DNA from: Egicoccus halophilus
GTDB taxonomy: Bacteria > Actinomycetota > Nitriliruptoria > Nitriliruptorales > Nitriliruptoraceae
DNA: 64,000 nucleotides
Assembly (NCBI RefSeq): GCF_004300825.1
Contig: NZ_CP036250.1
Coordinates: forward strand, 2,046,001 to 2,110,000
Direction of reading: 5' to 3'
Shown here: positions 1-64,000 of the stretch, in pieces
How positions within the stretch are numbered: the first letter of the stretch is position 1
Layout: the number at the start of each line of letters is the position of its first letter
Translations under genes and position numbers: made by a program
Notes under the pieces: generated by a model
Seen by the model: the letters and a program-made list of their open reading frames with translations, nothing else
What the model was told of the DNA's origin: nothing
The model's database searches: none

Positions 1-2
1 CG

Positions 3-944
3 CAGCTGTCGGACGCACCGACGGCCCTGCCCGCCGCCGAACCGCCGGACGCCGACGTGCGGCCGGCCGACGTGCCGAGCAACCTCGAGCTCGGCGGCTA
101 CCAGCGCATGGTCGAGGCGGTCAAGGAGTACGTCGCCGCGGGCGACACCTTCCAGACGGTCGTCAGCCAGCGCTTCAGCGTGCCGACGGAGGCGAGTGCC
201 TTCGACGTCTACCGCGTCCTACGGGTGATCAACCCGTCGCCGTACCTGTACCTGCTGGACCTCGGGCCGGTGGGTGGGCCGGACCGGGACGTCCCGACCC
301 AGATCGTGGGTTCCTCGCCCGAGGCGTTGGTACAGGTGCAGGGACGTCACGTCGAGACCTGGCCCATCGCCGGAACCCGGCCCCGTGGCGAGACCCCGGC
401 GGAGGACCGGCAGCACGAGCAGGACCTGCTCGCCGACGCCAAGGAACGCGCCGAACACGTCATGCTCGTCGACCTGGCGCGCAACGATCTCGGTCGCGTC
501 TGCGACGTCGGCAGCGTCCGGGTCGACGACCTGATGCACGTCGAGCGCTACAGCCACGTCATGCACCTGGTCAGTTCCGTCACCGGGACGCTCGAGGACG
601 GGCTCGGTCCCGTGGACGTGCTGCGGGCGGTGTTCCCCGCCGGCACGGTCAGCGGTGCCCCGAAGGTCCGGGCGATGGAGATCATCGACGAGCTCGAGCC
701 GACCCGGCGCGGGCCGTACGCGGGGGCGATCGGCTACGTCGACTTCGCCGGCAACCTCGACACCTGCATCACCATCCGTACCGTCGTGCTGCAGGCCGGC
801 CAGGCACACGTGCAGGCGGGAGCGGGCATCGTCGCCGACTCCCGCCCCGACGCCGAGGAACGCGAGACCCGCAGCAAGGCGGGCGCCGTGCTGGCGGCGG
901 TCCGCGCCGCCGAGGCGTTGACGGCGCCAGGGCAGGAGGACTGA
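3..944 (+). CDS. trpE: Anthranilate synthase component I (partial, 5' end outside the window)
   Basis: Catalytic subunit that converts chorismate (with ammonia or glutamine-derived nitrogen) to anthranilate, the first step of tryptophan synthesis in the cytoplasm. The reading frame is open from the first bases, so the N-terminal third lies upstream; about 313 residues are visible. The chorismate-binding core is complete: GSSPEALV, the PIAGTRPRG loop, [33 protein letters not shown] and the C-terminal [10 protein letters not shown]. These are diagnostic for TrpE; the related PabB is the only serious alternative and is disfavoured by the trpC that follows one base after the stop. An AGGAGGA ribosome-binding site for trpC is embedded in the trpE end at 933-940. 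No trpG, trpD or trpF occurs in the visible operon. Confidence 0.95.
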
Positions 945-945
945 C

Positions 946-1794
946 GTGGCGACCTACCTCGACGACCTGCTGCTCGGTGCCCGTCGCCGGGTCGAGGCCG
1001 CCGTCGCCCGTGAACCGCTGGCGGCGTTGCGGGAACGCGCCGTCGACGCGCCCGTCGGTCCGGCCTTCGCCGCAGCGCTCGCCGGTGCTGGCGTGTCGGT
1101 GATCGCGGAGGTCAAGCGTGCCTCGCCGTCGAAGGGGCCGATCGCTCCCGACCTCAACGCCCCGACACAGGCGGCCGCCTACGTCGAGGGCGGCGCCGCG
1201 GCCGTGTCGGTGCTCACGGAACCCGACCGGTTCGGGGGCAGCCTCGCCGACCTCGCCGACGTCGCGGCCCTGGGCGTCCCGGCGTTGCGCAAGGACTTCC
1301 TGGTCGACCCGTATCAGGTCTGGGAGGCGCGGGCAGCCGGCGCCGGCGCCGTGCTGTTGATCGCCGCGGCCCTGGACGAGCCGACGCTGGCCCGGCTGCA
1401 CGACGAGGCCCGCAGCGCCGGGCTCGACGTCCTCGTCGAGATCCACGACGAGGCCGAGGCCGCCGCCGCCGGCCGGATCGGGGCGGAGCTCGTCGGGGTC
1501 AACGCCCGGGACCTGCGCACCTTCGTGCTCGATCGCGACGGCTTCGCGCGTCTGCGGCCGCACCTGCCGGAGCGGGCACTGGCCGTCGCCGAGTCCGGCG
1601 TCCGTGACGCCGACGACGTGCGCCGGGCGGCCGCCGAGGGCGCCGACGCGGTGCTCGTCGGCGAAGCACTGGTGCGGGCTGCCGACCCGCGCGCCACCGT
1701 CGCGGCGCTGCTCGCCGCCGGTGGGGACGCCACCGCCGGACCGGCGACCGCTCCCGCCGTCGACCACCGTCCCACCGGATCGGAAGCCCGATGA
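946..1794 (+). CDS. trpC: Indole-3-glycerol phosphate synthase
   Basis: Converts 1-(2-carboxyphenylamino)-1-deoxyribulose 5-phosphate to indole-3-glycerol phosphate, with decarboxylation and ring closure, in tryptophan synthesis. The 282-residue protein is a single TIM barrel of normal TrpC length. The family markers are present: AEVKRASPSKG (catalytic Glu and Lys at the end of strand 1), LRKDFLVDPYQV (catalytic Lys), LVEIHDE, GVNARDLRTF and AVAESGV. The GTG start at 946 has a strong AGGAGGA site eight bases upstream inside trpE. The stop overlaps the trpB start as ATGA, which implies translational coupling. The C-terminal 20 residues are a low-complexity Ala/Thr/Pro tail beyond the barrel. 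Confidence 0.96.
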   Translation: MATYLDDLLLGARRRVEAAVAREPLAALRERAVDAPVGPAFAAALAGAGVSVIAEVKRASPSKGPIAPDLNAPTQAAAYVEGGAAAVSVLTEPDRFGGSLADLADVAALGVPALRKDFLVDPYQVWEARAAGAGAVLLIAAALDEPTLARLHDEARSAGLDVLVEIHDEAEAAAAGRIGAELVGVNARDLRTFVLDRDGFARLRPHLPERALAVAESGVRDADDVRRAAAEGADAVLVGEALVRAADPRATVAALLAAGGDATAGPATAPAVDHRPTGSEAR

Positions 1795-3131
1795 CCGCGA
1801 CCGACGCCAGCACCGAGCTCCGTGAGGGCTACTTCGGTGCCTTCGGGGGCCAGTTCGTCCCCGAGTCCCTCTCCGACGCGCTCGCGCAGCTCGTCGACGC
1901 CTGGGCCGACGCAGAAGCCGACGCGGCGTTCGGCGCGCAGCTCGACGCGTTGCGGCGCGACTACGGCGGCCGCCCCACGCCGCTCTACCACGCCGCCCGT
2001 CTGTCCGAGGTGTGTGGGCTGGAGGTCTGGCTCAAGCGCGAGGACCTCGCACACACCGGGTCGCACAAGCTCAACAACGTCGTCGGTCAGGCGCTGCTGG
2101 CCCAGCGCATGGGCAAGCCGCGGGTCATCGCCGAGACCGGTGCCGGGCAGCACGGCGTGGCCACGGCCACCGCGGCGGCGCTGTTCGGTCTGCGGTGCAC
2201 GGTCTACATGGGCGCGGAGGACTGCCGCCGGCAGCGGCTCAACGTGGTGCGCATGCAGCTGCTCGGTGCCGAGGTCGTGCCGGTGGAGTCGGGGACCCGC
2301 ACGCTCAAGGACGCCATCAACGAGGCGATGCGGGACTGGGTCACCAACGTCGACGACACCCACTACCTGATCGGGTCGGCAATGGGGCCCCACCCGTTCC
2401 CCACGATCGTGCGCGAACTGCAGAAGGTCATCTCGGTCGAGGACAAGGAACAGTTCGCGACGCAGGCCGGAGGGGTCCCGGACGCGGTGATCGCCTGTGT
2501 CGGCGGCGGATCCAACGCGATCGGCTCGTTCGCCGAGTGGATCGACGTGCCCGAGGTGCGGCTGATCGGCATCGAGGCGGCCGGCGAGGGCGTGGGGTCC
2601 GGGCGTTCGGCGGCGACCATCAGCGAGGGACGCGAGGCGGTGCTGCACGGTTCGCGCTCCATCGTGCTGGTCGACGACGACGGTCAGGTCCGTCCCGCCC
2701 ACTCGGTGTCCGCCGGCCTGGACTATCCCGGTGTCGGTCCCGAGCACGCCTGGTTGGCCTCGAGCGGCCGGGGGACCTACCTGGCGGCCACCGACGAGGA
2801 CGCGCTCGAGGGCTTCCGTCGTACCTGTGAGCTCGAGGGCATCATCCCGGCGCTCGAGCCCGCCCACGCCGTCGGCTGGCTGCTGCGCCACGGGCGAGCC
2901 GAGCTGGGGGAGGGCGCGCGCGTCGTGCTGACGATGTCGGGACGCGGCGACAAGGACGTCGACGAGGTCGTCGAGGTGGCCGGCTGGGACCTCGGCGTCG
3001 CCAGGGCGTTCGGCAACGACGGCGGGGTCCGGGTTCCCGCCGGCCAGGCCGGGACGGAGGCCGCGACCGAGACCGCGACCGAGGTCGACGCCGACGGCGG
3101 CACGGGCGTCGGAGCGGAGGGGCCGGCATGA
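1791..3131 (+). CDS. trpB: Tryptophan synthase beta chain
   Basis: PLP enzyme that condenses indole, channelled from TrpA, with L-serine to give tryptophan. The PLP lysine is Lys93 in HTGSHKLNN; ETGAGQHGVATA and the phosphate-binding CVGGGSNAIG loop are intact, and SGRGDKD closes the fold. This is the TrpB1 type that pairs with TrpA. Length is 446 residues, about 50 more than usual. The excess is a C-terminal tail rich in Thr, Glu, Ala and Gly after about residue 395, unlikely to be part of the active fold. The start overlaps trpC (ATGA) and the stop overlaps trpA (ATGA at 3128), so trpC, trpB and trpA are probably translated in a coupled manner from one message. Confidence 0.97.
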   Translation: MTATDASTELREGYFGAFGGQFVPESLSDALAQLVDAWADAEADAAFGAQLDALRRDYGGRPTPLYHAARLSEVCGLEVWLKREDLAHTGSHKLNNVVGQALLAQRMGKPRVIAETGAGQHGVATATAAALFGLRCTVYMGAEDCRRQRLNVVRMQLLGAEVVPVESGTRTLKDAINEAMRDWVTNVDDTHYLIGSAMGPHPFPTIVRELQKVISVEDKEQFATQAGGVPDAVIACVGGGSNAIGSFAEWIDVPEVRLIGIEAAGEGVGSGRSAATISEGREAVLHGSRSIVLVDDDGQVRPAHSVSAGLDYPGVGPEHAWLASSGRGTYLAATDEDALEGFRRTCELEGIIPALEPAHAVGWLLRHGRAELGEGARVVLTMSGRGDKDVDEVVEVAGWDLGVARAFGNDGGVRVPAGQAGTEAATETATEVDADGGTGVGAEGPA

Positions 3132-3946
3132 CGACCACCACCGTCGCGGGGGCGCAGCACATCCAGGCGGCCTTCGACCGCGCCGCCGCCGAGGACCGTG
3201 CCGCGCTGATCGTCTACCTGACGTCGTGCTTCCCGGACCCGGACACCTCCCGGGCCTGCTTCGAGGCCGCGGTCGAGGCCGGCGCCGACGTGCTCGAGAT
3301 CGGCGTGCCGTTCAGTGACCCGATGATGGACGGTCCCATCATCCAGGCCGCCAACCAGCACGTGCTCGACGCCGGGACCCGGGTCGCCGACCACCTGGCG
3401 CTGATCCGCTCGCTGGACCACCTCGCGGTCCCCAAGCTGGTCATGACCTACGTCACGATCGCCGACACGCGCGGCTATGCGGCCTTCGCCGACGAGTGCG
3501 CCGCGGCCGGGCTGGCGGGCGTCATCCTTCCCGATCTGCCGGTGCCCGAGGCCGACGCGTGGCGACGCGAGGCGCAGCGAGCCGGGCTCGCGACGGTCTT
3601 CCTGGCCTCGTCGGTGTCGACCGACGCGCGCCTCGACGCGATCGGTGCCGCCTCGCAGGGATGGGTCTACGCGACCGGACTGCTCGGAGTCACCGGCGTC
3701 AAGGGCGTCTCCCAGGACGTGACCCGGGCGCTGGTCGAGCGGGTCCGGCCGCGCACCAGCGTGCCGGTCGCGGTCGGCATCGGCGTCAAGGACCGGGGGT
3801 CGGCCGCCGAGGTGGCGGCGTACGCCGACGGCGTCATCGTGGGCTCGTCGGTGGTCCGGGCCGTCGCCGACGGCGATCCTGCCGGCGCCCCAGGACGCGT
3901 CGGTGCCCTGGTGCGGGAACTGCGCGAGGGCGTCAGCCGCCGTTGA
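3128..3946 (+). CDS. trpA: Tryptophan synthase alpha chain
   Basis: Cleaves indole-3-glycerol phosphate to indole and glyceraldehyde 3-phosphate and passes indole through a tunnel to TrpB. The 272-residue TIM barrel has the catalytic glutamate Glu57 (in VLEIGVPFSDP) and aspartate Asp68 (in MMDGP). The phosphate-binding GIGVKDR segment and the flexible ATGLLGVTGVKG loop are also present. Start ATG overlaps the trpB stop by four bases. It is the last gene of the visible trp operon; the next gene is on the opposite strand and converges about 140 bases downstream. I see no convincing Rho-independent terminator in the short gap 3947-4084. Confidence 0.97.
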   Translation: MTTTTVAGAQHIQAAFDRAAAEDRAALIVYLTSCFPDPDTSRACFEAAVEAGADVLEIGVPFSDPMMDGPIIQAANQHVLDAGTRVADHLALIRSLDHLAVPKLVMTYVTIADTRGYAAFADECAAAGLAGVILPDLPVPEADAWRREAQRAGLATVFLASSVSTDARLDAIGAASQGWVYATGLLGVTGVKGVSQDVTRALVERVRPRTSVPVAVGIGVKDRGSAAEVAAYADGVIVGSSVVRAVADGDPAGAPGRVGALVRELREGVSRR

Positions 3947-4084
3947 GTCGGCCCTGCACCGGTCGGCCGGCACACCCACCCGACACGTCCACCGTCGCGG
4001 TCGCCCCACCGCCCGCGCGGGGCGCGCGGCTCACCTGAGCTGCCGGTCCTGCCTGGTGCAGCGCCACGCCGGCGGCCGCCGGGA

Positions 4085-5305
4085 TCAGACGCACTCCGGC
4101 GGGGCGTCGGTGGGCCACGGCACACCGACCGCGTCGATCTCGGCCGGCAGCAGGCAGGCCCGGGTCGTGCCATCGGGCTCCAGCGTCCACTGCGCGATGG
4201 CGGTGCGTGCCCCGTCGTCGGAGAAGCGCGGCCAGACGAAGTTGCCGAGGTTCCAGAACACGCTGGCGTCGTCGACCCGTTCCACCGGCTGCAGCCGGTG
4301 GGCGTGGTGGCCGAAGACCACGTCGGCGCCCGCGGCGATCATCGCCTCGGCCTTGCGCCGGTCCTCGGGGCGCGGTTCGAGCGCGCCCTCGGCGCCCCAG
4401 TGCACGCTGACCACGACCACGTCGGCCTGCTCCGCCGCGGCGGCGACCGACGCGGCCATGCGTTCGGCGTCGTAGCCGGTCGCCTGACCCGGGGCGTCGC
4501 CGTAGGCGATCCAGTGGGGCTCGGGGACCACGCCACCGAATCCGAGGACGGCGACCGTCCAGCCGCCGAGCTCGAGCAGCGCCGGTTCGTGCGCGCTGGC
4601 CTCGTCGGGACCGACACCGACGGCCGCGATGCCGGCGCGCTCCACCTCGTCGACCGACGAGAGCATGGTCGCGATGCCGTAGTCGCCGGCATGGTTGTTC
4701 GCCAGCGTCGCCAGGTCGACCCCGGCGTCACGCATGGCCGGGAGGGCTGCCGGGTCGCAGCGGAAGACGAACTGTTTGTCCTGTGCCTCGCCACCCGGAC
4801 CGACCGGGCACTCCAGGTTCACCGCGGTGAGGTCGGCGTCGCGCAGCACGTCGCGCACCCCGGCCCAGACGGCGTCCGGTCCCTCGGCGCCGAGCGCCGG
4901 CACGTAGCTCGGGTCGAGGTTCACGTCACCGACGTGGTTGATCACCAGCCGTTCGCGGACCGGTGCCTCCTCCGCCCGTTCGCCGTCGGCCGAGGACGTC
5001 GGCTCCTGCGTGCCGGACGCGTCCGTGGCGTCTGCCGACTCGTCGACGACCTCACCGGGCTCGACCGCCGCCGACGCGGCCGTCTGCTCGCCCGCCGCCT
5101 GCTCGCGCGGCGCCGTCGTGGCGGCCGGCCCCGTGCCCACCAGGGCGACCGTCAGGACGGCGGCGGCCAGCGCCACGAGCACCAGCGGGGGCAGCATGGT
5201 CGAGCGTCGGTTCACGCGGCGGATGGCGGGCCTCCGGAGACGGTCGTCGGTTCGGGTGGGCGTCGTTCGGCCGATCGACGAGGACGACCGTACCGTCCGG
5301 TCCAC
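4085..5305 (-). CDS. CapA-family (PGA_cap) metallophosphatase-fold protein, membrane anchored
   Basis: The protein has one predicted membrane anchor (about residues 38-58) and an acidic spacer to about residue 115. A PGA_cap domain of the CapA / poly-gamma-glutamate biosynthesis family follows. Visible family motifs are NHVGDVNL, ADLTAVNLECPVG, LATLANNHAGDYG, VSVHWGAE, GADVVFGHHAHRLQP and WNLGNFVW, which match the metal-binding residues of this calcineurin-like fold. The domain is therefore extracellular and probably a hydrolase. No capB or capC neighbour exists, so a real role in polyglutamate synthesis is not supported by context. The listed ATG gives a long basic N-terminus; an internal ATG at 5197, directly before the hydrophobic segment, is an equally good start. 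Confidence 0.85.
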   Translation of the reverse strand: MDRTVRSSSSIGRTTPTRTDDRLRRPAIRRVNRRSTMLPPLVLVALAAAVLTVALVGTGPAATTAPREQAAGEQTAASAAVEPGEVVDESADATDASGTQEPTSSADGERAEEAPVRERLVINHVGDVNLDPSYVPALGAEGPDAVWAGVRDVLRDADLTAVNLECPVGPGGEAQDKQFVFRCDPAALPAMRDAGVDLATLANNHAGDYGIATMLSSVDEVERAGIAAVGVGPDEASAHEPALLELGGWTVAVLGFGGVVPEPHWIAYGDAPGQATGYDAERMAASVAAAAEQADVVVVSVHWGAEGALEPRPEDRRKAEAMIAAGADVVFGHHAHRLQPVERVDDASVFWNLGNFVWPRFSDDGARTAIAQWTLEPDGTTRACLLPAEIDAVGVPWPTDAPPECV

Positions 5306-5353
5306 CGCTCACCGTGGAAGGCCCGACCGCGCCGGGCGCCCGGTCACGCACCT

Positions 5354-5506
5354 CGACGGGCGTTTCCCCGCGCCCGCCGACGGGCGTTTCCCCGCGCCCG
5401 CCGACGGGCGTTTCCCCGCGCCCGCCGACGGGCGTTTCCCCGCGCCCGCCGACGGGCGTTTCCCCGCGCCCGCCGACGGACGTTTCCCCGCGCCCGCCGA
5501 CGGGCG
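5354..5506. repeat. Tandem array of six 24-bp units plus a partial seventh
   Basis: Units begin at 5354, 5378, 5402, 5426, 5450 and 5474, and a partial copy begins at 5498. All are identical except one base in the sixth. Each unit contains a small inverted repeat GGGCG / CGCCC around an eight-base centre. The array lies in the gap between the 3' end of the betaine-importer binding-protein gene and the start of the CapA-like gene, and abuts a terminator hairpin. There are no unique spacers, so it is not a CRISPR. The period is a multiple of three but no gene reads through it on either strand. Confidence 0.95.
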
Positions 5507-5536
5507 ACGCCCCGCCGATGGTGCGGCGGGGCGTCG
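5505..5536 (-). terminator. Rho-independent-type hairpin after the betaine importer operon
   Basis: A perfect 13-bp GC-rich stem (5505-5517 with 5524-5536) closes a six-base loop, 37 bases beyond the stop of the binding-protein gene on the minus strand. There is no T-tract, which is common in GC-rich actinobacteria. Confidence 0.7.
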
Positions 5537-5572
5537 GCGTGGTCGACCGGGGCGACGCGTGGGCGGCGGGAC

Positions 5573-6613
5573 TCAGCCGATGAAGTCGTTCTCGGTCAGC
5601 CAGTCCTGGGCGACGTCGAGCGGGCGCTCGTTCTCGGAGGACACGCGCGCGTTGAGCTCGGCCATCGTCTCGTCGTCGAGCGCCGCCGTGACCGGGGCGT
5701 AGAGGTCGCTGAGCGTCTGGCCGTACTGCTCGTAGACGTCCTCGACGAACACCGGCGAGACGTTGTACAGCGGGAAGAACGACTGGTCGTCCTCGAGCAC
5801 GACGAGGTCGAGCGTGGCGATGCGACCGTCGGTGGTGAAGATCTCGCCGAAGTTGCACGGGTCGCGGTCGGCCGTGGCGCCGTAGATCACGCCGGTGTCG
5901 AGGACGCTGACGTTGTTCGGGTCGAACTCGTAGCCGTAGTGGGCCTCCATGCCCGGCAGGCCGTCGCTACGGGCCTCGAACTCGGACTCGACGCACAGCG
6001 TCGCCGCGTCCGGATCGGACTCGATGAGCTCACCGAGCTCGGTGAGGGTGTCGACCCCGAGCTCGTCGTGGGCCTCGCGCGACATCGCGATGCCGTAGGT
6101 GTTGTTGAAGGGCGAGGGCTCGAGCCAGTACAGGCCTTCACCGACCTCGAGCTCGCGGACGGCTTCGTACTGCTCCTCGCGGTCGGCGATCGGCTCGGTC
6201 TCGCCGTAGAACTCGATCCAGGCGGTCCCGGTGTACTCCCAGTAGTGGTCGATCTGGCCGCCGGTCAGTGCTTCGCGGGCGGCGAAGGTGCTGCCGAGGT
6301 CGATCTCGTCGACGACCGTGGCACCGGCGTCCTCGAGCAGCAGCTTCGAGATCTCGCCGAGGATGAGTTGCTCGTCGAAGTCCTTCGAACCGACCGTGAT
6401 GGTGGCGCCGTCGAGGGATTCGGAGCCCGGCTCGACCGCGTCGGCCGCGGCGTCGGCGTCGGCGTCGGTGCCGTCATCCGTGGTCGTGTCACCGGTGGTG
6501 GTGTCGTCACCGGTCGCGGTGTCGTCGCCGCCGCCGAAGTCGTCGGCGCCGCAGGCGGTCAGCAGCAGGGCCAGCGCAGCGGCGCCGGCAGTGGTCTTGG
6601 AGAGGTGTCGCAC
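5573..6613 (-). CDS. Glycine betaine/choline-type ABC transporter substrate-binding lipoprotein
   Basis: Extracellular solute receptor of an OpuC/ProX-type osmoprotectant importer. The GTG start at 6613 opens a lipoprotein signal peptide: positively charged start, hydrophobic stretch and lipobox LLTAC with the lipidated Cys near residue 21. An Asp/Thr-rich linker follows, then an OpuAC domain beginning at ITVGSKDFDEQLILGE. Aromatic positions that could cage a quaternary ammonium are visible in HYWEYTGTAW and NNTYG. The mature protein is strongly acidic, as expected for exported proteins of salt-adapted bacteria, but that is only suggestive. It is the last of four importer genes transcribed leftward, 116 bases after the second permease. 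Confidence 0.9.
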   Translation of the reverse strand: MRHLSKTTAGAAALALLLTACGADDFGGGDDTATGDDTTTGDTTTDDGTDADADAAADAVEPGSESLDGATITVGSKDFDEQLILGEISKLLLEDAGATVVDEIDLGSTFAAREALTGGQIDHYWEYTGTAWIEFYGETEPIADREEQYEAVRELEVGEGLYWLEPSPFNNTYGIAMSREAHDELGVDTLTELGELIESDPDAATLCVESEFEARSDGLPGMEAHYGYEFDPNNVSVLDTGVIYGATADRDPCNFGEIFTTDGRIATLDLVVLEDDQSFFPLYNVSPVFVEDVYEQYGQTLSDLYAPVTAALDDETMAELNARVSSENERPLDVAQDWLTENDFIG

Positions 6614-6729
6614 GGGCGTTCTCGATGTCGTGGGGGAGGGGTCGGAGGTGGATGTGCCAGGCCGGCCGGGTGGTCGATCGGTGCGGTCCCGGCCACGGCA
6701 GGGTGCCGACGCGTCGGCGCCGGTCGTAC

Positions 6730-7560
6730 CTACAGGCCGCGCGGGGTCAGACGCTCCTCGACCAGGCCGGCCAGCCAGTCGATGAGCAGGGCGAGGGCGG
6801 AGACCAGCACGGCCCCGGTGACCAGCAGCGGCAGGCGCTGCAGACCGAAGCCCTGGAAGATGGTGCGCCCGAGTCCGCCGCCGCCGAAGAGGAAGGCGAG
6901 GGTCGCGGTTCCCACGTTGAGCACGAGGGCGGTGCGCACGCCGGCCAGGATCACCGGCACCGCCAACGGCAGTTCGATGCGTCGCAGGATCTGGGTCGAG
7001 GACAGGCCCATGCCCCGGCCGGCCTCGAGCACGGCCGCGTCCACCTGGTCGAGGCCGACCATGGTGTTGCGCAGGATGGGCAGGAAGGAGTAGCCGACGA
7101 GCGCGGCGACGACCGGGATGGTGCCGGTGCTGGGGAAGAAGTCGACGTTGCGGGCCGCGAAGAAGATCAGCGCCAGCAGGCCGAGCGACGGGATCGCCTG
7201 ACCGGCGTTGCCGAGTCCGATGATGGCGGGTGCCAGGCGGCGGGTGGCCGTGCGGGTCGCGACGATGCCCAGGGGGATCGCCAGCGCCAGCACGATCACG
7301 GTCGACCAGATGGTCAGGCGCAGGTGTTGCAGCAGCTGGCCGGTCAGCACCTCGCGGCGCAGTTGCCGGGCCTCGATGACGTCGAGCTCGAGCCCCTGTA
7401 CCCACAGGTACAGCCCGATCAGCGCGGCCCCGACCACCAGCGGCGTGCCGGCGTAGTGGAGCAGGTCGCCCAGGCGCGTGCGGCCGCCGGTGTCAGCAGC
7501 CGGACCGCCGGTGCCGGCAGGCGTGGTCGAGGAGGCCTCGACCTCGGGGGGCGCCGCCAT
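6730..7560 (-). CDS. Osmoprotectant ABC transporter permease (second)
   Basis: Integral membrane subunit of the importer, 276 residues with about six hydrophobic segments. The EAA loop that docks on the ATPase reads EAGRGMGLSSTQILRRIELP, followed by PVILAGVRTA, typical of OpuCB/OpuCD or ProW-type permeases. Its start codon shares one base with the stop of the ATPase gene (TGATG at 7558-7562), so translation is probably coupled. Paired with the other permease at 8734-9387, it would make the heterodimeric channel of the OpuC class. Confidence 0.92.
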   Translation of the reverse strand: MAAPPEVEASSTTPAGTGGPAADTGGRTRLGDLLHYAGTPLVVGAALIGLYLWVQGLELDVIEARQLRREVLTGQLLQHLRLTIWSTVIVLALAIPLGIVATRTATRRLAPAIIGLGNAGQAIPSLGLLALIFFAARNVDFFPSTGTIPVVAALVGYSFLPILRNTMVGLDQVDAAVLEAGRGMGLSSTQILRRIELPLAVPVILAGVRTALVLNVGTATLAFLFGGGGLGRTIFQGFGLQRLPLLVTGAVLVSALALLIDWLAGLVEERLTPRGL

Positions 7561-8741
7561 CAGCCGGCCACCATGTCGGCGGGATCGACCAGCTTGGCCG
7601 CCCGGTAGTAGTCGATGTTGGCGTCGCGGACCGCCTGCATCGAGGTGACGAGCGCGTCGACGTCGACGATGCCCTGGTAGGCGCCGCTGCCGTCGACCAC
7701 GATCGCGACACCGGCGGATCCGAGCAGCATCTCCTCGAGTGCGTCCGACAGGGTCGCCTGGGGCTCGACCATGGCACGTGCGGGCAGTCCGAGCTCACGG
7801 ACGGGCCGTTGATGGCGGAAGTCCGGGGCGCGCAGCCAGCGCAGCGGGCGGCGGTGCTCGTCGAGCAGCAGCAGCGCCGTCCAGTCCGAGGCGCCGAGGC
7901 GGGAGCGCAACGTGGCCTCGTCCTCGTCGACCGTCCCGATGGGCCCGTCGGTGAGCCAGGGCACGTCTCGCACCCGGGACAGCTTCAGGCGCTTGAGCGT
8001 GGCCCCCGATCCGACGAAGTCCTCGACGAAGTCGTCCGCCGGGGCGGTCAGGATCTCCTCGGGCGTGGCGAACTGGGCCACGTGCGAGTGCTCGCGCAGG
8101 ATGGCGATGCGATCACCCATCTTGATCGCCTCGTCGATGTCATGGGTGACGAAGACGATGGTCTTCTGCAGTTCGGCCTGCAGACGCAGGAACTCGTTCT
8201 GCAGGCGTGTGCGGGTGATCGGGTCGATCGCGCCGAACGGCTCGTCCATCAGCAGCACGGGCGGGTCGGCCGCCAGCGCACGCGCGACGCCGACACGTTG
8301 CCGCTGACCGCCGGAGAGCTCCTTGGGGTAGCGGTCGCGGTACTGCTCCGGGTCGAGGCCGACCACGCTGAGCAGCTCGTCGACCCGGGCCCGGATGCGG
8401 TCGCGCTCCCAACCGAGCAGGCCGGGCACCGTGGCGACGTTGTCGGCGATGGTCTGATGGGGGAACAGGCCGACCTGCTGGATCACGTACCCCATGCGGC
8501 GACGCAGTTCGTTGGGGTTGCTGCGGGTCACGTCCTCACCGTCGAGCAGGATGCGACCGGCGGAGGGTTCGATGATCCGGTTGATCATCTTCAGACTGGT
8601 CGTCTTCCCGCAGCCGGAGGGGCCGACGAAGACCACGATCTCGCCGCGCGGGATCGCGAGGGACAACCGGTCGACGGCGGGGGCTTCCGTGCCGGGATAG
8701 CGCTTGGTCAGCTCGTCGAGCCGGATCATGGCGTCAGTCAC
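7560..8741 (-). CDS. Osmoprotectant ABC transporter ATP-binding protein with CBS region
   Basis: Energises the importer. The 393-residue protein has Walker A GPSGCGKTT (about residues 38-46), Q-loop QQVGLFPHQ, signature LSGGQRQR, Walker B VLLMDEPFGAID and H-loop FVTHD. It is of the OpuCA/ProV class. After about residue 250 there is a tandem CBS-type region (ending near ALEEML...IVVDGSGAYQGIVDVDALV), which in OpuA-type systems senses ionic strength or cyclic di-AMP; that function is inferred. The GTG start overlaps the upstream permease stop by eight bases; an ATG four codons later is an alternative. Confidence 0.93.
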   Translation of the reverse strand: MTDAMIRLDELTKRYPGTEAPAVDRLSLAIPRGEIVVFVGPSGCGKTTSLKMINRIIEPSAGRILLDGEDVTRSNPNELRRRMGYVIQQVGLFPHQTIADNVATVPGLLGWERDRIRARVDELLSVVGLDPEQYRDRYPKELSGGQRQRVGVARALAADPPVLLMDEPFGAIDPITRTRLQNEFLRLQAELQKTIVFVTHDIDEAIKMGDRIAILREHSHVAQFATPEEILTAPADDFVEDFVGSGATLKRLKLSRVRDVPWLTDGPIGTVDEDEATLRSRLGASDWTALLLLDEHRRPLRWLRAPDFRHQRPVRELGLPARAMVEPQATLSDALEEMLLGSAGVAIVVDGSGAYQGIVDVDALVTSMQAVRDANIDYYRAAKLVDPADMVAG

Positions 8742-9387
8742 GGAGTCCTCGCGGGATGGTCAGGCGGCCGATGCCGAGGTAGAGCAGGTCGAAGGCCAGG
8801 GCGAGCAGGACGATGGCGAGCGTGCCGCCGAGCAGCGATTCGAGGGCGCCGGTGCTGCCGATGCGACGGATGCCGCGGTAGATCTCCTGCCCGAGCCCCG
8901 AGCCACCGACGATGGCCGCGATGGCGGCGATGCCGGTGATCATCAGCGTCGCCACGCGCATGCCCGCCAGGATGACCGGCCAGGCGGTGGGCAGCTCGAT
9001 GCGCAGCAGTCGGCGGGTCGGGCCCATCCCCATCCCCTTGGCCGCCTCCACGATCGCCGGGTCGACGCTGCCGAGACCGGCGACGGTGTTGCGCACGATC
9101 GGTAGCAGGGCGTAGAGCGTGAGGGCCACCAGGACGGCGCCGTCACCGATGCCCATGATCGGCAGGAACAGGGCGAACAGCGCCAGCGACGGGATCGTGA
9201 GGAAGGCCGACACGACGGTGAGGATCGGCTGGCGCGCCCGTGGCACGCGGTGGGCGGCGATGCCGAGCGCCAGGCTCACCACCAGGGCCACGGCCAGCGG
9301 GACGAGGACGAGCACGACGTGTTCCCACGTCTGCTGGAGCAGCACGGCGCGGGTGGAGGGATCGGCCAGGTAGTCCAGGAACGACAA
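8734..9387 (-). CDS. Osmoprotectant ABC transporter permease (first)
   Basis: First gene of the importer operon. It encodes a permease with several membrane segments and the EAA loop EAAKGMGMGPTRRLLRIELPT followed by PVILAGMRV. I start it at a TTG (9387) because the protein then begins SFLDYLADPS, as in OpuCB relatives, and a GAGG site precedes it. The frame is open further upstream to a GTG at 9513, but that would add about 42 Arg/Pro-rich residues with no ribosome-binding site. Order permease-ATPase-permease-receptor is a rearranged OpuC operon. Confidence 0.88.
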   Translation of the reverse strand: MSFLDYLADPSTRAVLLQQTWEHVVLVLVPLAVALVVSLALGIAAHRVPRARQPILTVVSAFLTIPSLALFALFLPIMGIGDGAVLVALTLYALLPIVRNTVAGLGSVDPAIVEAAKGMGMGPTRRLLRIELPTAWPVILAGMRVATLMITGIAAIAAIVGGSGLGQEIYRGIRRIGSTGALESLLGGTLAIVLLALAFDLLYLGIGRLTIPRGLRD

Positions 9388-9771
9388 CGGCGTCCTCGTC
9401 GGCAGAGGCGTGTCCGCGAGGGGACGCGGGCGCCCGAGGGGCCGTGGCCCCGACTGCCGGCCGCCGCGTCGCCGTCGCGACGTGCACGGCGGCAGGCACT
9501 CACGTCCGCTCACGAAGAGCGGTCGGACCCGACCCTACGGACGGGTCGTAGGGCACCGCGCGCGGACCCTGTACGAACGGGCTGTTTCCGGCGAGACTTC
9601 AGGGAAAGCCCAGCGGAGGCGACGGACTTCCGGCACGGAGGCGGTGGTCGACACCGGCAGACTCTGGGGTGCGGAACGGTCACGCGCAGACACCGGCGTT
9701 CCGCGGCCGCGCGATCGGATCGACTGCTCCGTGACCGGTGGCGCCGCGCCGGTCGTTACCATGCACGCCGC
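9388..9771. other. Intergenic region between importer operon and tRNA gene
   Basis: No gene recognised. It should hold the leftward promoter of the betaine importer and the rightward tRNA promoter. A TACCAT element at 9757-9762 lies ten bases before the tRNA start, with a GTGACC at 9731-9736 that is spaced rather far (20 bases) for a -35. Confidence 0.4.
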
Positions 9772-9847
9772 GCCCCGGTAGCCCAACGGCAGAGGCAAAC
9801 GACTCAAACTCGTTCCAGTGCGGGTTCGAATCCCGCCCGGGGTACCA
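9772..9847 (+). tRNA. tRNA with anticodon CAA (Leu by code) but class-I architecture
   Basis: A complete 76-base cloverleaf including an encoded CCA. The acceptor stem is 9772-9778 with 9837-9843, closed by a terminal G-U pair, and discriminator A is at 9844. The D arm has a GCC/GGC stem and the conserved GG in its loop. The anticodon stem AACGA/TCGTT holds loop CTCAAAC with anticodon CAA at 9805-9807. The variable region has only five bases (CCAGT). The T arm GCGGG/CCCGC has loop TTCGAAT. CAA reads the leucine codon UUG, yet bacterial tRNA-Leu normally has a long class-II variable arm. Amino-acid identity is therefore uncertain. Confidence 0.88.
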
Positions 9848-9959
9848 CCAAGCAGTGTTCCATCCGCAGGTGTTTGGCCGGTTTCGGGTCGGCGACTAGC
9901 GTCGGGGGGCCCAGCGGCCGGCTCGGGGGAGTGCGCGTGCGCGCACGCTCCCCGCCGGG

Positions 9960-10349
9960 GTGGCCCCCTGGCTCGCGCCGCCGGGACCAGTCACCGGTGA
10001 CACGACGACGGGAGCCGCCACGGGTACCGACCGCGAGACCACTCGGGTGCGTGACCGCCTCGCTCGGATCCAGGACGATCTGAAGCGGGTCCGCGCGACC
10101 GAACGGGTCCTGGCGGAACAGGTGGCCTACCTCGCGGAGGTCGCCCAGGACGCCGAGACCCGGAAGCTGGTGGCGCAGACCCCGCTCGCCGACCGCGAGT
10201 GGCGGGATGCCCGCACCGATCTGGACCGACACGCAGGACTGCTCGAAGAAGCCCGGAGTCAGGCCCAGGCGCTGGTCGACCAGCGCGACGGCCTGCTCGA
10301 ACGCCTCTTCGAGCTCGAGGCCGCGCGGCCTGGAAGGGATGACCCGTGA
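9960..10349 (+). CDS. Small coiled-coil protein of unknown function, coupled to the response regulator
   Basis: I do not recognise a family. The protein is up to 129 residues. From about residue 25 to the end it is almost entirely charged heptad-like helix (RVRDRLARIQDDLKRV, then EARSQAQALVDQRDGLLERLFELE), so a coiled coil is likely. The start is uncertain: GTG at 9960 gives a Pro/Thr-rich leader, while GTG at 10047 starts directly at the helical part. The stop overlaps the response-regulator start as GTGA, so the two are translationally coupled and may work together. A TAGCGT element at 9897-9902 could be the -10 of their shared promoter. Confidence 0.6.
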   Translation: MAPWLAPPGPVTGDTTTGAATGTDRETTRVRDRLARIQDDLKRVRATERVLAEQVAYLAEVAQDAETRKLVAQTPLADREWRDARTDLDRHAGLLEEARSQAQALVDQRDGLLERLFELEAARPGRDDP

Positions 10350-10966
10350 GCGAGACGACGCCCGGCCAGCAGGCCACGACGGACGCCGAGCGCCGCCCGA
10401 CCCGGGTGCTGATCGCCGAGGACGAGGCACTCATCCGCCTCGACCTCAAGGAGATGCTCCAGGAGGAGGGCTTCGAGGTCGTCGCCGAGGTCGCCGACGG
10501 TGCGTCCGCGGTGCGGCTCACCCGCGAGCTCGAGCCGGACCTGGTCATCCTCGACGTCAAGATGCCGGTCATGGACGGCATCCAGGCCGCCGAGGAGATC
10601 GCCAAGGAGCGACTCGCCGCGATCCTGATCCTGACGGCCTTCAGCCAGCGCGACCTGGTGGAGAAGGCGCGTCGCGCCGGCGCGATGGCGTACCTCGTCA
10701 AGCCGTTCCAGAAGCACGATCTGCTCCCGGCCGTCGAGATCGCCGCGGGCCGCTTCCGCGAGATGTCCGGGCTCGAGCGCGAGGTCGACGACCTGCAGGG
10801 ACGTCTCGAGGCGCGCAAGCTGGTCGAGAAGGCCAAGGGGCTGCTGCAGGAGCACGAGCAGATGTCCGAGGCCGAGGCGTTCCGGTTCGTGCAGCGCCAG
10901 GCGATGGAGCGTCGGGTCACGATGCGGCAGGTCGCCGAACAGGTGCTCGAGCGCTACGAGGGCTGA
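10346..10966 (+). CDS. pdtaR: ANTAR-domain response regulator (PdtaR-like)
   Basis: Two-component output protein that, in characterised relatives, acts by RNA-binding antitermination rather than DNA binding. The receiver domain occupies about residues 20-135: acidic pair in AEDEALIRLD, phospho-acceptor Asp in LVILDVKMPVMDG, Thr in LTAFS and Lys in LVKPF. A coiled linker leads to an ANTAR domain (about 145-205; KLVEKAKGLLQEH and AFRFVQRQAMERRVTM). Length and layout match mycobacterial PdtaR. The cognate histidine kinase PdtaS is not next to it. The coiled-coil gene upstream overlaps it by four bases. Confidence 0.92.
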   Translation: MSETTPGQQATTDAERRPTRVLIAEDEALIRLDLKEMLQEEGFEVVAEVADGASAVRLTRELEPDLVILDVKMPVMDGIQAAEEIAKERLAAILILTAFSQRDLVEKARRAGAMAYLVKPFQKHDLLPAVEIAAGRFREMSGLEREVDDLQGRLEARKLVEKAKGLLQEHEQMSEAEAFRFVQRQAMERRVTMRQVAEQVLERYEG

Positions 10967-11155
10967 TCGACCGGCGCCACGGCGTGTTTCGGCCGTGTGA
11001 ACCGTCGCATCGGGCGCACGTCGCGCACGACCTGCGGCCCCGGTGAACCCCCGTGGCGTAGGTTGCGTGTCCTCCGACCACGGTCGTAGGGGGACACGAC
11101 CCGGGTCGGCATCCGGCCGCGAACGCGGCGACACCCGAGCTTGCAAGGGGAACGA

Positions 11156-12058
11156 ATGCGTGCGACCACCCGCCGGGCCGCTGCGGCCGCCGCGGCACTG
11201 ACCCTGGTCCTGACCGCCTGCGGTGACGACGGCGACACCACCGACGGTGGGACCACCGACGCGCCGGCCGAGACCGACGACGGGACCGACGACGACGCGG
11301 CCGGCGACGAGACCGACGACGAGACCACCGAGACCGACGGCGAGGCCGCCGCGGAGCTCGAACTCGTCCAGGACGGCGTGCTGACCGTGTGCAGCGAGGT
11401 CCCCTACGAGCCGTTCCAGTTCGAGGACCCCGATCACCCGACGGGCTACAGCGGCTTCGACATCGAGATCGCCTACGAGATCGCCCAGGACGCCGGCCTC
11501 GACATGGAGGTCGTCAACACCGGCTTCGAGGGGTTGACCTCCGGCGCGACGATGGCGGCCGGCACCTGTGACATGGCCGCCTCGGCGATCACCATCACCG
11601 AGGAGCGCGCCGAGCAGATCGAGTTCTCCGAGCCGTACTACGAGTCGTTGCAGTCGCTGCTGGTCCCGGCCGACTCCGAGATCGCCAGCATCGAGGACCT
11701 GACCGAGGAGTACGTCGTCGGCGTCCAGTCGGGAACCACCGGTGCCGACTACGCCGAGGAGAACGTGCCCGGCGCCACCATCACCGAGTTCGCCGGTGGC
11801 GGTGACCTGTTCACGGCGCTCGCCGCCGGGTCGATCGACGCGATCCTCCAGGACGAGCCCGTCAACCGTGCTCGCGCCGCCCAGGACGAGGGCATCGAGG
11901 TGATCGAGGAGTACGACACCGACGAGACCTACGGGTTCGCCTTCGAGCAGGACCGCCCCGACGAGCTCGTCCAGGTGGTCAACGACGGCATCGCGCAGCT
12001 GCGCGAGGACGGCCGCTACGACGAACTGTTCGAGCAGTACTTCGCCGTGGTCGAGTGA
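11156..12058 (+). CDS. Amino-acid-type ABC transporter substrate-binding lipoprotein
   Basis: Family-3 solute-binding receptor for a polar amino acid or similar small solute. Start ATG at 11156 is preceded by AAGGGG. The signal peptide ends in lipobox LVLTAC (Cys near residue 22), followed by a Thr/Asp-rich acidic spacer to about residue 70. The SBP_bac_3 domain begins at GVLTVCSEVPYEPFQF and shows GFDIEIA, EQIEFSEPYY, VGVQSGTT and the C-terminal DGRYDELFEQYF. Permease and ATPase genes follow on the same strand. A hairpin 23 bases after the stop would give more receptor than permease mRNA. Substrate cannot be read from the sequence. Confidence 0.92.
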   Translation: MRATTRRAAAAAAALTLVLTACGDDGDTTDGGTTDAPAETDDGTDDDAAGDETDDETTETDGEAAAELELVQDGVLTVCSEVPYEPFQFEDPDHPTGYSGFDIEIAYEIAQDAGLDMEVVNTGFEGLTSGATMAAGTCDMAASAITITEERAEQIEFSEPYYESLQSLLVPADSEIASIEDLTEEYVVGVQSGTTGADYAEENVPGATITEFAGGGDLFTALAAGSIDAILQDEPVNRARAAQDEGIEVIEEYDTDETYGFAFEQDRPDELVQVVNDGIAQLREDGRYDELFEQYFAVVE

Positions 12059-12080
12059 TCGGCGGCTAGCGTCTCGCCGG

Positions 12081-12109
12081 GTGAGGGGGTCGTCGTACGG
12101 CCCCCTCAC
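12081..12109 (+). terminator. Hairpin between receptor and permease genes
   Basis: A 9-bp perfect stem GTGAGGGGG / CCCCCTCAC with an 11-base loop. It sits within the importer operon and would act as an attenuating or 3'-end-stabilising structure. TAGCGT at 12067-12072 just upstream could alternatively be a second promoter for the permease. Confidence 0.6.
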
Positions 12110-12183
12110 CTGCGCCGCCTCGGTGGGTCGAGGGCCCGGCGCGCCCCTCGTCGCGCATCCGGCGTGGCGAGCCGAACCGTTGG

Positions 12184-12978
12184 ATGGACGGATCCGCCGT
12201 GACGAAGCGACAGCGGCAGCGCGTCGTGCGCCTGACCTTGTACGCGCTGTTCTTCCTCGCACTCGCCGGGCTGGTGACGATCGCCGACTGGGACGTCATC
12301 CAGCGCAACTTCTTCAACGTCGACATCGCCCGGGACATGTTCCCGCGGGTGCTCACGGTCGCCGCCCGCAACACCGTCCTGTACACCTTCCTCGCGTTCG
12401 TGTTCGGCCTCGTGTTCGGGCTGATCCTCGCCCTGATGCGCCTGTCGACCATCGGTCCCTACCGGTGGTTCGCCCGCATCTACATCGAGACCTTCCGTGG
12501 TCTGCCGGCGCTGGTGACGATCTTCCTGGTCGGGCTGGGCATCCCGATCGCCTTCCGGGTGCGCTGGAACGTGCTCATCTACATCACGCTCGGGCTCGGC
12601 CTGGTCGCGGCGGCGTACATGGCCGAGACGATCCGGGCCGGCATCGAGGGTGTGCCGAAGGGGCAGATGGAGGCGGCGCGGTCGCTGGGGATGTCCTACA
12701 GCCGGGCGATGATGTCCGTGATCGTCCCTCAGGGATTCCGGATCATCATCCCGCCGTTGACCAACGAACTGGTGCTGCTGATCAAGGACACCTCGCTGCT
12801 GTTCGTCCTCGGGACGACACCGGCGACGGTCGAACTGTTGCAGTTCGGGCGACAGGTGCTCGACAGTCGGGCGAATGCGACGCCGCTCATCGTGATCGCG
12901 CTGGTCTATCTGGCCATCACGGTGCCGCTGACGCAACTCGTCGGGGTGCTCGAACGGCGCAACCGCCGCGCTCGCTGA
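12184..12978 (+). CDS. Amino-acid-type ABC transporter permease
   Basis: HisM/GlnP-class membrane subunit of 264 residues with five to six hydrophobic segments. Family markers are YIETFRGLPALVTIFL near the middle, the AETIRAGIEGVPKGQMEAARSLGMS loop that contacts the ATPase, and PQGFRIIIPPLTNELVLLIKDTSL. There is one permease gene only, so the channel is probably a homodimer. An ATG at 12184 is used; a GTG five codons later is possible. The matching ATPase lies 780 bases downstream, beyond a duplicated structured element, an unusual separation for a three-gene importer. Confidence 0.93.
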   Translation: MDGSAVTKRQRQRVVRLTLYALFFLALAGLVTIADWDVIQRNFFNVDIARDMFPRVLTVAARNTVLYTFLAFVFGLVFGLILALMRLSTIGPYRWFARIYIETFRGLPALVTIFLVGLGIPIAFRVRWNVLIYITLGLGLVAAAYMAETIRAGIEGVPKGQMEAARSLGMSYSRAMMSVIVPQGFRIIIPPLTNELVLLIKDTSLLFVLGTTPATVELLQFGRQVLDSRANATPLIVIALVYLAITVPLTQLVGVLERRNRRAR

Positions 12979-13086
12979 CCCGCCCGCCGGCCGCGCGCGT
13001 GCGTGCGGACCTCCGCAACCGGGGATGTCGCGTGTCCTCCCGGCCGCGCGAGTGTGCGTGGCCGGTGGCAGGCGGGCGGTGGACGC

Positions 13087-13128
13087 CGACGAGCGCCGTC
13101 CGTGGGAGAGGTCGGACGGCGCTCGTCG
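13087..13128 (+). terminator. Strong 16-bp hairpin in repeat copy 1
   Basis: Perfect 16-bp stem with a 10-base loop, about 110 bases after the permease stop and followed by TT. It fits a GC-rich terminator for the receptor-permease message. The same hairpin occurs again in repeat copy 2. Confidence 0.65.
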
Positions 13129-13136
13129 TTCGGCGT

Positions 13137-13229
13137 GACCACGGGCGGCGGTGCCAAGCGGGAGAGGACTGGCTCCGTCGCCCTGGTGTGGTCGATGTCA
13201 CTGGCGGATGACGAGACGTACGATGCCAG
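13137..13229 (+). other. Candidate structured RNA, copy 1
   Basis: Three nested helices are drawn directly from the sequence. P1 is GACCAC 13137-13142 with 13188-13193. P2 is a 9-bp helix with one G-U, 13143-13151 with 13175-13183. P3 is GCCA/TGGC 13153-13156 with 13170-13173, closing a purine-rich 13-base loop. A separate hairpin CTGGC/GCCAG follows at 13201-13229. It does not match any riboswitch I recognise. Transcription across it is not shown. Confidence 0.4.
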
Positions 13230-13457
13230 CGGTGTGTTCCGGGCCGGTTACGTGCCGGTTGGGCGTCCGTGACGTTTTGGCCCGATTCGTGGCCCGGTCC
13301 GCCGCCCGGGCCACGTCGCGCCGCCGCACGCACCCGACGACGATTCGCGCCGGAGCTGTCGGGTCTGTCCGGGCCTGCCGCAGGTCGGGCGGCTGCATCC
13401 GGCCGTGCCGGTTGCAGGACCGGCCGGTCACTCGTTCACGGATCCGTCGGTGAACGC

Positions 13458-13499
13458 CGACGAGCGCCGTCCGTGGGAGAGGTCGGACGGCGCTCGTCG
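13458..13499 (+). terminator. Strong 16-bp hairpin in repeat copy 2
   Basis: Identical in stem and loop to the hairpin at 13087-13128 (stem 13458-13473 with 13484-13499). Confidence 0.5.
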
Positions 13500-13508
13500 T
13501 TTGGGAGT

Positions 13509-13601
13509 GACCACGGGCGGCGGTGCCAAGCGGGAGAGGACTGGCTCCGTCGCCCTGGTGTGGTCGATGTCACTGGCGGATGACGAGACGTACGATGCCA
13601 G
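13509..13601 (+). other. Candidate structured RNA, copy 2
   Basis: Same nested three-helix fold plus trailing hairpin as at 13137-13229, with every paired position conserved. It lies upstream of the ATPase gene, with no recognised gene between them. Confidence 0.4.
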
Positions 13602-13726
13602 CGGTGTGTTCCGGGCGCGTTACGGCCCGGTTGGATGTCCGTGACGCTTTGGCCCGACCTGCGGCCCGGTCCGCGCCGCAGGCCAGTTCCGTGCGTGCCG
13701 GCGGTCGGCTGCCACCATCGGCGCAG

Positions 13727-13732
13727 TAGGCT
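13727..13732 (+). promoter_or_regulatory. TAGGCT -10-like element of the ATPase gene
   Basis: TAGGCT lies 28 bases before the ATG at 13760 and matches the hexamer found before several other genes in this window. No clear -35 partner is seen. Confidence 0.4.
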
Positions 13733-13759
13733 GCCCGCATCCGGCCACCTGGAGCAGCG

Positions 13760-14515
13760 ATGTCGACGACCCCGACGTCCACCGCGACGCACGCGATCGA
13801 GGTCCGCGACCTCCACAAGTCGTTCGGTGACCTCGAGGTCCTGTGCGGCATCGACTTCCGGGTCGCTCCCGGCGAGGTCGTCTGCGTCATCGGGCCGTCC
13901 GGATCGGGCAAGTCGACGCTGCTGCGCTGTGTCAACCGTCTCGAGGAGCCCACCTCCGGCCAGATCCTCATCGAGGGCGAGGACATCACCGACCCGGACG
14001 CCGACGTCGACGCGCTGCGCAGCCGCATCGGCATGGTGTTCCAGTCGTTCAACCTGTTCCCGCACCTGTCGGTCCTGCGCAACCTCACCCTCGCGCAGCG
14101 GCGGGTGCGCAAGCGGTCCAAGGGCGAGGCCGCGGAGGTCGCCCGGAGCAACCTCGAACGCGTCGGCCTGTCCGACAAGGTGGACGCCTATCCGGCGCAC
14201 CTCTCCGGTGGTCAGCAGCAGCGGGTGGCGATCGCGCGGGCGCTGTCGATGGAGCCGGACATGATGCTGTTCGACGAACCGACCTCCGCGCTCGACCCCG
14301 AACTCGTCGGTGAGGTGCTCGAGGTCATGCGCCGCCTGGCCGACGAGGGCATGACCATGATGGTCGTGACCCACGAGATGGGCTTCGCCCGCGAGGTCGC
14401 CGACCGGGTCGTGTTCATGGACGGGGGAGTGGTCGTCGAGGAGGGGCCGCCCTCCGAGGTGCTCGTCGCACCCAAGCACGAGCGCACCCGCCAGTTCCTG
14501 CAGATGGTCATCTGA
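13760..14515 (+). CDS. Amino-acid-type ABC transporter ATP-binding protein
   Basis: GlnQ/HisP-class ATPase of 251 residues, expected partner of the receptor at 11156-12058 and the permease at 12184-12978. Motifs: Walker [11 protein letters not shown]-loop [13 protein letters not shown], signature LSGGQQQRV, Walker [21 protein letters not shown]-loop [15 protein letters not shown] and the typical C-terminal [16 protein letters not shown] start with GGAG nine bases upstream. It is separated from the permease by 780 bases containing two terminator-like hairpins, and probably has its own promoter. Confidence 0.94.
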
Positions 14516-14640
14516 CACGCGTCGCCGCGACGCCTCGCTGCCGTCAACGGCAGGACGGCGCGGGGCCGGGTCCACCGTCGGCAGCTTCCCGGTGGTCGGT
14601 GTGCGCGGGTTCGTGTGCGAGGCGGTCGCGCGCGGTGAGG

Positions 14641-15144
14641 TCACACGGACCGTTCCGGGCGCCACTCGCCGAGGCGCGCGATGCGTTCCTTGCGGACCTG
14701 TCGCCGGATCTGGGCCTGCGCCTCGCGACGGCGGTCGTCGTCGTTCTCGGCCACCAGCGGGGGGATCGGCACCGGTTGTCCGTCGGCGTCGATGGCCACG
14801 AACACGAGGTAGGCCGAGGTGGTGTGGCGGCGCTCGCCGGTCTGCCAGTCCTCGGCCTCGACCCGGACACCGACCTCCATCGAGGTCCGGCCGACCGAGT
14901 TCACGCTCGCCTCGACGACGAGCAGGTCACCGACGTGCACCGGCGCCTTGAACGACAGTTCGTCGATGCCGGCCGTGACCGCGGCCCTGCCGGCGTGACG
15001 GGCTGCGGCGATGCCGGCGGCATTGTCGACCTCCCGCATGACGACGCCACCGTGGACGTTGCCGAGGTTGTTCGCGTCCATCACCGACATCACGCGGGAG
15101 AGGCGGACGCGGCTGAACGACACGGGGCGCGGCTCGAGTGACAT
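14641..15144 (-). CDS. Acyl-CoA thioesterase, hotdog fold
   Basis: Single hotdog-domain thioesterase of the YciA/BACH group, predicted to hydrolyse acyl-CoA to free CoA and acid in the cytoplasm. The conserved region is RVMSVMDANNLGNVHGGVVM, containing the family's catalytic Asn/Asp surroundings. It is followed by DELSFKAPVHVGDLL and a beta-strand with TTSAYLVFVAID. Length 167 residues from the ATG at 15144; the frame continues upstream but those residues are Arg-rich and unlike the family. The C-terminal 35 residues are highly charged helix. Natural substrate chain length cannot be inferred. Confidence 0.85.
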   Translation of the reverse strand: MSLEPRPVSFSRVRLSRVMSVMDANNLGNVHGGVVMREVDNAAGIAAARHAGRAAVTAGIDELSFKAPVHVGDLLVVEASVNSVGRTSMEVGVRVEAEDWQTGERRHTTSAYLVFVAIDADGQPVPIPPLVAENDDDRRREAQAQIRRQVRKERIARLGEWRPERSV

Positions 15145-15203
15145 GGCGGTCCTACCGGAGGGGCGCGGGGCGGGGAGGGAGGGGCGCTGGTTGTACTCGA
15201 CCC

Positions 15204-15318
15204 GCGACGCACGTGCGTCCGGACCCCCACAGCATCGGACCACGACGCACGCACGGATGGCCTGGCGACGCACGTGCGTCCGGGCCCCCGCAGCATCGGA
15301 TCAGGACACACGCACGGA
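15204..15318. repeat. Two direct repeats (61-bp spacing), each headed by a 14-bp perfect palindrome
   Basis: Copies begin at 15204 and 15265. Each contains the self-complementary GACGCACGTGCGTC (15206-15219 and 15267-15280) and ends in ACGCACGGA. They lie between the thioredoxin-TPR stop (15376) and the thioesterase start (15144), upstream of the latter on the minus strand. They could be paired operators or transcript hairpins. Confidence 0.85.
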
Positions 15319-15375
15319 CGCGTGGGCCGGGCCGGGTGCCGCGCCACCGGCAGCGAGGAACCGGCGGCAGAGCGG

Positions 15376-16233
15376 TCAGTACAGCGCGCGGGCGAGGCGT
15401 GGGCGGGCGGCCTTGACGCGTTCGTCGGTGTCGCCGAGCACGCCGAACAGCGCGACGAGCTGTTCACGGGCGGTCTCGCGGTCGTCACCGCCGAGCTCGA
15501 CCGCCGCCAGCAGCCGGTCGATCGCGGCCTCGTACTCGCCACGGGCGGCCAGGGCACGACCGAGTGACACGAGCGTCGACCCGTCGGCGTCGCCACGCTC
15601 GACGGCGGCCTGCAACGCGGCGAGGTCGCCGTGGTCGTCGGCGAGGTCGACCCGCGTCAGCACGGCCTCGGCGGCCGGGTCGGGACGGTGGGGGGCGACC
15701 AGTTCGCGGGCGGTCCCAGGGTCGCGTTCGACCAGCAGCTCCGCCAGCCCGATGGCCGCCTCGCGGTGGCCGGGCTCGATCTCGAGCGCCTGTCGCAGCG
15801 TCGCCTCGGCCTGGTCGGGCGGCAGCGCACGCGCGGTCTTGACCAGCACGTCGGCCTCGCTCGGCACGAGCTGGTCGAGGAAGCGTTCGATCTCGGCCGC
15901 CGGCTGCGCGCCGGTGAACGAGGCCACCACCCGCCCGTCACGGAAGCCGAGCACCTGCGGGATGCCCTGGACCCGGAAGGCCTGGGCGAGCCCCTGGTTC
16001 GCGTCGACGTCCACCTTGGCGAGCACGACCCGGCCGCCGCGGTCCTGCACGGCCTGTTCGAGCATCGGCCCGAGCGTCCGGCAGGGACCGCACCAGGCGG
16101 CCCAGAAGTCGACCACGACCGGGACGGCGTGGGAGCGCTCCACGACCTGGGTCTCGAACGCGGCCTGGTCGACGTCGGTGACCAGCGGCAGGTCGCCGGC
16201 GTCGGTGCGCGGCAGGGAGAAGGGAAAGCTCAC
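15376..16233 (-). CDS. Thioredoxin-TPR protein (CnoX/YbbN-like)
   Basis: An N-terminal thioredoxin domain (about residues 15-120) carries the active-site WCGPC. It is followed by four-helix TPR-like repeats rich in Ala/Leu to residue 285 (EATLRQALEIEPGHREA, LLVERDPGTARELV, RALAARGEYEAAIDRLLAAV). This is the CnoX/YbbN layout: a chaperone-redox protein that protects and hands over oxidatively damaged clients. Both active cysteines are retained here, whereas E. coli CnoX lacks the canonical pair, so redox activity is likely. GTG start at 16233 with GAGGT upstream. There is no signal peptide, so it is cytoplasmic. Confidence 0.88.
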   Translation of the reverse strand: MSFPFSLPRTDAGDLPLVTDVDQAAFETQVVERSHAVPVVVDFWAAWCGPCRTLGPMLEQAVQDRGGRVVLAKVDVDANQGLAQAFRVQGIPQVLGFRDGRVVASFTGAQPAAEIERFLDQLVPSEADVLVKTARALPPDQAEATLRQALEIEPGHREAAIGLAELLVERDPGTARELVAPHRPDPAAEAVLTRVDLADDHGDLAALQAAVERGDADGSTLVSLGRALAARGEYEAAIDRLLAAVELGGDDRETAREQLVALFGVLGDTDERVKAARPRLARALY

Positions 16234-16333
16234 GTGATGACCTCGCAGCGGAGCGGAAGTGCTGGTGGGCGCTGCCCACGCGGACGTCACCGGCCATGGT
16301 AGGACCCGGACGGTGCGGGGCACGGCCGGTCAG

Positions 16334-16339
16334 TAGGCT
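16334..16339 (+). promoter_or_regulatory. TAGGCT -10-like element of polA
   Basis: The hexamer lies 54 bases before the polA GTG and recurs before other genes of the window. No convincing -35. Confidence 0.4.
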
Positions 16340-16392
16340 CCGGCGTCCCTGGCCACCCGCCGTGGCCGGCCGCGACGCCGAGGTGCCCGACC

Positions 16393-19083
16393 GTGAGCCC
16401 CACCCCGAACGCCGATCGCCGCTCGCTGCTGCTGCTCGACGGTCACAGCCTGGCCTACCGCGCCTTCTACGCGCTGCCGGACACCCTGCGCACGCAGACC
16501 GGTCAGCTCACCAACGCGGTGTACGGCTTCACCTCGATGCTGATCAAGATGCTCGGGGACCGGCGCCCCGACGCGATCGCGGTCGCGTTCGACAAGGGAC
16601 GTGACGTGGCCCGCACGGCCGCCTTCCCGGAGTACAAGGCCAACCGGGTCAGCGCTCCCGACGAGTTCCGCCCGCAGGTGGACCTGATCAAGCAGGTGCT
16701 CGAGGCGCTGCAGATCCCGATCGTCGAGGTACCGGGCGTCGAGGCCGACGACGTGCTCGCCACCATCGCCGGGCAGGCGATCGAGCGCGGCTTCCATGCC
16801 TACGTGGTCACCGGTGACCGCGACGCCATGCAGCTCGTCGACGAGCACCTCACCGTGCTCTACACCCTGCGCGGCATCACCGAGATGGCGGAGATGACGC
16901 CGCCGGCCGTGCAGGAGCGCTACGGCGTGCCGCCGAGCGCCTACGTCGACCTCGCCGCCCTGCGGGGGGACAACTCCGACAACCTGCCCGGTGTGCCGGG
17001 GGTGGGCGACAAGACCGCCGCCAAGCTCGTCAACCAGTTCGGCGACATCGACGGGATCTACGCCCACCTCGACGAGGTGTCGGGCAAGAAGGTGCCGGCC
17101 ATGCTGGCCGAGCACGAACAGCAGGTGCGCACCAACCAGCGCATCATGCGGCTGCGCCGGGACGTCGAGTGCGAGTGCGACCTCGCCGACCTGCGCTTCG
17201 GCGAGATCGACACCGAGGCGGTCCGGGCCCTGTTCGGCTCGCTGGAGTTCCGGGCCCTGTACGACCGTTTCGTCGAAGAGGTGCTGGGCGAGCAGGAGGA
17301 GGCCGCCGCGGCGGCGTTCGACCGGAGCCCGCAGCGGCTGGAGGCCGGCGGGCTGCGCGCGTGGCTGGACGGGGCGGCGCAGCCGTTGGCGGTCGTCCCG
17401 ATCGTCGTCGACCGACCGCCGCACGCGACGCCGGTCGCGATCGCCGTCGCCGCGCCCGACCGTGACCCGGCCTCGGCCCGACTCGACGACCTCGACCCGG
17501 CCGACCTCGACGCCCTGGCGGCGGTGCTGGCCGACCCGACGGTGGCCAAGGTCACCCACGACCTCAAGACGCTCGACCATGCGGCCGCCGCCCTCGGCTG
17601 GGTGGTGTCGGGCGTGACGCTCGACACCGAGCTGGGCGCGTACCTGCTCAACCCCGAGCAGCGGACCTTCGACCTCGAGCGCCTCGCGTTGCAGTACCTG
17701 CAGCGCTCGATCGCCCCGCAGGAGGAGGCGGACGACGCCGACCAGCTGACGCTCGACGTCGGCGAGGACGATCCGTGGGAGGAGCGGGCGCTGCGGGCGG
17801 AGGCGACGTTCGAGCTGGCGCGGCACCTCGACGACCAGCTCGAGCAGCGCGGGCAACGCGACCTCAACGCGACGGTCGAGCTGCCGCTGGCCCCGGTGCT
17901 GGCGCGGATGGAGCGGGCCGGGATCACGCTCGACCTGCACGTGCTCGACGAGATCCGCGACCGGCTCGCGGCCCGGGTCGAGGAGCTCGAACGCGAGGTG
18001 CACGACCATGCGGGGCGGCCGTTCAACATCGGTTCGGGCCCGCAGCTGCAGGCGGTGCTGTTCGACGAGCTCGGGCTGCCCAAGACCCGGCGGATCAAGA
18101 CCGGCTACTCGACCGACGCGCAGGCGCTGAAGAACCTGGCCGGCCAGCATCCGATCATCGAGGCCATCGGCGAGTGGCGCGAGACCTCGAAGCTGCTGAC
18201 GACCTACGTCGACGCGCTACCACCGTTGGTGGACCCGGAGACCGGCCGCATCCACACCACGCTGTCGCAGACGATCGCCGCGACGGGACGGCTGTCCTCG
18301 TCGAACCCGAACCTGCAGAACATCCCGGTGCGTCGGGAGGAGGGGCGCGAGATCCGACGCGCGTTCGTGCCCGGCGAGGGGTTCGGCCAGTTGCTCGTGG
18401 CCGACTACTCCCAGATCGAGCTGCGGATCATGGCGCACCTGTCGCAGGACGACGGCCTGCTCGACGCGTTCGCCTCGGGCGAGGACATCCACGCGACGAC
18501 GGCGGCGAAGGTGTTCGACCTGCCGCTGGAGGCGGTCGACGGGGCGCTGCGTGACCGGGCCAAGGCGGTCAACTACGGCCTGGCGTACGGGCTGACGCCG
18601 TTCGGCCTCGGCCAGCAGCTGGGCATCCCTCCCTCGGAGGCGGTCGAGATCGTCGACGCCTACATGGCCCGGTTCCCGAAGGTGCGCCAGTTCCTCGATG
18701 CCGCGGTGGACCAGGCTCGTCGCGACGGGTTCACGACCACGCTGTTCGGCCGTCGGCGCTACCTCCCGGACCTGTTGTCCGACAACCGCAACCGTCGGCA
18801 GATGGCGGAGCGGATGGCGCTCAACGCGCCGATCCAGGGCACGGCGGCGGACGTGATCAAGCTGGCCATGATCACTCTGCAGCACGCGCTGGACCGCTCC
18901 GGGCTGCGCACGCAGCTGCTGCTCCAGGTTCACGACGAGGTGATCCTCGAGGTTCCCGAGGACGAGTTCGACGCCGCCCGGGACCTGGTGGTCACCGAGC
19001 TGTCCGGGGTCGTCGACCTGGCCGTGCCGCTCGAGGTCGACACCGCGTTCGGCCCGACCTGGTTCGACGCCCAGAAGCACTGA
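16393..19083 (+). CDS. polA: DNA polymerase I
   Basis: 896-residue family-A polymerase that fills repair gaps and replaces RNA primers. The N-terminal 5'-3' nuclease (about 1-295) starts with LLLLDGHSLAYRAFYALPD and has VEADDVLATIA, TGDRDAMQLV and GVPGVGDKTAAKL. The middle 3'-5' exonuclease-like domain lacks the catalytic DxE and Asp/Tyr motifs, so proofreading is probably absent. Polymerase motif A is VADYSQIELR (Asp671), O-helix RAKAVNYGLAYG and motif C QVHDEVILE (His847-Glu849). Residue 728 in the O-helix is Tyr rather than the Phe of E. coli, as in mycobacterial PolA. GTG start with GAGGTG upstream. Confidence 0.97.
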   Translation: MSPTPNADRRSLLLLDGHSLAYRAFYALPDTLRTQTGQLTNAVYGFTSMLIKMLGDRRPDAIAVAFDKGRDVARTAAFPEYKANRVSAPDEFRPQVDLIKQVLEALQIPIVEVPGVEADDVLATIAGQAIERGFHAYVVTGDRDAMQLVDEHLTVLYTLRGITEMAEMTPPAVQERYGVPPSAYVDLAALRGDNSDNLPGVPGVGDKTAAKLVNQFGDIDGIYAHLDEVSGKKVPAMLAEHEQQVRTNQRIMRLRRDVECECDLADLRFGEIDTEAVRALFGSLEFRALYDRFVEEVLGEQEEAAAAAFDRSPQRLEAGGLRAWLDGAAQPLAVVPIVVDRPPHATPVAIAVAAPDRDPASARLDDLDPADLDALAAVLADPTVAKVTHDLKTLDHAAAALGWVVSGVTLDTELGAYLLNPEQRTFDLERLALQYLQRSIAPQEEADDADQLTLDVGEDDPWEERALRAEATFELARHLDDQLEQRGQRDLNATVELPLAPVLARMERAGITLDLHVLDEIRDRLAARVEELEREVHDHAGRPFNIGSGPQLQAVLFDELGLPKTRRIKTGYSTDAQALKNLAGQHPIIEAIGEWRETSKLLTTYVDALPPLVDPETGRIHTTLSQTIAATGRLSSSNPNLQNIPVRREEGREIRRAFVPGEGFGQLLVADYSQIELRIMAHLSQDDGLLDAFASGEDIHATTAAKVFDLPLEAVDGALRDRAKAVNYGLAYGLTPFGLGQQLGIPPSEAVEIVDAYMARFPKVRQFLDAAVDQARRDGFTTTLFGRRRYLPDLLSDNRNRRQMAERMALNAPIQGTAADVIKLAMITLQHALDRSGLRTQLLLQVHDEVILEVPEDEFDAARDLVVTELSGVVDLAVPLEVDTAFGPTWFDAQKH

Positions 19084-19089
19084 CGCGCT

Positions 19090-19122
19090 CGGCCGGCGGC
19101 GCGGGACGCGCGTCGCCGGCCG
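19090..19122 (+). terminator. polA terminator hairpin
   Basis: A 14-bp GC stem (9 bp outer, 5 bp inner, two-base bulge) with a three-base loop begins seven bases after the polA stop. Confidence 0.75.
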
Positions 19123-19170
19123 ACCGCCGTCAGTCGGGGGAGCCGTGCCTGCGACTCCCCTTTGCGTGGG

Positions 19171-20379
19171 TCAGTGGGACATCGAGGCCGCCGAGGCCCG
19201 TGCCGGGATGTCGTCGTAGCGCTCCGGGTCGATGTCGTCGAAGGTGCCGTCGGTCAATGCGTCGAGGATGCCCTGGACGCCGTTCTCGATCTGTCGGACC
19301 AGCATGCCCATGCGCTTCTGGCCGATGTGCTGGGTCTGACCCGCGGTCTCGAAGAGGACCACGGCGCTGCCACGGAGGGCGAACGAGCCGTGGGCCGTGC
19401 TCGGGTCGTCGAAGTGTTGTGGGTACATCGTGACCTTGGACGCCGGCGAGTTGCCCCGCTGCAACGCGTCGTAGACGGCCACGTTGGCGCGCCGGGACGC
19501 GTCGAAATCGAGCGTCGGCCAGGACGGGCCCCATCGCTCCTCGTCCATGAGCGTGGCCGTCAGCGACAGGTACGAGTAGTGGTCGTCCTCGACCTCGGTA
19601 GGTGTGCCGTAACGGAAGCACGGGCCCTGATTGTGCAGGTCGACGTAGACGTCGACGCGGCCGTGCTGCTCCTCGAGCCCGGCGTAGACGTCACGCAAGG
19701 TGCGTGCCTCGGGGGTCACGTACATCCCGAAGCCGTCGGGGTCCGCGGGGAGGTCGGCGAGCTGCGGCTCGTAGGAGACATCCGGGTGGAAGTCCCGGTT
19801 GACGTCGAAGCCGTTCTGTGACGCGTTGTAGTACCAGACGGGACTTCCGCCCTCGAGCTGCGGGTGCATGGACAGCGCATCGGACCATGACAGGCCGTTG
19901 CGGCGCTGGTCGAGCTCCGCACCGTCCGGATTCAGCTTCGGCACGGCGACGAAGGTGACCTGCTCGCGGATTTCGGCGGACCTACGCGAGTTGTTTCCGA
20001 GTGTCCCGAGCAGATTGAGCAGTGCCGTGGTGCCCTGCTTCTCGTTACCGTGGATCTCGGTCGTCACGAGCACGACCTGGTCGCCGTGTCCGACGGTGGC
20101 GGTCCAGATCTCGCGGCCCTCGAAGGAGTGCCCGGCGAGGTCGACGGCGACCCGCCCCTGGCTGCTGCGCTCGAGGCGTTCGAGCTGCCGGCCGAGTTCG
20201 GTGTGGTCGATGAAGCCGGCGACCGACGTGCCACCGGTCTCCGTGCCGCAGTGCGCGGTCCCGGGATTGGCGGTCGCCGGCGTGGGGACCGCCACGGCGG
20301 CGAGCATGGCCGACGCCCCGAGGGCGGCAAGGAATGTCCTGGTTCTCGGTCCACGAAGACGTTGGGTCGTTCCTGACAT
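19171..20379 (-). CDS. Secreted M14-family zinc carboxypeptidase
   Basis: Exported metallopeptidase of 402 residues. The ATG at 20379 opens a twin-Arg-less Sec signal peptide ending near ATANPGTA. The M14 signature is complete: zinc ligands in TEIHGNEKQG (His and Glu), the substrate-binding region LNPDGAEL, DVNRDFHP, the third zinc His in YVDLHNQGPC, and the catalytic Glu in LFETAGQ. Family members remove C-terminal residues from peptides or cleave peptidoglycan stem peptides; which applies cannot be told. No SLH-like repeats are attached, unlike its neighbours. A further in-frame start upstream would add 27 residues before the signal peptide and is unlikely. Confidence 0.88.
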   Translation of the reverse strand: MSGTTQRLRGPRTRTFLAALGASAMLAAVAVPTPATANPGTAHCGTETGGTSVAGFIDHTELGRQLERLERSSQGRVAVDLAGHSFEGREIWTATVGHGDQVVLVTTEIHGNEKQGTTALLNLLGTLGNNSRRSAEIREQVTFVAVPKLNPDGAELDQRRNGLSWSDALSMHPQLEGGSPVWYYNASQNGFDVNRDFHPDVSYEPQLADLPADPDGFGMYVTPEARTLRDVYAGLEEQHGRVDVYVDLHNQGPCFRYGTPTEVEDDHYSYLSLTATLMDEERWGPSWPTLDFDASRRANVAVYDALQRGNSPASKVTMYPQHFDDPSTAHGSFALRGSAVVLFETAGQTQHIGQKRMGMLVRQIENGVQGILDALTDGTFDDIDPERYDDIPARASAASMSH

Positions 20380-20607
20380 GGTGGGAGCGTCCTTCGTTGC
20401 AGTGACCGGCGGGCGATGCCCCGCCGGGATAGCGGCCCGTTGGCCGTGCGATGAACACACCCTAGATGTCTAGTTCCCGGTTGTTTCGTCGAGGCTTCCG
20501 GAGACCACCCTCACCGTTACGCGACGGCCGCTTCGCTGGAGACCGGCGATTGGCCGGTCGAACTCCGACCGGTGCGCGGTTCACCATGCGCGGGGTGGGT
20601 CTTGACG

Positions 20608-21900
20608 TCAGCGGCGCAGGACGCCGCGGTCGAGGAACGAGGCCATCTGGTCGCGGCGGACCGGGTCGGCGGGGCAGTACCGGGGTGGCTGCTCGTCACA
20701 ACCGGCGGCGATCCCCGCGGCGGTCAGCGCGTCGATCGACGCGGCGTGGGTGGCCGTTCGCCCCACGTCCACGTAGTCGGCGGGCTCGGCGTCCTCCAGG
20801 GAGAGGCCGCGGTCGAGGAACGTCGCCATCTGCGCGCGATTCACCGGTTCGTCGGGGCAGTAGCGTGACCCGTCGCCGCAGCCGGCGGTGATCCCGGCGC
20901 CGGCGACGGCGTCGATCGCGTCGGCATGGGCCGCGCCGGCGCCGACGTCCTCGAAACCCGACGGTGCGGCGCTCGGCAGGTCGAGGGCGCGGGCGAGGAA
21001 GGACGCCATCTGGGCCCGGGTGACCGACTCGTCGGTGCAGAAGCGCGGGCCCTCGGCGTGGCACCCGGCCGTCACGCCGGCGTCGGCGAGGCGCTCGATG
21101 GCCGCGGTGTGGACGCTGGCCCCGCTGTCGACGAATGCCAGCGGTGCGAGGTCACCGTGTTCGTCGAGCACGGTGAAGCAGTAGCCGCGATCCCGGGCAC
21201 CGTCGACGACGTCGGGCAGTGCCCGCACCGTCTCGGGCGTGTTGCTCGACCCGTCGTGGAACAGCAGCACGTCGCCGGGCGCCAGGTCGCCGAGGACGCG
21301 GCGGACGATCTGTTCGGCCGACGACTCCCAGTCGCGCGAGTCGAGGTCCCACAGCAGCGGCCGGTAGCCCGTCGACTCGATCACGGCGCGTACCCGCGCG
21401 TCGGTCGCGCCGAACGGCGGGCGCAGCAGGGGGAGCGGCTCCACGCCCGCCTCCCGGATCGCGTGGTCGGCCGCCTCGATCGTCGATCGGATCTGCTCGT
21501 CGGGGTGTTCGGTCAGTCGTTCGTGGCCGTAGGTGTGATTGGCGACCCGGTGTCCCTCCCGGTCGACCCGACGCAGCAACCCGGGTCGGTCCTCGACCTT
21601 GGCACCCTCCACGAAGAAGGTGGCGCGTACGCCGTGCTCGGCGAGGGCATCGAGGACGTCGCCGGTGTGGACGTCGGGGCCGTCGTCGAACGTCATCGCG
21701 AGGTGCCCCGTCGGGCAGCTCTCCGTCGGGGCCGGGGCAACGGCCTCGCTGGCGACGTCGGGCGTGCCGTCACGGGCGATCGGTTCGTCGTTGCCGACCG
21801 CGAGGGCCGGTGCCGTACCCGCGAGGGACGCCGTCGCCAGTGCGAGCACCCCGGCCACGGCACCGAGCGCGGCGATGGCGGTGCGCGGCGCCCGTACCAC
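20608..21900 (-). CDS. Secreted polysaccharide deacetylase with three SLH-like repeats
   Basis: The exported NodB-domain enzyme is predicted to N- or O-deacetylate a cell-surface polysaccharide. From a GTG at 21900 there is a signal peptide, then the deacetylase domain (about residues 60-255). It has LAMTFDDGPD (catalytic and metal Asp), NHTYGH (metal His pair), RPPFGA, WDLDSRDW and LLFHDG. Residues about 265-430 are three repeats ending in RAQMASFLARAL, RAQMATFLDRGL and RDQMASFLDRGV, a variant of S-layer homology modules. Each repeat has a Cys pair (GC followed by FC or YC). These modules should hold the enzyme on the wall. The start is not supported by a strong ribosome-binding site. Confidence 0.87.
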   Translation of the reverse strand: MVRAPRTAIAALGAVAGVLALATASLAGTAPALAVGNDEPIARDGTPDVASEAVAPAPTESCPTGHLAMTFDDGPDVHTGDVLDALAEHGVRATFFVEGAKVEDRPGLLRRVDREGHRVANHTYGHERLTEHPDEQIRSTIEAADHAIREAGVEPLPLLRPPFGATDARVRAVIESTGYRPLLWDLDSRDWESSAEQIVRRVLGDLAPGDVLLFHDGSSNTPETVRALPDVVDGARDRGYCFTVLDEHGDLAPLAFVDSGASVHTAAIERLADAGVTAGCHAEGPRFCTDESVTRAQMASFLARALDLPSAAPSGFEDVGAGAAHADAIDAVAGAGITAGCGDGSRYCPDEPVNRAQMATFLDRGLSLEDAEPADYVDVGRTATHAASIDALTAAGIAAGCDEQPPRYCPADPVRRDQMASFLDRGVLRR

Positions 21901-22312
21901 CCGGCTCGGGGGATGCGGTCGGGTTCGAGCTCGAGGCGGTGACGACAGCGGGATGTCCCGTCCTTTCCACGGCGGCGGGAACAGTGTGGCGGCCGGCCGG
22001 TGCGGCTCGCCCGGACGCCGACTCGACCAGCCGGACAGGGCACGTACGTCTTCCGTCGTCGATCGGTTCCCGACGTCGGACGGGCGCGCACTTCCGCGCG
22101 GTCGTCGACCTCGGTGCTTGTGCACCCGGGGGAGGCGGCCGTCCTCAAGGACGAGCGCGCGACACCGACCCGCCGCACGTGCAGACCCACGTGGTGGTCG
22201 AGTCGAGGTCGGTCGCCCGGGCACGACGACCCGGGAGCCGCGCGCCATCGAGTGCGGTCGCCGACCGAGACCGGCACCGCGACGCCGACACCCGCGACGT
22301 GATGGGAATCCG
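21901..22312. other. Divergent intergenic region
   Basis: 412 bases between the deacetylase and amidase genes, which are transcribed away from each other. No gene recognised. I looked for a ydaO (c-di-AMP) or GEMM (c-di-GMP) riboswitch, both known upstream of wall hydrolases, and did not find their conserved cores. Confidence 0.5.
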
Positions 22313-24016
22313 ATGCGTATCCGCAAGCGCCAGGCTGCCGTGCTGACCACGGTGCTGGCCGCCATGACCGTGACGCCGGTCGCGCCGTCGTTCGCGACCG
22401 AGGTCGCGCCGCCCGAGACGGTCGTCGACACCCTGGAGGACCTGCCCGAGGCCCCGGGGTCGGCCGCCACCGAGGCCGACGAGTCCTACACCGGCACGGT
22501 CGAGTCCGAGCTCGCGTTCACCATGATCGGGTTCACGCTGCCCGAAGGCGCCGAGTACGCCCGGGTGCGCACCCGGGACCTCGACGGCACGTGGGGGGCG
22601 TGGACCGAGCTCGACCGCCAGGTCGCCGGCCTGGACGGCCCCGACCCGGACACCGCCGAGGCGGCGGGTGCCGCGACCAACGTGACCGAACCACTGTGGG
22701 TGGGGGACGCGGACGCGTTCCAGGTCGCCGTCGACGGCGAGCTCGCCGAACTCGAGGCGAACGTCCTCGACACCGACGGGCTCAACGAGGGTCGGATCGC
22801 CAAGCTGGCCCGGCACGTCAAGCCGCGCGCCGTCGCCGCGCCGGCGGAGGCCGCGGCCTCCCGTCCGACGATCGTCAGCCGGGCCCAGTGGGGCGCCAAC
22901 GAGTCGCTGCGCCGCGGTTCACCGTCGTACGCCTCGCGGGCGACCTTCGGCGTGATCCACCACACCGCCGGGACCAACAACTACACCAGGGATCAGTCGC
23001 CGTCGATCATGCGCGGCATCCTGTCGTACCACACCCAGACCCAGAAGTGGTCCGACATCGGCTACAACATCGTGGTCGACAAGTACGGTCAGGTCTTCGA
23101 GGGTCGCGCCGGCGGGCTCGACCGCGCCGTCATCGGCAGCCACGCCGCCGGGTTCAACACCGGGTCGTTCGGTGTGGCCGTGCTGGGCAACTACGACACC
23201 GTCGACCTGCCCTCCGCGGCCCAGGATGCGGTCGCCCGCGTCGTCGCCTGGAAGTACGGCGTGCACGGCATCAACGCGGCCGCCTCGCGCACCACGGTCG
23301 CCAACGGTCGCACCATCAACGTGCTGGCGATGCACCGCGACGTCGGCTCGACCGCCTGCCCCGGCAGGTTCTTCGCCGCGAAGATGGGTGCGATCCGGAC
23401 CCGCGTGGCACAGCTGGCCGGCACGAGCAGCACCCCGGCCCCGGCCCCCGCGCCGGCCCCCGCGCCGGCCCCCGCGCCGGTCCCCGCGCCGGCCCCCACG
23501 CCGGCCCCCGTGGCCCGCTTCGCCGACGTGCCCCGCACGCATGCCCACCACACCGGCGTGGAGTTCGTCGCGCAGCAGCGGATCACCAACGGGTGCACCT
23601 CGACGCAGTACTGCCCGGGCGCCAACGTGACCCGGGAGCAGATGGCCAGCTTCCTGCAGCGTGCCTTCACGTTCCCGACCACCTCCCGGCAGCCGTACAC
23701 CGACGTCAGCGGCACGCATGCCGCCGCGGTCGCGGCCACCTCGACCGCCGGGGTGACGGCTGCCTGTGCTCCGGGCCGTTACTGCCCGAGCCGCGCCGTG
23801 ACACGCGGGGAGATGGCCGACATGCTCGCCAGGGCCCTCGATCTCCCCAACTCGTCGAACGCCTTCAGCGACGCCCGCAATCACCAGTACGCCGGGGCGA
23901 TCGGTGCCGTGAGCAAGGCCGGCATCACCACGGGCCGTGCCGACGGGACCTTCGGTCCCAACGACCCGGTGACTCGCGCGCAGATGGCCACGTTCCTCCA
24001 GCGCGCCCTGCGCTGA
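22313..24016 (+). CDS. Secreted N-acetylmuramoyl-L-alanine amidase (PGRP/amidase_2) with three SLH-like repeats
   Basis: Wall hydrolase of 567 residues that cleaves the amide bond between muramic acid and the stem peptide. Signal peptide at 1-27; an all-beta region to about 165 of unknown role; amidase/PGRP domain about 185-365. Zinc-ligand region FGVIHHTAG (His216/217), catalytic-side SDIGYNIVVDKYGQVFEGRAGG, VAVLGNYD and MHRDVGSTACPG. A Pro-Ala linker encoded by a short DNA repeat (about 23437-23515) leads to three C-terminal repeats with REQMASFLQRAF, RGEMADMLARAL and RAQMATFLQRAL. The first two carry a Cys pair; the third has the ordinary SLH DGTFGPND instead. ATG start at 22313. Confidence 0.9.
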   Translation: MRIRKRQAAVLTTVLAAMTVTPVAPSFATEVAPPETVVDTLEDLPEAPGSAATEADESYTGTVESELAFTMIGFTLPEGAEYARVRTRDLDGTWGAWTELDRQVAGLDGPDPDTAEAAGAATNVTEPLWVGDADAFQVAVDGELAELEANVLDTDGLNEGRIAKLARHVKPRAVAAPAEAAASRPTIVSRAQWGANESLRRGSPSYASRATFGVIHHTAGTNNYTRDQSPSIMRGILSYHTQTQKWSDIGYNIVVDKYGQVFEGRAGGLDRAVIGSHAAGFNTGSFGVAVLGNYDTVDLPSAAQDAVARVVAWKYGVHGINAAASRTTVANGRTINVLAMHRDVGSTACPGRFFAAKMGAIRTRVAQLAGTSSTPAPAPAPAPAPAPAPVPAPAPTPAPVARFADVPRTHAHHTGVEFVAQQRITNGCTSTQYCPGANVTREQMASFLQRAFTFPTTSRQPYTDVSGTHAAAVAATSTAGVTAACAPGRYCPSRAVTRGEMADMLARALDLPNSSNAFSDARNHQYAGAIGAVSKAGITTGRADGTFGPNDPVTRAQMATFLQRALR

Positions 24017-24057
24017 CGTCCCGACACCCGCCTGTACCGAACCGAGGAGTTGCACCG

Positions 24058-24522
24058 GTGACACCGTCGAAGAAGACCCTGCTCGCCGCGGTGACCGCCG
24101 CGCTGGTCACCACCGGCACCGTGTCGGCGTTCGCGGTGTCGTCCGTGGAGGACGACACCGCGCCGGTCGGCGCCCCCAGCGTGGAATCGGGCGTGGAGTC
24201 GTCGGGTCCGCTGGAGCCGGACGATGTCCTTCCGGCACCAGCACCGGCGCCCGCTCCGGCCGAGCGCCCCACGGCCGAGGAGCCGACCGATGCGCCGGCG
24301 CCCGTCCCGGTCGACGCGCCGGCGCCGGCACCCGGGCCGGCGGCCGGGGTGGCCGAGCCGGAACTGGAGGTCGACGAGGACGGGTGTGTCACCGACCTCA
24401 CCACCGGTCTCGTGATCGCGTGCGCCGACGAGGCGGAGGGGCCGGACGAGGGCAGCGAGGAGTACTGCCTGATCGACCCGACCGCAGCGGCATGCCTTCC
24501 GGAGGTCACCACGGGCCGGTGA
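24058..24522 (+). CDS. Small secreted Pro/Ala-rich protein of unknown function
   Basis: 154 residues, not recognised as a family. A GTG start with GAGGAG upstream opens a clear signal peptide (KKTLLAAVTAALVTTGTVSAFA). The mature part is low complexity, rich in Pro, Ala and acidic residues, and ends in a short region with four cysteines (GCVTDL, IACADE, YCLIDP, ACLPE) that could form two disulphides. It begins 42 bases after the amidase stop on the same strand, so it is probably co-transcribed with that wall enzyme. An accessory or wall-spanning role is a guess from position only. Confidence 0.7.
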   Translation: MTPSKKTLLAAVTAALVTTGTVSAFAVSSVEDDTAPVGAPSVESGVESSGPLEPDDVLPAPAPAPAPAERPTAEEPTDAPAPVPVDAPAPAPGPAAGVAEPELEVDEDGCVTDLTTGLVIACADEAEGPDEGSEEYCLIDPTAAACLPEVTTGR

Positions 24523-24549
24523 CCGGCGCCACCACGTCGGCTGAGCGTG

Positions 24550-25197
24550 TCAGCGGACCGCGCAGGTGCAGGTGTCGGTGTTCCGCGCCGGCGCCTGCTG
24601 CAACAGGGCGAGGCCGGCGCGGGCGCCGAAGACGGCCAGGGCGGTGATGCCGGCCACCTCGAGCGTGGTCTCCACCACGTTGTTCAGCCACGGATGACCG
24701 CTGCGGTCGACCACGGCGGACGCGGCGAAGAGGGCGATGGCGATCGGTGCCGCCCAGGCGTCGGGGCGGGCGCGCACGACCTCGGCATAGCGCACGACGA
24801 CGGCGACCGCGACCGCCCCCATCGCCGTGAAGGTGATCGCCTCGGGGACCCCAGCGATGTTGCCGAGCACCGCCTCGTGTCCCTGGAACTTGTCGTCGAG
24901 CACGAGGACGGCCATCCCGAGGCCGAGGACGCCGACGAACTCCGTGTTGCGATCCCGGCGCCCCCGCAGGGCCCAGGCCGCGGTCAGGCACCCACCGGCC
25001 GCCATGGCGAGCACGGTCGTGCGCAGCAACGTGACCGCCCCGAGGTAGAACGGCGCGTCGAGGACCGCGGCCGGGTCTCCCATGAGGACGCCGACCTCGA
25101 TGCCGCGCCAGAGGTGCGCGAGTCCGACACCGCCCATGACGAACGCCGTGCATGCCGCCGCGATGCCGAGTGTCCGGCCGCTTCCCCGTGCCACCAT
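24550..25197 (-). CDS. Multi-pass membrane protein of unknown function
   Basis: 215 residues with about six predicted membrane helices and no family I recognise. The only striking polar segment inside the membrane region is VLVLDDKFQGHE (about residues 98-109), whose acidic pair and His could be functional; a second acidic patch is VVDRSGHPWLNN. The C-terminus has two cysteines (DTCTCAVR). It faces the small secreted protein tail to tail and is 75 bases from the PASTA lipoprotein gene, which is transcribed toward it on the same strand. Confidence 0.65.
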   Translation of the reverse strand: MVARGSGRTLGIAAACTAFVMGGVGLAHLWRGIEVGVLMGDPAAVLDAPFYLGAVTLLRTTVLAMAAGGCLTAAWALRGRRDRNTEFVGVLGLGMAVLVLDDKFQGHEAVLGNIAGVPEAITFTAMGAVAVAVVVRYAEVVRARPDAWAAPIAIALFAASAVVDRSGHPWLNNVVETTLEVAGITALAVFGARAGLALLQQAPARNTDTCTCAVR

Positions 25198-25272
25198 CGC
25201 TCCGTCACCCCTCGATCGTTGCCGTCGGGTCGACGGCGCCGAGGCACCTCGTGTTCGCGGCCCGCCGGGCGG

Positions 25273-25632
25273 TCAGTCGCGGGGTTCGCCGGCGATCCGC
25301 AGCGTGACCCGCTGGCCGTCCTGGATCTGGCGCCCGGCCGCCGGCTCGCTGCGGTAGACCAGATCGGGATCCATCTCCGCGGTCCGCACGATGCCGGTGG
25401 TCACCACGAAGCCCGACTCCTCGAGTTGGGCGACGGCCTCGTCCGCGGGCATGCCGACCACGTCCGGCATCGTCGACGACTCGGCTTCGGCCTCCGGTTC
25501 GGCACCGGCTTCCTCACCGACGACCGCATCGGCGTCGCCGGCCGCGGAGGTGTCCCCACCGCCCGCGCATCCGGTGGCGAAGGCGACCGCAGCCAGCAGC
25601 GTGGCCAGTCCTGCTCGTGTCGTGAACTTCAC
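25273..25632 (-). CDS. Lipoprotein with one PASTA domain
   Basis: 119 residues from a GTG at 25632. A lipoprotein signal ends in FATGC (Cys about residue 22), followed by an acidic linker and a single PASTA domain (about 54-115): MPDVVGMPADEAVAQLEESG, then VVTTGIV, a YRSEPAAG turn and VTLRIA. PASTA modules in wall kinases and penicillin-binding proteins bind peptidoglycan fragments. A free lipid-anchored PASTA module is less usual and could act as a sensor partner or scaffold. No kinase or penicillin-binding protein is adjacent. Confidence 0.8.
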   Translation of the reverse strand: MKFTTRAGLATLLAAVAFATGCAGGGDTSAAGDADAVVGEEAGAEPEAEAESSTMPDVVGMPADEAVAQLEESGFVVTTGIVRTAEMDPDLVYRSEPAAGRQIQDGQRVTLRIAGEPRD

Positions 25633-25949
25633 GTTCGTGTACCCCCAACGGCTCCCGGTGACTCCCGACCACGAGCGTAGGGACCGCGGACTCGCTGGGT
25701 CCGCATTGGCGGTATCACGCGCGGAAGGTGCCCATTCGGACAATGTCCGCCCCTGGCCCGCCCGTGTCCGACGACGTTCGGACGCCACCACCCGCCAGCA
25801 CCACCCGCCAGCACCACGCGCCGACGCCGCGACTCGCCGCCACGACTCGCCGCCACGACTCGCCGCCGGGACTCCCGAGTCGGCCGACACGGACGGTGGT
25901 CGGTGTCCTGCCCGGACCATGGTGCTCCCCGGCGGCGAGGATGGCGGGT
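25633..25949. other. Divergent intergenic region with short direct repeats
   Basis: 317 bases between the PASTA lipoprotein and the lipase-maturation-factor-like gene. It includes short degenerate direct repeats around 25785-25870 (two copies of a CACCACCCGCCAG-like unit and about three of a CGCCGCCACGACT-like unit). No gene recognised. Confidence 0.5.
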
Positions 25950-27389
25950 ATGGAGTGGATGTCCGCCGACGGCTACCTGCTCGCCCGTGAACTGTTCCAA
26001 CGTGGCGTCGGGGCCGTCTACGCCATCGCCTTCGTGACGGTCGTCCAGCAGTGGCGGCCGCTGCTCGGGGCCGACGGACTGACCCCGGTGCCGGCGTTCG
26101 TGGCGCGGGTCCCCTGGCGTCGCAGCCCGAGCCTGTTCCACTGGCGCTACGACGACCGCTTCGCGGCGGTGCTGGCCTGGGTCGGGCTGGGCCTGTCGCT
26201 CGCGGTGGTCGCCGGCGTGCCCCAGCGGGCCGGCACGCCAGCGACGGTGGTCGTGTTCGCGCTGCTGTTCCTGCTGTACCTGTCCTTCGTCAACGTCGGC
26301 CAGGTCTGGTACGCGTTCGGCTGGGAATCGATCCTCCTCGAGGCCGGCTTCCTCGCGATGCTGCTCGGCGGTCACGACAGCCCCGTGCCGTGGCCGGCGT
26401 TGCTGCTGGTGCGCTGGCTGCTGTTCCGCGTCGAGTTCGGGGCCGGACTCATCAAGTGGCGGGGAGATCGGTGCTGGCGTGAGCTCACGTGCCTCGACTA
26501 CCACCACGAGACCCAGCCGCTGCCCAGCGTGTTCAGCTGGTGGTTCCACCACCTGCCGGCGCCGCTGCACAAGGTCGAGGTGGCCGCCAACCACGTGACC
26601 CAGCTCCTGCTGCCGTTCCTGTTGTTCCTGCCCCAGCCGTTCGCCGGCATCGCCGGGGTGGCGGTGCTCGCGACCCAGGGTTGGCTGGTCGTCAGTGGCA
26701 ACTTCGCCTGGCTGAACCTCGTCACGATGGTGCTGGCGACCGCCGCTCTGCCCGACGCCTGGCTCGGGGGCACCGGCGGGCCCCTGGGCGGCCTGACCCC
26801 GGCGGCGACGACGGACGGTGTGCCGGCGTGGTTCGCGGTCGTGGTGCTGCTCGCGTTCGTCGTGCAGGTCGTGCTCAGCCGTCATCCGGTGCGCAACCTG
26901 CTCTCCCGCGCGCAGCGCATGAACGCCTCCTACAACCCGCTGCACCTCGTCGGGACCTACGGGGCGTTCGGCAGCATCACCCGCACACGCTTCGAACTCG
27001 TCGTCGAGGGAACCCTCGACCTCGACCCGGGCGAGCACAGCGACTGGCGGACCTACGAGTTCCGGGCCAAGCCCACCGACCCCCGCCGTCGTCCCCCACA
27101 GGTCGCGCCCTACCACCTGCGTCTGGACTGGCTGCTGTGGTTCGCCGCGATGACCGCGTCCCCGACCCGTCAGCACGCCTGGTTCGCGGGGCTGCTCGAG
27201 CGTCTGCTGTCGGGGGACCCGGTGGTGCGGCGCCTGCTGCGCACCGACCCGTTCGACGGGCGAGCCCCCACCGCGGTGCGCGTGCGCCGGGAACGCTTCC
27301 GGTTCACCACCCCGGCCGAGCGTCAGGCGACGGGTGCCTGGTGGCACACCGAAGCGGCCGGCGAGGTCACGGGCATCGTGCGGCGTTGA
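25950..27389 (+). CDS. Lipase maturation factor-like integral membrane protein
   Basis: About 479 residues with some eight membrane helices in the N-terminal two thirds and a soluble C-terminal domain. It resembles the LMF1 family of the eukaryotic ER, and bacterial homologues of unknown role. Shared features include an N-terminal LFQRGVGAVYAIAF, a YDDRF segment, the QVWYAFGWESILLEAGF helix, FRVEFGAGLIKWRGD and CWRELTCLDYHHETQPLP. The C-terminal FELVVEG and the RLDWLLWFAAM region also fit. In animals LMF1 helps lipases fold; bacterial function is unproven. Start chosen at ATG 25950 with a GAGG upstream; ATG 25941 is also in frame. The HTTM/vitamin-K-carboxylase superfamily is the wider relationship. 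Confidence 0.75.
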   Translation: MEWMSADGYLLARELFQRGVGAVYAIAFVTVVQQWRPLLGADGLTPVPAFVARVPWRRSPSLFHWRYDDRFAAVLAWVGLGLSLAVVAGVPQRAGTPATVVVFALLFLLYLSFVNVGQVWYAFGWESILLEAGFLAMLLGGHDSPVPWPALLLVRWLLFRVEFGAGLIKWRGDRCWRELTCLDYHHETQPLPSVFSWWFHHLPAPLHKVEVAANHVTQLLLPFLLFLPQPFAGIAGVAVLATQGWLVVSGNFAWLNLVTMVLATAALPDAWLGGTGGPLGGLTPAATTDGVPAWFAVVVLLAFVVQVVLSRHPVRNLLSRAQRMNASYNPLHLVGTYGAFGSITRTRFELVVEGTLDLDPGEHSDWRTYEFRAKPTDPRRRPPQVAPYHLRLDWLLWFAAMTASPTRQHAWFAGLLERLLSGDPVVRRLLRTDPFDGRAPTAVRVRRERFRFTTPAERQATGAWWHTEAAGEVTGIVRR

Positions 27390-27466
27390 GGATCTGGGGT
27401 GTCGTCCCCCGGCGCCGACGCGGCCCGGCGACGAGTCCGCACGACGTTCCGGTGCGTGGGCCCGGG

Positions 27467-27883
27467 TCAGTCGACGACGGCGCGCGTGGTGGTGTCCCTG
27501 GCCGCGTCGAACGCCAGCCCGCCGGCCGCCACGTCGGTCACCGCGATGGCGTACTCGCCGGCGGGGCCGGCCATGCGGAACCGGATGCGTCCCAGAAGGT
27601 CGGTGGTGCCGGACACGACGCGCTCGCGCTCGGGGCCGCGCACCCGGGCCTCGACGGCCAGGTCCGAGCACCGTCGGTCCTCGGCGTCGCGCACCTCCAC
27701 GAGGAACTGCACGCGTCGACGGCCGTCGGCGAGCGGTTCGGGATCGAGCACCCGCAGGGAGAAGACGCGGACGGGCTCGGCGAACAGGCCGGTCTTCGGC
27801 AGGGCGTCCGGCTGCCGCTCGAGGGTGAAGGCCGGAACCGGTCGGACGCGGCGGACGGCGGCGCGGAGACGGTCGAGCACCAC
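27467..27883 (-). CDS. Hypothetical protein with a beta-sandwich-like region
   Basis: 138 residues from a GTG start, family not recognised. The N-terminal 30 residues are basic. The rest alternates hydrophobic strands and turns (VRVFSLRVLDPEPL, RRVQFLVEVRD, VEARVRGPE, GRIRFRMAGPAGEYAIAVTDVAAG), reminiscent of an immunoglobulin-like or Big-type sandwich. There is no signal peptide or membrane segment, so it would be cytoplasmic. It converges with the membrane protein gene ending at 27389. The next gene on the same strand starts upstream at 28476, 126 bases away. Confidence 0.6.
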   Translation of the reverse strand: MVLDRLRAAVRRVRPVPAFTLERQPDALPKTGLFAEPVRVFSLRVLDPEPLADGRRRVQFLVEVRDAEDRRCSDLAVEARVRGPERERVVSGTTDLLGRIRFRMAGPAGEYAIAVTDVAAGGLAFDAARDTTTRAVVD

Positions 27884-28008
27884 GGGCGTCGGTCCTTGTC
27901 GCAGGCGGGCGGCGGGAACGGTACCCCGGCCCGGTCCCGACGCCGAGCCAGGGTCGGCGACGTGGAGCGCGTCGCCGACCCGGCCAGTGCTCAGGACCCG
28001 GCCAGCGC

Positions 28009-28476
28009 TCAGGTGGTCACGTCGCCCTGCTCGCCCATCGTCCGTCGACCCTCACCGGTGAGTGCGCCGGCCAGTCCCCGCAGGGTTCGCCCGACGCCCG
28101 TGCCCGGTCCGTCCCAGTACTCACCCTCGATGACCTCGACCTCGAGGGCGACGACGTCGGGGTCGTCCGGCCCGTCGAACCAGGCCTCGAGGCTCGGGCT
28201 CCAGAGCCGGCCGATCAACGCGCGGTCCGAACTCGTGCGCGCGGTACCGGTCAGCGACACGAACGTGGCGTCCTGGGGATCGCTGATGGCCACGGTCATC
28301 GGCGTGGGGGTGGCGAGCTCGTCGACCCACTCGGCGCCGCGGTTGGTCAGGAACCACAACCTGACGCCCTCGTGATCGAGGATCGCCATCGGGCGGGCGC
28401 GCTGGTCGGGCGTGACCAGCATCGCGATGCGTTCGCCCTCGAGCACCTCGTCGAGCGTGCGCGCGTCGTCGGACAT
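28009..28476 (-). CDS. Pyridoxamine-phosphate-oxidase-like (general stress protein 26 type) FMN-binding protein
   Basis: 155 residues forming a split-barrel flavin-binding fold. Recognisable segments are RIAMLVTPDQRARPMAIL, LWFLTNRGAEWVDEL, VAISDPQDATFVSLTGTA and a Trp-containing SPSLEAWFDGPDDPDVVALEVEVIEGEYW. This pattern is typical of the GSP26/PNPOx-like family, which binds FMN or F420; the true reaction is unknown. The last 30 residues (GTGVGRTLRGLAG...) form a short tail found in many relatives. A likely stand-alone gene. Confidence 0.8.
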   Translation of the reverse strand: MSDDARTLDEVLEGERIAMLVTPDQRARPMAILDHEGVRLWFLTNRGAEWVDELATPTPMTVAISDPQDATFVSLTGTARTSSDRALIGRLWSPSLEAWFDGPDDPDVVALEVEVIEGEYWDGPGTGVGRTLRGLAGALTGEGRRTMGEQGDVTT

Positions 28477-28534
28477 GGGGTCGGTCCTTTGTCGGGAGTT
28501 GCGGTCTCAGGCGCCGGGAACGGTTCGCCGGCGC

Positions 28535-29182
28535 CTACAGCTTCGTGGCACCGCGGCGCCAGCACCCGACCAGATGGTCATCCACCAGTCCCATTGCCTG
28601 CTGAAAGGCGTAGACCGTGGTGGGCCCGACGAACCGCCAGCCGCGCTGTTTGAGGTCCCGCGACATCGCGGCCGACTCGGGCGAGCTCGCACGGACGTCC
28701 TGACGCGTGCGGGGGACCGGCGGGGCGACGGGTGCGAAGCGCCACACGTAGGCGTCCAGCGATCCCTCCCGTGCCACCAGGTCGTGGTAGGCGCGGGCGT
28801 TGGCGACGGTGGCCTCGACCTTGGCGCGGTTGCGCACGATGCCGGGGTCGGTCAGGAGCCGGTCCACGTCGTCGGCGCCGAGAGCCGCGACGGCGGCCGG
28901 GTCGAAGCCGGCGAAGACCTCCCGGAACCGCGGGCGCTTGCGCAGGATCGTCAACCACGACAGACCGGCCTGGAACCCCTCGAGGCACAGCTTCTCGAAC
29001 AGTCGGACGTCGTCGTGCACCTCGACGCCCCACTCGCGGTCGTGGTAGTCGCGGTAGGTCGCGTCCCCGTCGCACCACCAGCAGCGGGCGAGGCCGTCGG
29101 CCCCGACGACCACGCCGGGATCCGCCCGCGCACCCGGAATCGCCGTCAGGTCCCCGTCCGTCACGTCCCCGTCGGCCGCCAC
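28535..29182 (-). CDS. tag: DNA-3-methyladenine glycosylase I
   Basis: Base-excision enzyme that removes 3-methyladenine from alkylated DNA. The zinc site characteristic of Tag is visible: N-terminal Cys in RCWWC, His in YHDREWG and C-terminal His and Cys in DDHLVGCWR. Core motifs LFEKLCLEGFQAGLSW, ILRKRPRFREVF, RNRAKVEATVANA and LKQRGWRFVGPTTVYAFQQAMG match the family over its length. The listed GTG start leaves about 30 residues of Asp/Gly-rich leader before the conserved region; later GTG codons could be the real start. It adds to the excision-repair genes spread through the window. Confidence 0.93.
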   Translation of the reverse strand: MAADGDVTDGDLTAIPGARADPGVVVGADGLARCWWCDGDATYRDYHDREWGVEVHDDVRLFEKLCLEGFQAGLSWLTILRKRPRFREVFAGFDPAAVAALGADDVDRLLTDPGIVRNRAKVEATVANARAYHDLVAREGSLDAYVWRFAPVAPPVPRTRQDVRASSPESAAMSRDLKQRGWRFVGPTTVYAFQQAMGLVDDHLVGCWRRGATKL

Positions 29183-29314
29183 CGTCGGATCCTCCGTCGT
29201 CGTCCTCCTCGTCGTGGTCGTGCCGCACCGCGACGCAGGACGGTGACGCTAGGTGACGGCCACGCCCGCAGGGGTCCGCGAGGTGGGCACGCCGGCCGCC
29301 AGGGGCGCGTGCGA

Positions 29315-29343
29315 TTGACACCGGCCCGGCCGACTGCGACCCT
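29315..29343 (+). promoter_or_regulatory. Possible rpsA promoter
   Basis: A perfect TTGACA at 29315-29320 is followed after 17 bases by GACCCT (29338-29343), a weak -10. The 308-base gap 29183-29490 holds nothing else that I recognise, so the rpsA leader would be about 140 bases. Confidence 0.4.
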
Positions 29344-29490
29344 CACCGGTCATCCGCCGCACGAGCGCGCCTTCGGCGTGCCCGTGTGCCGGTCGGACGC
29401 CGACCGGCACCGCGACGGAGCCGGCGTCCGCACCCCGTGCTGGCGCCCCTTCCCCTTCACCATCACCGACGACGAAGAGACCCGACCCCG

Positions 29491-30918
29491 ATGTCCGACG
29501 CCCCCCAGACCCCCGACGCCTCCCAGACCCCCGGTGCTGCCTCGCCCGACGCCTTCGTCGTGATGCAGGACCCGGGCAACACCATGACGTCCACCGGTGA
29601 CGTCATCGTGGACAACGACCTGTCCGACGAGGACTTCGAAGCCGCGCTCGAGGGCACCGTCGGCGCCGTCGAAGAGGGCAAGATCATCGAGGGCGTCGTC
29701 GTCAAGGTCGACCCCGACGAGGTCCTGCTCGACATCGGCTGGAAGTCCGAGGGCGTGATCCCCTCGCGTGAGCTGTCGATCAAGCTCGACGTCGACCCCA
29801 ACGAGGTCGTGCAGGTCGGTGACGTCGTCGAGGCGCTCGTCATGCGCTCCGAGGACGAGGAGGGCCGCCTGGTCCTGTCCAAGAAGCGCGCCCAGTACGA
29901 GCGCGCCTGGGGCACGATCGAGCGGATCTACAACGAGGACCGCACGGTCCAGGGGACCGTCATCGAGGTGGTCAAGGGTGGCCTCATCCTCGACATCGGG
30001 CTGCGTGGCTTCCTGCCCGCCTCGTTGGTCGAGATGCGCCGCGTGCGCGACCTCGCGCCCTACGTCGGTGAGCAGCTCGAGTGCAAGATCATCGAGCTCG
30101 ACAAGAACCGCAACAACGTCGTCCTCTCGCGCCGCAAGTTCCTCGAGGAGACGCAGAGCGAGTTCCGCAACGAGTTCCTGACCTCCCTGCAGAAGGGCGA
30201 GGTCCGCGCCGGTGTGGTCTCCAGCATCGTCAACTTCGGTGCGTTCGTGGACCTCGGCGGCGTCGACGGTCTCGTCCACGTCTCCGAGCTGTCGTGGAAG
30301 CACATCGACCACCCGTCCGAGGTCGTGGAGGTCGGCGACGAGGTCGAGGTCGAGGTGCTCGACGTGGACCTCGACCGCGAGCGCGTCTCGCTGTCGCTGA
30401 AGGCCACGCAGGAGGACCCGTGGCAGAAGTTCGCCCGCGAGCACGCGGTCGGCGAGGTCGTCGAGGGCGAGGTCACCAAGCTGGTGCCCTTCGGTTCCTT
30501 CGTCAAGGTCGCCGACGGCATCGAGGGCCTGGTCCACATCTCGGAGCTCGCCGACCGGCACGTCGAGGTGCCCGAGGCCGTGGTCAACGTCGGTGACCAG
30601 ATCGAGGTCAAGGTCATCGACATCGACACCGTGCGTCGCCGCATCAGCCTGTCGCTCAAGCAGGCGCAGGCCCCCGATGCGGCCGAGGTCGAGCAGGACC
30701 CGTACGACGCCGGCCCCGCGGTCTCCACGGCGTACTCGTCCGGTGGGGACGACGCTCCCGCGGGTGGCACGTTGGCAGCCGCGTTCGCGCAGGCCGGCTT
30801 CAACCGCGGTGCCGCGCCGACGCCCGAGGAGATGGCACTCGCCGAGGCAGAGCTCCCGGAGGAGGTCGCCGACGAGACCACCGACGAGACCACCGACGAG
30901 ACGACCGACGAGGCGTGA
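29491..30918 (+). CDS. rpsA: 30S ribosomal protein S1
   Basis: RNA-binding ribosomal protein that helps load mRNA on the small subunit. 475 residues with four S1 domains at about 63-131, 150-214, 235-304 and 320-391, the usual actinobacterial number. The best-conserved are the third (VRAGVVSSIVNFGAFVDLGGVDGLVHVSELSW) and the fourth (GEVTKLVPFGSFVKVADGIEGLVHISELA). The 60-residue N-terminal extension is acidic. The C-terminal 80 residues are an Ala/Glu-rich tail ending in four Thr-Asp-Glu repeats. ATG at 29491; a GAAGAG site lies 11 bases upstream. coaE follows after a hairpin, the order found in many actinobacteria. Confidence 0.96.
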   Translation: MSDAPQTPDASQTPGAASPDAFVVMQDPGNTMTSTGDVIVDNDLSDEDFEAALEGTVGAVEEGKIIEGVVVKVDPDEVLLDIGWKSEGVIPSRELSIKLDVDPNEVVQVGDVVEALVMRSEDEEGRLVLSKKRAQYERAWGTIERIYNEDRTVQGTVIEVVKGGLILDIGLRGFLPASLVEMRRVRDLAPYVGEQLECKIIELDKNRNNVVLSRRKFLEETQSEFRNEFLTSLQKGEVRAGVVSSIVNFGAFVDLGGVDGLVHVSELSWKHIDHPSEVVEVGDEVEVEVLDVDLDRERVSLSLKATQEDPWQKFAREHAVGEVVEGEVTKLVPFGSFVKVADGIEGLVHISELADRHVEVPEAVVNVGDQIEVKVIDIDTVRRRISLSLKQAQAPDAAEVEQDPYDAGPAVSTAYSSGGDDAPAGGTLAAAFAQAGFNRGAAPTPEEMALAEAELPEEVADETTDETTDETTDEA

Positions 30919-30938
30919 GCCACCGGTGATGATCCCTC

Positions 30939-30968
30939 CGCACGCCCCGGCTCCGGCCGGGGCGTGCG
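30939..30968 (+). terminator. Hairpin between rpsA and coaE
   Basis: Perfect 12-bp stem (30939-30950 with 30957-30968) and six-base loop, 21 bases after the rpsA stop. It ends only 22 bases before the coaE ATG, so it either terminates most rpsA transcripts or attenuates coaE. Confidence 0.7.
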
Positions 30969-30990
30969 GCGTTCCCGACACGAGGCGACG

Positions 30991-31614
30991 ATGTACCTGG
31001 TGGGACTGACCGGCGGGATCGGCAGCGGCAAGTCGACCGTCGCCCGACGCCTGACCGAGCTGGGCGTCCCGGTGATCGACGCCGACCGCGTGGCCCGGGA
31101 GATCGTCGAGCCGGGCGAGCCGGCCCTGGACGCCCTCGTCGAGCACTTCGGACCGCAGATCCTGCGCGACGACGGCGGGCTGGACCGGTCGGGGCTCGCC
31201 GCGGTCGTGTTCGCCGACGACGAGGCCCGACACGCCCTCGACCGGCTGATGCACCCGCGCATCGCGGCCCGTATCGCGGAGCGGATCGCGGCGCTGGTCG
31301 CAGGGGTCGAGGGCGGGGTGCCCCCGTTGGTGGTCGTCGACCACCCGTTGCTGATCGAGACCGGGCAACAGGGCCGCTTCGACGCGGTGGTGGTCGTGGT
31401 GGCGCCCGAGGAACTGCGCGTGCGTCGCCTCGTCGAGCAGCGGGGCCTCGAGGAAGCGGACGCCCGGGCCCGCATCGCGGTGCAGTGTTCCGACGCCGAC
31501 CGCCACCGGGTCGCCAGTCACGTGGTCGACAACCGCGGTGGCGTGGAGCAGTTGGTGGCGGCCACGGACCGGTTGCACGAGGAGTTGCTGGCGGACGCCG
31601 CCGAGCACCATTGA
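30991..31614 (+). CDS. coaE: Dephospho-CoA kinase
   Basis: Last step of coenzyme A synthesis: phosphorylates the ribose 3'-OH of dephospho-CoA. 207 residues, with P-loop GLTGGIGSGKSTVA at the start, VIDADRVAREI, the HPRI segment and PLLIETG before the catalytic region, and RQ-type VRRLVEQRGL. Length fits the basic CoaE domain without the C-terminal GrpB extension found in mycobacteria. ATG at 30991 with GAGG seven bases upstream. Confidence 0.95.
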   Translation: MYLVGLTGGIGSGKSTVARRLTELGVPVIDADRVAREIVEPGEPALDALVEHFGPQILRDDGGLDRSGLAAVVFADDEARHALDRLMHPRIAARIAERIAALVAGVEGGVPPLVVVDHPLLIETGQQGRFDAVVVVVAPEELRVRRLVEQRGLEEADARARIAVQCSDADRHRVASHVVDNRGGVEQLVAATDRLHEELLADAAEHH

Positions 31615-31640
31615 TCCTCGCGTGAGCGGGTAATCTTCGT

Positions 31641-31690
31641 CCCGGCGCGATCGGGTGCGCGACGTCCCGGCGCGATCGGGTGCGCGACGT
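31641..31690. repeat. Perfect 25-bp tandem duplication
   Basis: Bases 31641-31665 are repeated exactly at 31666-31690, in the gap between coaE and the GAF-ANTAR gene and about 130 bases before the latter's start. Confidence 0.95.
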
Positions 31691-31822
31691 CTCGTCGCGG
31701 ACGTTGCTGGCTGCGGGGCTCGACGACACCGGCGGACGGTGCCGGCGGGGACGCCGTGTGGATCGAGGCTGCTGGTGGTCGAGGGGTTGCGTGTCGCGGC
31801 ATCGCCGGTCGAGGACGGTGAG

Positions 31823-32542
31823 GTGGATCGTGCCTACCTCGCCACGCTGGAGGAGTTGACCGGGCTGCTCGTGGAGGAGGCCACGCTCGAGGGCCTGCTG
31901 AGCCAGGTGCTCGAGCTCACGGCCCGTGCGGTCGCGACCTCGGCCGCCGTGAGCGTCACGGTGGTGGACGAGCACGGTCGTTACCGGACCGCGGCGCGCA
32001 GCAGCGAGGACGCCGAGTTGGTCGACGTCGTGCAGTACGAGCTGGTGCAGGGTCCGTGCGTCGAGGCCCTGGAGCGGGGTGAGGAACGCTACGTCGCCGA
32101 CTTCGGGACGAACGAGCGTTGGCCCGAGGTCGCCGAGCGGGCCCGGCAACTCGGGTTCGGTTGCGTCCTGGCGGTGCCGTTGAGCGTGAACGGGGTCGTC
32201 ATCGGCGCGCTGAACGTGTTCGGCGCCTCCGTCGACGGGTTGTCGACCGCCGACCGGGAGCTCGTCCGGCGCATCGCGGCGCCGGCCGCCAGCACGCTGG
32301 CCAACGCCCGTGCCTTCCTCCGGGTCCATCGCCTCGCCGAGCAGTTGCAGGAGGCGCTCGCCAGCCGGGTGGTCATCGAACAGGCCAAGGGCGTGCTGAT
32401 GGCGAGGGAGGGCTGCGACGCCGACACCGCGTTCGAACTGCTCCGGCGGACCTCGCAGGACGCCAATCGGCGCCTGCGGGAGGTGGCCCGGGCGATCGTG
32501 GTGCGCCACGAGGCAGCCGCGCGCGGACGTGACGGCGGCTGA
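31823..32542 (+). CDS. GAF-ANTAR regulatory protein
   Basis: One-component regulator: a GAF sensor domain (about residues 15-165) followed by an ANTAR RNA-binding domain (about 172-230). In the GAF part, SVTVVDEHGRYRTAA, VQYELVQGPCVEAL, FGCVLAVPLSVNGVVIGALNVFG and LVRRIAAPAA are typical. The ANTAR part reads SRVVIEQAKGVLMAREGCDADTAFELLRR. Such proteins regulate by antitermination at double hairpins in the target mRNA; the ligand of the GAF domain is unknown. Start chosen at GTG 31823, six bases after GAGGAC; the frame is open further upstream but without family similarity. It is the second ANTAR protein in this window. Confidence 0.85.
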   Translation: MDRAYLATLEELTGLLVEEATLEGLLSQVLELTARAVATSAAVSVTVVDEHGRYRTAARSSEDAELVDVVQYELVQGPCVEALERGEERYVADFGTNERWPEVAERARQLGFGCVLAVPLSVNGVVIGALNVFGASVDGLSTADRELVRRIAAPAASTLANARAFLRVHRLAEQLQEALASRVVIEQAKGVLMAREGCDADTAFELLRRTSQDANRRLREVARAIVVRHEAAARGRDGG

Positions 32543-32674
32543 GCCGCCCACCGCGGGTGCCGGCCCCCGTCCCGGCGCAGACGCCGCTCCGGCGGTGGGC
32601 GTCCTCGTTTCCCTTCACGCCGCGCCGCGCCGCGCGCCGACCGAACGGCATCTCACCACCAGGCGTGACGCCGG

Positions 32675-32703
32675 TTGACACGACCGTTGCGTGGTGCCAG
32701 GGT
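32675..32703 (+). promoter_or_regulatory. Promoter of the glycosyltransferase-like gene
   Basis: Perfect -35 TTGACA at 32675-32680, 17-base spacer, CAGGGT at 32698-32703. It is among the best -35/-10 pairs in the window and is followed by a leader of about 95 bases. Confidence 0.5.
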
Positions 32704-32718
32704 CGTCCGAGAGGTTGA

Positions 32719-32756
32719 GAACACCAGCCGCCGGGTCGTCCCCGAGGCTGGTGTTC
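32719..32756 (+). other. Leader hairpin
   Basis: Perfect 11-bp stem GAACACCAGCC / GGCTGGTGTTC (32719-32729 with 32746-32756) and 16-base loop. It starts just downstream of the expected transcription start and ends about 48 bases before the GTG of the next gene. Confidence 0.6.
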
Positions 32757-32804
32757 GTGCATGTGGGGAGTTCGCCACTCCGGTCCGGCGGGAAGGTCGG
32801 ACCG

Positions 32805-33995
32805 GTGTTCCGGAGGCGACGATCGCGGGTCGGACTGGTGCTCGACGGTTCCGCGGGCGCACGGGCGCGGGCCGCGGCGATCGTGCCCTGCCTGCGCTCG
32901 CAGGTCTCGGTGCTGGAGACGAGCGCGGCGGCCCGCGGCGGCCCGGGCGCCGGCGACGGCGTGTCCCGGTCGCGGGACGCCGGACACGCGACCGGGGAGG
33001 TCGTGGCCTGGGCGGGCGAGCACGGGTTCGACCTGATCCACGTCGACGGCGGTGACGAGCTGCTGCTGCGGCTCGCCGGCCGGGGGTTCCGGGTCTCGAC
33101 CGTCCACCGGCACGGTCGTCGTAGCGACGCGCGGCGGTTGGTGGACGAACTGGCGCACGGGCTGCTCGCCCCCTACCCATCCCGGTTGGCACCGCGCCGT
33201 GTTCCCCGACCGGTCCGGGAGCGGGTGGCCTTCACCGGCTGGCTGCCGGCCACCCGCCTCGCGGGGTCACTCGCCGGTGCCGCGGTCCGGGACCGGCCGC
33301 GGACGGTGCTCGTGCTCGCCGGACACCGCGGACTGGGTCCGGCGGTGGAGGAGCTCGGGGCCGCAGCGGCAGCCACCCCGGACTGGCGTTGGGTGGTCGC
33401 CGGCGCGCCGACGGGCAGCCTGGACGGCATCGGCGGGGTCGAGGACCTCGGTCCGGTCCCCGACGTCTCGCCCTGGCTCGCCAGCGCCGACGCCGCGGTG
33501 GCGGGCGCGTCGCTCAGCGGCGTGGCGACGGTGGTCGCCGCCGGGGTGCCGCTGTTGGCGGTGCCCCGCGCCGACCGGGCCGGCGTCGAGGAGGAGTTCG
33601 TCGCGCTGCTGGGGGCTGTCGGCACCGCGGTCCCGTTGCACCGCTGGCCGGGCGCCGAACGGTGGCCGCAACTGCTGGCCGGCGCGGCCGACCTGTCGGT
33701 CGGCACCCGTGGACCGGCCGACGCTGCCAGCGCGCCGTACCGGGCGGCCGCGACACTCGACGGCTGGGCGGAGGACGAAACGTCCGACGCCGTCGCCGCA
33801 GCGCTCCGCGATCGGCTCGAGACCTGGCTCGCGGCCGCCGACAGGGCCGACGCCGACACGGCCGACGCCGACCTGACCGACCCCGACGTGGCCGACGTCG
33901 ACCTGACCGACCCCGACGTGGCCGACGTCGACCTGGCCGAGGCCGGCACCGGGGGCGGGGACGTTTCCGCGCACGGACCGGCGTCGGGACGCTGA
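32805..33995 (+). CDS. Glycosyltransferase-like protein (GT-B, MurG/UGT-like C-terminal half)
   Basis: About 396 residues, soluble. The fold suggested is GT-B: an N-terminal Rossmann-like half starting SRVGLVLDGSAGARARAAAIVPCL. A C-terminal half follows with RTVLVLAGHRGLGPAVEELGAA, DWRWVVAGAPTGSL, LGPVPDVSPWLASADAAVAGASLSG and VVAAGVPLLAVPR, the arrangement of the UDP-sugar site in MurG/family 28 enzymes. The match is to fold and motif style, not to one specific family, so acceptor and donor are unknown. The C-terminal tail contains an acidic DPDVADVDLT repeat encoded by two 30-bp units. Start at GTG 32805 after GGAAGG. Confidence 0.6.
   Translation: MFRRRRSRVGLVLDGSAGARARAAAIVPCLRSQVSVLETSAAARGGPGAGDGVSRSRDAGHATGEVVAWAGEHGFDLIHVDGGDELLLRLAGRGFRVSTVHRHGRRSDARRLVDELAHGLLAPYPSRLAPRRVPRPVRERVAFTGWLPATRLAGSLAGAAVRDRPRTVLVLAGHRGLGPAVEELGAAAAATPDWRWVVAGAPTGSLDGIGGVEDLGPVPDVSPWLASADAAVAGASLSGVATVVAAGVPLLAVPRADRAGVEEEFVALLGAVGTAVPLHRWPGAERWPQLLAGAADLSVGTRGPADAASAPYRAAATLDGWAEDETSDAVAAALRDRLETWLAAADRADADTADADLTDPDVADVDLTDPDVADVDLAEAGTGGGDVSAHGPASGR
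33870..33929 (+). repeat. In-frame 30-bp tandem repeat
   Basis: Two exact 30-bp units (33870-33899 and 33900-33929) and the start of a third encode an acidic ten-residue repeat near the C-terminus of the glycosyltransferase-like protein. An earlier degenerate unit (ADADTADADLTD) precedes them. Confidence 0.9.
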
Positions 33996-34025
33996 CGCGG
34001 CCCGGGACGGTCCGGGTCACCGGGG

Positions 34026-34031
34026 TACCCT
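34026..34031 (+). promoter_or_regulatory. TACCCT -10 element placing the uvrB start at the mRNA 5' end
   Basis: TACCCT ends seven bases before the uvrB ATG (34038), and no Shine-Dalgarno sequence lies between. This spacing predicts a leaderless uvrB transcript. Confidence 0.45.
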
Positions 34032-34037
34032 CGCGAC

Positions 34038-36122
<2,085 letters not shown>

Positions 36123-36149
36123 GCCCCGTCGCGCCGCGGGCGTGCCGGC

Positions 36150-38678
<2,529 letters not shown>

Positions 38679-38682
<4 letters not shown>

Positions 38683-40976
38683 GGTCGGTCGCTTTCGTTC
38701 GAGCGCGGTCCGCCGGCGGCGGGATCGCGGTGCAGTCGCAGGGGACCACGGGGGGCGATGGTGACCGCGGCGGTCGGGGAGGGGTCGCCGTCGACGGCCC
38801 GCAGCGGGCGCTGCAGGACCACGTCGAGCGCCTCGTCCAGCATCAGCCGCGCCAGGTGGGTACCGAGGCAGGTTCGTTGCCCGGCACTGAAGGGGATGTA
38901 GGTCCAGGCCCGGAATCCGGCGTCGAAGCGACGCGGATCGAACGTGTCCGGGTCACGCCACAACTCGGGACGGCGGTGGGTCAGCATCGGGCTGTAGAAC
39001 ACCAACGTCCCGACCGGGAGGCGCACCCCCTCGAACTCGGTGGCGCGGGCGACGCGGCGGGAGCCGATGAACCCGGGCGGATGCAGGCGCAGGACCTCGT
39101 CGACGGCCTGGCGTCGCCGCTCGGCCGGCTGCCACGCCGGATGGGCGGCCAGGTACCACAGCGCCCACGCCAGCGTGTGGGCCGAGGTGTCGAACCCGGC
39201 GGCGAGGCCGACCCGCAACTCCTCCACGGCGCCGGGGACCGTCGCCAGCGCCGCAGCCAGGTCGTCGGCCTGCGGGTCGTGCTCGCGTCGGCGCAGCTGG
39301 GCCGCCAGCTCCCGCCGCACCGCCCGGCGTGGACCGGGGCGGGGGACCAGCGCGGCCGGCATGCCCTGTTCGAGTGGGTGCAGGTACGCGGCGAGCAGGT
39401 CGTCGGGGAAGCTGCCGGAGAACAGTGCGGCGTTGAGCATCGCCGGCACGGCCTGCAACGACCACGCCAGCCCGTCGAACGACGTCGGCGGGTCGAGTGC
39501 CTCGACGGCCCCGCGGACGCGCGCGCGCAACCGTTCGACGTCGCGGAAGCGGGGCTCGAGCACCTGCCGCCGTGGCCGGTGCACCGGCGCGTCGGTGACG
39601 ATGATTCCGCCGGCGAGGTGGGGGATGAGCGCCGCCATGCTCCGACGGGCGACGAACGTCTCGCCGTCGCGCAGCACGAAGCGGTTCCAGGCCGGTGAGG
39701 TCCCGACGACGGCCGCCTTGCGTGGCAGCCGCAGCTCGAACAGCGGGCCGAGCTCGCTGCCCTCCTCGAGCAGCGCGAGCGGTTCGGTGCCCCAGCGGCC
39801 GAGATGGCCGTGGACGGGATGGCCGGCGGGGGACGGCAGTCCGGTCCCGTCCGAGGGGGTGAGCGGGCTGTCCGGGTGTCGATCCAGGACCGGGGTGTCG
39901 TCGAGCGTCCCGCCGACGTGGATGTCCCGTCCCTTCCAGCGTTGCCGGCGGCGCAGCGCTCCGGCCGCGACGGGCAGGCCGGCCACAGGGAGCAGCGGGG
40001 CGAGCAGCGCCTCGGCCGGGTGGCGCGTGGTGGTGGCCGCGACCAGCGCACGCTGCGCGACGCCCAGCGCCAGTGGCAGGCGCCACGCCCGCGACCGCGG
40101 TGCCAGCAACGCCGGCAGGGTGTAGGCGGCCAGGTGCCAGGCGATGTCCGCGACCAGGAGCGACCGTCTGCCGGCGTGGGCGGTCAGCAGGTTCTTGCCG
40201 AAGCCGGCCATCACCTCGCGGTAGCCGCGGTACATGCGGGTGTGCACGGTTCCGTCGCCGAGTGCCAGCGCCACCTCGTTGCCCTGGCGGCGCGCGAGCC
40301 GGCCGAAGGCGACGTCCTCGACGATGCGCCCGCGCACCGATTCCCAACCGCCGATGGCGTCGTAGATCTCGCGATGGATCGCGATGGCCTGGCCGTTCGC
40401 GGCGACCGCCAGCGGCGACACCTGCGCGTGCAGCAGCGGATAGGGCAGTCCGGACAGCAGCACTTCGTCGATCACGGGCACCGTCAACCGCTCACCCCAG
40501 GTCCGGGTGTCCTGGGAGGGGAAGATCGAGCCGACCCGGGACTCCTGTGCCTCGAGCTCGTCGAGGAAGCCGGCCAGCGCTCCCGGCTCCCAGTGCACGT
40601 CCGCGTCGGTGAACACCAGCCACTCACCGCTGGCGGCCTCGGCGAGCTGGTGCAGCGCCCACGCCTTGCCGAGCCAACCCGGAGGCAGCTCGCGCCCGGC
40701 CAGCACCTGCACCCCGGCGACGGCGGCGGCGACCTCGGCCGTGCCGTCCTCGGAGCCGTCGTCGAGGACGAGCACCTCGCCGGCACCCTGCGCGGCCAGC
40801 AACGGGAGCGTGTGCGGCAGGGTCGCGGCCTCGTCGCGGGCCGGCACGAGCACCGACACCCGGGAGAGGTCCGCCCGCTCGCTCGGTCGCAACCGGGGGA
40901 AGGTGCGCCAGTTGACGACGTTGACGGCCACGCGCACCGCCAGGAAGCCGGTGACGGCGTGCCGCAGCCCGTTCAT
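38679..40976 (-). CDS. Glycosyltransferase family 2 - cytochrome P450 fusion protein
   Basis: One 765-residue frame with two enzymes. Residues 1-350: family-2 glycosyltransferase, with VSVLVPARDEAATLP and LVLDDGSEDGT (donor binding), DxD-like FTDADVHWEPGAL (124-126), Glu-Asp in RGRIVEDVAFGRL, then hydrophobic helices to about 340. It resembles carotenoid glycosyltransferases of the CrtQ type. After a Pro/Gly/Asp linker (about 345-385), residues 385-765 are a complete P450: I-helix AGFDTSAHT (593-601), ExxR EVLR (627-630) and haem loop FSAGQRTCLG (Cys703). The linker contains no in-frame ATG, GTG or TTG, which argues against two separate proteins. Start and stop overlap the neighbouring carotenoid genes. 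Predicted role: oxidise a carotenoid and glycosylate it. Confidence 0.9.
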
Positions 40977-41698
40977 CGCACCCATTCGAGCACCTTCGTG
41001 CGCACGGAGGCGAACAGGAGCATCCCCTGCACGACCACCAGGTTCGTGACGAGGAAGAAGAGCGCCTCCTCGAGTGGCAGGGGCCCGAGTGCGATGCCGG
41101 TGGTGAAGCGCTCGCTGATCGACCAGATGCCGTTCGCGATCGCGAAGCCGTCGGCGAACCACAGGTACACCGTCGGGACGACCCAGGCCGGCCACAGCTG
41201 CCGGAGACGGTCGGCGAGCCAGCGGCCGCCGAACCACCACTGCAGGGCCAGTGGCGGCCCGATCCAGGCCAGGATGAGCCCGAGGTACCGGGTCGGCTCG
41301 GGAACGACGAGTGCTGCCGAGGCCAGGATCCCGACGCCCCAGGCGAGCACCGTCACGCGGCTCGCGCGCTCGGTCGGCGGGGGCGGCGCCAGCAGTTCGG
41401 CACGCTGCATCAGCAGGATCGTCCAGCCGCCGGTCAACAGCGTCTGCAGCCCGAAGAACAGGTACTCCTCGACGGGGACGTACCAGATGGTGCCGAGCAC
41501 GCGACCGTCGCCGTACCCCCACACCTCGCTGGCGACGAGGTAGTTGTCCCAGGGAGTGGTCCACACGTAGGCGATGACGACGAGCGTGGCGAGGCCGGCG
41601 CCCAGCCAGGGCCGCTGCCGCAGTGCACGGGTCACCGGCACGGCCAGCAGTACGAGCAGGGGCAGCAGGAAGACGAGGTGGAACTGCAGGTAGGTCAC
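40973..41698 (-). CDS. crtYcd: Two-domain lycopene cyclase (CrtYc-CrtYd fused type)
   Basis: Membrane enzyme that closes the end rings of lycopene. 241 residues contain two tandem copies of the small lycopene-cyclase domain that in corynebacteria are separate CrtYc/CrtYd (or CrtYe/CrtYf) subunits. Each copy has its acidic motif: domain 1 WDNYLVASEVWGYG and VPVEEYLFF (about residues 50-85), domain 2 LWFADGFAIANGIW and LPLEEALFF (about 180-215). About six to seven membrane helices. This is the layout of haloarchaeal and some bacterial enzymes. GTG start overlaps the crtB stop (GTGA) and its stop overlaps the next start (ATGA). Beta versus epsilon ring type cannot be read. Confidence 0.9.
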   Translation of the reverse strand: MTYLQFHLVFLLPLLVLLAVPVTRALRQRPWLGAGLATLVVIAYVWTTPWDNYLVASEVWGYGDGRVLGTIWYVPVEEYLFFGLQTLLTGGWTILLMQRAELLAPPPPTERASRVTVLAWGVGILASAALVVPEPTRYLGLILAWIGPPLALQWWFGGRWLADRLRQLWPAWVVPTVYLWFADGFAIANGIWSISERFTTGIALGPLPLEEALFFLVTNLVVVQGMLLFASVRTKVLEWVR

Positions 41699-42606
41699 CG
41701 CGCGGCTCCGGCGCGCGACCCGAGCAGGGTCGGCGAACGACCGGTGGCGGAGGCGTCGGGCCGCCCGGCACGCGCCAGGGTGCGGGCACTGCCGAGCAGG
41801 CGGGCCCGTCGGGCGCCGGGGACCGAGGCGCGGCGGCGCAGGTTGTCCCAGCGGCTCGCACGCAACTCGTCGAGGATGCCGCGGTACTGGACGGCGGCGT
41901 ACGCGACGGCGGTGCGGTGGGCGGTGAGGTGGCCGAGACCGGCCAGGCCGATCTCGTAGCGACGCTCGGCCTCGTGAGCGAGATGCTCCATGAGTCGCAG
42001 GTAGCCGGTGTCGCGCACGTCGTTCCTCAGGTGGTCGAGCGTGACACCGTAGGCGGTGAGCAGTTCGGCGGGCAGATACACCCGGTCGCGTGCGAGGTCC
42101 TCGCCGACGTCGCGCAGACAGTTGGTGAGCTGCATCGCCCGACCGAGCTGGTCGGCGGCGTGTTCGGCCTCCGGACCGGCGGCACCGCAGATCGGCGCGA
42201 CCATGAGCCCGACCGCTCCGGCGACGCGGTAGCAGTAGGTGTCGAGTTCCGCGAGCGTCGGAACCCGCACGGGACCGAGGTCCGAGCGGAAGCCGTCGGC
42301 CAGCGCGTGGAAGGCCGGCCGCGGCACCGGATAGCGGCGGACCGCCCACGCCAGCGCCCGCTCCCACGGTGCCACCGGTCGTCCGAGGTAGGCCTGCTCG
42401 ACGCGTGTCTGCCAGGCGGCGACGGCCTCCTGCGGTCGCGCGCTGAGGTCCGCCGCGTCGTCGCCGATACGGCAGGCCGCGTACACCGCCCGGGTGGCGC
42501 GGCGGCGCTCACCGCTCATCAGACAGGTGCCGAGCCAGAAGGTCGTCGAGTGCTGCCGGATGACGGCGGTGACCTCCGGCCAGACCGTGTTCGAGGGCCG
42601 GCTCAT
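41695..42606 (-). CDS. crtB: Phytoene synthase (squalene/phytoene synthase family)
   Basis: Head-to-head condensation of two geranylgeranyl diphosphates to phytoene. 303 residues with early motif HSTTFWLGTCLM, the first Asp-rich IGDDAADL, YCYRVAGAVGLM and the second Asp-rich LTNCLRDVGEDLARDRVYLP. The pairing with CrtI and lycopene cyclase supports phytoene rather than squalene as product. The C-terminal 40 residues are Arg/Ala-rich and beyond the enzyme fold. ATG overlaps the prenyl-synthase stop (ATGA). Confidence 0.94.
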   Translation of the reverse strand: MSRPSNTVWPEVTAVIRQHSTTFWLGTCLMSGERRRATRAVYAACRIGDDAADLSARPQEAVAAWQTRVEQAYLGRPVAPWERALAWAVRRYPVPRPAFHALADGFRSDLGPVRVPTLAELDTYCYRVAGAVGLMVAPICGAAGPEAEHAADQLGRAMQLTNCLRDVGEDLARDRVYLPAELLTAYGVTLDHLRNDVRDTGYLRLMEHLAHEAERRYEIGLAGLGHLTAHRTAVAYAAVQYRGILDELRASRWDNLRRRASVPGARRARLLGSARTLARAGRPDASATGRSPTLLGSRAGAAR

Positions 42607-43691
42607 ACGGCCACCGTCGCGGCCTCGGGGACCGGGACCGTCCCTGACGCGACCACCCCGGACGACCGGGTGTCCGACGCGCCGGCACCGGACGGCACGG
42701 CCGCCGAGGCGGTGCCGGACGGGACGAGGGAGCGCGCCAGCTCGCGCAACCCGTGTCGGGCCCCGCCGTCGGGTAGCACGGCGAGATGGTCGTCGGCCCG
42801 CGCGAGGAGGCGGTCGACGGTCGCCTCCGCACGTTCCAGTGCCCCCGACGTCCGCACGATGTCGATGGCCTCCTCGACCACGTCCGCGGGATGCGGAGGT
42901 GGCGCGGCCAGCACCCTACGCAGGTGCCGGCCGGCGTGCCCTTCCACGGCATCGAGCACCGGCCAGGTGTAGACGCCGAGGCGAAGGTCGTTCCCGACGG
43001 GTTTGCCCGTGTCGTCCGCGGTCGCGGTCAGGTCCAGCAGGTCGTCGGCCAGCTGGAAGGCCACGCCGAGCGTGCGGCCCCACGCCTCGGCAGCCTGTCG
43101 TCGCACGGATGTGGCGTCCGCGACGGCCGCGCCGACGTGCGCCGCGGCGGCCAGCAGGGAGGCCGTCTTGCCGTCGACGACGTCGAGGTAGGCGGCGACG
43201 CCGCCGTCGAGACGGCCCAACAGCAACGTCTCGTGCCGCTCGCCCTCGACCAGGCGACGATAGGTACCGGCGAGCACGCCCGGGGTCTCGCTGCCGGCGG
43301 CCGCGGCCGACGCGAACGCGAGCGCCGTGAGCCGGTCCCCGGCCAGGACGGCCAGCCGCTCACCCCACGTGGCGTTCACGCTGGGAACGCCACGCCGGGT
43401 GCTGGCGGCATCGATCACGTCGTCGTGGTAGAGCGTGGACAGGTGCAGCAGTTCACAGGCCATGGCGGCGTCGAGGAGCCGCTCCGGAGGGGTCGGCGAC
43501 ACCGACGCACCGACCAGCAGGGTCACCAGCGGCCGGAACCGCTTGCCTCCCGCAGCCAGCAGGTGATGACCGGTGCGGTCCGCCAGGGCCACGGGAGAGC
43601 TCACGGCGGTCGCGAGACCGTCCTCGACCTCCTGCAGCCTGCTGGTCAACCAGTGCCGCAGGGGGGCGTCGATGTGTGCGATGGCGTCCAC
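42603..43691 (-). CDS. crtE: Polyprenyl (geranylgeranyl-type) diphosphate synthase
   Basis: Chain-elongating trans-prenyltransferase supplying the C20 precursor for phytoene. 362 residues from GTG 43691, preceded by GGGAAG. It has GGKRFRPLVTLLVG, first Asp-rich motif LYHDDVIDAASTRRG, GDRLTALAF, and second Asp-rich motif FQLADDLLDLTATADDTGKPVGNDL. Residues near 320-362 are a low-complexity Ser/Ala/Pro tail. First gene of the operon; 139 bases separate it from a divergent gene. Product length (C15, C20 or longer) is inferred from context only. The frame is open further upstream, but the first 50 residues there show no similarity. Confidence 0.88.
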   Translation of the reverse strand: MDAIAHIDAPLRHWLTSRLQEVEDGLATAVSSPVALADRTGHHLLAAGGKRFRPLVTLLVGASVSPTPPERLLDAAMACELLHLSTLYHDDVIDAASTRRGVPSVNATWGERLAVLAGDRLTALAFASAAAAGSETPGVLAGTYRRLVEGERHETLLLGRLDGGVAAYLDVVDGKTASLLAAAAHVGAAVADATSVRRQAAEAWGRTLGVAFQLADDLLDLTATADDTGKPVGNDLRLGVYTWPVLDAVEGHAGRHLRRVLAAPPPHPADVVEEAIDIVRTSGALERAEATVDRLLARADDHLAVLPDGGARHGLRELARSLVPSGTASAAVPSGAGASDTRSSGVVASGTVPVPEAATVAV

Positions 43692-43799
43692 GCGGCTCTT
43701 CCCGACGGCGATCGTTGCATCGTGCAGACATTCGGTGCCCGCCCGCCCGTGGATTGACGGCCGATCGACCGGGCCCGGAGCGCCCGGGGCGGACACCGC

Positions 43800-43805
43800 T
43801 AGGCT
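43800..43805 (+). promoter_or_regulatory. TAGGCT -10-like element
   Basis: TAGGCT lies 31 bases before the GTG of the small membrane protein gene and matches the hexamer seen before other genes. The carotenoid operon promoter must lie in the same 139-base divergent gap. Confidence 0.4.
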
Positions 43806-43830
43806 TCGCGCGCCGAGCAGGAGGTCACCG

Positions 43831-44232
43831 GTGGACATCCTCACCACGATCCACCAGTTCGCGGGCTACGTGATCGCGCTCGTCGTGCTCGCTTCGGCGA
43901 CGGCCGCTTTCGGGCGCGCCCACGACGCCCGCGAGTTCACCGCCGGCCCCTACGTGGCCGCCGCCGTCCTGCTCGACGTGCAGGTCACGCTCGGGCTGGT
44001 GATCTACGGCGTGGGTGGCTACTGGGACCATGCCTCGCCGCTGCTGCGCTACGTGCACCCGCTGCTGGCCGTGCTGGCGTTGGTCGCCGCGCACGTGGGC
44101 GTGCGACGGGGACGTGCGCAGCGGATGGCCGCCGAGGCCCATCAGGCGGCGGGTCGCGGGCTGCTCGTGGCGCTCGTGCTCGTCTTCGGTGCCGTCATGG
44201 CCTCCACGGTCGGTGTCCGCGGCCTGATCTGA
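43831..44232 (+). CDS. Small four-helix membrane protein of unknown function
   Basis: 133 residues with four predicted membrane helices, GTG start with a strong AGGAGG site seven bases upstream. Histidines occur at helix edges (ILTTIHQFAGYVIAL near the start, LLRYVHPLLAVLALVAAHVG in helix 3, EAHQAAGRGLLV), a pattern seen in small haem-binding b-type membrane proteins. The similarity is not strong enough to assign. Divergent from the carotenoid operon and about 95 bases before the histidine kinase on the same strand. Confidence 0.7.
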   Translation: MDILTTIHQFAGYVIALVVLASATAAFGRAHDAREFTAGPYVAAAVLLDVQVTLGLVIYGVGGYWDHASPLLRYVHPLLAVLALVAAHVGVRRGRAQRMAAEAHQAAGRGLLVALVLVFGAVMASTVGVRGLI

Positions 44233-44325
44233 CCCCCTGCGGCCGGTGGGGACACCGAGGCTCCGGGCACACGCGACGCGGTACCGTGCCGGGTCGGTCG
44301 CAGCGGTCAGACAGAGGTGCGGGTC

Positions 44326-45735
44326 GTGGAGCAGGTCCCGGGCAGTGGTGGCCCGGCATCTTCCGTGGTCGGTGACGCGGTGGGGGACCACCTCGTCGGC
44401 TTCTACGACGACGAGGGTCACCTGGAACGGGCGGTCGTGTCGTTCCTGACGCCCGGACTGGAACAGGGCGGTGCCGGCGTGATCGTCGCGACGCCCGCGC
44501 ACCGGACGCGGTTCGTCACGGCGCTGCGTCGGGCGGGCGTCGACGTCGACGACGCGCTCGCGGACGATCGACTGGTCGTGCTCGACGCCAGTGACCTGAT
44601 CGAGGCGTTCCTCCGCGACGGAACGCCGGATCCGGACGAGTTCCGCCGCAGCGTCGGCGACGTGATGGCGCGGGCCGGACAGGGCGGTCGCCCGGTGCGC
44701 GTGTTCGGCGAGATGGTCGCCCTGCTCTGGGAACGCGGCAACGTCCCGGCCGTCATCGCCCTCGAGGACGCCTGGAACCGACTGGCGGACGAGCATCCCT
44801 TCGCGCTGTTCTGTGCCTACCCGATCCACGCCTTCGACGACTCGGCCGCCGCCGAGGCGTTTCGTGCCGTCGTCGACTGCCACTCGCACGTGCTGCCCTC
44901 GGAGGCGCTGGACGACGACGGCGGTCCGAACACGTCCGCGCGGCTGGTCGCCCTGCTCGAACAGCAGGCCAACGCGGAGCGCGCCGAGCGGGACCGGCTG
45001 CAGGTGCGGCAGGGGGAGCTGGAAGCCGAACTCGAGCGGTTGCGCGACCTGGATCGGCTGCGCAACGAGTTCGTCTCGATGGTCGTCCACGACATCCAGA
45101 GCCCGGCCACGGTCGTCGCGGCCCTGCTCGAGCTGCTGCGGAGCAACTGGGCGTCGCTTCCGGCCGACGCGGTCGAGGAGCACCTGGCCACTGCGCTGGA
45201 GAGCATCCGGCGGGTGGAGCGGCTCACCAGCGACATCCTGACGGTGGCCCGCATCGACTCCGGTCAGTTCAGCTACGTCCTGCGGTCGCTGGACCTGCGC
45301 AGCGTCGTCGAGCAGGCCGTCACGGGGGTTCGCGACGCGACCGGACGCCACATCGAACTGTCGGCGCCGTCGGACCTCGCGCCGGTGTGCGCCGATGCCG
45401 ACCGGCAGCTGCAGGTGCTGACCAACCTGCTGACCAACGCGGTGAAGTTCTCGGCCGAGGGCACGGTCGTCACCGTCGCGATCGAACAGCAGACGGACCG
45501 GCAGCTGGTCCACGTCCGCGACGAGGGCATCGGCATCGCCCGCAACGAGCAGGTGGCCCTGTTCCTGCCGTTCTCGCGCCTGCATGACCGGCGCGACCGC
45601 CAGGCCCGCGGCACCGGTCTGGGACTGCACACCGCCAAGGCGCTGGTCGAGGGGCAGGGCGGGCGCATCTGGGTCGACAGCGAGCCGGGCAAGGGCTCGA
45701 CCTTCACCTACACCGTGCCGCTCGCCGACACCTGA
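44326..45735 (+). CDS. Sensor histidine kinase with N-terminal MEDS domain
   Basis: Soluble two-component kinase of about 469 residues. Residues about 20-180 form a MEDS domain (DHLVGFYDDEGHLERAVVSFLTPGLEQGGAGVIVATP, RVFGEMVALLWERGN), found in sensors of methanogen and actinobacterial regulators. A coiled linker leads to HisKA with phospho-acceptor His255 in MVVHDIQSPATVV. The ATPase domain has NLLTNAVKFS, VRDEGIGIA and GTGLGLHTAKALVEGQGG. No response regulator is adjacent, so it is an orphan; the stimulus is unknown. GTG 44326 is preferred because AGAGG lies eight bases upstream; GTG 44317 is in frame. Its 3' end overlaps the convergent methyltransferase gene by 28 bases. Confidence 0.9.
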   Translation: MEQVPGSGGPASSVVGDAVGDHLVGFYDDEGHLERAVVSFLTPGLEQGGAGVIVATPAHRTRFVTALRRAGVDVDDALADDRLVVLDASDLIEAFLRDGTPDPDEFRRSVGDVMARAGQGGRPVRVFGEMVALLWERGNVPAVIALEDAWNRLADEHPFALFCAYPIHAFDDSAAAEAFRAVVDCHSHVLPSEALDDDGGPNTSARLVALLEQQANAERAERDRLQVRQGELEAELERLRDLDRLRNEFVSMVVHDIQSPATVVAALLELLRSNWASLPADAVEEHLATALESIRRVERLTSDILTVARIDSGQFSYVLRSLDLRSVVEQAVTGVRDATGRHIELSAPSDLAPVCADADRQLQVLTNLLTNAVKFSAEGTVVTVAIEQQTDRQLVHVRDEGIGIARNEQVALFLPFSRLHDRRDRQARGTGLGLHTAKALVEGQGGRIWVDSEPGKGSTFTYTVPLADT

Positions 45736-46439
45736 CACGCGTGGCGGCGGGCGACGAGCCAGGCTTCGTGCCGGCCTCGGGAGCGCCAGCCCTCGGAGAT
45801 CTCGAGGACCTCGAGGTCGGGCCAGCTGGCGGCGAGCCGGCCGAGCTCGCCGTCCTCCAGCAGCCAGCGTCGCGACGGCCGGTCGTGGCGTTCGAGGTTG
45901 GTGACGGTCGGCTGGCAGACGAGCAGAACGCCGCCCGGTGCGAGTCGGCCCGCGGCCTCGGCCCAGACCGCCCGGTCGAGGAAGTCGGAACTCAACACCA
46001 CGTCCCACGGTCCGTCCGGCGGCCCGTCCACCGACAGGTCGGCTCGGTGCACCTCGAGGGCGACCCCCGCGGCCGCGGCCGCGTGCCTGGCCCGGCGGCA
46101 CGCCTCGTCGGAGACGTCCACCAGGATGGTGTCCAGGCCGCGGCGCGCCAGCCAGACCGCGTGGCGGCCCGTGCCTCCCGCGAGGTCGAGCGCACGACCG
46201 GAGGTCGGGAGGTGGGAGGCCCGGTCGACGACGAAGGCGGCCGGCGCCGCCGGCGCGTCGCGCGCGGCGTGTCGGACGTTCCACCGCCGGCGCGCGTCGT
46301 CGGCGCTCCGCGCCGGGTCCGCCTCGACCGTCCCGGCCTCGGCGGACAGCCGCGCGGCGTCGTCGTCGCGACCGAGCCGGCGGAACCGCGCGGCAGCGGC
46401 GCGACGGAGCTCGTCGCGGACGGTGGCTGCGAACGACAT
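45708..46439 (-). CDS. Class I SAM-dependent methyltransferase
   Basis: 243 residues. The N-terminal 60 are charged helix; the Rossmann domain then shows motif I ALDLAGGTGRHAVWLARRG, the acidic ribose-binding end TILVDVSDEAC, VALEVHRADLS and DVVLSSDFLDR, with RLAPGGVLLVCQP following. It resembles the TehB/methyltransf_11 class that acts on small molecules; the substrate is not identifiable. It terminates inside the end of the convergent kinase gene, an arrangement that would give overlapping antisense transcripts. Confidence 0.85.
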   Translation of the reverse strand: MSFAATVRDELRRAAAARFRRLGRDDDAARLSAEAGTVEADPARSADDARRRWNVRHAARDAPAAPAAFVVDRASHLPTSGRALDLAGGTGRHAVWLARRGLDTILVDVSDEACRRARHAAAAAGVALEVHRADLSVDGPPDGPWDVVLSSDFLDRAVWAEAAGRLAPGGVLLVCQPTVTNLERHDRPSRRWLLEDGELGRLAASWPDLEVLEISEGWRSRGRHEAWLVARRHACQVSASGTV

Positions 46440-46507
46440 GACGGTGCCTCGTGGGCGTCGAGCTCCGGCCTTCGCGGACCGGAACGAGGCCACACCGTAG
46501 ACGTCGC

Positions 46508-46906
46508 TCAGTCCTCGGCGGGACGGAACTCCTCGAGGCGGGCGGGGAAGAACGTCAGGTCGAGCCCGACCCAGATCGACTTCGACCAGCCGTAGAGCAG
46601 GAACGGGACGATCCCGTTGAGGACCAGGCCGCCGTACAGCAGCGGGTTCCACGGCACGTCCGGCCACGTCAGCAGCATGCCACCGATGAACCACAACCCG
46701 AAGAAGATCAGCACGAGCGCGAAGATCACCGTCATCGCGCCGACCCAGTAGCCCTCCTCGCGCACGAACGAGAACCGGCAGGTCGGGCAGGACTCGTGCA
46801 GCTCGTTGAGACTGGCGAAGATGCCCCGGCTGCCGCAGTTGGGGCACCGGCCCCGCAACCCACGCACCAGCGGCGTGATCCGCGAACGCGGTGGGGACTG
46901 CTGCAC
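46508..46906 (-). CDS. DUF983 family membrane protein with zinc ribbon
   Basis: Small membrane protein (about 132 residues). It begins with a four-Cys zinc-ribbon-like knuckle, GRCPNCGSRGIF and ESCPTCRF, and then two or more membrane helices (YWVGAMTVIFALVLIFFGLWF; PLLYGGLVLNGIVPFLLYGW). This is the DUF983 pattern; function unknown. The start is ambiguous: GTG 46906 has GAAGG upstream, while GTGs at 46948 and 46954 would add 14 to 16 residues. Confidence 0.8.
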   Translation of the reverse strand: MQQSPPRSRITPLVRGLRGRCPNCGSRGIFASLNELHESCPTCRFSFVREEGYWVGAMTVIFALVLIFFGLWFIGGMLLTWPDVPWNPLLYGGLVLNGIVPFLLYGWSKSIWVGLDLTFFPARLEEFRPAED

Positions 46907-47044
46907 GCTGACGGCCTTCGGTGACGGATCGCCAGGATACGACGCCACGGACACGTCTTCAGCCTGCAGCGGCGACGTCCGCACGACTCCCGCGGGTCCC
47001 GCCGAGAGCCACCGCCCCGCAGGGTCCACCGGGCCCGGTGGACC

Positions 47045-47701
47045 TCACCAGCCGCGCTCGCGCCACTCCTGCAGCGAGGGGCGCTCGGCGCCGAGCGTGG
47101 TGTCGTCGCCGTGGCCCGGGTAGACCCAGGTCTCGTCGGGCAGGCGTCCGAACACCAGCTCCTCCAGCCCGTCCAGGATCCGCCGGTGGTTGTCGGCGTT
47201 GCCGAACGTGTTGCCGGGCCCACCGGGGAACAACGTGTCGCCACTGAACAGGTGGGGTCGCGACTCGCCGTGGACGAGGTACAGCAGCGAGCCCTCGGTG
47301 TGGCCGGGCAGGTGCAGGACCTCCACCTCGAGGTCGCCGACGGTCAGCGTCTCGCCGCCGGCGAGCTCCCGGTCCACCGCATGCGGGAAGAGCTCGCCGT
47401 CGCCCGGGTGACCCCACACCTCGATGCCGGCGTCGTCTCGGATGCCGTCCCAGGCCCGCACGTGGTCCCAGTGGCCGTGGGTCTGCACCGCCGCGAGCGG
47501 CGTGAACCCCTCGAGCGCCTGCCGCAGCCGCTCGGGCCGCGCGGCGACGTCGACCAGCAGGGCCTCCTGCGTGCGGGTGCAGGCGATCACGTAGCAGTTG
47601 TTGTCCATCTCCTCGACGCTGAGCTTGCGCACGAACAGGTGTCCGTCGACGCGGTCCTGCCAGTCGCCGTCGGGTTCGACGTGTCCGGTGTAGTCCTCCA
47701 C
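47045..47701 (-). CDS. Metallo-beta-lactamase-fold hydrolase
   Basis: 218-residue glyoxalase-II-like hydrolase. GTG start with strong GAGGAGG. Zinc motif THGHWDH, metal-bridging Asp in FSGDTLFPG, His in [13 protein letters not shown] and His in YPGHGDDTT. The N-terminal [24 protein letters not shown] is typical of the hydroxyacylglutathione-hydrolase branch. In an actinobacterium the thiol would more likely be mycothiol or another; the substrate is unproven. Confidence 0.9.
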
Positions 47702-47759
47702 GGACGTCCTCCTCGTGCGGGTTGCGATCTCGTGCGTGTTGCGACGTGGTCGGTCGGGG

Positions 47760-48767
47760 TCAGCCGCGGACGGCCTGGATGCGGACCTCGTTGCCGCTGG
47801 CACGGCCCTCGGCGAACGCGCTGGCGTTGCCGAGCGTCGACTCGGCGATGTTGCGCAGCGCCTCCTCGGTGAAGAAGGCCTGGTGGGCGGTGATCAGCAC
47901 GTTCGGGAAGGTCAGCAGGCGGCTGAACACGTCGTCGCGGATCACCGTGTCGGACAGGTCCTCGAAGAACAGGTCACCCTCCTCCTCGTAGACGTCCAGC
48001 GCCAGGTGGCCGATGCGGCCGTCCTTGAGGGCGTCGATGACCGCCTTGGTGTCGATCAGCGCGCCACGGGAGGTGTTGACGATCATGACGCCCGGCTTGG
48101 TCTTGCGCAGCGCGGCCTCGTCGATGATGTGGTGCGTGTCGGGCGTGAGCGGGCAGTGCAGCGTGATCACGTCGCACTCGCCGAGCAACGTGTCGAGATC
48201 CTCGTAGCGCACGCCGAAGTCGCGCACATCGTCGTTGGGGTAGGGGTCGTAGGCCCGGATCGAACACCCGAAGCCGCGCATGATGCGGGCGACGATCATG
48301 CCGATCTTCCCCGTGCCGATGATCCCGATCCGCTTGTTGCGAAGGTCGAACCCGAGCAGGCCGTCCAGCGCGAAGTTGCCGTCCCGGACACGGTTGTGCG
48401 CCCGGTGGATCTTGCGCTGCACGGCGAGCATCAGGGCCACGGTGTGCTCGGCCACCGCGTAGGGCGAGTAGGCGGGCACGCGCGCCACCGCGATGTCGTG
48501 CGCCTCGGCCGCGGCCAGGTCGACGTGGTTGTAACCGGCCGAGCGCAGCGTCAGCAGCCGGGTCCCGCCGGCCGCCAGCTGCTCCATCGTCGCCGCGTCG
48601 ACGGTGTCGTTGACGAAGACGCACACGCCCTCGTAGCCGTCGGCCAGCGCGGCGGTGTTCGCGTCCAGGCGGGCCTCGAGGTAATGCAGCTCGTGGCCGT
48701 GGCGCTCGTTGGCCTCGTCGAGGAAGCGGCGGTCGTAGGCCCGGGCACTGAAGACGGCGATGCGCAC
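47760..48767 (-). CDS. ldhA: D-2-hydroxyacid dehydrogenase, D-lactate dehydrogenase type
   Basis: NAD-dependent reduction of pyruvate or a related 2-oxoacid. 335 residues. Substrate-side [12 protein letters not shown] and [16 protein letters not shown]; nucleotide site [21 protein letters not shown] with the NAD-selecting Asp in AYDPYPN; catalytic Arg in [10 protein letters not shown]; Glu region [16 protein letters not shown]; catalytic His in [14 protein letters not shown]. The VYEEE..LFFED stretch and close of the protein match the LdhA subgroup rather than SerA or GyaR. GTG start. Confidence 0.88.
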
Positions 48768-49118
48768 GGAAGGTCTCCGACGGGTCGGCGGGTTCGTCGG
48801 GTCAGCCTAGGGATCACGGACGCGCGAGGCGCCCGGACCGTCGTCGGGGGGTGCCGGGCGCCGCGGTGCCGGCACCCGGTCGGCCGACACGCGCGACGAC
48901 GTCGCAGGACGAGGGCACGAGCCTCCCCACGTCAGCAGCGCCCCACGCCGAACAGGTGTTCGACTCGGGCGGCTCCTCGCGGTAGGGTCAGGGTCAGTAC
49001 CCTCGCCGTCGGCCCGCCGCCGTTCGGGCCCCGTGGCGCCGCCCGCCGTCGCCCACCTCGTCGCCCGTTCCGGTGCCGGTCGTTGCCGTGCCCGCTCCTC
49101 GCCGCAGGGGGATCGCCC
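48768..49118. other. Divergent intergenic region between ldhA and uvrA
   Basis: 351 bases with no recognised gene. A leftward TAGGCT (48804-48809, minus strand) fits the dehydrogenase promoter, and a rightward element fits uvrA. The uvrA reading frame is open across the whole gap, but the translation is Arg/Pro-rich and unlike UvrA. Confidence 0.5.
48959..48988 (+). promoter_or_regulatory. Possible uvrA promoter
   Basis: TTCGAC at 48959-48964, 18-base spacer, TAGGGT at 48983-48988, about 130 bases before the uvrA start. I see no clear LexA box. Confidence 0.4.
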
Positions 49119-52013
49119 GTGGCCACTCGTCGTCGTGACGCGCACGACCGCATCGTCGTGCGCGGTGCCCGCGAGCACAACCTCAAGGACGTCGACCTCG
49201 ACATCCCGCGCGACGCGCTGGTGGTGTTCACCGGACTGTCCGGCTCGGGCAAGTCGAGCCTCGCGTTCGACACCATCTACGCCGAGGGACAGCGGCGCTA
49301 CGTGGAGTCGCTGTCGGCATACGCGCGACAGTTCCTCGGGCAGATGGACAAGCCCGACGTCGACTTCATCGAGGGCCTGTCCCCGGCGATCTCCATCGAC
49401 CAGAAGTCGACCTCGCGCAACCCGCGCTCGACGGTCGGCACCATCACGGAGATCTACGACTACCTGCGGCTGCTCTACGCCCGCATCGGGCTGCCCCACT
49501 GCCCCAACTGCGGGCGGCCCATCGCGCGGCAGACGGCCGAGCAGATCGTCGACCAGGTCCACGAGCTCCCGGCCGGCACCCGCTTCCAGGTCCTGGCACC
49601 CGTGGTGCGGGGACGCAAGGGCGAGTACGGCGCGCTGTTCCAGCAGCTGTCGACCGAGGGCTACGCCCGGGTGCGTGTCGACGGCGAGGTGCACCCGATC
49701 GACGAGGTGCCCCGACTCGAGAAGAACAAGAAGCACTCGATCGAGGTGGTCGTCGACCGGCTGGTGCAGAAGTCGGACATGCGCCGACGGCTGGCCGACT
49801 CCATCGAGACGGCGCTGCAGTTGGCCGACGGCATCGCGATGATCGAGGTGCTGCCCACCCGCGAGGCCGTGGCCGAGGCGCGTGAGCAGGGCCTGCCCGA
49901 GCCGCAGGCGGAGGAGCTGGTGTTCTCCGAACACCTCGCCTGCGCGCACTGCGGTCTGAGCTTCGAGCAGCTCGCCCCTCGCAACTTCTCGTTCAACTCG
50001 CCCTACGGTGCCTGCGAGACCTGCTCGGGCCTGGGCACGCAGCTCACGGTCGACCCGGAACTGGTCCTGGGCGATCCGTCGCTGTCGGTCGAGGACGGCG
50101 TCGTGCTGCCGTGGGGGACCGGGGCGCAGTGGAACTACTACCAGCAGTTGCTGCGCGCCACGGTCCGCCATGCCGGTGGCGAGCCCGCCACGCCGTGGAA
50201 GGACCTGTCCGCCGAGGTCCGCGACGCGGTGCTGCACGGCGTCGACGGTCGGGTGCAGGTGTCCTACACCAACCGCTACGGCCGGCGACGTTCCTACAAG
50301 GCCCAGGTCGAGGGCGTGATCCCCTCGCTGCTGCGGCGGCACGCCGAGACCGAGTCGGACCACGTGCGCCAGCAGGTCGAGCAGTACATGCGCGAGGTGC
50401 CGTGCCCGGCCTGTGACGGCAGGCGCCTCAAGCCCCTGGTGCTCGGGGTCACGGTCGGCGGCCGCTCCATCGCCGGCCTGACGGCGGCCTCCGTGGCCGA
50501 GGCCGACGCCTTCGTCGCGGGCCTCGAGCTGACCGAGCGCGAGCAGCTGATCGGCGCCCGGGTCATCAAGGAGATCCGCGCCCGCCTGCAGTTCCTGCTC
50601 GACGTCGGGCTCGAGTACCTCACCCTGGACCGGGCCGCCGGCTCGCTGTCGGGGGGCGAGGCCCAGCGCATCCGCCTGGCGACGCAGATCGGTGCAGGGC
50701 TGGTCGGGGTGCTCTACGTGCTCGACGAGCCCTCCATCGGGCTGCACCAGCGCGACAACGAACGTCTCATCGAGACGCTGGTGCGGTTGCGTGACCTCGG
50801 CAACACGCTGATCGTGGTCGAGCACGACGAGGCGACGATCGAGGCCGCCGACCACGTCGTCGACATCGGTCCGGGGGCGGGCGAGCACGGGGGCGAGATC
50901 GTCCACTCCGGCTCGGTCGAGGGGCTCAAGCGGCTCACCCGCAAGTCGCTCACGGGGGCCTACCTGTCCGGGGAGCGACGCATCGGGGTGCCCGCGGAGC
51001 GTCGCTCCGGCAACGGCCACATGCTGACCATCGAGGGGGCGACCGAGCACAACCTGCGTGACGTCACGGTCGACTTCCCGTTGGGTGCCTTCACGTGTGT
51101 CACCGGGGTCTCGGGCTCGGGCAAGTCGACGCTGGTCAACGAGATCCTCTCCCGCGTGCTGATGCGACACGTGTACGGCTCGCGGGCCCTGCCGGGCAAG
51201 CACGTGCGCACGACCGGGCTCGAGCAGGTCGAGAAGGCCGTGGTCGTCGACCAGTCACCGATCGGGCGCACCCCGCGGTCGAACCCGGCGACCTACACGG
51301 GCGTGTTCGACAAGGTGCGCCAACTGTTCGCCACCACCCAGGAGGCCAAGGTCCGCGGCTACCAGCCCGGCCGGTTCTCGTTCAACGTCAAGGGCGGGCG
51401 CTGCGAGGCCTGCCGCGGCGACGGCACGCTGAAGATCGAGATGCACTTCCTGCCCGACGTCTACGTGCCGTGCGAGGTGTGCAAGGGACGGCGCTACAAC
51501 CGCGAGACGCTCGAGGTCCACTACAAGGGCAAGACCATCGCCGAGGTGCTCGCGCTGTCGGTCGACGAGGCGTTGGAGTTCTTCGCCAACATCCCCTCGA
51601 TCGCCGGGTACATGCAGACCCTGCACGACGTCGGGCTCGGTTACGTCCGTCTCGGGCAACCCGCGACGACGCTCTCGGGCGGTGAGGCCCAGCGGGTCAA
51701 GCTCGCCACCGAACTGCGCAAGCGCTACAACGGCCAGACCGTCTACATCCTCGACGAGCCGACCACCGGCCTGCACTTCGAGGACATCCGACGGCTGCTC
51801 GACGTGCTGCACCGGCTGGTCGACAAGGGCAACACGGTGATCGTGATCGAGCACAACCTCGACGTGATCAAGACCGCCGACCACCTGATCGACCTCGGGC
51901 CCGAGGGTGGCGTGGGCGGTGGTTCGATCGTGGTCACGGGCACGCCCGAGGACGTCGCGGCGACCCCGGCCAGCTACACCGGCAAGTTCCTGCGCGACCT
52001 GCTGCCCACCTGA
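49119..52013 (+). CDS. uvrA: UvrABC excinuclease subunit A
   Basis: Damage-recognition ATPase dimer of nucleotide excision repair. 964 residues, two ABC modules. Module 1 Walker [10 protein letters not shown] (39-47), module 2 Walker [10 protein letters not shown]. Signature motifs [18 protein letters not shown] and [18 protein letters not shown], each with a following Walker B ([10 protein letters not shown] and [10 protein letters not shown]). Zinc knuckles are visible as [19 protein letters not shown] / CETCSGLG and [36 protein letters not shown] at 49119 after AGGGGG. The gene is monocistronic with a terminator after its stop. Confidence 0.97.
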
Positions 52014-52026
52014 CGGATCCCGGGTC

Positions 52027-52045
52027 GTGGGCGGTCGCCGCCCAC
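52027..52045 (+). terminator. uvrA terminator hairpin
   Basis: 8-bp perfect stem GTGGGCGG / CCGCCCAC with a three-base loop, 14 bases after the uvrA stop. Confidence 0.65.
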
Positions 52046-52131
52046 GGTGCTCGTGCCGGGGCGACGGCGTCCGATGCTGGTGCAGACGGGCGTGCGCCCG
52101 CGTGTGCGCGATCGGTCCGTTCGTGTCCCTC

Positions 52132-53790
52132 ATGCCGCCAGCCGAACCCCTGGCCGTCGACGTCGCGTTCGACCTCGACGAGGCCACCTGTCTGCGTGCC
52201 GTCGCGTACGTGCGGCGTCGGCTGCCCGAGACGCGCTGGCAGCTGGCCGGCGTGTCGGCGCTGACCTCGCTGCTGACCGTGCTCGGCGTCCACCTCGTGG
52301 TACCGCCCGGCCCGTGGAGTCTCGCCCTCGCGGCCGTCGGTGCGGTCGTCGGCTGGTGGTCGGCGATCGCGAACGCGCAGGCGGCCACCCGCCGGGCGCT
52401 GCGTGCGACCCCCGGCGCGCTCGGGCCACGCGTCGTGCGACTCGAGCGGGATGCGCTCGCGGTCGTCACCCCCGCGGCGAGCTCCCGGCTGGCCTGGGGC
52501 GGGGTGCACGACGTCGTCGACACCGGAGCGACGATCCTGGTCCTGACCGGGCCGCTGGCCGTCGTCCCGGTACCGCGCGCCGCCTTCCCCGACGCCGCCG
52601 TCGCCGACGACTTCCTCCGCCGTGCCCGCAGCGCGGTGGCCGGTGCCGCCGGCGACGCGGCCACCCTGCCCGCCGCCTCGGCGTCGTCGTCGGCGTCCTG
52701 GGACCTGCCGCCGGTGTCGTTCGGCGCCCGACGTGCGCTCGTCGCCGTCGTGCTCGCCCTGGTGCTCGAGCTGGTCCTGGCCGAGGGTGGTTACCGGATC
52801 GGCGAGCTCGTCGGCGACCTGTGGTGGGCACTGGGCGGGCTCGCCACCGCGCTCGGGGCGGTCCGCCTGGCCACGAACCGTCGTCTGCGCGAGGCCGTGG
52901 CGATCGTCTGGGGTGCCCGCCCCACGTGGCGGCACGTCGGCCTGGGGGTCGGGCTGGGGGCGCTGCTGTGGTTCGTCGACCAGGCCCTGGCCACCGTCGT
53001 CGGCGGTCTCTGGCCGGCGACGCTGGGCAGCAGCCAGGCCTGGCTGGAGGACGCGATGACGTTCGCACCGCTGGTCACCACGCTCGCGGTGGTGGTGACC
53101 GGGCCCATCGTCGAGGAGTTGTTGTTCCGCGGCGTGCTGCTGCGGGGCCTGCGCCGCCGCTGGGGCGTGATCTGGGCGGTGCTGCTGTCGTCACTGGCGT
53201 TCGCCGCGGTCCACCCCTCCGATCTGTCGCCGCCGACCCTCCTGCTGCTGCTGTCGACGTTCGCCGCCGGAATCCTGTTCGCCGTCGCGACGATCCGGAC
53301 CGGCACCCTGACCGTCGCGGTCGTCGCCCACATGGTGGCGAACCTGGCCGTCACGTTGCTCGGGTTCCTGCCGGGGCCGGCCTGGATCGTCGAGGTCGGT
53401 CCGGACGCGCCGGTGACCGCCTTCGAACTCGCGGTGGGCGACTGTGCACCGGGGCTGCCCGACGAGGCCGACGACCCGGCCTGGCCGCAGCGGTGGGGCG
53501 CCGCCGAGCAGGTCGACTGCGAACGCCCGCACGACCTCGAGGTGTATCTGCGCGAGCCGCTCGAGCCGCAGGACGACGCGGCCGGTGTCGACCCCGACGA
53601 GGTCGACACCCGCTGCTACGACGCGTTCGCGCCCTACGTCGGCCGGGACTGGGAGACCAGCGCGCTCGACTACCTGGTCCTGGTGCCCAACGCCACGGCG
53701 TACGCGTCCGGCCAGCGGGAGCTGGTCTGCGTGCTGCACGAGGTGGAGCGCGACCCGCTCGAGGGCTCGATGCGCGGCAGCGGTCGGTGA
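52132..53790 (+). CDS. CPBP-type membrane protease fused to a septum-formation-like domain
   Basis: About 552 residues with three parts. The N-terminal 175 have two helices and a YcxB-like soluble stretch (RLERDALAVVTPAASSRLAWGGVHDVVDTGATILVL). The middle (about 200-420) is a CPBP/CAAX intramembrane metalloprotease with several helices, the diagnostic Glu-Glu-x-x-x-Arg in VEELLFRGVLLRGLRRRWG, AFAAVHPSD and a HMVANLAV His. After the last helix an extracytoplasmic domain (about 430-550) has GDCAPGL, VDCERPHDLEVY, a third and fourth Cys and FAPYVG. This is the pattern of the actinobacterial septum-formation domain. ATG 52132 has no clear ribosome-binding site; GTG 52123 is an alternative. Confidence 0.8.
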   Translation: MPPAEPLAVDVAFDLDEATCLRAVAYVRRRLPETRWQLAGVSALTSLLTVLGVHLVVPPGPWSLALAAVGAVVGWWSAIANAQAATRRALRATPGALGPRVVRLERDALAVVTPAASSRLAWGGVHDVVDTGATILVLTGPLAVVPVPRAAFPDAAVADDFLRRARSAVAGAAGDAATLPAASASSSASWDLPPVSFGARRALVAVVLALVLELVLAEGGYRIGELVGDLWWALGGLATALGAVRLATNRRLREAVAIVWGARPTWRHVGLGVGLGALLWFVDQALATVVGGLWPATLGSSQAWLEDAMTFAPLVTTLAVVVTGPIVEELLFRGVLLRGLRRRWGVIWAVLLSSLAFAAVHPSDLSPPTLLLLLSTFAAGILFAVATIRTGTLTVAVVAHMVANLAVTLLGFLPGPAWIVEVGPDAPVTAFELAVGDCAPGLPDEADDPAWPQRWGAAEQVDCERPHDLEVYLREPLEPQDDAAGVDPDEVDTRCYDAFAPYVGRDWETSALDYLVLVPNATAYASGQRELVCVLHEVERDPLEGSMRGSGR

Positions 53791-53876
53791 CCCGTGCCGG
53801 ACCGCCGGCCGCTTGAGTCGACCCGTAGCCGGCCGATCCGTGCCCACGTGCCCGTGTCGCGAGGACGAGGACCGAG

Positions 53877-55193
53877 ATGACGACCGCATCCGTCGGCCGC
53901 CCGACGCTGTTGTTGCTGGTCGTGTCGGCCCTGTTGCTGGGTCTGTGGAGCCCCGCCGAGGCGCAGACGCAGCGGGAACGCTCCGCCGACGAGCGGGCGG
54001 CGGAGTCCCGGCTCTTCGACCGGCACCAGGTGGCACGAGCGGATCCCGGCGCCTTCGGGCAGGCGACCTCACCCGCCGCACCACCCCTGCGGTGGGCCGA
54101 GGATCTCGCCGCGGTCGCGCGTGCCTGGTCCGACACCATGGTCGCCACCGACCGTTTCGTCGGGAACCCCGACGTGGTCACGCAGGTCTGCTGCGAGGTG
54201 GCCGTCACCGAGAACTTGGCGTTCGTCGAGGGCATCCCGGCCTACTACACGGTTCCTGCGGCGGCGGACCGGGTCGTGCAGATGCTCATGGCCTCCACCG
54301 GGCACCGCGCCCGTCTGCTGACCCCGACGTTGACCCAGGTCGGCATCGGGGTCACGATCGACGCGCGCGGCAAGCTGTGGGCCACGATGGTCTACCGCCA
54401 GCCCGACGCCAGCGCCCCGGAGGGCGCGACGTCCTATCCGTCCCCGGCGCCTGCTCCGCCCCCGGCTCTGGTTCCTACGCCGTCGCCGTCGCCGGCTCCG
54501 GTTCCTACGCCGGCTCCCGCACCGGCCCCCGCGCCACCCGCTGGAGGTACCGGCGGCCTCAACCCCCCGGTGCGCGACGTGGAACCGGCCTGCCCGGACC
54601 GCATCCCGGCAGCGCCGTTCGTCGATGTCACCCGGGCACCGGTGCACCGCGCGGTCGACTGCCTGCTCTGGTGGGGGATCGCGTCGGGCACCTCGCCGAC
54701 CACGTTCTCCCCGGAACGCGAGGTGCGTCGCGACCAGATGGCATCGTTCGTCACCCGGGCGATCGAGAACTCCGGTGGCCGTCTGCCGGCAGCGACCCGC
54801 CACCACTTCCGTGACGTGCCTGTCGGCAGCGTCCACGCCTCGGCGATCAACAAGCTCGCGGAGGCCGGCATCCTCGGCGGCCGCCCGGACGGGACCTTCC
54901 AACCCGGCGCGCCGCTCTCGCGCGGCCAGATGACACAGACCCTCGTGCGCGCCTACGAGCACCGCACCGCACGCCCGCGCCCGGAACCGCACTACCGGTG
55001 GTTCTCCGACGTGACGGGCACCAGCTTCGAGCGGTCGGTCAACCAGGCGGCCGACGCCGGCTGGGCGGGGGGCTACGGCGACGGGACCTTCCGCCCCGAC
55101 GGCGGGGTGCGCCGCGATCACCTGGCGCTGTTCCTCACCCGCTGGTTGACCACCATGGTCGAGGACGCCGGGGCGCCGCTGCAGCCCCGCTGA
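53877..55193 (+). CDS. Secreted CAP-domain (SCP/PR1-like) protein with three SLH-like repeats
   Basis: 438 residues. Signal peptide at 1-29 ending AEAQ. A CAP-superfamily domain (about 35-185) has LFDRHQVARADPGAF, PLRWAEDLAAVARAWSDTM, VTENLAF and STGHRARLLTPTLTQVGIGVTID, the family's His/Glu pocket and the GIGV strand. A Pro-Ala linker to about 225 follows, then three SLH modules. These end in RRDQMASFVTRAI, RGQMTQTLVRAY and RRDHLALFLTRWL, with the ordinary DGTFQPG or DGTFRPD turn and no Cys pairs. CAP proteins in bacteria are mostly of unknown function; attachment to the envelope through the repeats is inferred. ATG with GAGG upstream. Confidence 0.87.
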   Translation: MTTASVGRPTLLLLVVSALLLGLWSPAEAQTQRERSADERAAESRLFDRHQVARADPGAFGQATSPAAPPLRWAEDLAAVARAWSDTMVATDRFVGNPDVVTQVCCEVAVTENLAFVEGIPAYYTVPAAADRVVQMLMASTGHRARLLTPTLTQVGIGVTIDARGKLWATMVYRQPDASAPEGATSYPSPAPAPPPALVPTPSPSPAPVPTPAPAPAPAPPAGGTGGLNPPVRDVEPACPDRIPAAPFVDVTRAPVHRAVDCLLWWGIASGTSPTTFSPEREVRRDQMASFVTRAIENSGGRLPAATRHHFRDVPVGSVHASAINKLAEAGILGGRPDGTFQPGAPLSRGQMTQTLVRAYEHRTARPRPEPHYRWFSDVTGTSFERSVNQAADAGWAGGYGDGTFRPDGGVRRDHLALFLTRWLTTMVEDAGAPLQPR

Positions 55194-55222
55194 GGACGCC
55201 CGGGCGCATCCACCCGTGAAGG

Positions 55223-56410
55223 TCAGTCGGGCCGGGGCTCGCGGCCGCGTTCGAGGCGCAGCTCGGTCGTCTGGTCCCGGGTGCCGGGGACCGGCTCGTC
55301 GAGGTCGGCGGCTTCCTGTTCCGGAGGGCGGTCGAGTGGCCCGACGCCGGGTGGTACCAAGCCGCGGCGCCGCGGATGCTGGCGCGCGACCCCCGCGTCG
55401 TCGTGGTCGCGGGTGAGCAGGGGGTAGCCGCTGGCCATGCCGCCGACCTCGACCAGCTGCCCCTGCATGCGGATGTTCGCCTGGGAGAAGGCCCGGTGCA
55501 GCCGTTCTCGCAGCTGTCGGTTGATGTCCCAGTTCGCCATCGGCTTGGTCGGGGTGACGAGCCGGATCGACAGACCGCCCGGCCCGAAGTCCTGCACGCC
55601 CCAGATCTCCGGCGGACCGATGATGTCGTCGCCCCACACCGGGTCGGCGGCCAGGTCGGACGCCACCTTGTGGATGATCGCCTTCGCCGACGGGACGTCG
55701 CTGTCGAGCGCGAGCGGGATGTCCAGCATCGACCGGCTCCACTCCTGCGAGAGGTTGCCGACCTGCTGCACGTGACCGTTGAGGGTGTGCCAGACGGTGC
55801 CGTCGAGGTCGCGGATCGAGGTGGCGCGCAGTCCGACGCGTTCGACCTGCCCGATGCGCTGGTCCACCTCGATCCAGTCGCCGACGCCGTACTGGTCCTC
55901 GATGAGCATCGCGATCCCGGCGAGCACGTCGCGGACGAGCTGCTGGGCGCCGAACCCGATGACGATGCCGGCCAGCCCGGCACCCGCCAGGATCGGTTGG
56001 AGGTTGATCTGCAGGCTCTGCAGCACGGCGAAGACCGCGATGACCCAGACGATCACGCCGGCGACGCCGCGCATGACGCCGGTGATGGCGTGCAGACGCT
56101 GGAAGCGCCGCATGCGGTAGCGGGCCACGTCGAGCGTCCCGCGTTGCTCGCCCCGGTCGAGGCGCGCCTGGATGCGGCGCTCCATGGTGGTGCCGAAGCG
56201 GCTGATCGCCGAGCGGGCCAGCCGGGTCGCGACGAAGGCCACCGTGAGGATCAGCAGGATGCGCAGGCCGGCGGTGACGAGGCCGCCGGCGCGGGCAACC
56301 AGGTCGTTGCCGGTCAGACGGAACAGGACCTCACAGGTGAAGTCCAGTTCCTGGTCGTCGCCGACGATGCACACCTCGGTGAGCGAGTCGGTGGTCTGGG
56401 CGAGCAGCAA
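55223..56410 (-). CDS. MscS-family mechanosensitive ion channel
   Basis: Small-conductance channel that relieves turgor on osmotic downshock. 395 residues from a TTG start with AGGAG five bases upstream. Three membrane helices; pore helix and following beta domain LAGAGLAGIVIGFGAQQLVRDVLAGIAMLIEDQYGVGDWIEVD, then RVGLRATSIRDLDGTVWHTLNGHVQQVGN. The C-terminal 70 residues, Arg/Pro-rich, extend past the usual MscS vestibule. An AGCCTA at 56453-56458 (TAGGCT on the minus strand) is the likely -10. It complements the osmoprotectant importer found at 5.6-9.4 kb. Confidence 0.92.
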   Translation of the reverse strand: MLLAQTTDSLTEVCIVGDDQELDFTCEVLFRLTGNDLVARAGGLVTAGLRILLILTVAFVATRLARSAISRFGTTMERRIQARLDRGEQRGTLDVARYRMRRFQRLHAITGVMRGVAGVIVWVIAVFAVLQSLQINLQPILAGAGLAGIVIGFGAQQLVRDVLAGIAMLIEDQYGVGDWIEVDQRIGQVERVGLRATSIRDLDGTVWHTLNGHVQQVGNLSQEWSRSMLDIPLALDSDVPSAKAIIHKVASDLAADPVWGDDIIGPPEIWGVQDFGPGGLSIRLVTPTKPMANWDINRQLRERLHRAFSQANIRMQGQLVEVGGMASGYPLLTRDHDDAGVARQHPRRRGLVPPGVGPLDRPPEQEAADLDEPVPGTRDQTTELRLERGREPRPD

Positions 56411-56452
56411 CCGATCTCCTGGATCGTCCGGCGTCGTCGTCGCGTCCGGGGC

Positions 56453-56458
56453 AGCCTA
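56453..56458 (-). promoter_or_regulatory. TAGGCT -10-like element of the MscS gene
   Basis: TAGGCT on the minus strand, 43 bases upstream of the TTG start. Same hexamer as before polA and other genes. Confidence 0.4.
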
Positions 56459-56557
56459 GAGGTCGCGTCGCGGTGGCTGGCTACCCTCGTCGGCGCCGCA
56501 GGGTGGGGCGCCGTCGGCGCCGCCCGCGCCCGCCTTCCGACCGCCTGGCCAACGACC

Positions 56558-58492
56558 GTGCGCAACCCCGCCCTCGCCTTCCGTCCCGAACCCGGCGCCA
56601 TCCCCGAGGCGCCGGGTTGCTACCAGTTCAAGGACGGGCACGGACGCGTCGTCTACGTCGGCAAGGCCAAGTCGTTGCGGCAGCGGCTGGGGAACTACTT
56701 CCAGGCCTGGCACAACATCGCCCCCCGCACACGCGCCATGCTCGAGGCCGCCCGCTCGGTCGAGTGGATCGTGGTGGACAGCGAGGTGGAGGCGCTGCAC
56801 CTCGAGTACACGCTCATCCAGCGCCACCGTCCCCGCTACAACGTCCGCTACCGGGACGACAAGTCGTATCCCCACCTGGTGTTGACCGCCTCGGAGGAGG
56901 TACCGCGGGCGCGGGTGCAGCGCGGGCGGGTCGCCAAGGGAGACCTGCGCTTCGGTCCGTACGCCCACGCGTACGCGATCCGTGAGACGTTGGACCTGCT
57001 GCTGCGCACCTTCCCGGTCCGTACCTGCTCGCAGGGCATCTACGACCGGGCCGCGCGTACCGGCAAGCCGTGCCTGCTGCACCACATCGACCGTTGCGCC
57101 GCACCGTGCGTGGGCAAGATCTCCCTCGAGGACCACCGCACGCTCGTCGAGCGGCTCGGTCACTTCCTCGACGGGGAGACCGGTCCGGTGCTGCGGCAGC
57201 TCGAGGCCGACATGCAGGCGGCCTCGGCGGAGCTGAACTTCGAGGCGGCGGCCCGCCTGCGCGACCAGCTCACCGCGGTGCGCAAGGCGTTGGAGAAGCA
57301 GCAGGTCGTGTCCGCGAAGAGTGAGGACTTCGACGCGATCGCCATCCACGAGGACGAACTCGAGGCCGCGGTACAGGCGTTCTTCGTGCGACGGGGACGC
57401 CTCGTCGGGCGCAAGGGCTGGACGGTCGACAAGGTCGAGCCGCTGACCACGTCCCAGTTGTTGACCTCGTTCGTGCTGCAGCTGTACGCCGACCGCGACG
57501 ACGACATCCCGCCGCAGGTCGTGGTGCCCGTCGAGCCCGACGATGCCGAGGCCCTCTCCCTGCTGCTCGCCGAGCAGCGGCGGCACACCCGTGCCGGCTC
57601 GCGTGGCCGGCCGATCCAGCGGGTGCGCTTCCAGGTGCCCCAGCGTGGGGACAAGGTCGCCTTCCTCGAGACGGTGACGGAGAACGCCCGCGAGGCGTTC
57701 CAGCGGGCGCGACTGAAGCGGGCCAGCGACTTCGAGAGCCGCAGCCGGGCGCTCAAGGAACTCCAGGACACCCTGGACCTCGACGAGGCACCCCTGCGCA
57801 TCGAGTGTTTCGACATCTCCCACCTGGGCGGCACCGAGGTCGTCGGCTCGATGGTCGTGTTCGAGGACGGTCTGCCCAGGAAGTCGGACTACCGCCGGTT
57901 CAAGCTCTCGATCGACCGCAACGACGACTTCGCCTCGATGCAGGAGGTGATCCGGCGTCGTTTCGCCCGCCTGGCGCAGACCCAGCAGGCCCCGGCACCG
58001 TCCGAGGTGGCCGCCACGGAGCAGGCGGTGCGGCGCTTCGCCTACCCGCCCAACCTGGTCGTGATCGACGGTGGCGTCGGGCAGCTCCGTGCCGCGCTGG
58101 CCGGCGCCGGCGAGCTGGCCACGGCCGACGTGGCCTTCGTCGGACTGGCCAAGAAGTTCGAGGAGCTGTGGGTACCCGGGCGGTCCCGTCCGGTGGTGCT
58201 GCCGCGCGGCAGCGAGGCGCTCTACCTGGTCCAGCGGGTCCGCGACGAGGCGCACCGGTTCGCGATCACCTACCAGCGCAGCCGGCGGAGCTCCTCGGTG
58301 GCGTCCTCGGCGCTCGACGGCGTGGCCGGCGTGGGACCGGCCCGCCGCAAGGCCCTGTTCCGTTCCTTCGGATCGGTCGCGGCGATGCGGCGGGCGACGG
58401 TGGAGGAGCTCATGGCCGTGCCCGGCGTCTCGCGTACGATCGCGACCGCCGTGCACGATCATCTCCACGCCACCGTCGAGGATGCCCCGTGA
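56558..58492 (+). CDS. uvrC: UvrABC excinuclease subunit C
   Basis: Makes both incisions during nucleotide excision repair. 644 residues. GIY-YIG-type N-terminal nuclease (GCYQFKDGHGRVVYVGKAKSLRQRLGNYF), UVR domain (LRQLEADMQAASAELNFEAAARLRDQL), RNase-H-like C-terminal nuclease (IECFDISHLGGTEVVGSMVVFEDG, NLVVIDGGVGQL) and a helix-hairpin-helix end (VGPARRKALFRSFGSV, VPGVSRTIA). GTG at 56558. Its stop overlaps the rapZ start (GTGA), beginning the conserved uvrC-rapZ-yvcK-whiA operon of Gram-positive bacteria. Confidence 0.96.
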   Translation: MRNPALAFRPEPGAIPEAPGCYQFKDGHGRVVYVGKAKSLRQRLGNYFQAWHNIAPRTRAMLEAARSVEWIVVDSEVEALHLEYTLIQRHRPRYNVRYRDDKSYPHLVLTASEEVPRARVQRGRVAKGDLRFGPYAHAYAIRETLDLLLRTFPVRTCSQGIYDRAARTGKPCLLHHIDRCAAPCVGKISLEDHRTLVERLGHFLDGETGPVLRQLEADMQAASAELNFEAAARLRDQLTAVRKALEKQQVVSAKSEDFDAIAIHEDELEAAVQAFFVRRGRLVGRKGWTVDKVEPLTTSQLLTSFVLQLYADRDDDIPPQVVVPVEPDDAEALSLLLAEQRRHTRAGSRGRPIQRVRFQVPQRGDKVAFLETVTENAREAFQRARLKRASDFESRSRALKELQDTLDLDEAPLRIECFDISHLGGTEVVGSMVVFEDGLPRKSDYRRFKLSIDRNDDFASMQEVIRRRFARLAQTQQAPAPSEVAATEQAVRRFAYPPNLVVIDGGVGQLRAALAGAGELATADVAFVGLAKKFEELWVPGRSRPVVLPRGSEALYLVQRVRDEAHRFAITYQRSRRSSSVASSALDGVAGVGPARRKALFRSFGSVAAMRRATVEELMAVPGVSRTIATAVHDHLHATVEDAP

Positions 58493-59391
58493 CCATGCTG
58501 TCGGACCGCGTCGACGAGGGCACCGTCGAGCGACCGGAGATCATGATCATCACCGGCCTGTCCGGGGCCGGCCGCTCGACGGCGTCCAACGTCGTGGAGG
58601 ACCTCGGCTGGTTCGTGATCGACAACCTGCCGCCGACGTTGATCAGCCGCGTCACCGAACTCGCCTTCGTCCCCGGATCGTCGGTCGGCCGGCTGGCGCT
58701 GGTCGTCGACGTCCGAGGGCGCGAGTTCTTCAGTGCCCTGCTCGACACCATCCACGAGCTGCGCGCCAGCGAGGCCGACCTGCGGGTGCTGTTCCTCGAC
58801 GCCGACGACGACGTGCTCGTCCGTCGCTTCGAGGAGACCCGACGGCGGCATCCGGCCGCCGACGACGCCGGCGTCCTCGCGGGCATCCGCAACGAGCGCG
58901 ACCAGCTCAGCGAGCTGCGGGGCATGGCCGACCTGATCATCGACACCAGCGACCTCAACGTCCACGAGCTGCGTGAACGGCTGGTGGCGGTGCTCCAGGG
59001 CGACGAGGGAGCGCAGCTGCGGGTCGAGGTGGTCTCGTTCGGGTTCAAGCGAGGCACGCCGCGCGACGCCGACCTGCTGTTCGACGTGCGTTTCCTGCCC
59101 AACCCGCACTGGGTCGAGGAGTTGCGTCCCTTCACCGGACGCGACGCGCCGGTGCGCGACTACGTGTTCGGGCAGCCGGAGAGCGGTCCGTTCCTCGAGG
59201 CGCTCAAGCGTCTGCTCGACGTGGTGGTGCCCGGCTACGTGCAGGAGGGCAAGCGCTACCTGACGATCGCGATCGGGTGCACGGGCGGCAAGCACCGGTC
59301 GGTCGCCATCAGCGAGGAGGTCGCCCAGCACCTGCAGGCGACGACCGAGCTGTCGATCAACGTCCAGCACCGGGACCTGGGGGAGGAGTGA
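58489..59391 (+). CDS. rapZ: RapZ/YvcJ-family nucleotide-binding protein
   Basis: P-loop nucleotide-binding protein; E. coli RapZ is an RNA adaptor controlling glucosamine-6-phosphate synthesis, while the Gram-positive YvcJ role is less defined. 300 residues. Walker A GLSGAGRSTA, FVIDNLPPTLI, VVDVRGREFF, VLFLDADDDVLVRRFEETRRRHP and C-terminal VVSFGFKRGTPRDADLLFDVRFLPNPHW, GCTGGKHRSVAISE. GTG overlaps the uvrC stop; an ATG two codons later is possible. The stop overlaps yvcK as GTGA. Confidence 0.95.
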   Translation: MTMLSDRVDEGTVERPEIMIITGLSGAGRSTASNVVEDLGWFVIDNLPPTLISRVTELAFVPGSSVGRLALVVDVRGREFFSALLDTIHELRASEADLRVLFLDADDDVLVRRFEETRRRHPAADDAGVLAGIRNERDQLSELRGMADLIIDTSDLNVHELRERLVAVLQGDEGAQLRVEVVSFGFKRGTPRDADLLFDVRFLPNPHWVEELRPFTGRDAPVRDYVFGQPESGPFLEALKRLLDVVVPGYVQEGKRYLTIAIGCTGGKHRSVAISEEVAQHLQATTELSINVQHRDLGEE

Positions 59392-60301
59392 GCGGCGGGG
59401 CGAGCTCCTCCTCGGCCGTCGCCGTCGGCGGAGGCCACGGCCTCGCACGGACGTTGGCGGCGCTGCCACGGGTGGTCGGGCGGGTCACCGCCGTGGTCAC
59501 GGTCGCCGACGACGGGGGATCCTCGGGCCGCCTGCGCCGTGACCTCGGTGTGCTGCCGCCCGGTGACCTGCGCATGGCGGTCACCGCGCTGGCGCGGGAA
59601 CGTCGGTTGGCGGAGTTGCTGCAGTACCGCTTCCCGCGCGGTGAGCTCGGGGGGCACAGCCTGGGGAACCTGGTGCTCGTGGCCCTGCAGGACCTGGTGG
59701 GTGGTGACCTGCAGGCGGCACTCGACGAGCTATGTCGGGTCCTGGACGTACCCGGACGGGTGCTGCCGTGCACGACCACCCCGGTGACCCTGCACGGTCG
59801 GGCCGGCGGGTCGCAGGTCCGTGGACAGGCGTCGGTGTCGTCGACGCCCGGTCTGGAGCGGGTGTGGCTCGAACCCGCCGACGCGGCGCCCGCCCCCGCC
59901 GTGCTGTCGGCGGTCGCCGCCGCCGACCTCGTCGTGCTCGGGCCGGGATCGCTGTACACGAGCCTGCTGCCCAACCTCCTCGTCCCCGGCCTCGCGCGGG
60001 CGCTGACGGAGGCCGCCGCCCCGGTGGTGTTGGTCGCCAACCTGCGCGAGCAGCCGGGGGAGACCCAGGGCATGTCGCTGCGGGACCACCTCGACGCGCT
60101 GGCGGCCCACGTCCCCGGGTTGCGCATCGACGTCTGCGTGGCGCACGACGGGGAGGCCCCGGAGGGCTCGGGCGAACCGCTGCGAGGCGTGGGGCTGGAC
60201 GACTCGGTGGGTCGGGTGGTCGGTGCCGACCTGCTCGACGGTCGGGACGGGCACGATCCGGCGGCACTGGCACAGGTCTTCGCGGCGTTGCTGTCGGGAC
60301 G

Positions 60302-60305
<4 letters not shown>
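59388..60305 (+). CDS. yvcK: YvcK/CofD-like gluconeogenesis factor
   Basis: 305-residue member of the CofD-like family. YvcK in Bacillus and CuvA in mycobacteria bind UDP-sugars and are needed for wall growth on gluconeogenic carbon. Markers: AVGGGHGLARTLAALP, VTVADDGGSSGRLRRDLGVLPPGDLRMAVTALA, YRFPRGELGGHSLGNLVL, VLGPGSLYTSLLPNLLVPG and VANLREQPGETQGMS. GTG start has GGGGGAGGAG immediately upstream, inside rapZ. Coupled to whiA by ATGA. Confidence 0.94.
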
Positions 60306-62466
<2,161 letters not shown>

Positions 62467-62491
62467 GCCGCATCACCTCTCCGCACGATCT

Positions 62492-62526
62492 CCGGCCCGC
62501 GCTCCCGTCGAGGTGGCGCGGGCCGG
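62492..62526 (+). terminator. Hairpin between gap and pgk
   Basis: Perfect 11-bp stem (62492-62502 with 62516-62526) and a 13-base loop. It ends 22 bases before the pgk start, so it may attenuate pgk or stabilise the 3' end of gap mRNA. Confidence 0.6.
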
Positions 62527-62548
62527 CCCGCTGAAGAAAGGCTCCGGC

Positions 62549-63748
62549 GTGACCTCCCTGCTCAACGGTGTCCCGACACTCGACGACCTCGACGCGGCCG
62601 GTCAGCGCGTGTTCGTCCGCGCCGACCTCAACGTCCCGCTGCGTGACGGGCAGGTGACCGACGACCTGCGTATCCAGTCGTCGGTGCCGACCATCCGCCG
62701 TCTGCTCGACCAGGGCGCGCGGGTCGTGGTGGCCTCGCACCTGGGACGACCGAAGGGCGCGCCGGACCCGGCCTACGCGATGGCGCCCGTCGGGGCCCGT
62801 CTCCAGCAGCTGCTGGGGACCGAGGTGTTCGTGGCGACCGACGTGGTCGGCGACGACGCCAGGACGAAGGCGGCCGGGTTGCAGCCCGGGCAGGTGCTGC
62901 TGCTCGAGAACCTGCGCTTCGACGCCGGCGAGACCGCCAACGACGACGACTTCGCGGCGGCGCTGGCCTCGTTCGCGGACGTCTACGTCGACGATGCCTT
63001 CGGCGCGGCGCACCGGGCCCACGCCTCGATCGCCGGCATCCCCGCCCGCCTGCCGGGCTATGCCGGCGGCCTGCTCGCGCGGGAACTCGAGGTACTCGGC
63101 GGGCTGCTCGAGGATCCGGCGCACCCGTACGTGGCCGTGCTCGGCGGCGCCAAGGTCAGCGACAAGCTGACGGTCCTGGAGAACCTGCTGACGCGCGTGG
63201 ACGCGATCGCCGTCGGTGGTGCGATGGCGTTCACCTTCCTCGTCGCCGAGGGTCACGACGTCGGGGCCTCGCGGGTCGAGACCGATCAGGTCGAGGTCGT
63301 GCGCGAGCTGGTCGGGGCCGCGCGCGAGCGCGGGGTCGACGTGCTGCTGCCGCAGGACCTGGTGGTCGCGGCCGGGTTCGACGAGCACGCCGCTGCGACC
63401 AACGTCCACGTCGACGACATGCCGTCGGACCAGATGGGGCTCGACATCGGCCCCGCCACCGCCAACGCGTACGCGACGGCCATCAACCGCGCGGGCAGCG
63501 TGTTCTGGAACGGTCCGATGGGCGTGTTCGAGTGGGAAGCCTTCGCCGCCGGCACGCGGACCGTCGCCCAGGCCATCGCCACCGCCTCGGGCTTCACCGT
63601 CGTCGGCGGCGGGGACTCGGCCGCGGCGATCCGACAGTTCGGTCTCGACGACCAGGTCGACCACGTCTCGACCGGCGGCGGCGCGTCCCTCGAACTGCTC
63701 GAGGGCAAGGACCTGCCGGGTGTCGCCGCGCTGCGGCGCGGCGAATAG
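62549..63748 (+). CDS. pgk: Phosphoglycerate kinase
   Basis: Transfers phosphate from 1,3-bisphosphoglycerate to ADP. 399 residues. FVRADLNVPL at the start, ASHLGRPKG, LLLENLRFDAGE, DDAFGAAHRAHASIAGI, AVLGGAKVSDKL, the ATP-side FWNGPMGVFEWEAFAAGT, and the GGGDSAAAIRQFGLDDQVDHVSTGGGASLELLEG end. GTG 62549 with GAAAGG eight bases upstream; a further in-frame start at 62513 lies inside the hairpin and is unlikely. Confidence 0.97.
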   Translation: MTSLLNGVPTLDDLDAAGQRVFVRADLNVPLRDGQVTDDLRIQSSVPTIRRLLDQGARVVVASHLGRPKGAPDPAYAMAPVGARLQQLLGTEVFVATDVVGDDARTKAAGLQPGQVLLLENLRFDAGETANDDDFAAALASFADVYVDDAFGAAHRAHASIAGIPARLPGYAGGLLARELEVLGGLLEDPAHPYVAVLGGAKVSDKLTVLENLLTRVDAIAVGGAMAFTFLVAEGHDVGASRVETDQVEVVRELVGAARERGVDVLLPQDLVVAAGFDEHAAATNVHVDDMPSDQMGLDIGPATANAYATAINRAGSVFWNGPMGVFEWEAFAAGTRTVAQAIATASGFTVVGGGDSAAAIRQFGLDDQVDHVSTGGGASLELLEGKDLPGVAALRRGE

Positions 63749-63750
63749 GG

Positions 63751-63769
63751 CGCGCTGCGGCGCAGCGCG
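63751..63769 (+). terminator. Hairpin after pgk
   Basis: 7-bp stem CGCGCTG / CAGCGCG with a five-base loop directly after the pgk stop. A TAGGGT at 63844-63849 further on could start a separate tpiA transcript. Confidence 0.5.
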
Positions 63770-63843
63770 TGCGGCACCGACGCCCGGTGCCCGGTCGCGG
63801 TGGGCCGACTGTCGGCGGTGGCCGGGCACGCCGGTCGAGCGTC

Positions 63844-63849
63844 TAGGGT
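63844..63849 (+). promoter_or_regulatory. TAGGGT -10-like element of tpiA
   Basis: TAGGGT lies 36 bases before the tpiA GTG. Same hexamer class as before gap and uvrA. Confidence 0.4.
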
Positions 63850-63885
63850 CGCGGGCCAGGTTCCGACGCACGAAGGAAACGAAGC

Positions 63886-64000
63886 GTGACCGAGCGGGTT
63901 CCCGTCATCGCCGGCAACTGGAAGATGCACCGCGACCACCTCGAGGCCATCCAGCTGGTCCAGAAGCTCGCCTACCACCTGCAGGAGGACGACTACGAGG
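63886..64000 (+). CDS. tpiA: Triosephosphate isomerase (partial, 3' end outside the window)
   Basis: Interconverts dihydroxyacetone phosphate and glyceraldehyde 3-phosphate. Only the first 38 residues are visible. They begin ERVPVIAGNWKMH, which contains the active-site Asn and Lys of the TIM first strand, and continue with the expected first helix. GTG start with GAAGGAAA upstream. Position after gap and pgk agrees with the conserved glycolytic series. Confidence 0.93.
   Translation, partial: MTERVPVIAGNWKMHRDHLEAIQLVQKLAYHLQEDDYE

Follow-up and report, generated by a model that had tools for sequence, protein, structure and literature searches.

In the window, the stretch of 64,000 nucleotides of the Egicoccus halophilus genome that was analysed, a single gene joins a family 2 glycosyltransferase (GT2) to a cytochrome P450 within a carotenoid operon (Table 1). 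All genes of this operon lie on the minus strand, in the order crtE, crtB, crtYcd, the GT-P450 gene, crtI and idi2. The carotenoid context had been claimed in an earlier, sequence-only reading of this DNA, with linkage to crtB and crtI named among its checks, and is confirmed by the NCBIfam matches of the neighbouring genes. The operon (36150-43847) is chained by 4-nt ATGA or GTGA overlaps, except for crtI and idi2, which overlap by 8 nt.

Table 1. Features of the carotenoid operon and parts of the fused gene, in window coordinates.
Feature	Position	Strand	Basis or remark
crtE, polyprenyl (geranylgeranyl) diphosphate synthase type	42603..43847	-	NCBIfam; start codon uncertain
crtB, phytoene synthase type	41695..42606	-	phytoene/squalene-synthase type match, operon position, synteny
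crtYcd, fused heterodimer-type lycopene cyclase	40973..41698	-	two TIGR03462 domains
GT2-P450 fusion gene	38679..40976	-	translation, Pfam, motifs
Glycosyltransferase half, residues 1-352	39921..40976	-	Pfam, motifs, 50% identity to Thermus thermophilus GT
Linker, residues 353-380, HVGGTLDDTPVLDRHPDSPLTPSDGTGL	39837..39920	-	without usable start codon; coding GC periodicity
ACG codon 357, site of the ATG of the relatives' ATGA overlap	39906..39908	-	placement decided by gapped alignment
P450 half, residues 381-765 (I-helix AGFDT, ExxR 627-630, haem Cys703)	38682..39836	-	
crtI, phytoene desaturase family	37189..38682	-	TIGR02734
idi2/fni, type 2 isopentenyl-diphosphate isomerase	36150..37196	-	TIGR02151, above cut-off

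The fused gene is read in translation as one frame of 765 codons, from the ATG at 40976 to the TGA at 38679-38681. This bears out the uninterrupted GT2-P450 frame that had been described earlier without mention of its strand. The frame remains open upstream to 41861, but an upstream start was dropped because the gene would then overlap the whole of crtYcd in another frame; the ATG at 40976 avoids this and forms an ATGA overlap with crtYcd. At the other end the gene shares a GTGA with crtI, so that both of the four-base overlaps claimed for its ends are present. A domain search, which had been proposed as a check, finds PF00535 at residues 41-191 (2.3e-17; 63.8 bits against a cut-off of 23.3) and PF00067 in the C-terminal half (1.8e-34; 119.7 bits). 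The catalytic motifs are all found where the earlier reading had placed them: the DxD of the glycosyltransferase (DAD) at residues 124-126, the I-helix motif AGFDTSAHT from residue 593, ExxR at 627-630 and the haem loop FSAGQRTCLG from residue 696 with Cys703. The linker of about 28 residues is rich in proline, aspartate and threonine, and it is indeed devoid of starts, as there is no in-frame ATG, GTG or TTG between the GTG at codon 331 and the GTG at codon 434.

Membership of glycosyltransferase family 2 (GT-A) was defined by a PF00535 or PF13641 match above the gathering score, a DxD motif and a GT-A fold, and the N-terminal half has a Pfam match above that score, the motif and the fold. 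In the predicted structure, a confident GT-A domain with its core at about residues 38-240, resembling GT2 structures such as 6yv7, is followed by long helices, and hydrophobic stretches are found near the C-terminus of this half at about 273-291 and 323-341. The glycosyltransferase is 50% identical over 252 aa (6e-65) to that encoded on pTT27 of Thermus thermophilus HB27 (TT_P0062), and by similarity and cluster context it is classed as a predicted carotenoid glycosyltransferase of the Thermus CruC type. It is not an HpnB (TIGR03469) equivalog, with 126 bits against a curated NCBIfam cut-off of 379, nor a CruG (NF045692) equivalog, with 110 bits against a curated cut-off of 600; judged by these scores, HpnB and CruG belong to the same superfamily but are other equivalogs. 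The C-terminal half is a P450 by its PF00067 match, the A/GGxD/ET motif of the I-helix, ExxR and the FxxGxRxCxG haem loop. Modelled separately, it reaches a moderate mean pLDDT of 67, with a Foldseek probability of 1.00 to P450 structures.

In relatives of E. halophilus the same two enzymes are encoded by separate genes. The window halves match in different frames, i.e., as two genes, in three congeners (G001, G002, and G003) and in a genome of the same family, Nitriliruptoraceae (G019, whose locus is also L040), and the operon of these relatives has the gene content and order of the window operon, apart from one extra gene (plsC) in G019. In all four, the TGA of the glycosyltransferase gene overlaps the ATG of the P450 gene as ATGA (GGCGGATGACGG, GCACGATGAGGC, GGACGATGACCC, and GGCCGATGACCT), whereas the window junction reads GGC GGG ACG CTC GAC GAC. 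The P450 lead that precedes the conserved LPSP motif comprises 23 residues in the window, whereas the four relatives have 12, 7, 3, and 10. Identity to the separate genes of these genomes amounts to 63-81% for the glycosyltransferase half and 68-83% for the P450 half. In a tree of five operon proteins the window is sister to G003 and nested within the genus; the two-gene state is therefore the ancestral one, from which the fusion arose. The alignments are best read as a change of the ATG to ACG, by which the P450 start and the glycosyltransferase stop would have been lost together, plus frame-restoring indels. From these comparisons the fusion is judged recent, derived and secondary, and it is confined in the available data to one species. 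Fusion is not required for the pathway, since both proteins are encoded in the congeners by two genes joined through an ATGA overlap. Given the 4-nt overlaps that run through the operon, few mutations would suffice for additional genes to fuse. The PlsC-type acyltransferase gene of G019 (6257-6874 in L040) lies between crtYcd and the glycosyltransferase gene, and its product is 41% identical to the Thermus CruD-type enzyme; the lack of plsC at 40973-40976 in the window genus suggests that the acylation step was lost or moved elsewhere.

The third 4-nt overlap, which the relatives carry in the middle of what is one gene in the window, also changes the weight of an earlier argument. The overlaps at both gene ends had been taken to make a split by error unlikely; this argument does not stand on its own, but the conclusion that the fusion is real does stand, on other evidence. 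An artefact of assembly or sequencing would mean that in the true genome the two enzymes are encoded separately and the genes overlap by ATGA, like those of its relatives; a split is what every relative found shows, and the window is known from an assembly and not from reads. Several independent errors would however be required to produce the window sequence, namely the change from ATG to ACG, a change of frame and an LPSP lead that is longer by at least 11 codons. Coding periodicity is kept across this longer lead, with GC fractions at the three codon positions of 0.79/0.54/0.89 in the linker and 0.78/0.52/0.94 and 0.79/0.55/0.91 in its flanks. The junction is free of stops in all three frames (none was found in codons 264-665 of one alternative frame and 161-674 of the other), and no standard P450 start codon was found there, so a single-base error cannot hide a stop or a start and no single indel restores the split; an apparent fusion by a single-base frameshift was rejected on these grounds. 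Moreover, the genome is one 3.98-Mb contig. An artefact is therefore regarded as very improbable, and the gene is, on the evidence of its sequence, a genuine lineage-specific GT2-P450 fusion.

The P450 has lost its own start codon, which would fit a non-functional half that decays after the fusion, leaving the glycosyltransferase as the only part that matters. Set against this, the frame runs uninterrupted to its stop codon, which has kept its overlap with crtI, and every P450 motif is present. Against two congeners, the pN/pS ratio is 0.27-0.28 in the P450 half and 0.32-0.33 in the glycosyltransferase half, compared to 0.20-0.41 in the other crt genes and 0.25 for the congeners' own separate P450s; being pairwise, these ratios cover all of the divergence and do not isolate the fused branch. 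Both halves fall within the range of the crt genes, thus purifying selection persists on both. Degradation of the P450 was rejected because its ratio is comparable to those of the neighbours, and we consider a decaying P450 half extremely unlikely. Some separate P450 may be made at a low level from a non-canonical start (ACG, ATC, or CTG).

Within the class, the P450 is carried by five of 66 genomes and is fused in the window genome only. In a sample of 396 genomes from the phylum, only four passed the threshold, all of them already known. When about 85,000 species genomes were scanned with two short peptide patterns, a search that is not exhaustive and may omit the window's own genome, close P450 relatives turned up only in L040-L043, none of them fused; L042 has the same genes as G001. 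Glycosyltransferase and P450 genes are often close together in 111 genomes of the Meiothermus phylum, but they are separate in all four loci inspected there (L041, L072, L073, and L074), with a desaturase gene between them in three. None of the plasmid records covers both halves, and a literature search gave no named GT-P450 fusion and nothing relevant on the carotenoids of the lineage. The search for the same two-domain architecture, which the sequence-only reading had called for, thus gave no second example in the genomes, plasmids and literature covered. A natural fusion of a P450 with a hydrolase is MpaDE of Penicillium, which acts in mycophenolic acid biosynthesis (PMC10189230). There the P450 is likewise joined to an enzyme of the same pathway, although MpaDE is fungal, has a hydrolase partner and belongs to an unrelated pathway. 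The GT-P450 architecture is new to the collections searched; its enzymes, the logic of the pathway and the way in which the genes fused are all familiar.

Comparison with characterized carotenoid clusters bears on the function of the two halves. The pTT27 cluster of Thermus HB27 holds crtB, CYP175A1, crtYcd, plsC, a glycosyltransferase gene, crtI and fni, and has been attributed to thermozeaxanthin, in which zeaxanthin carries glucose and an acyl group; a pigment of the beta-carotene type is there first hydroxylated and then glycosylated (PMC4021367). Of this type of gene set, the window operon has crtB, crtI, a crtY-type cyclase, the P450 and the glycosyltransferase; the CruD-type acyltransferase gene of Thermus is missing from it, and PlsC homologues elsewhere in the genome are weak only. 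Besides the glycosyltransferase, CrtYcd (48%), CrtB (53%), and Idi2 (60%) are similar to their Thermus counterparts, whereas the P450 and CYP175A1 share only some 28-36% identity, and in Thermus the glycosyltransferase and P450 genes are separate and not adjacent. A different relationship is seen with clusters of the Meiothermus type (cruF-plsC-GT-crtD-P450; as in M. rufus, L041), which hold the closest relatives of the P450 outside the actinobacteria (52-54% identity over about 370 aa) and a glycosyltransferase with 46-50% identity. In these clusters a desaturase gene lies between the glycosyltransferase and P450 genes and CruF is present, and the pigment of M. ruber is glycosylated at the 1'-hydroxyl. 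CruF would supply such a 1'-hydroxyl. No CruF (PF04240) and no close paralogue of CrtI/CrtD were found in the window genome. A CruF-derived acceptor is thus ruled out there, and it is most likely the P450 that provides the hydroxyl which the glycosyltransferase requires.

The two halves might nevertheless act on different positions or substrates, with the P450 oxidizing the ring (to a C-2 ketone or hydroxyl), as is presumed for Meiothermus, and the glycosyltransferase using a hydroxyl that the P450 did not make. Such a division of labour would agree with the nearest non-actinobacterial relatives of the P450, which lie in clusters with cruF, crtD and a glycosyltransferase gene, and with M. ruber, whose pigment bears a ring 2-one and, at the far end, glucose on the 1'-hydroxyl (PMC4384146; PMC3035268). 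It is unlikely for the window genome, which lacks CruF and has a CrtYcd-type cyclase as found in the Thermus cluster for a bicyclic pigment, so that no 1'-hydroxyl is expected; in addition, the glycosyltransferase matches the one that Thermus pairs with a ring-hydroxylating P450. The earlier proposal of hydroxylation followed by glycosylation therefore remains the best-supported logic, given the Thermus-like gene content (PMC4021367) and the absence of CruF. Judged from sequence, the glycosyltransferase and the P450 are probably consecutive enzymes of a xanthophyll-glycoside pathway, and the protein is most likely a bifunctional beta-carotene hydroxylase-glycosyltransferase.

Which ring carbon is oxidized is indicated less sharply. 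P450s are assigned to the same family when they share at least about 40% of their amino acids. By this rule the P450 half falls in the same CYP family as the Meiothermus enzymes and below the limit for CYP175, the family of the beta-carotene 3-hydroxylase CYP175A1, so that C-3 regiochemistry is not implied. For the ketone of M. ruber a CrtO-type ketolase has been suggested (PMC4384146); we infer that the Meiothermus P450 may be responsible for the 2-one instead. Another bacterial P450 that hydroxylates a carotenoid beta-ring, the role predicted here, is CYP287A1 of Deinococcus radiodurans, a carotenoid 2-beta-hydroxylase (PMC11306087) that is a separate enzyme. No close match to the P450 half was found in the 2.6-3.7-Mb genomes searched from that phylum. 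The resemblance to Meiothermus indicates ring oxidation at C-2 as much as at C-3. A CrtZ-like hydroxylase was considered and rejected, since the sole PF04116 protein of the genome, of 307 aa, comes nearest among the NCBIfam models to an ornithine lipid hydroxylase, with a score far short of the cut-off. It is potentially a second member of a hydroxylase family and as such counts against the reading preferred below.

The reading preferred here, to which we assign a probability of roughly three in four, is that two translationally coupled xanthophyll-glycoside genes fused in frame into a single bifunctional GT2-linker-P450 enzyme. The loss of the shared ATGA stop/start together with frame-restoring indels would have made one frame of two coupled genes. 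CrtE, CrtB, CrtI, and CrtYcd would supply a carotenoid of the beta-carotene type, the ring of which the P450 would hydroxylate, either at C-3, the position used by CYP175A1 of Thermus, or at C-2, as suggested by the chemistry of Meiothermus. Glycosylation of this hydroxyl by the GT would then yield a pigment resembling zeaxanthin glucoside. The N-terminal GT2 half is predicted to be membrane-associated and would hold the P450 at the cytosolic face in a 1:1 ratio. The basic segment RRRQRWKGRD, which immediately precedes the linker, is probably cytosolic by the positive-inside rule. In a model of the whole fusion the glycosyltransferase is good and the linker and P450 are poor (mean pLDDT 56), and therefore no claim is made on the relative placement of the active sites. 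In the relatives, the ATGA overlap presumably gives a similar ratio of glycosyltransferase to P450; 4-nt overlaps link the translation of two genes through termination-reinitiation, and they are over-represented where the genes encode subunits of heteromeric complexes (PMC10666635).

Substrate channelling by the fusion is possible. The more specific idea that the glycosyltransferase tethers a normally soluble-type bacterial P450 to the membrane, with the hydroxylated intermediate passing directly from the haem to the sugar-transfer site, is tentative and rather doubtful. Almost an even chance is given to a fusion that is real and functionally neutral, a chance product of few mutational steps in which the enzymes act as in the relatives, by free diffusion in the membrane and without channelling. 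The congeners manage without the fusion, the P450 is fused in one of the five class genomes that carry it, and fusion across an ATGA overlap takes hardly more than a single base substitution plus a shift of frame. There is no direct counter-evidence, and purifying selection on both halves fits neutrality and the preferred reading alike. As the fused form is known from a single genome, drift without functional gain would be just as likely as selection. The genus thereby offers a natural experiment, in which the same two enzymes, at 78-84% identity, are fused in one species and split by an ATGA in its congeners. A comparison of the fused and split forms would directly test whether a P450-GT fusion raises flux or merely follows from translational coupling. 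For the production of carotenoid glycosides, the gene further offers a P450-GT fusion that already exists, and it draws attention to short operonic overlaps as stepping stones to multifunctional enzymes.

Adjacent pairs of the two genes also occur outside the family, with a GTGA overlap instead of ATGA. One is found at 585-2785 in L043, a distant Actinomycetota MAG, where no other carotenoid gene was recognised on about 10 kb. The other is on the reverse strand of L072 (about 6046-8291), reached through the Meiothermus phylum; here the glycosyltransferase and P450 genes adjoin, in contrast to Meiothermus rufus with its intervening desaturase, and transfer or independent rearrangement are possible origins. 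Six loci from other families of the class (L054, L055, L056, L057, L058, and L059) have CruF, a glycosyltransferase and CrtI/CrtD-type desaturases, with no such P450 nearby; one glycosyltransferase lineage thus serves two pathway types. A second glycosyltransferase of the same family, 50% identical to that of the window, is encoded outside the P450 cluster in a Meiothermus rufus genome (G423, contig C85, 4134-5150).
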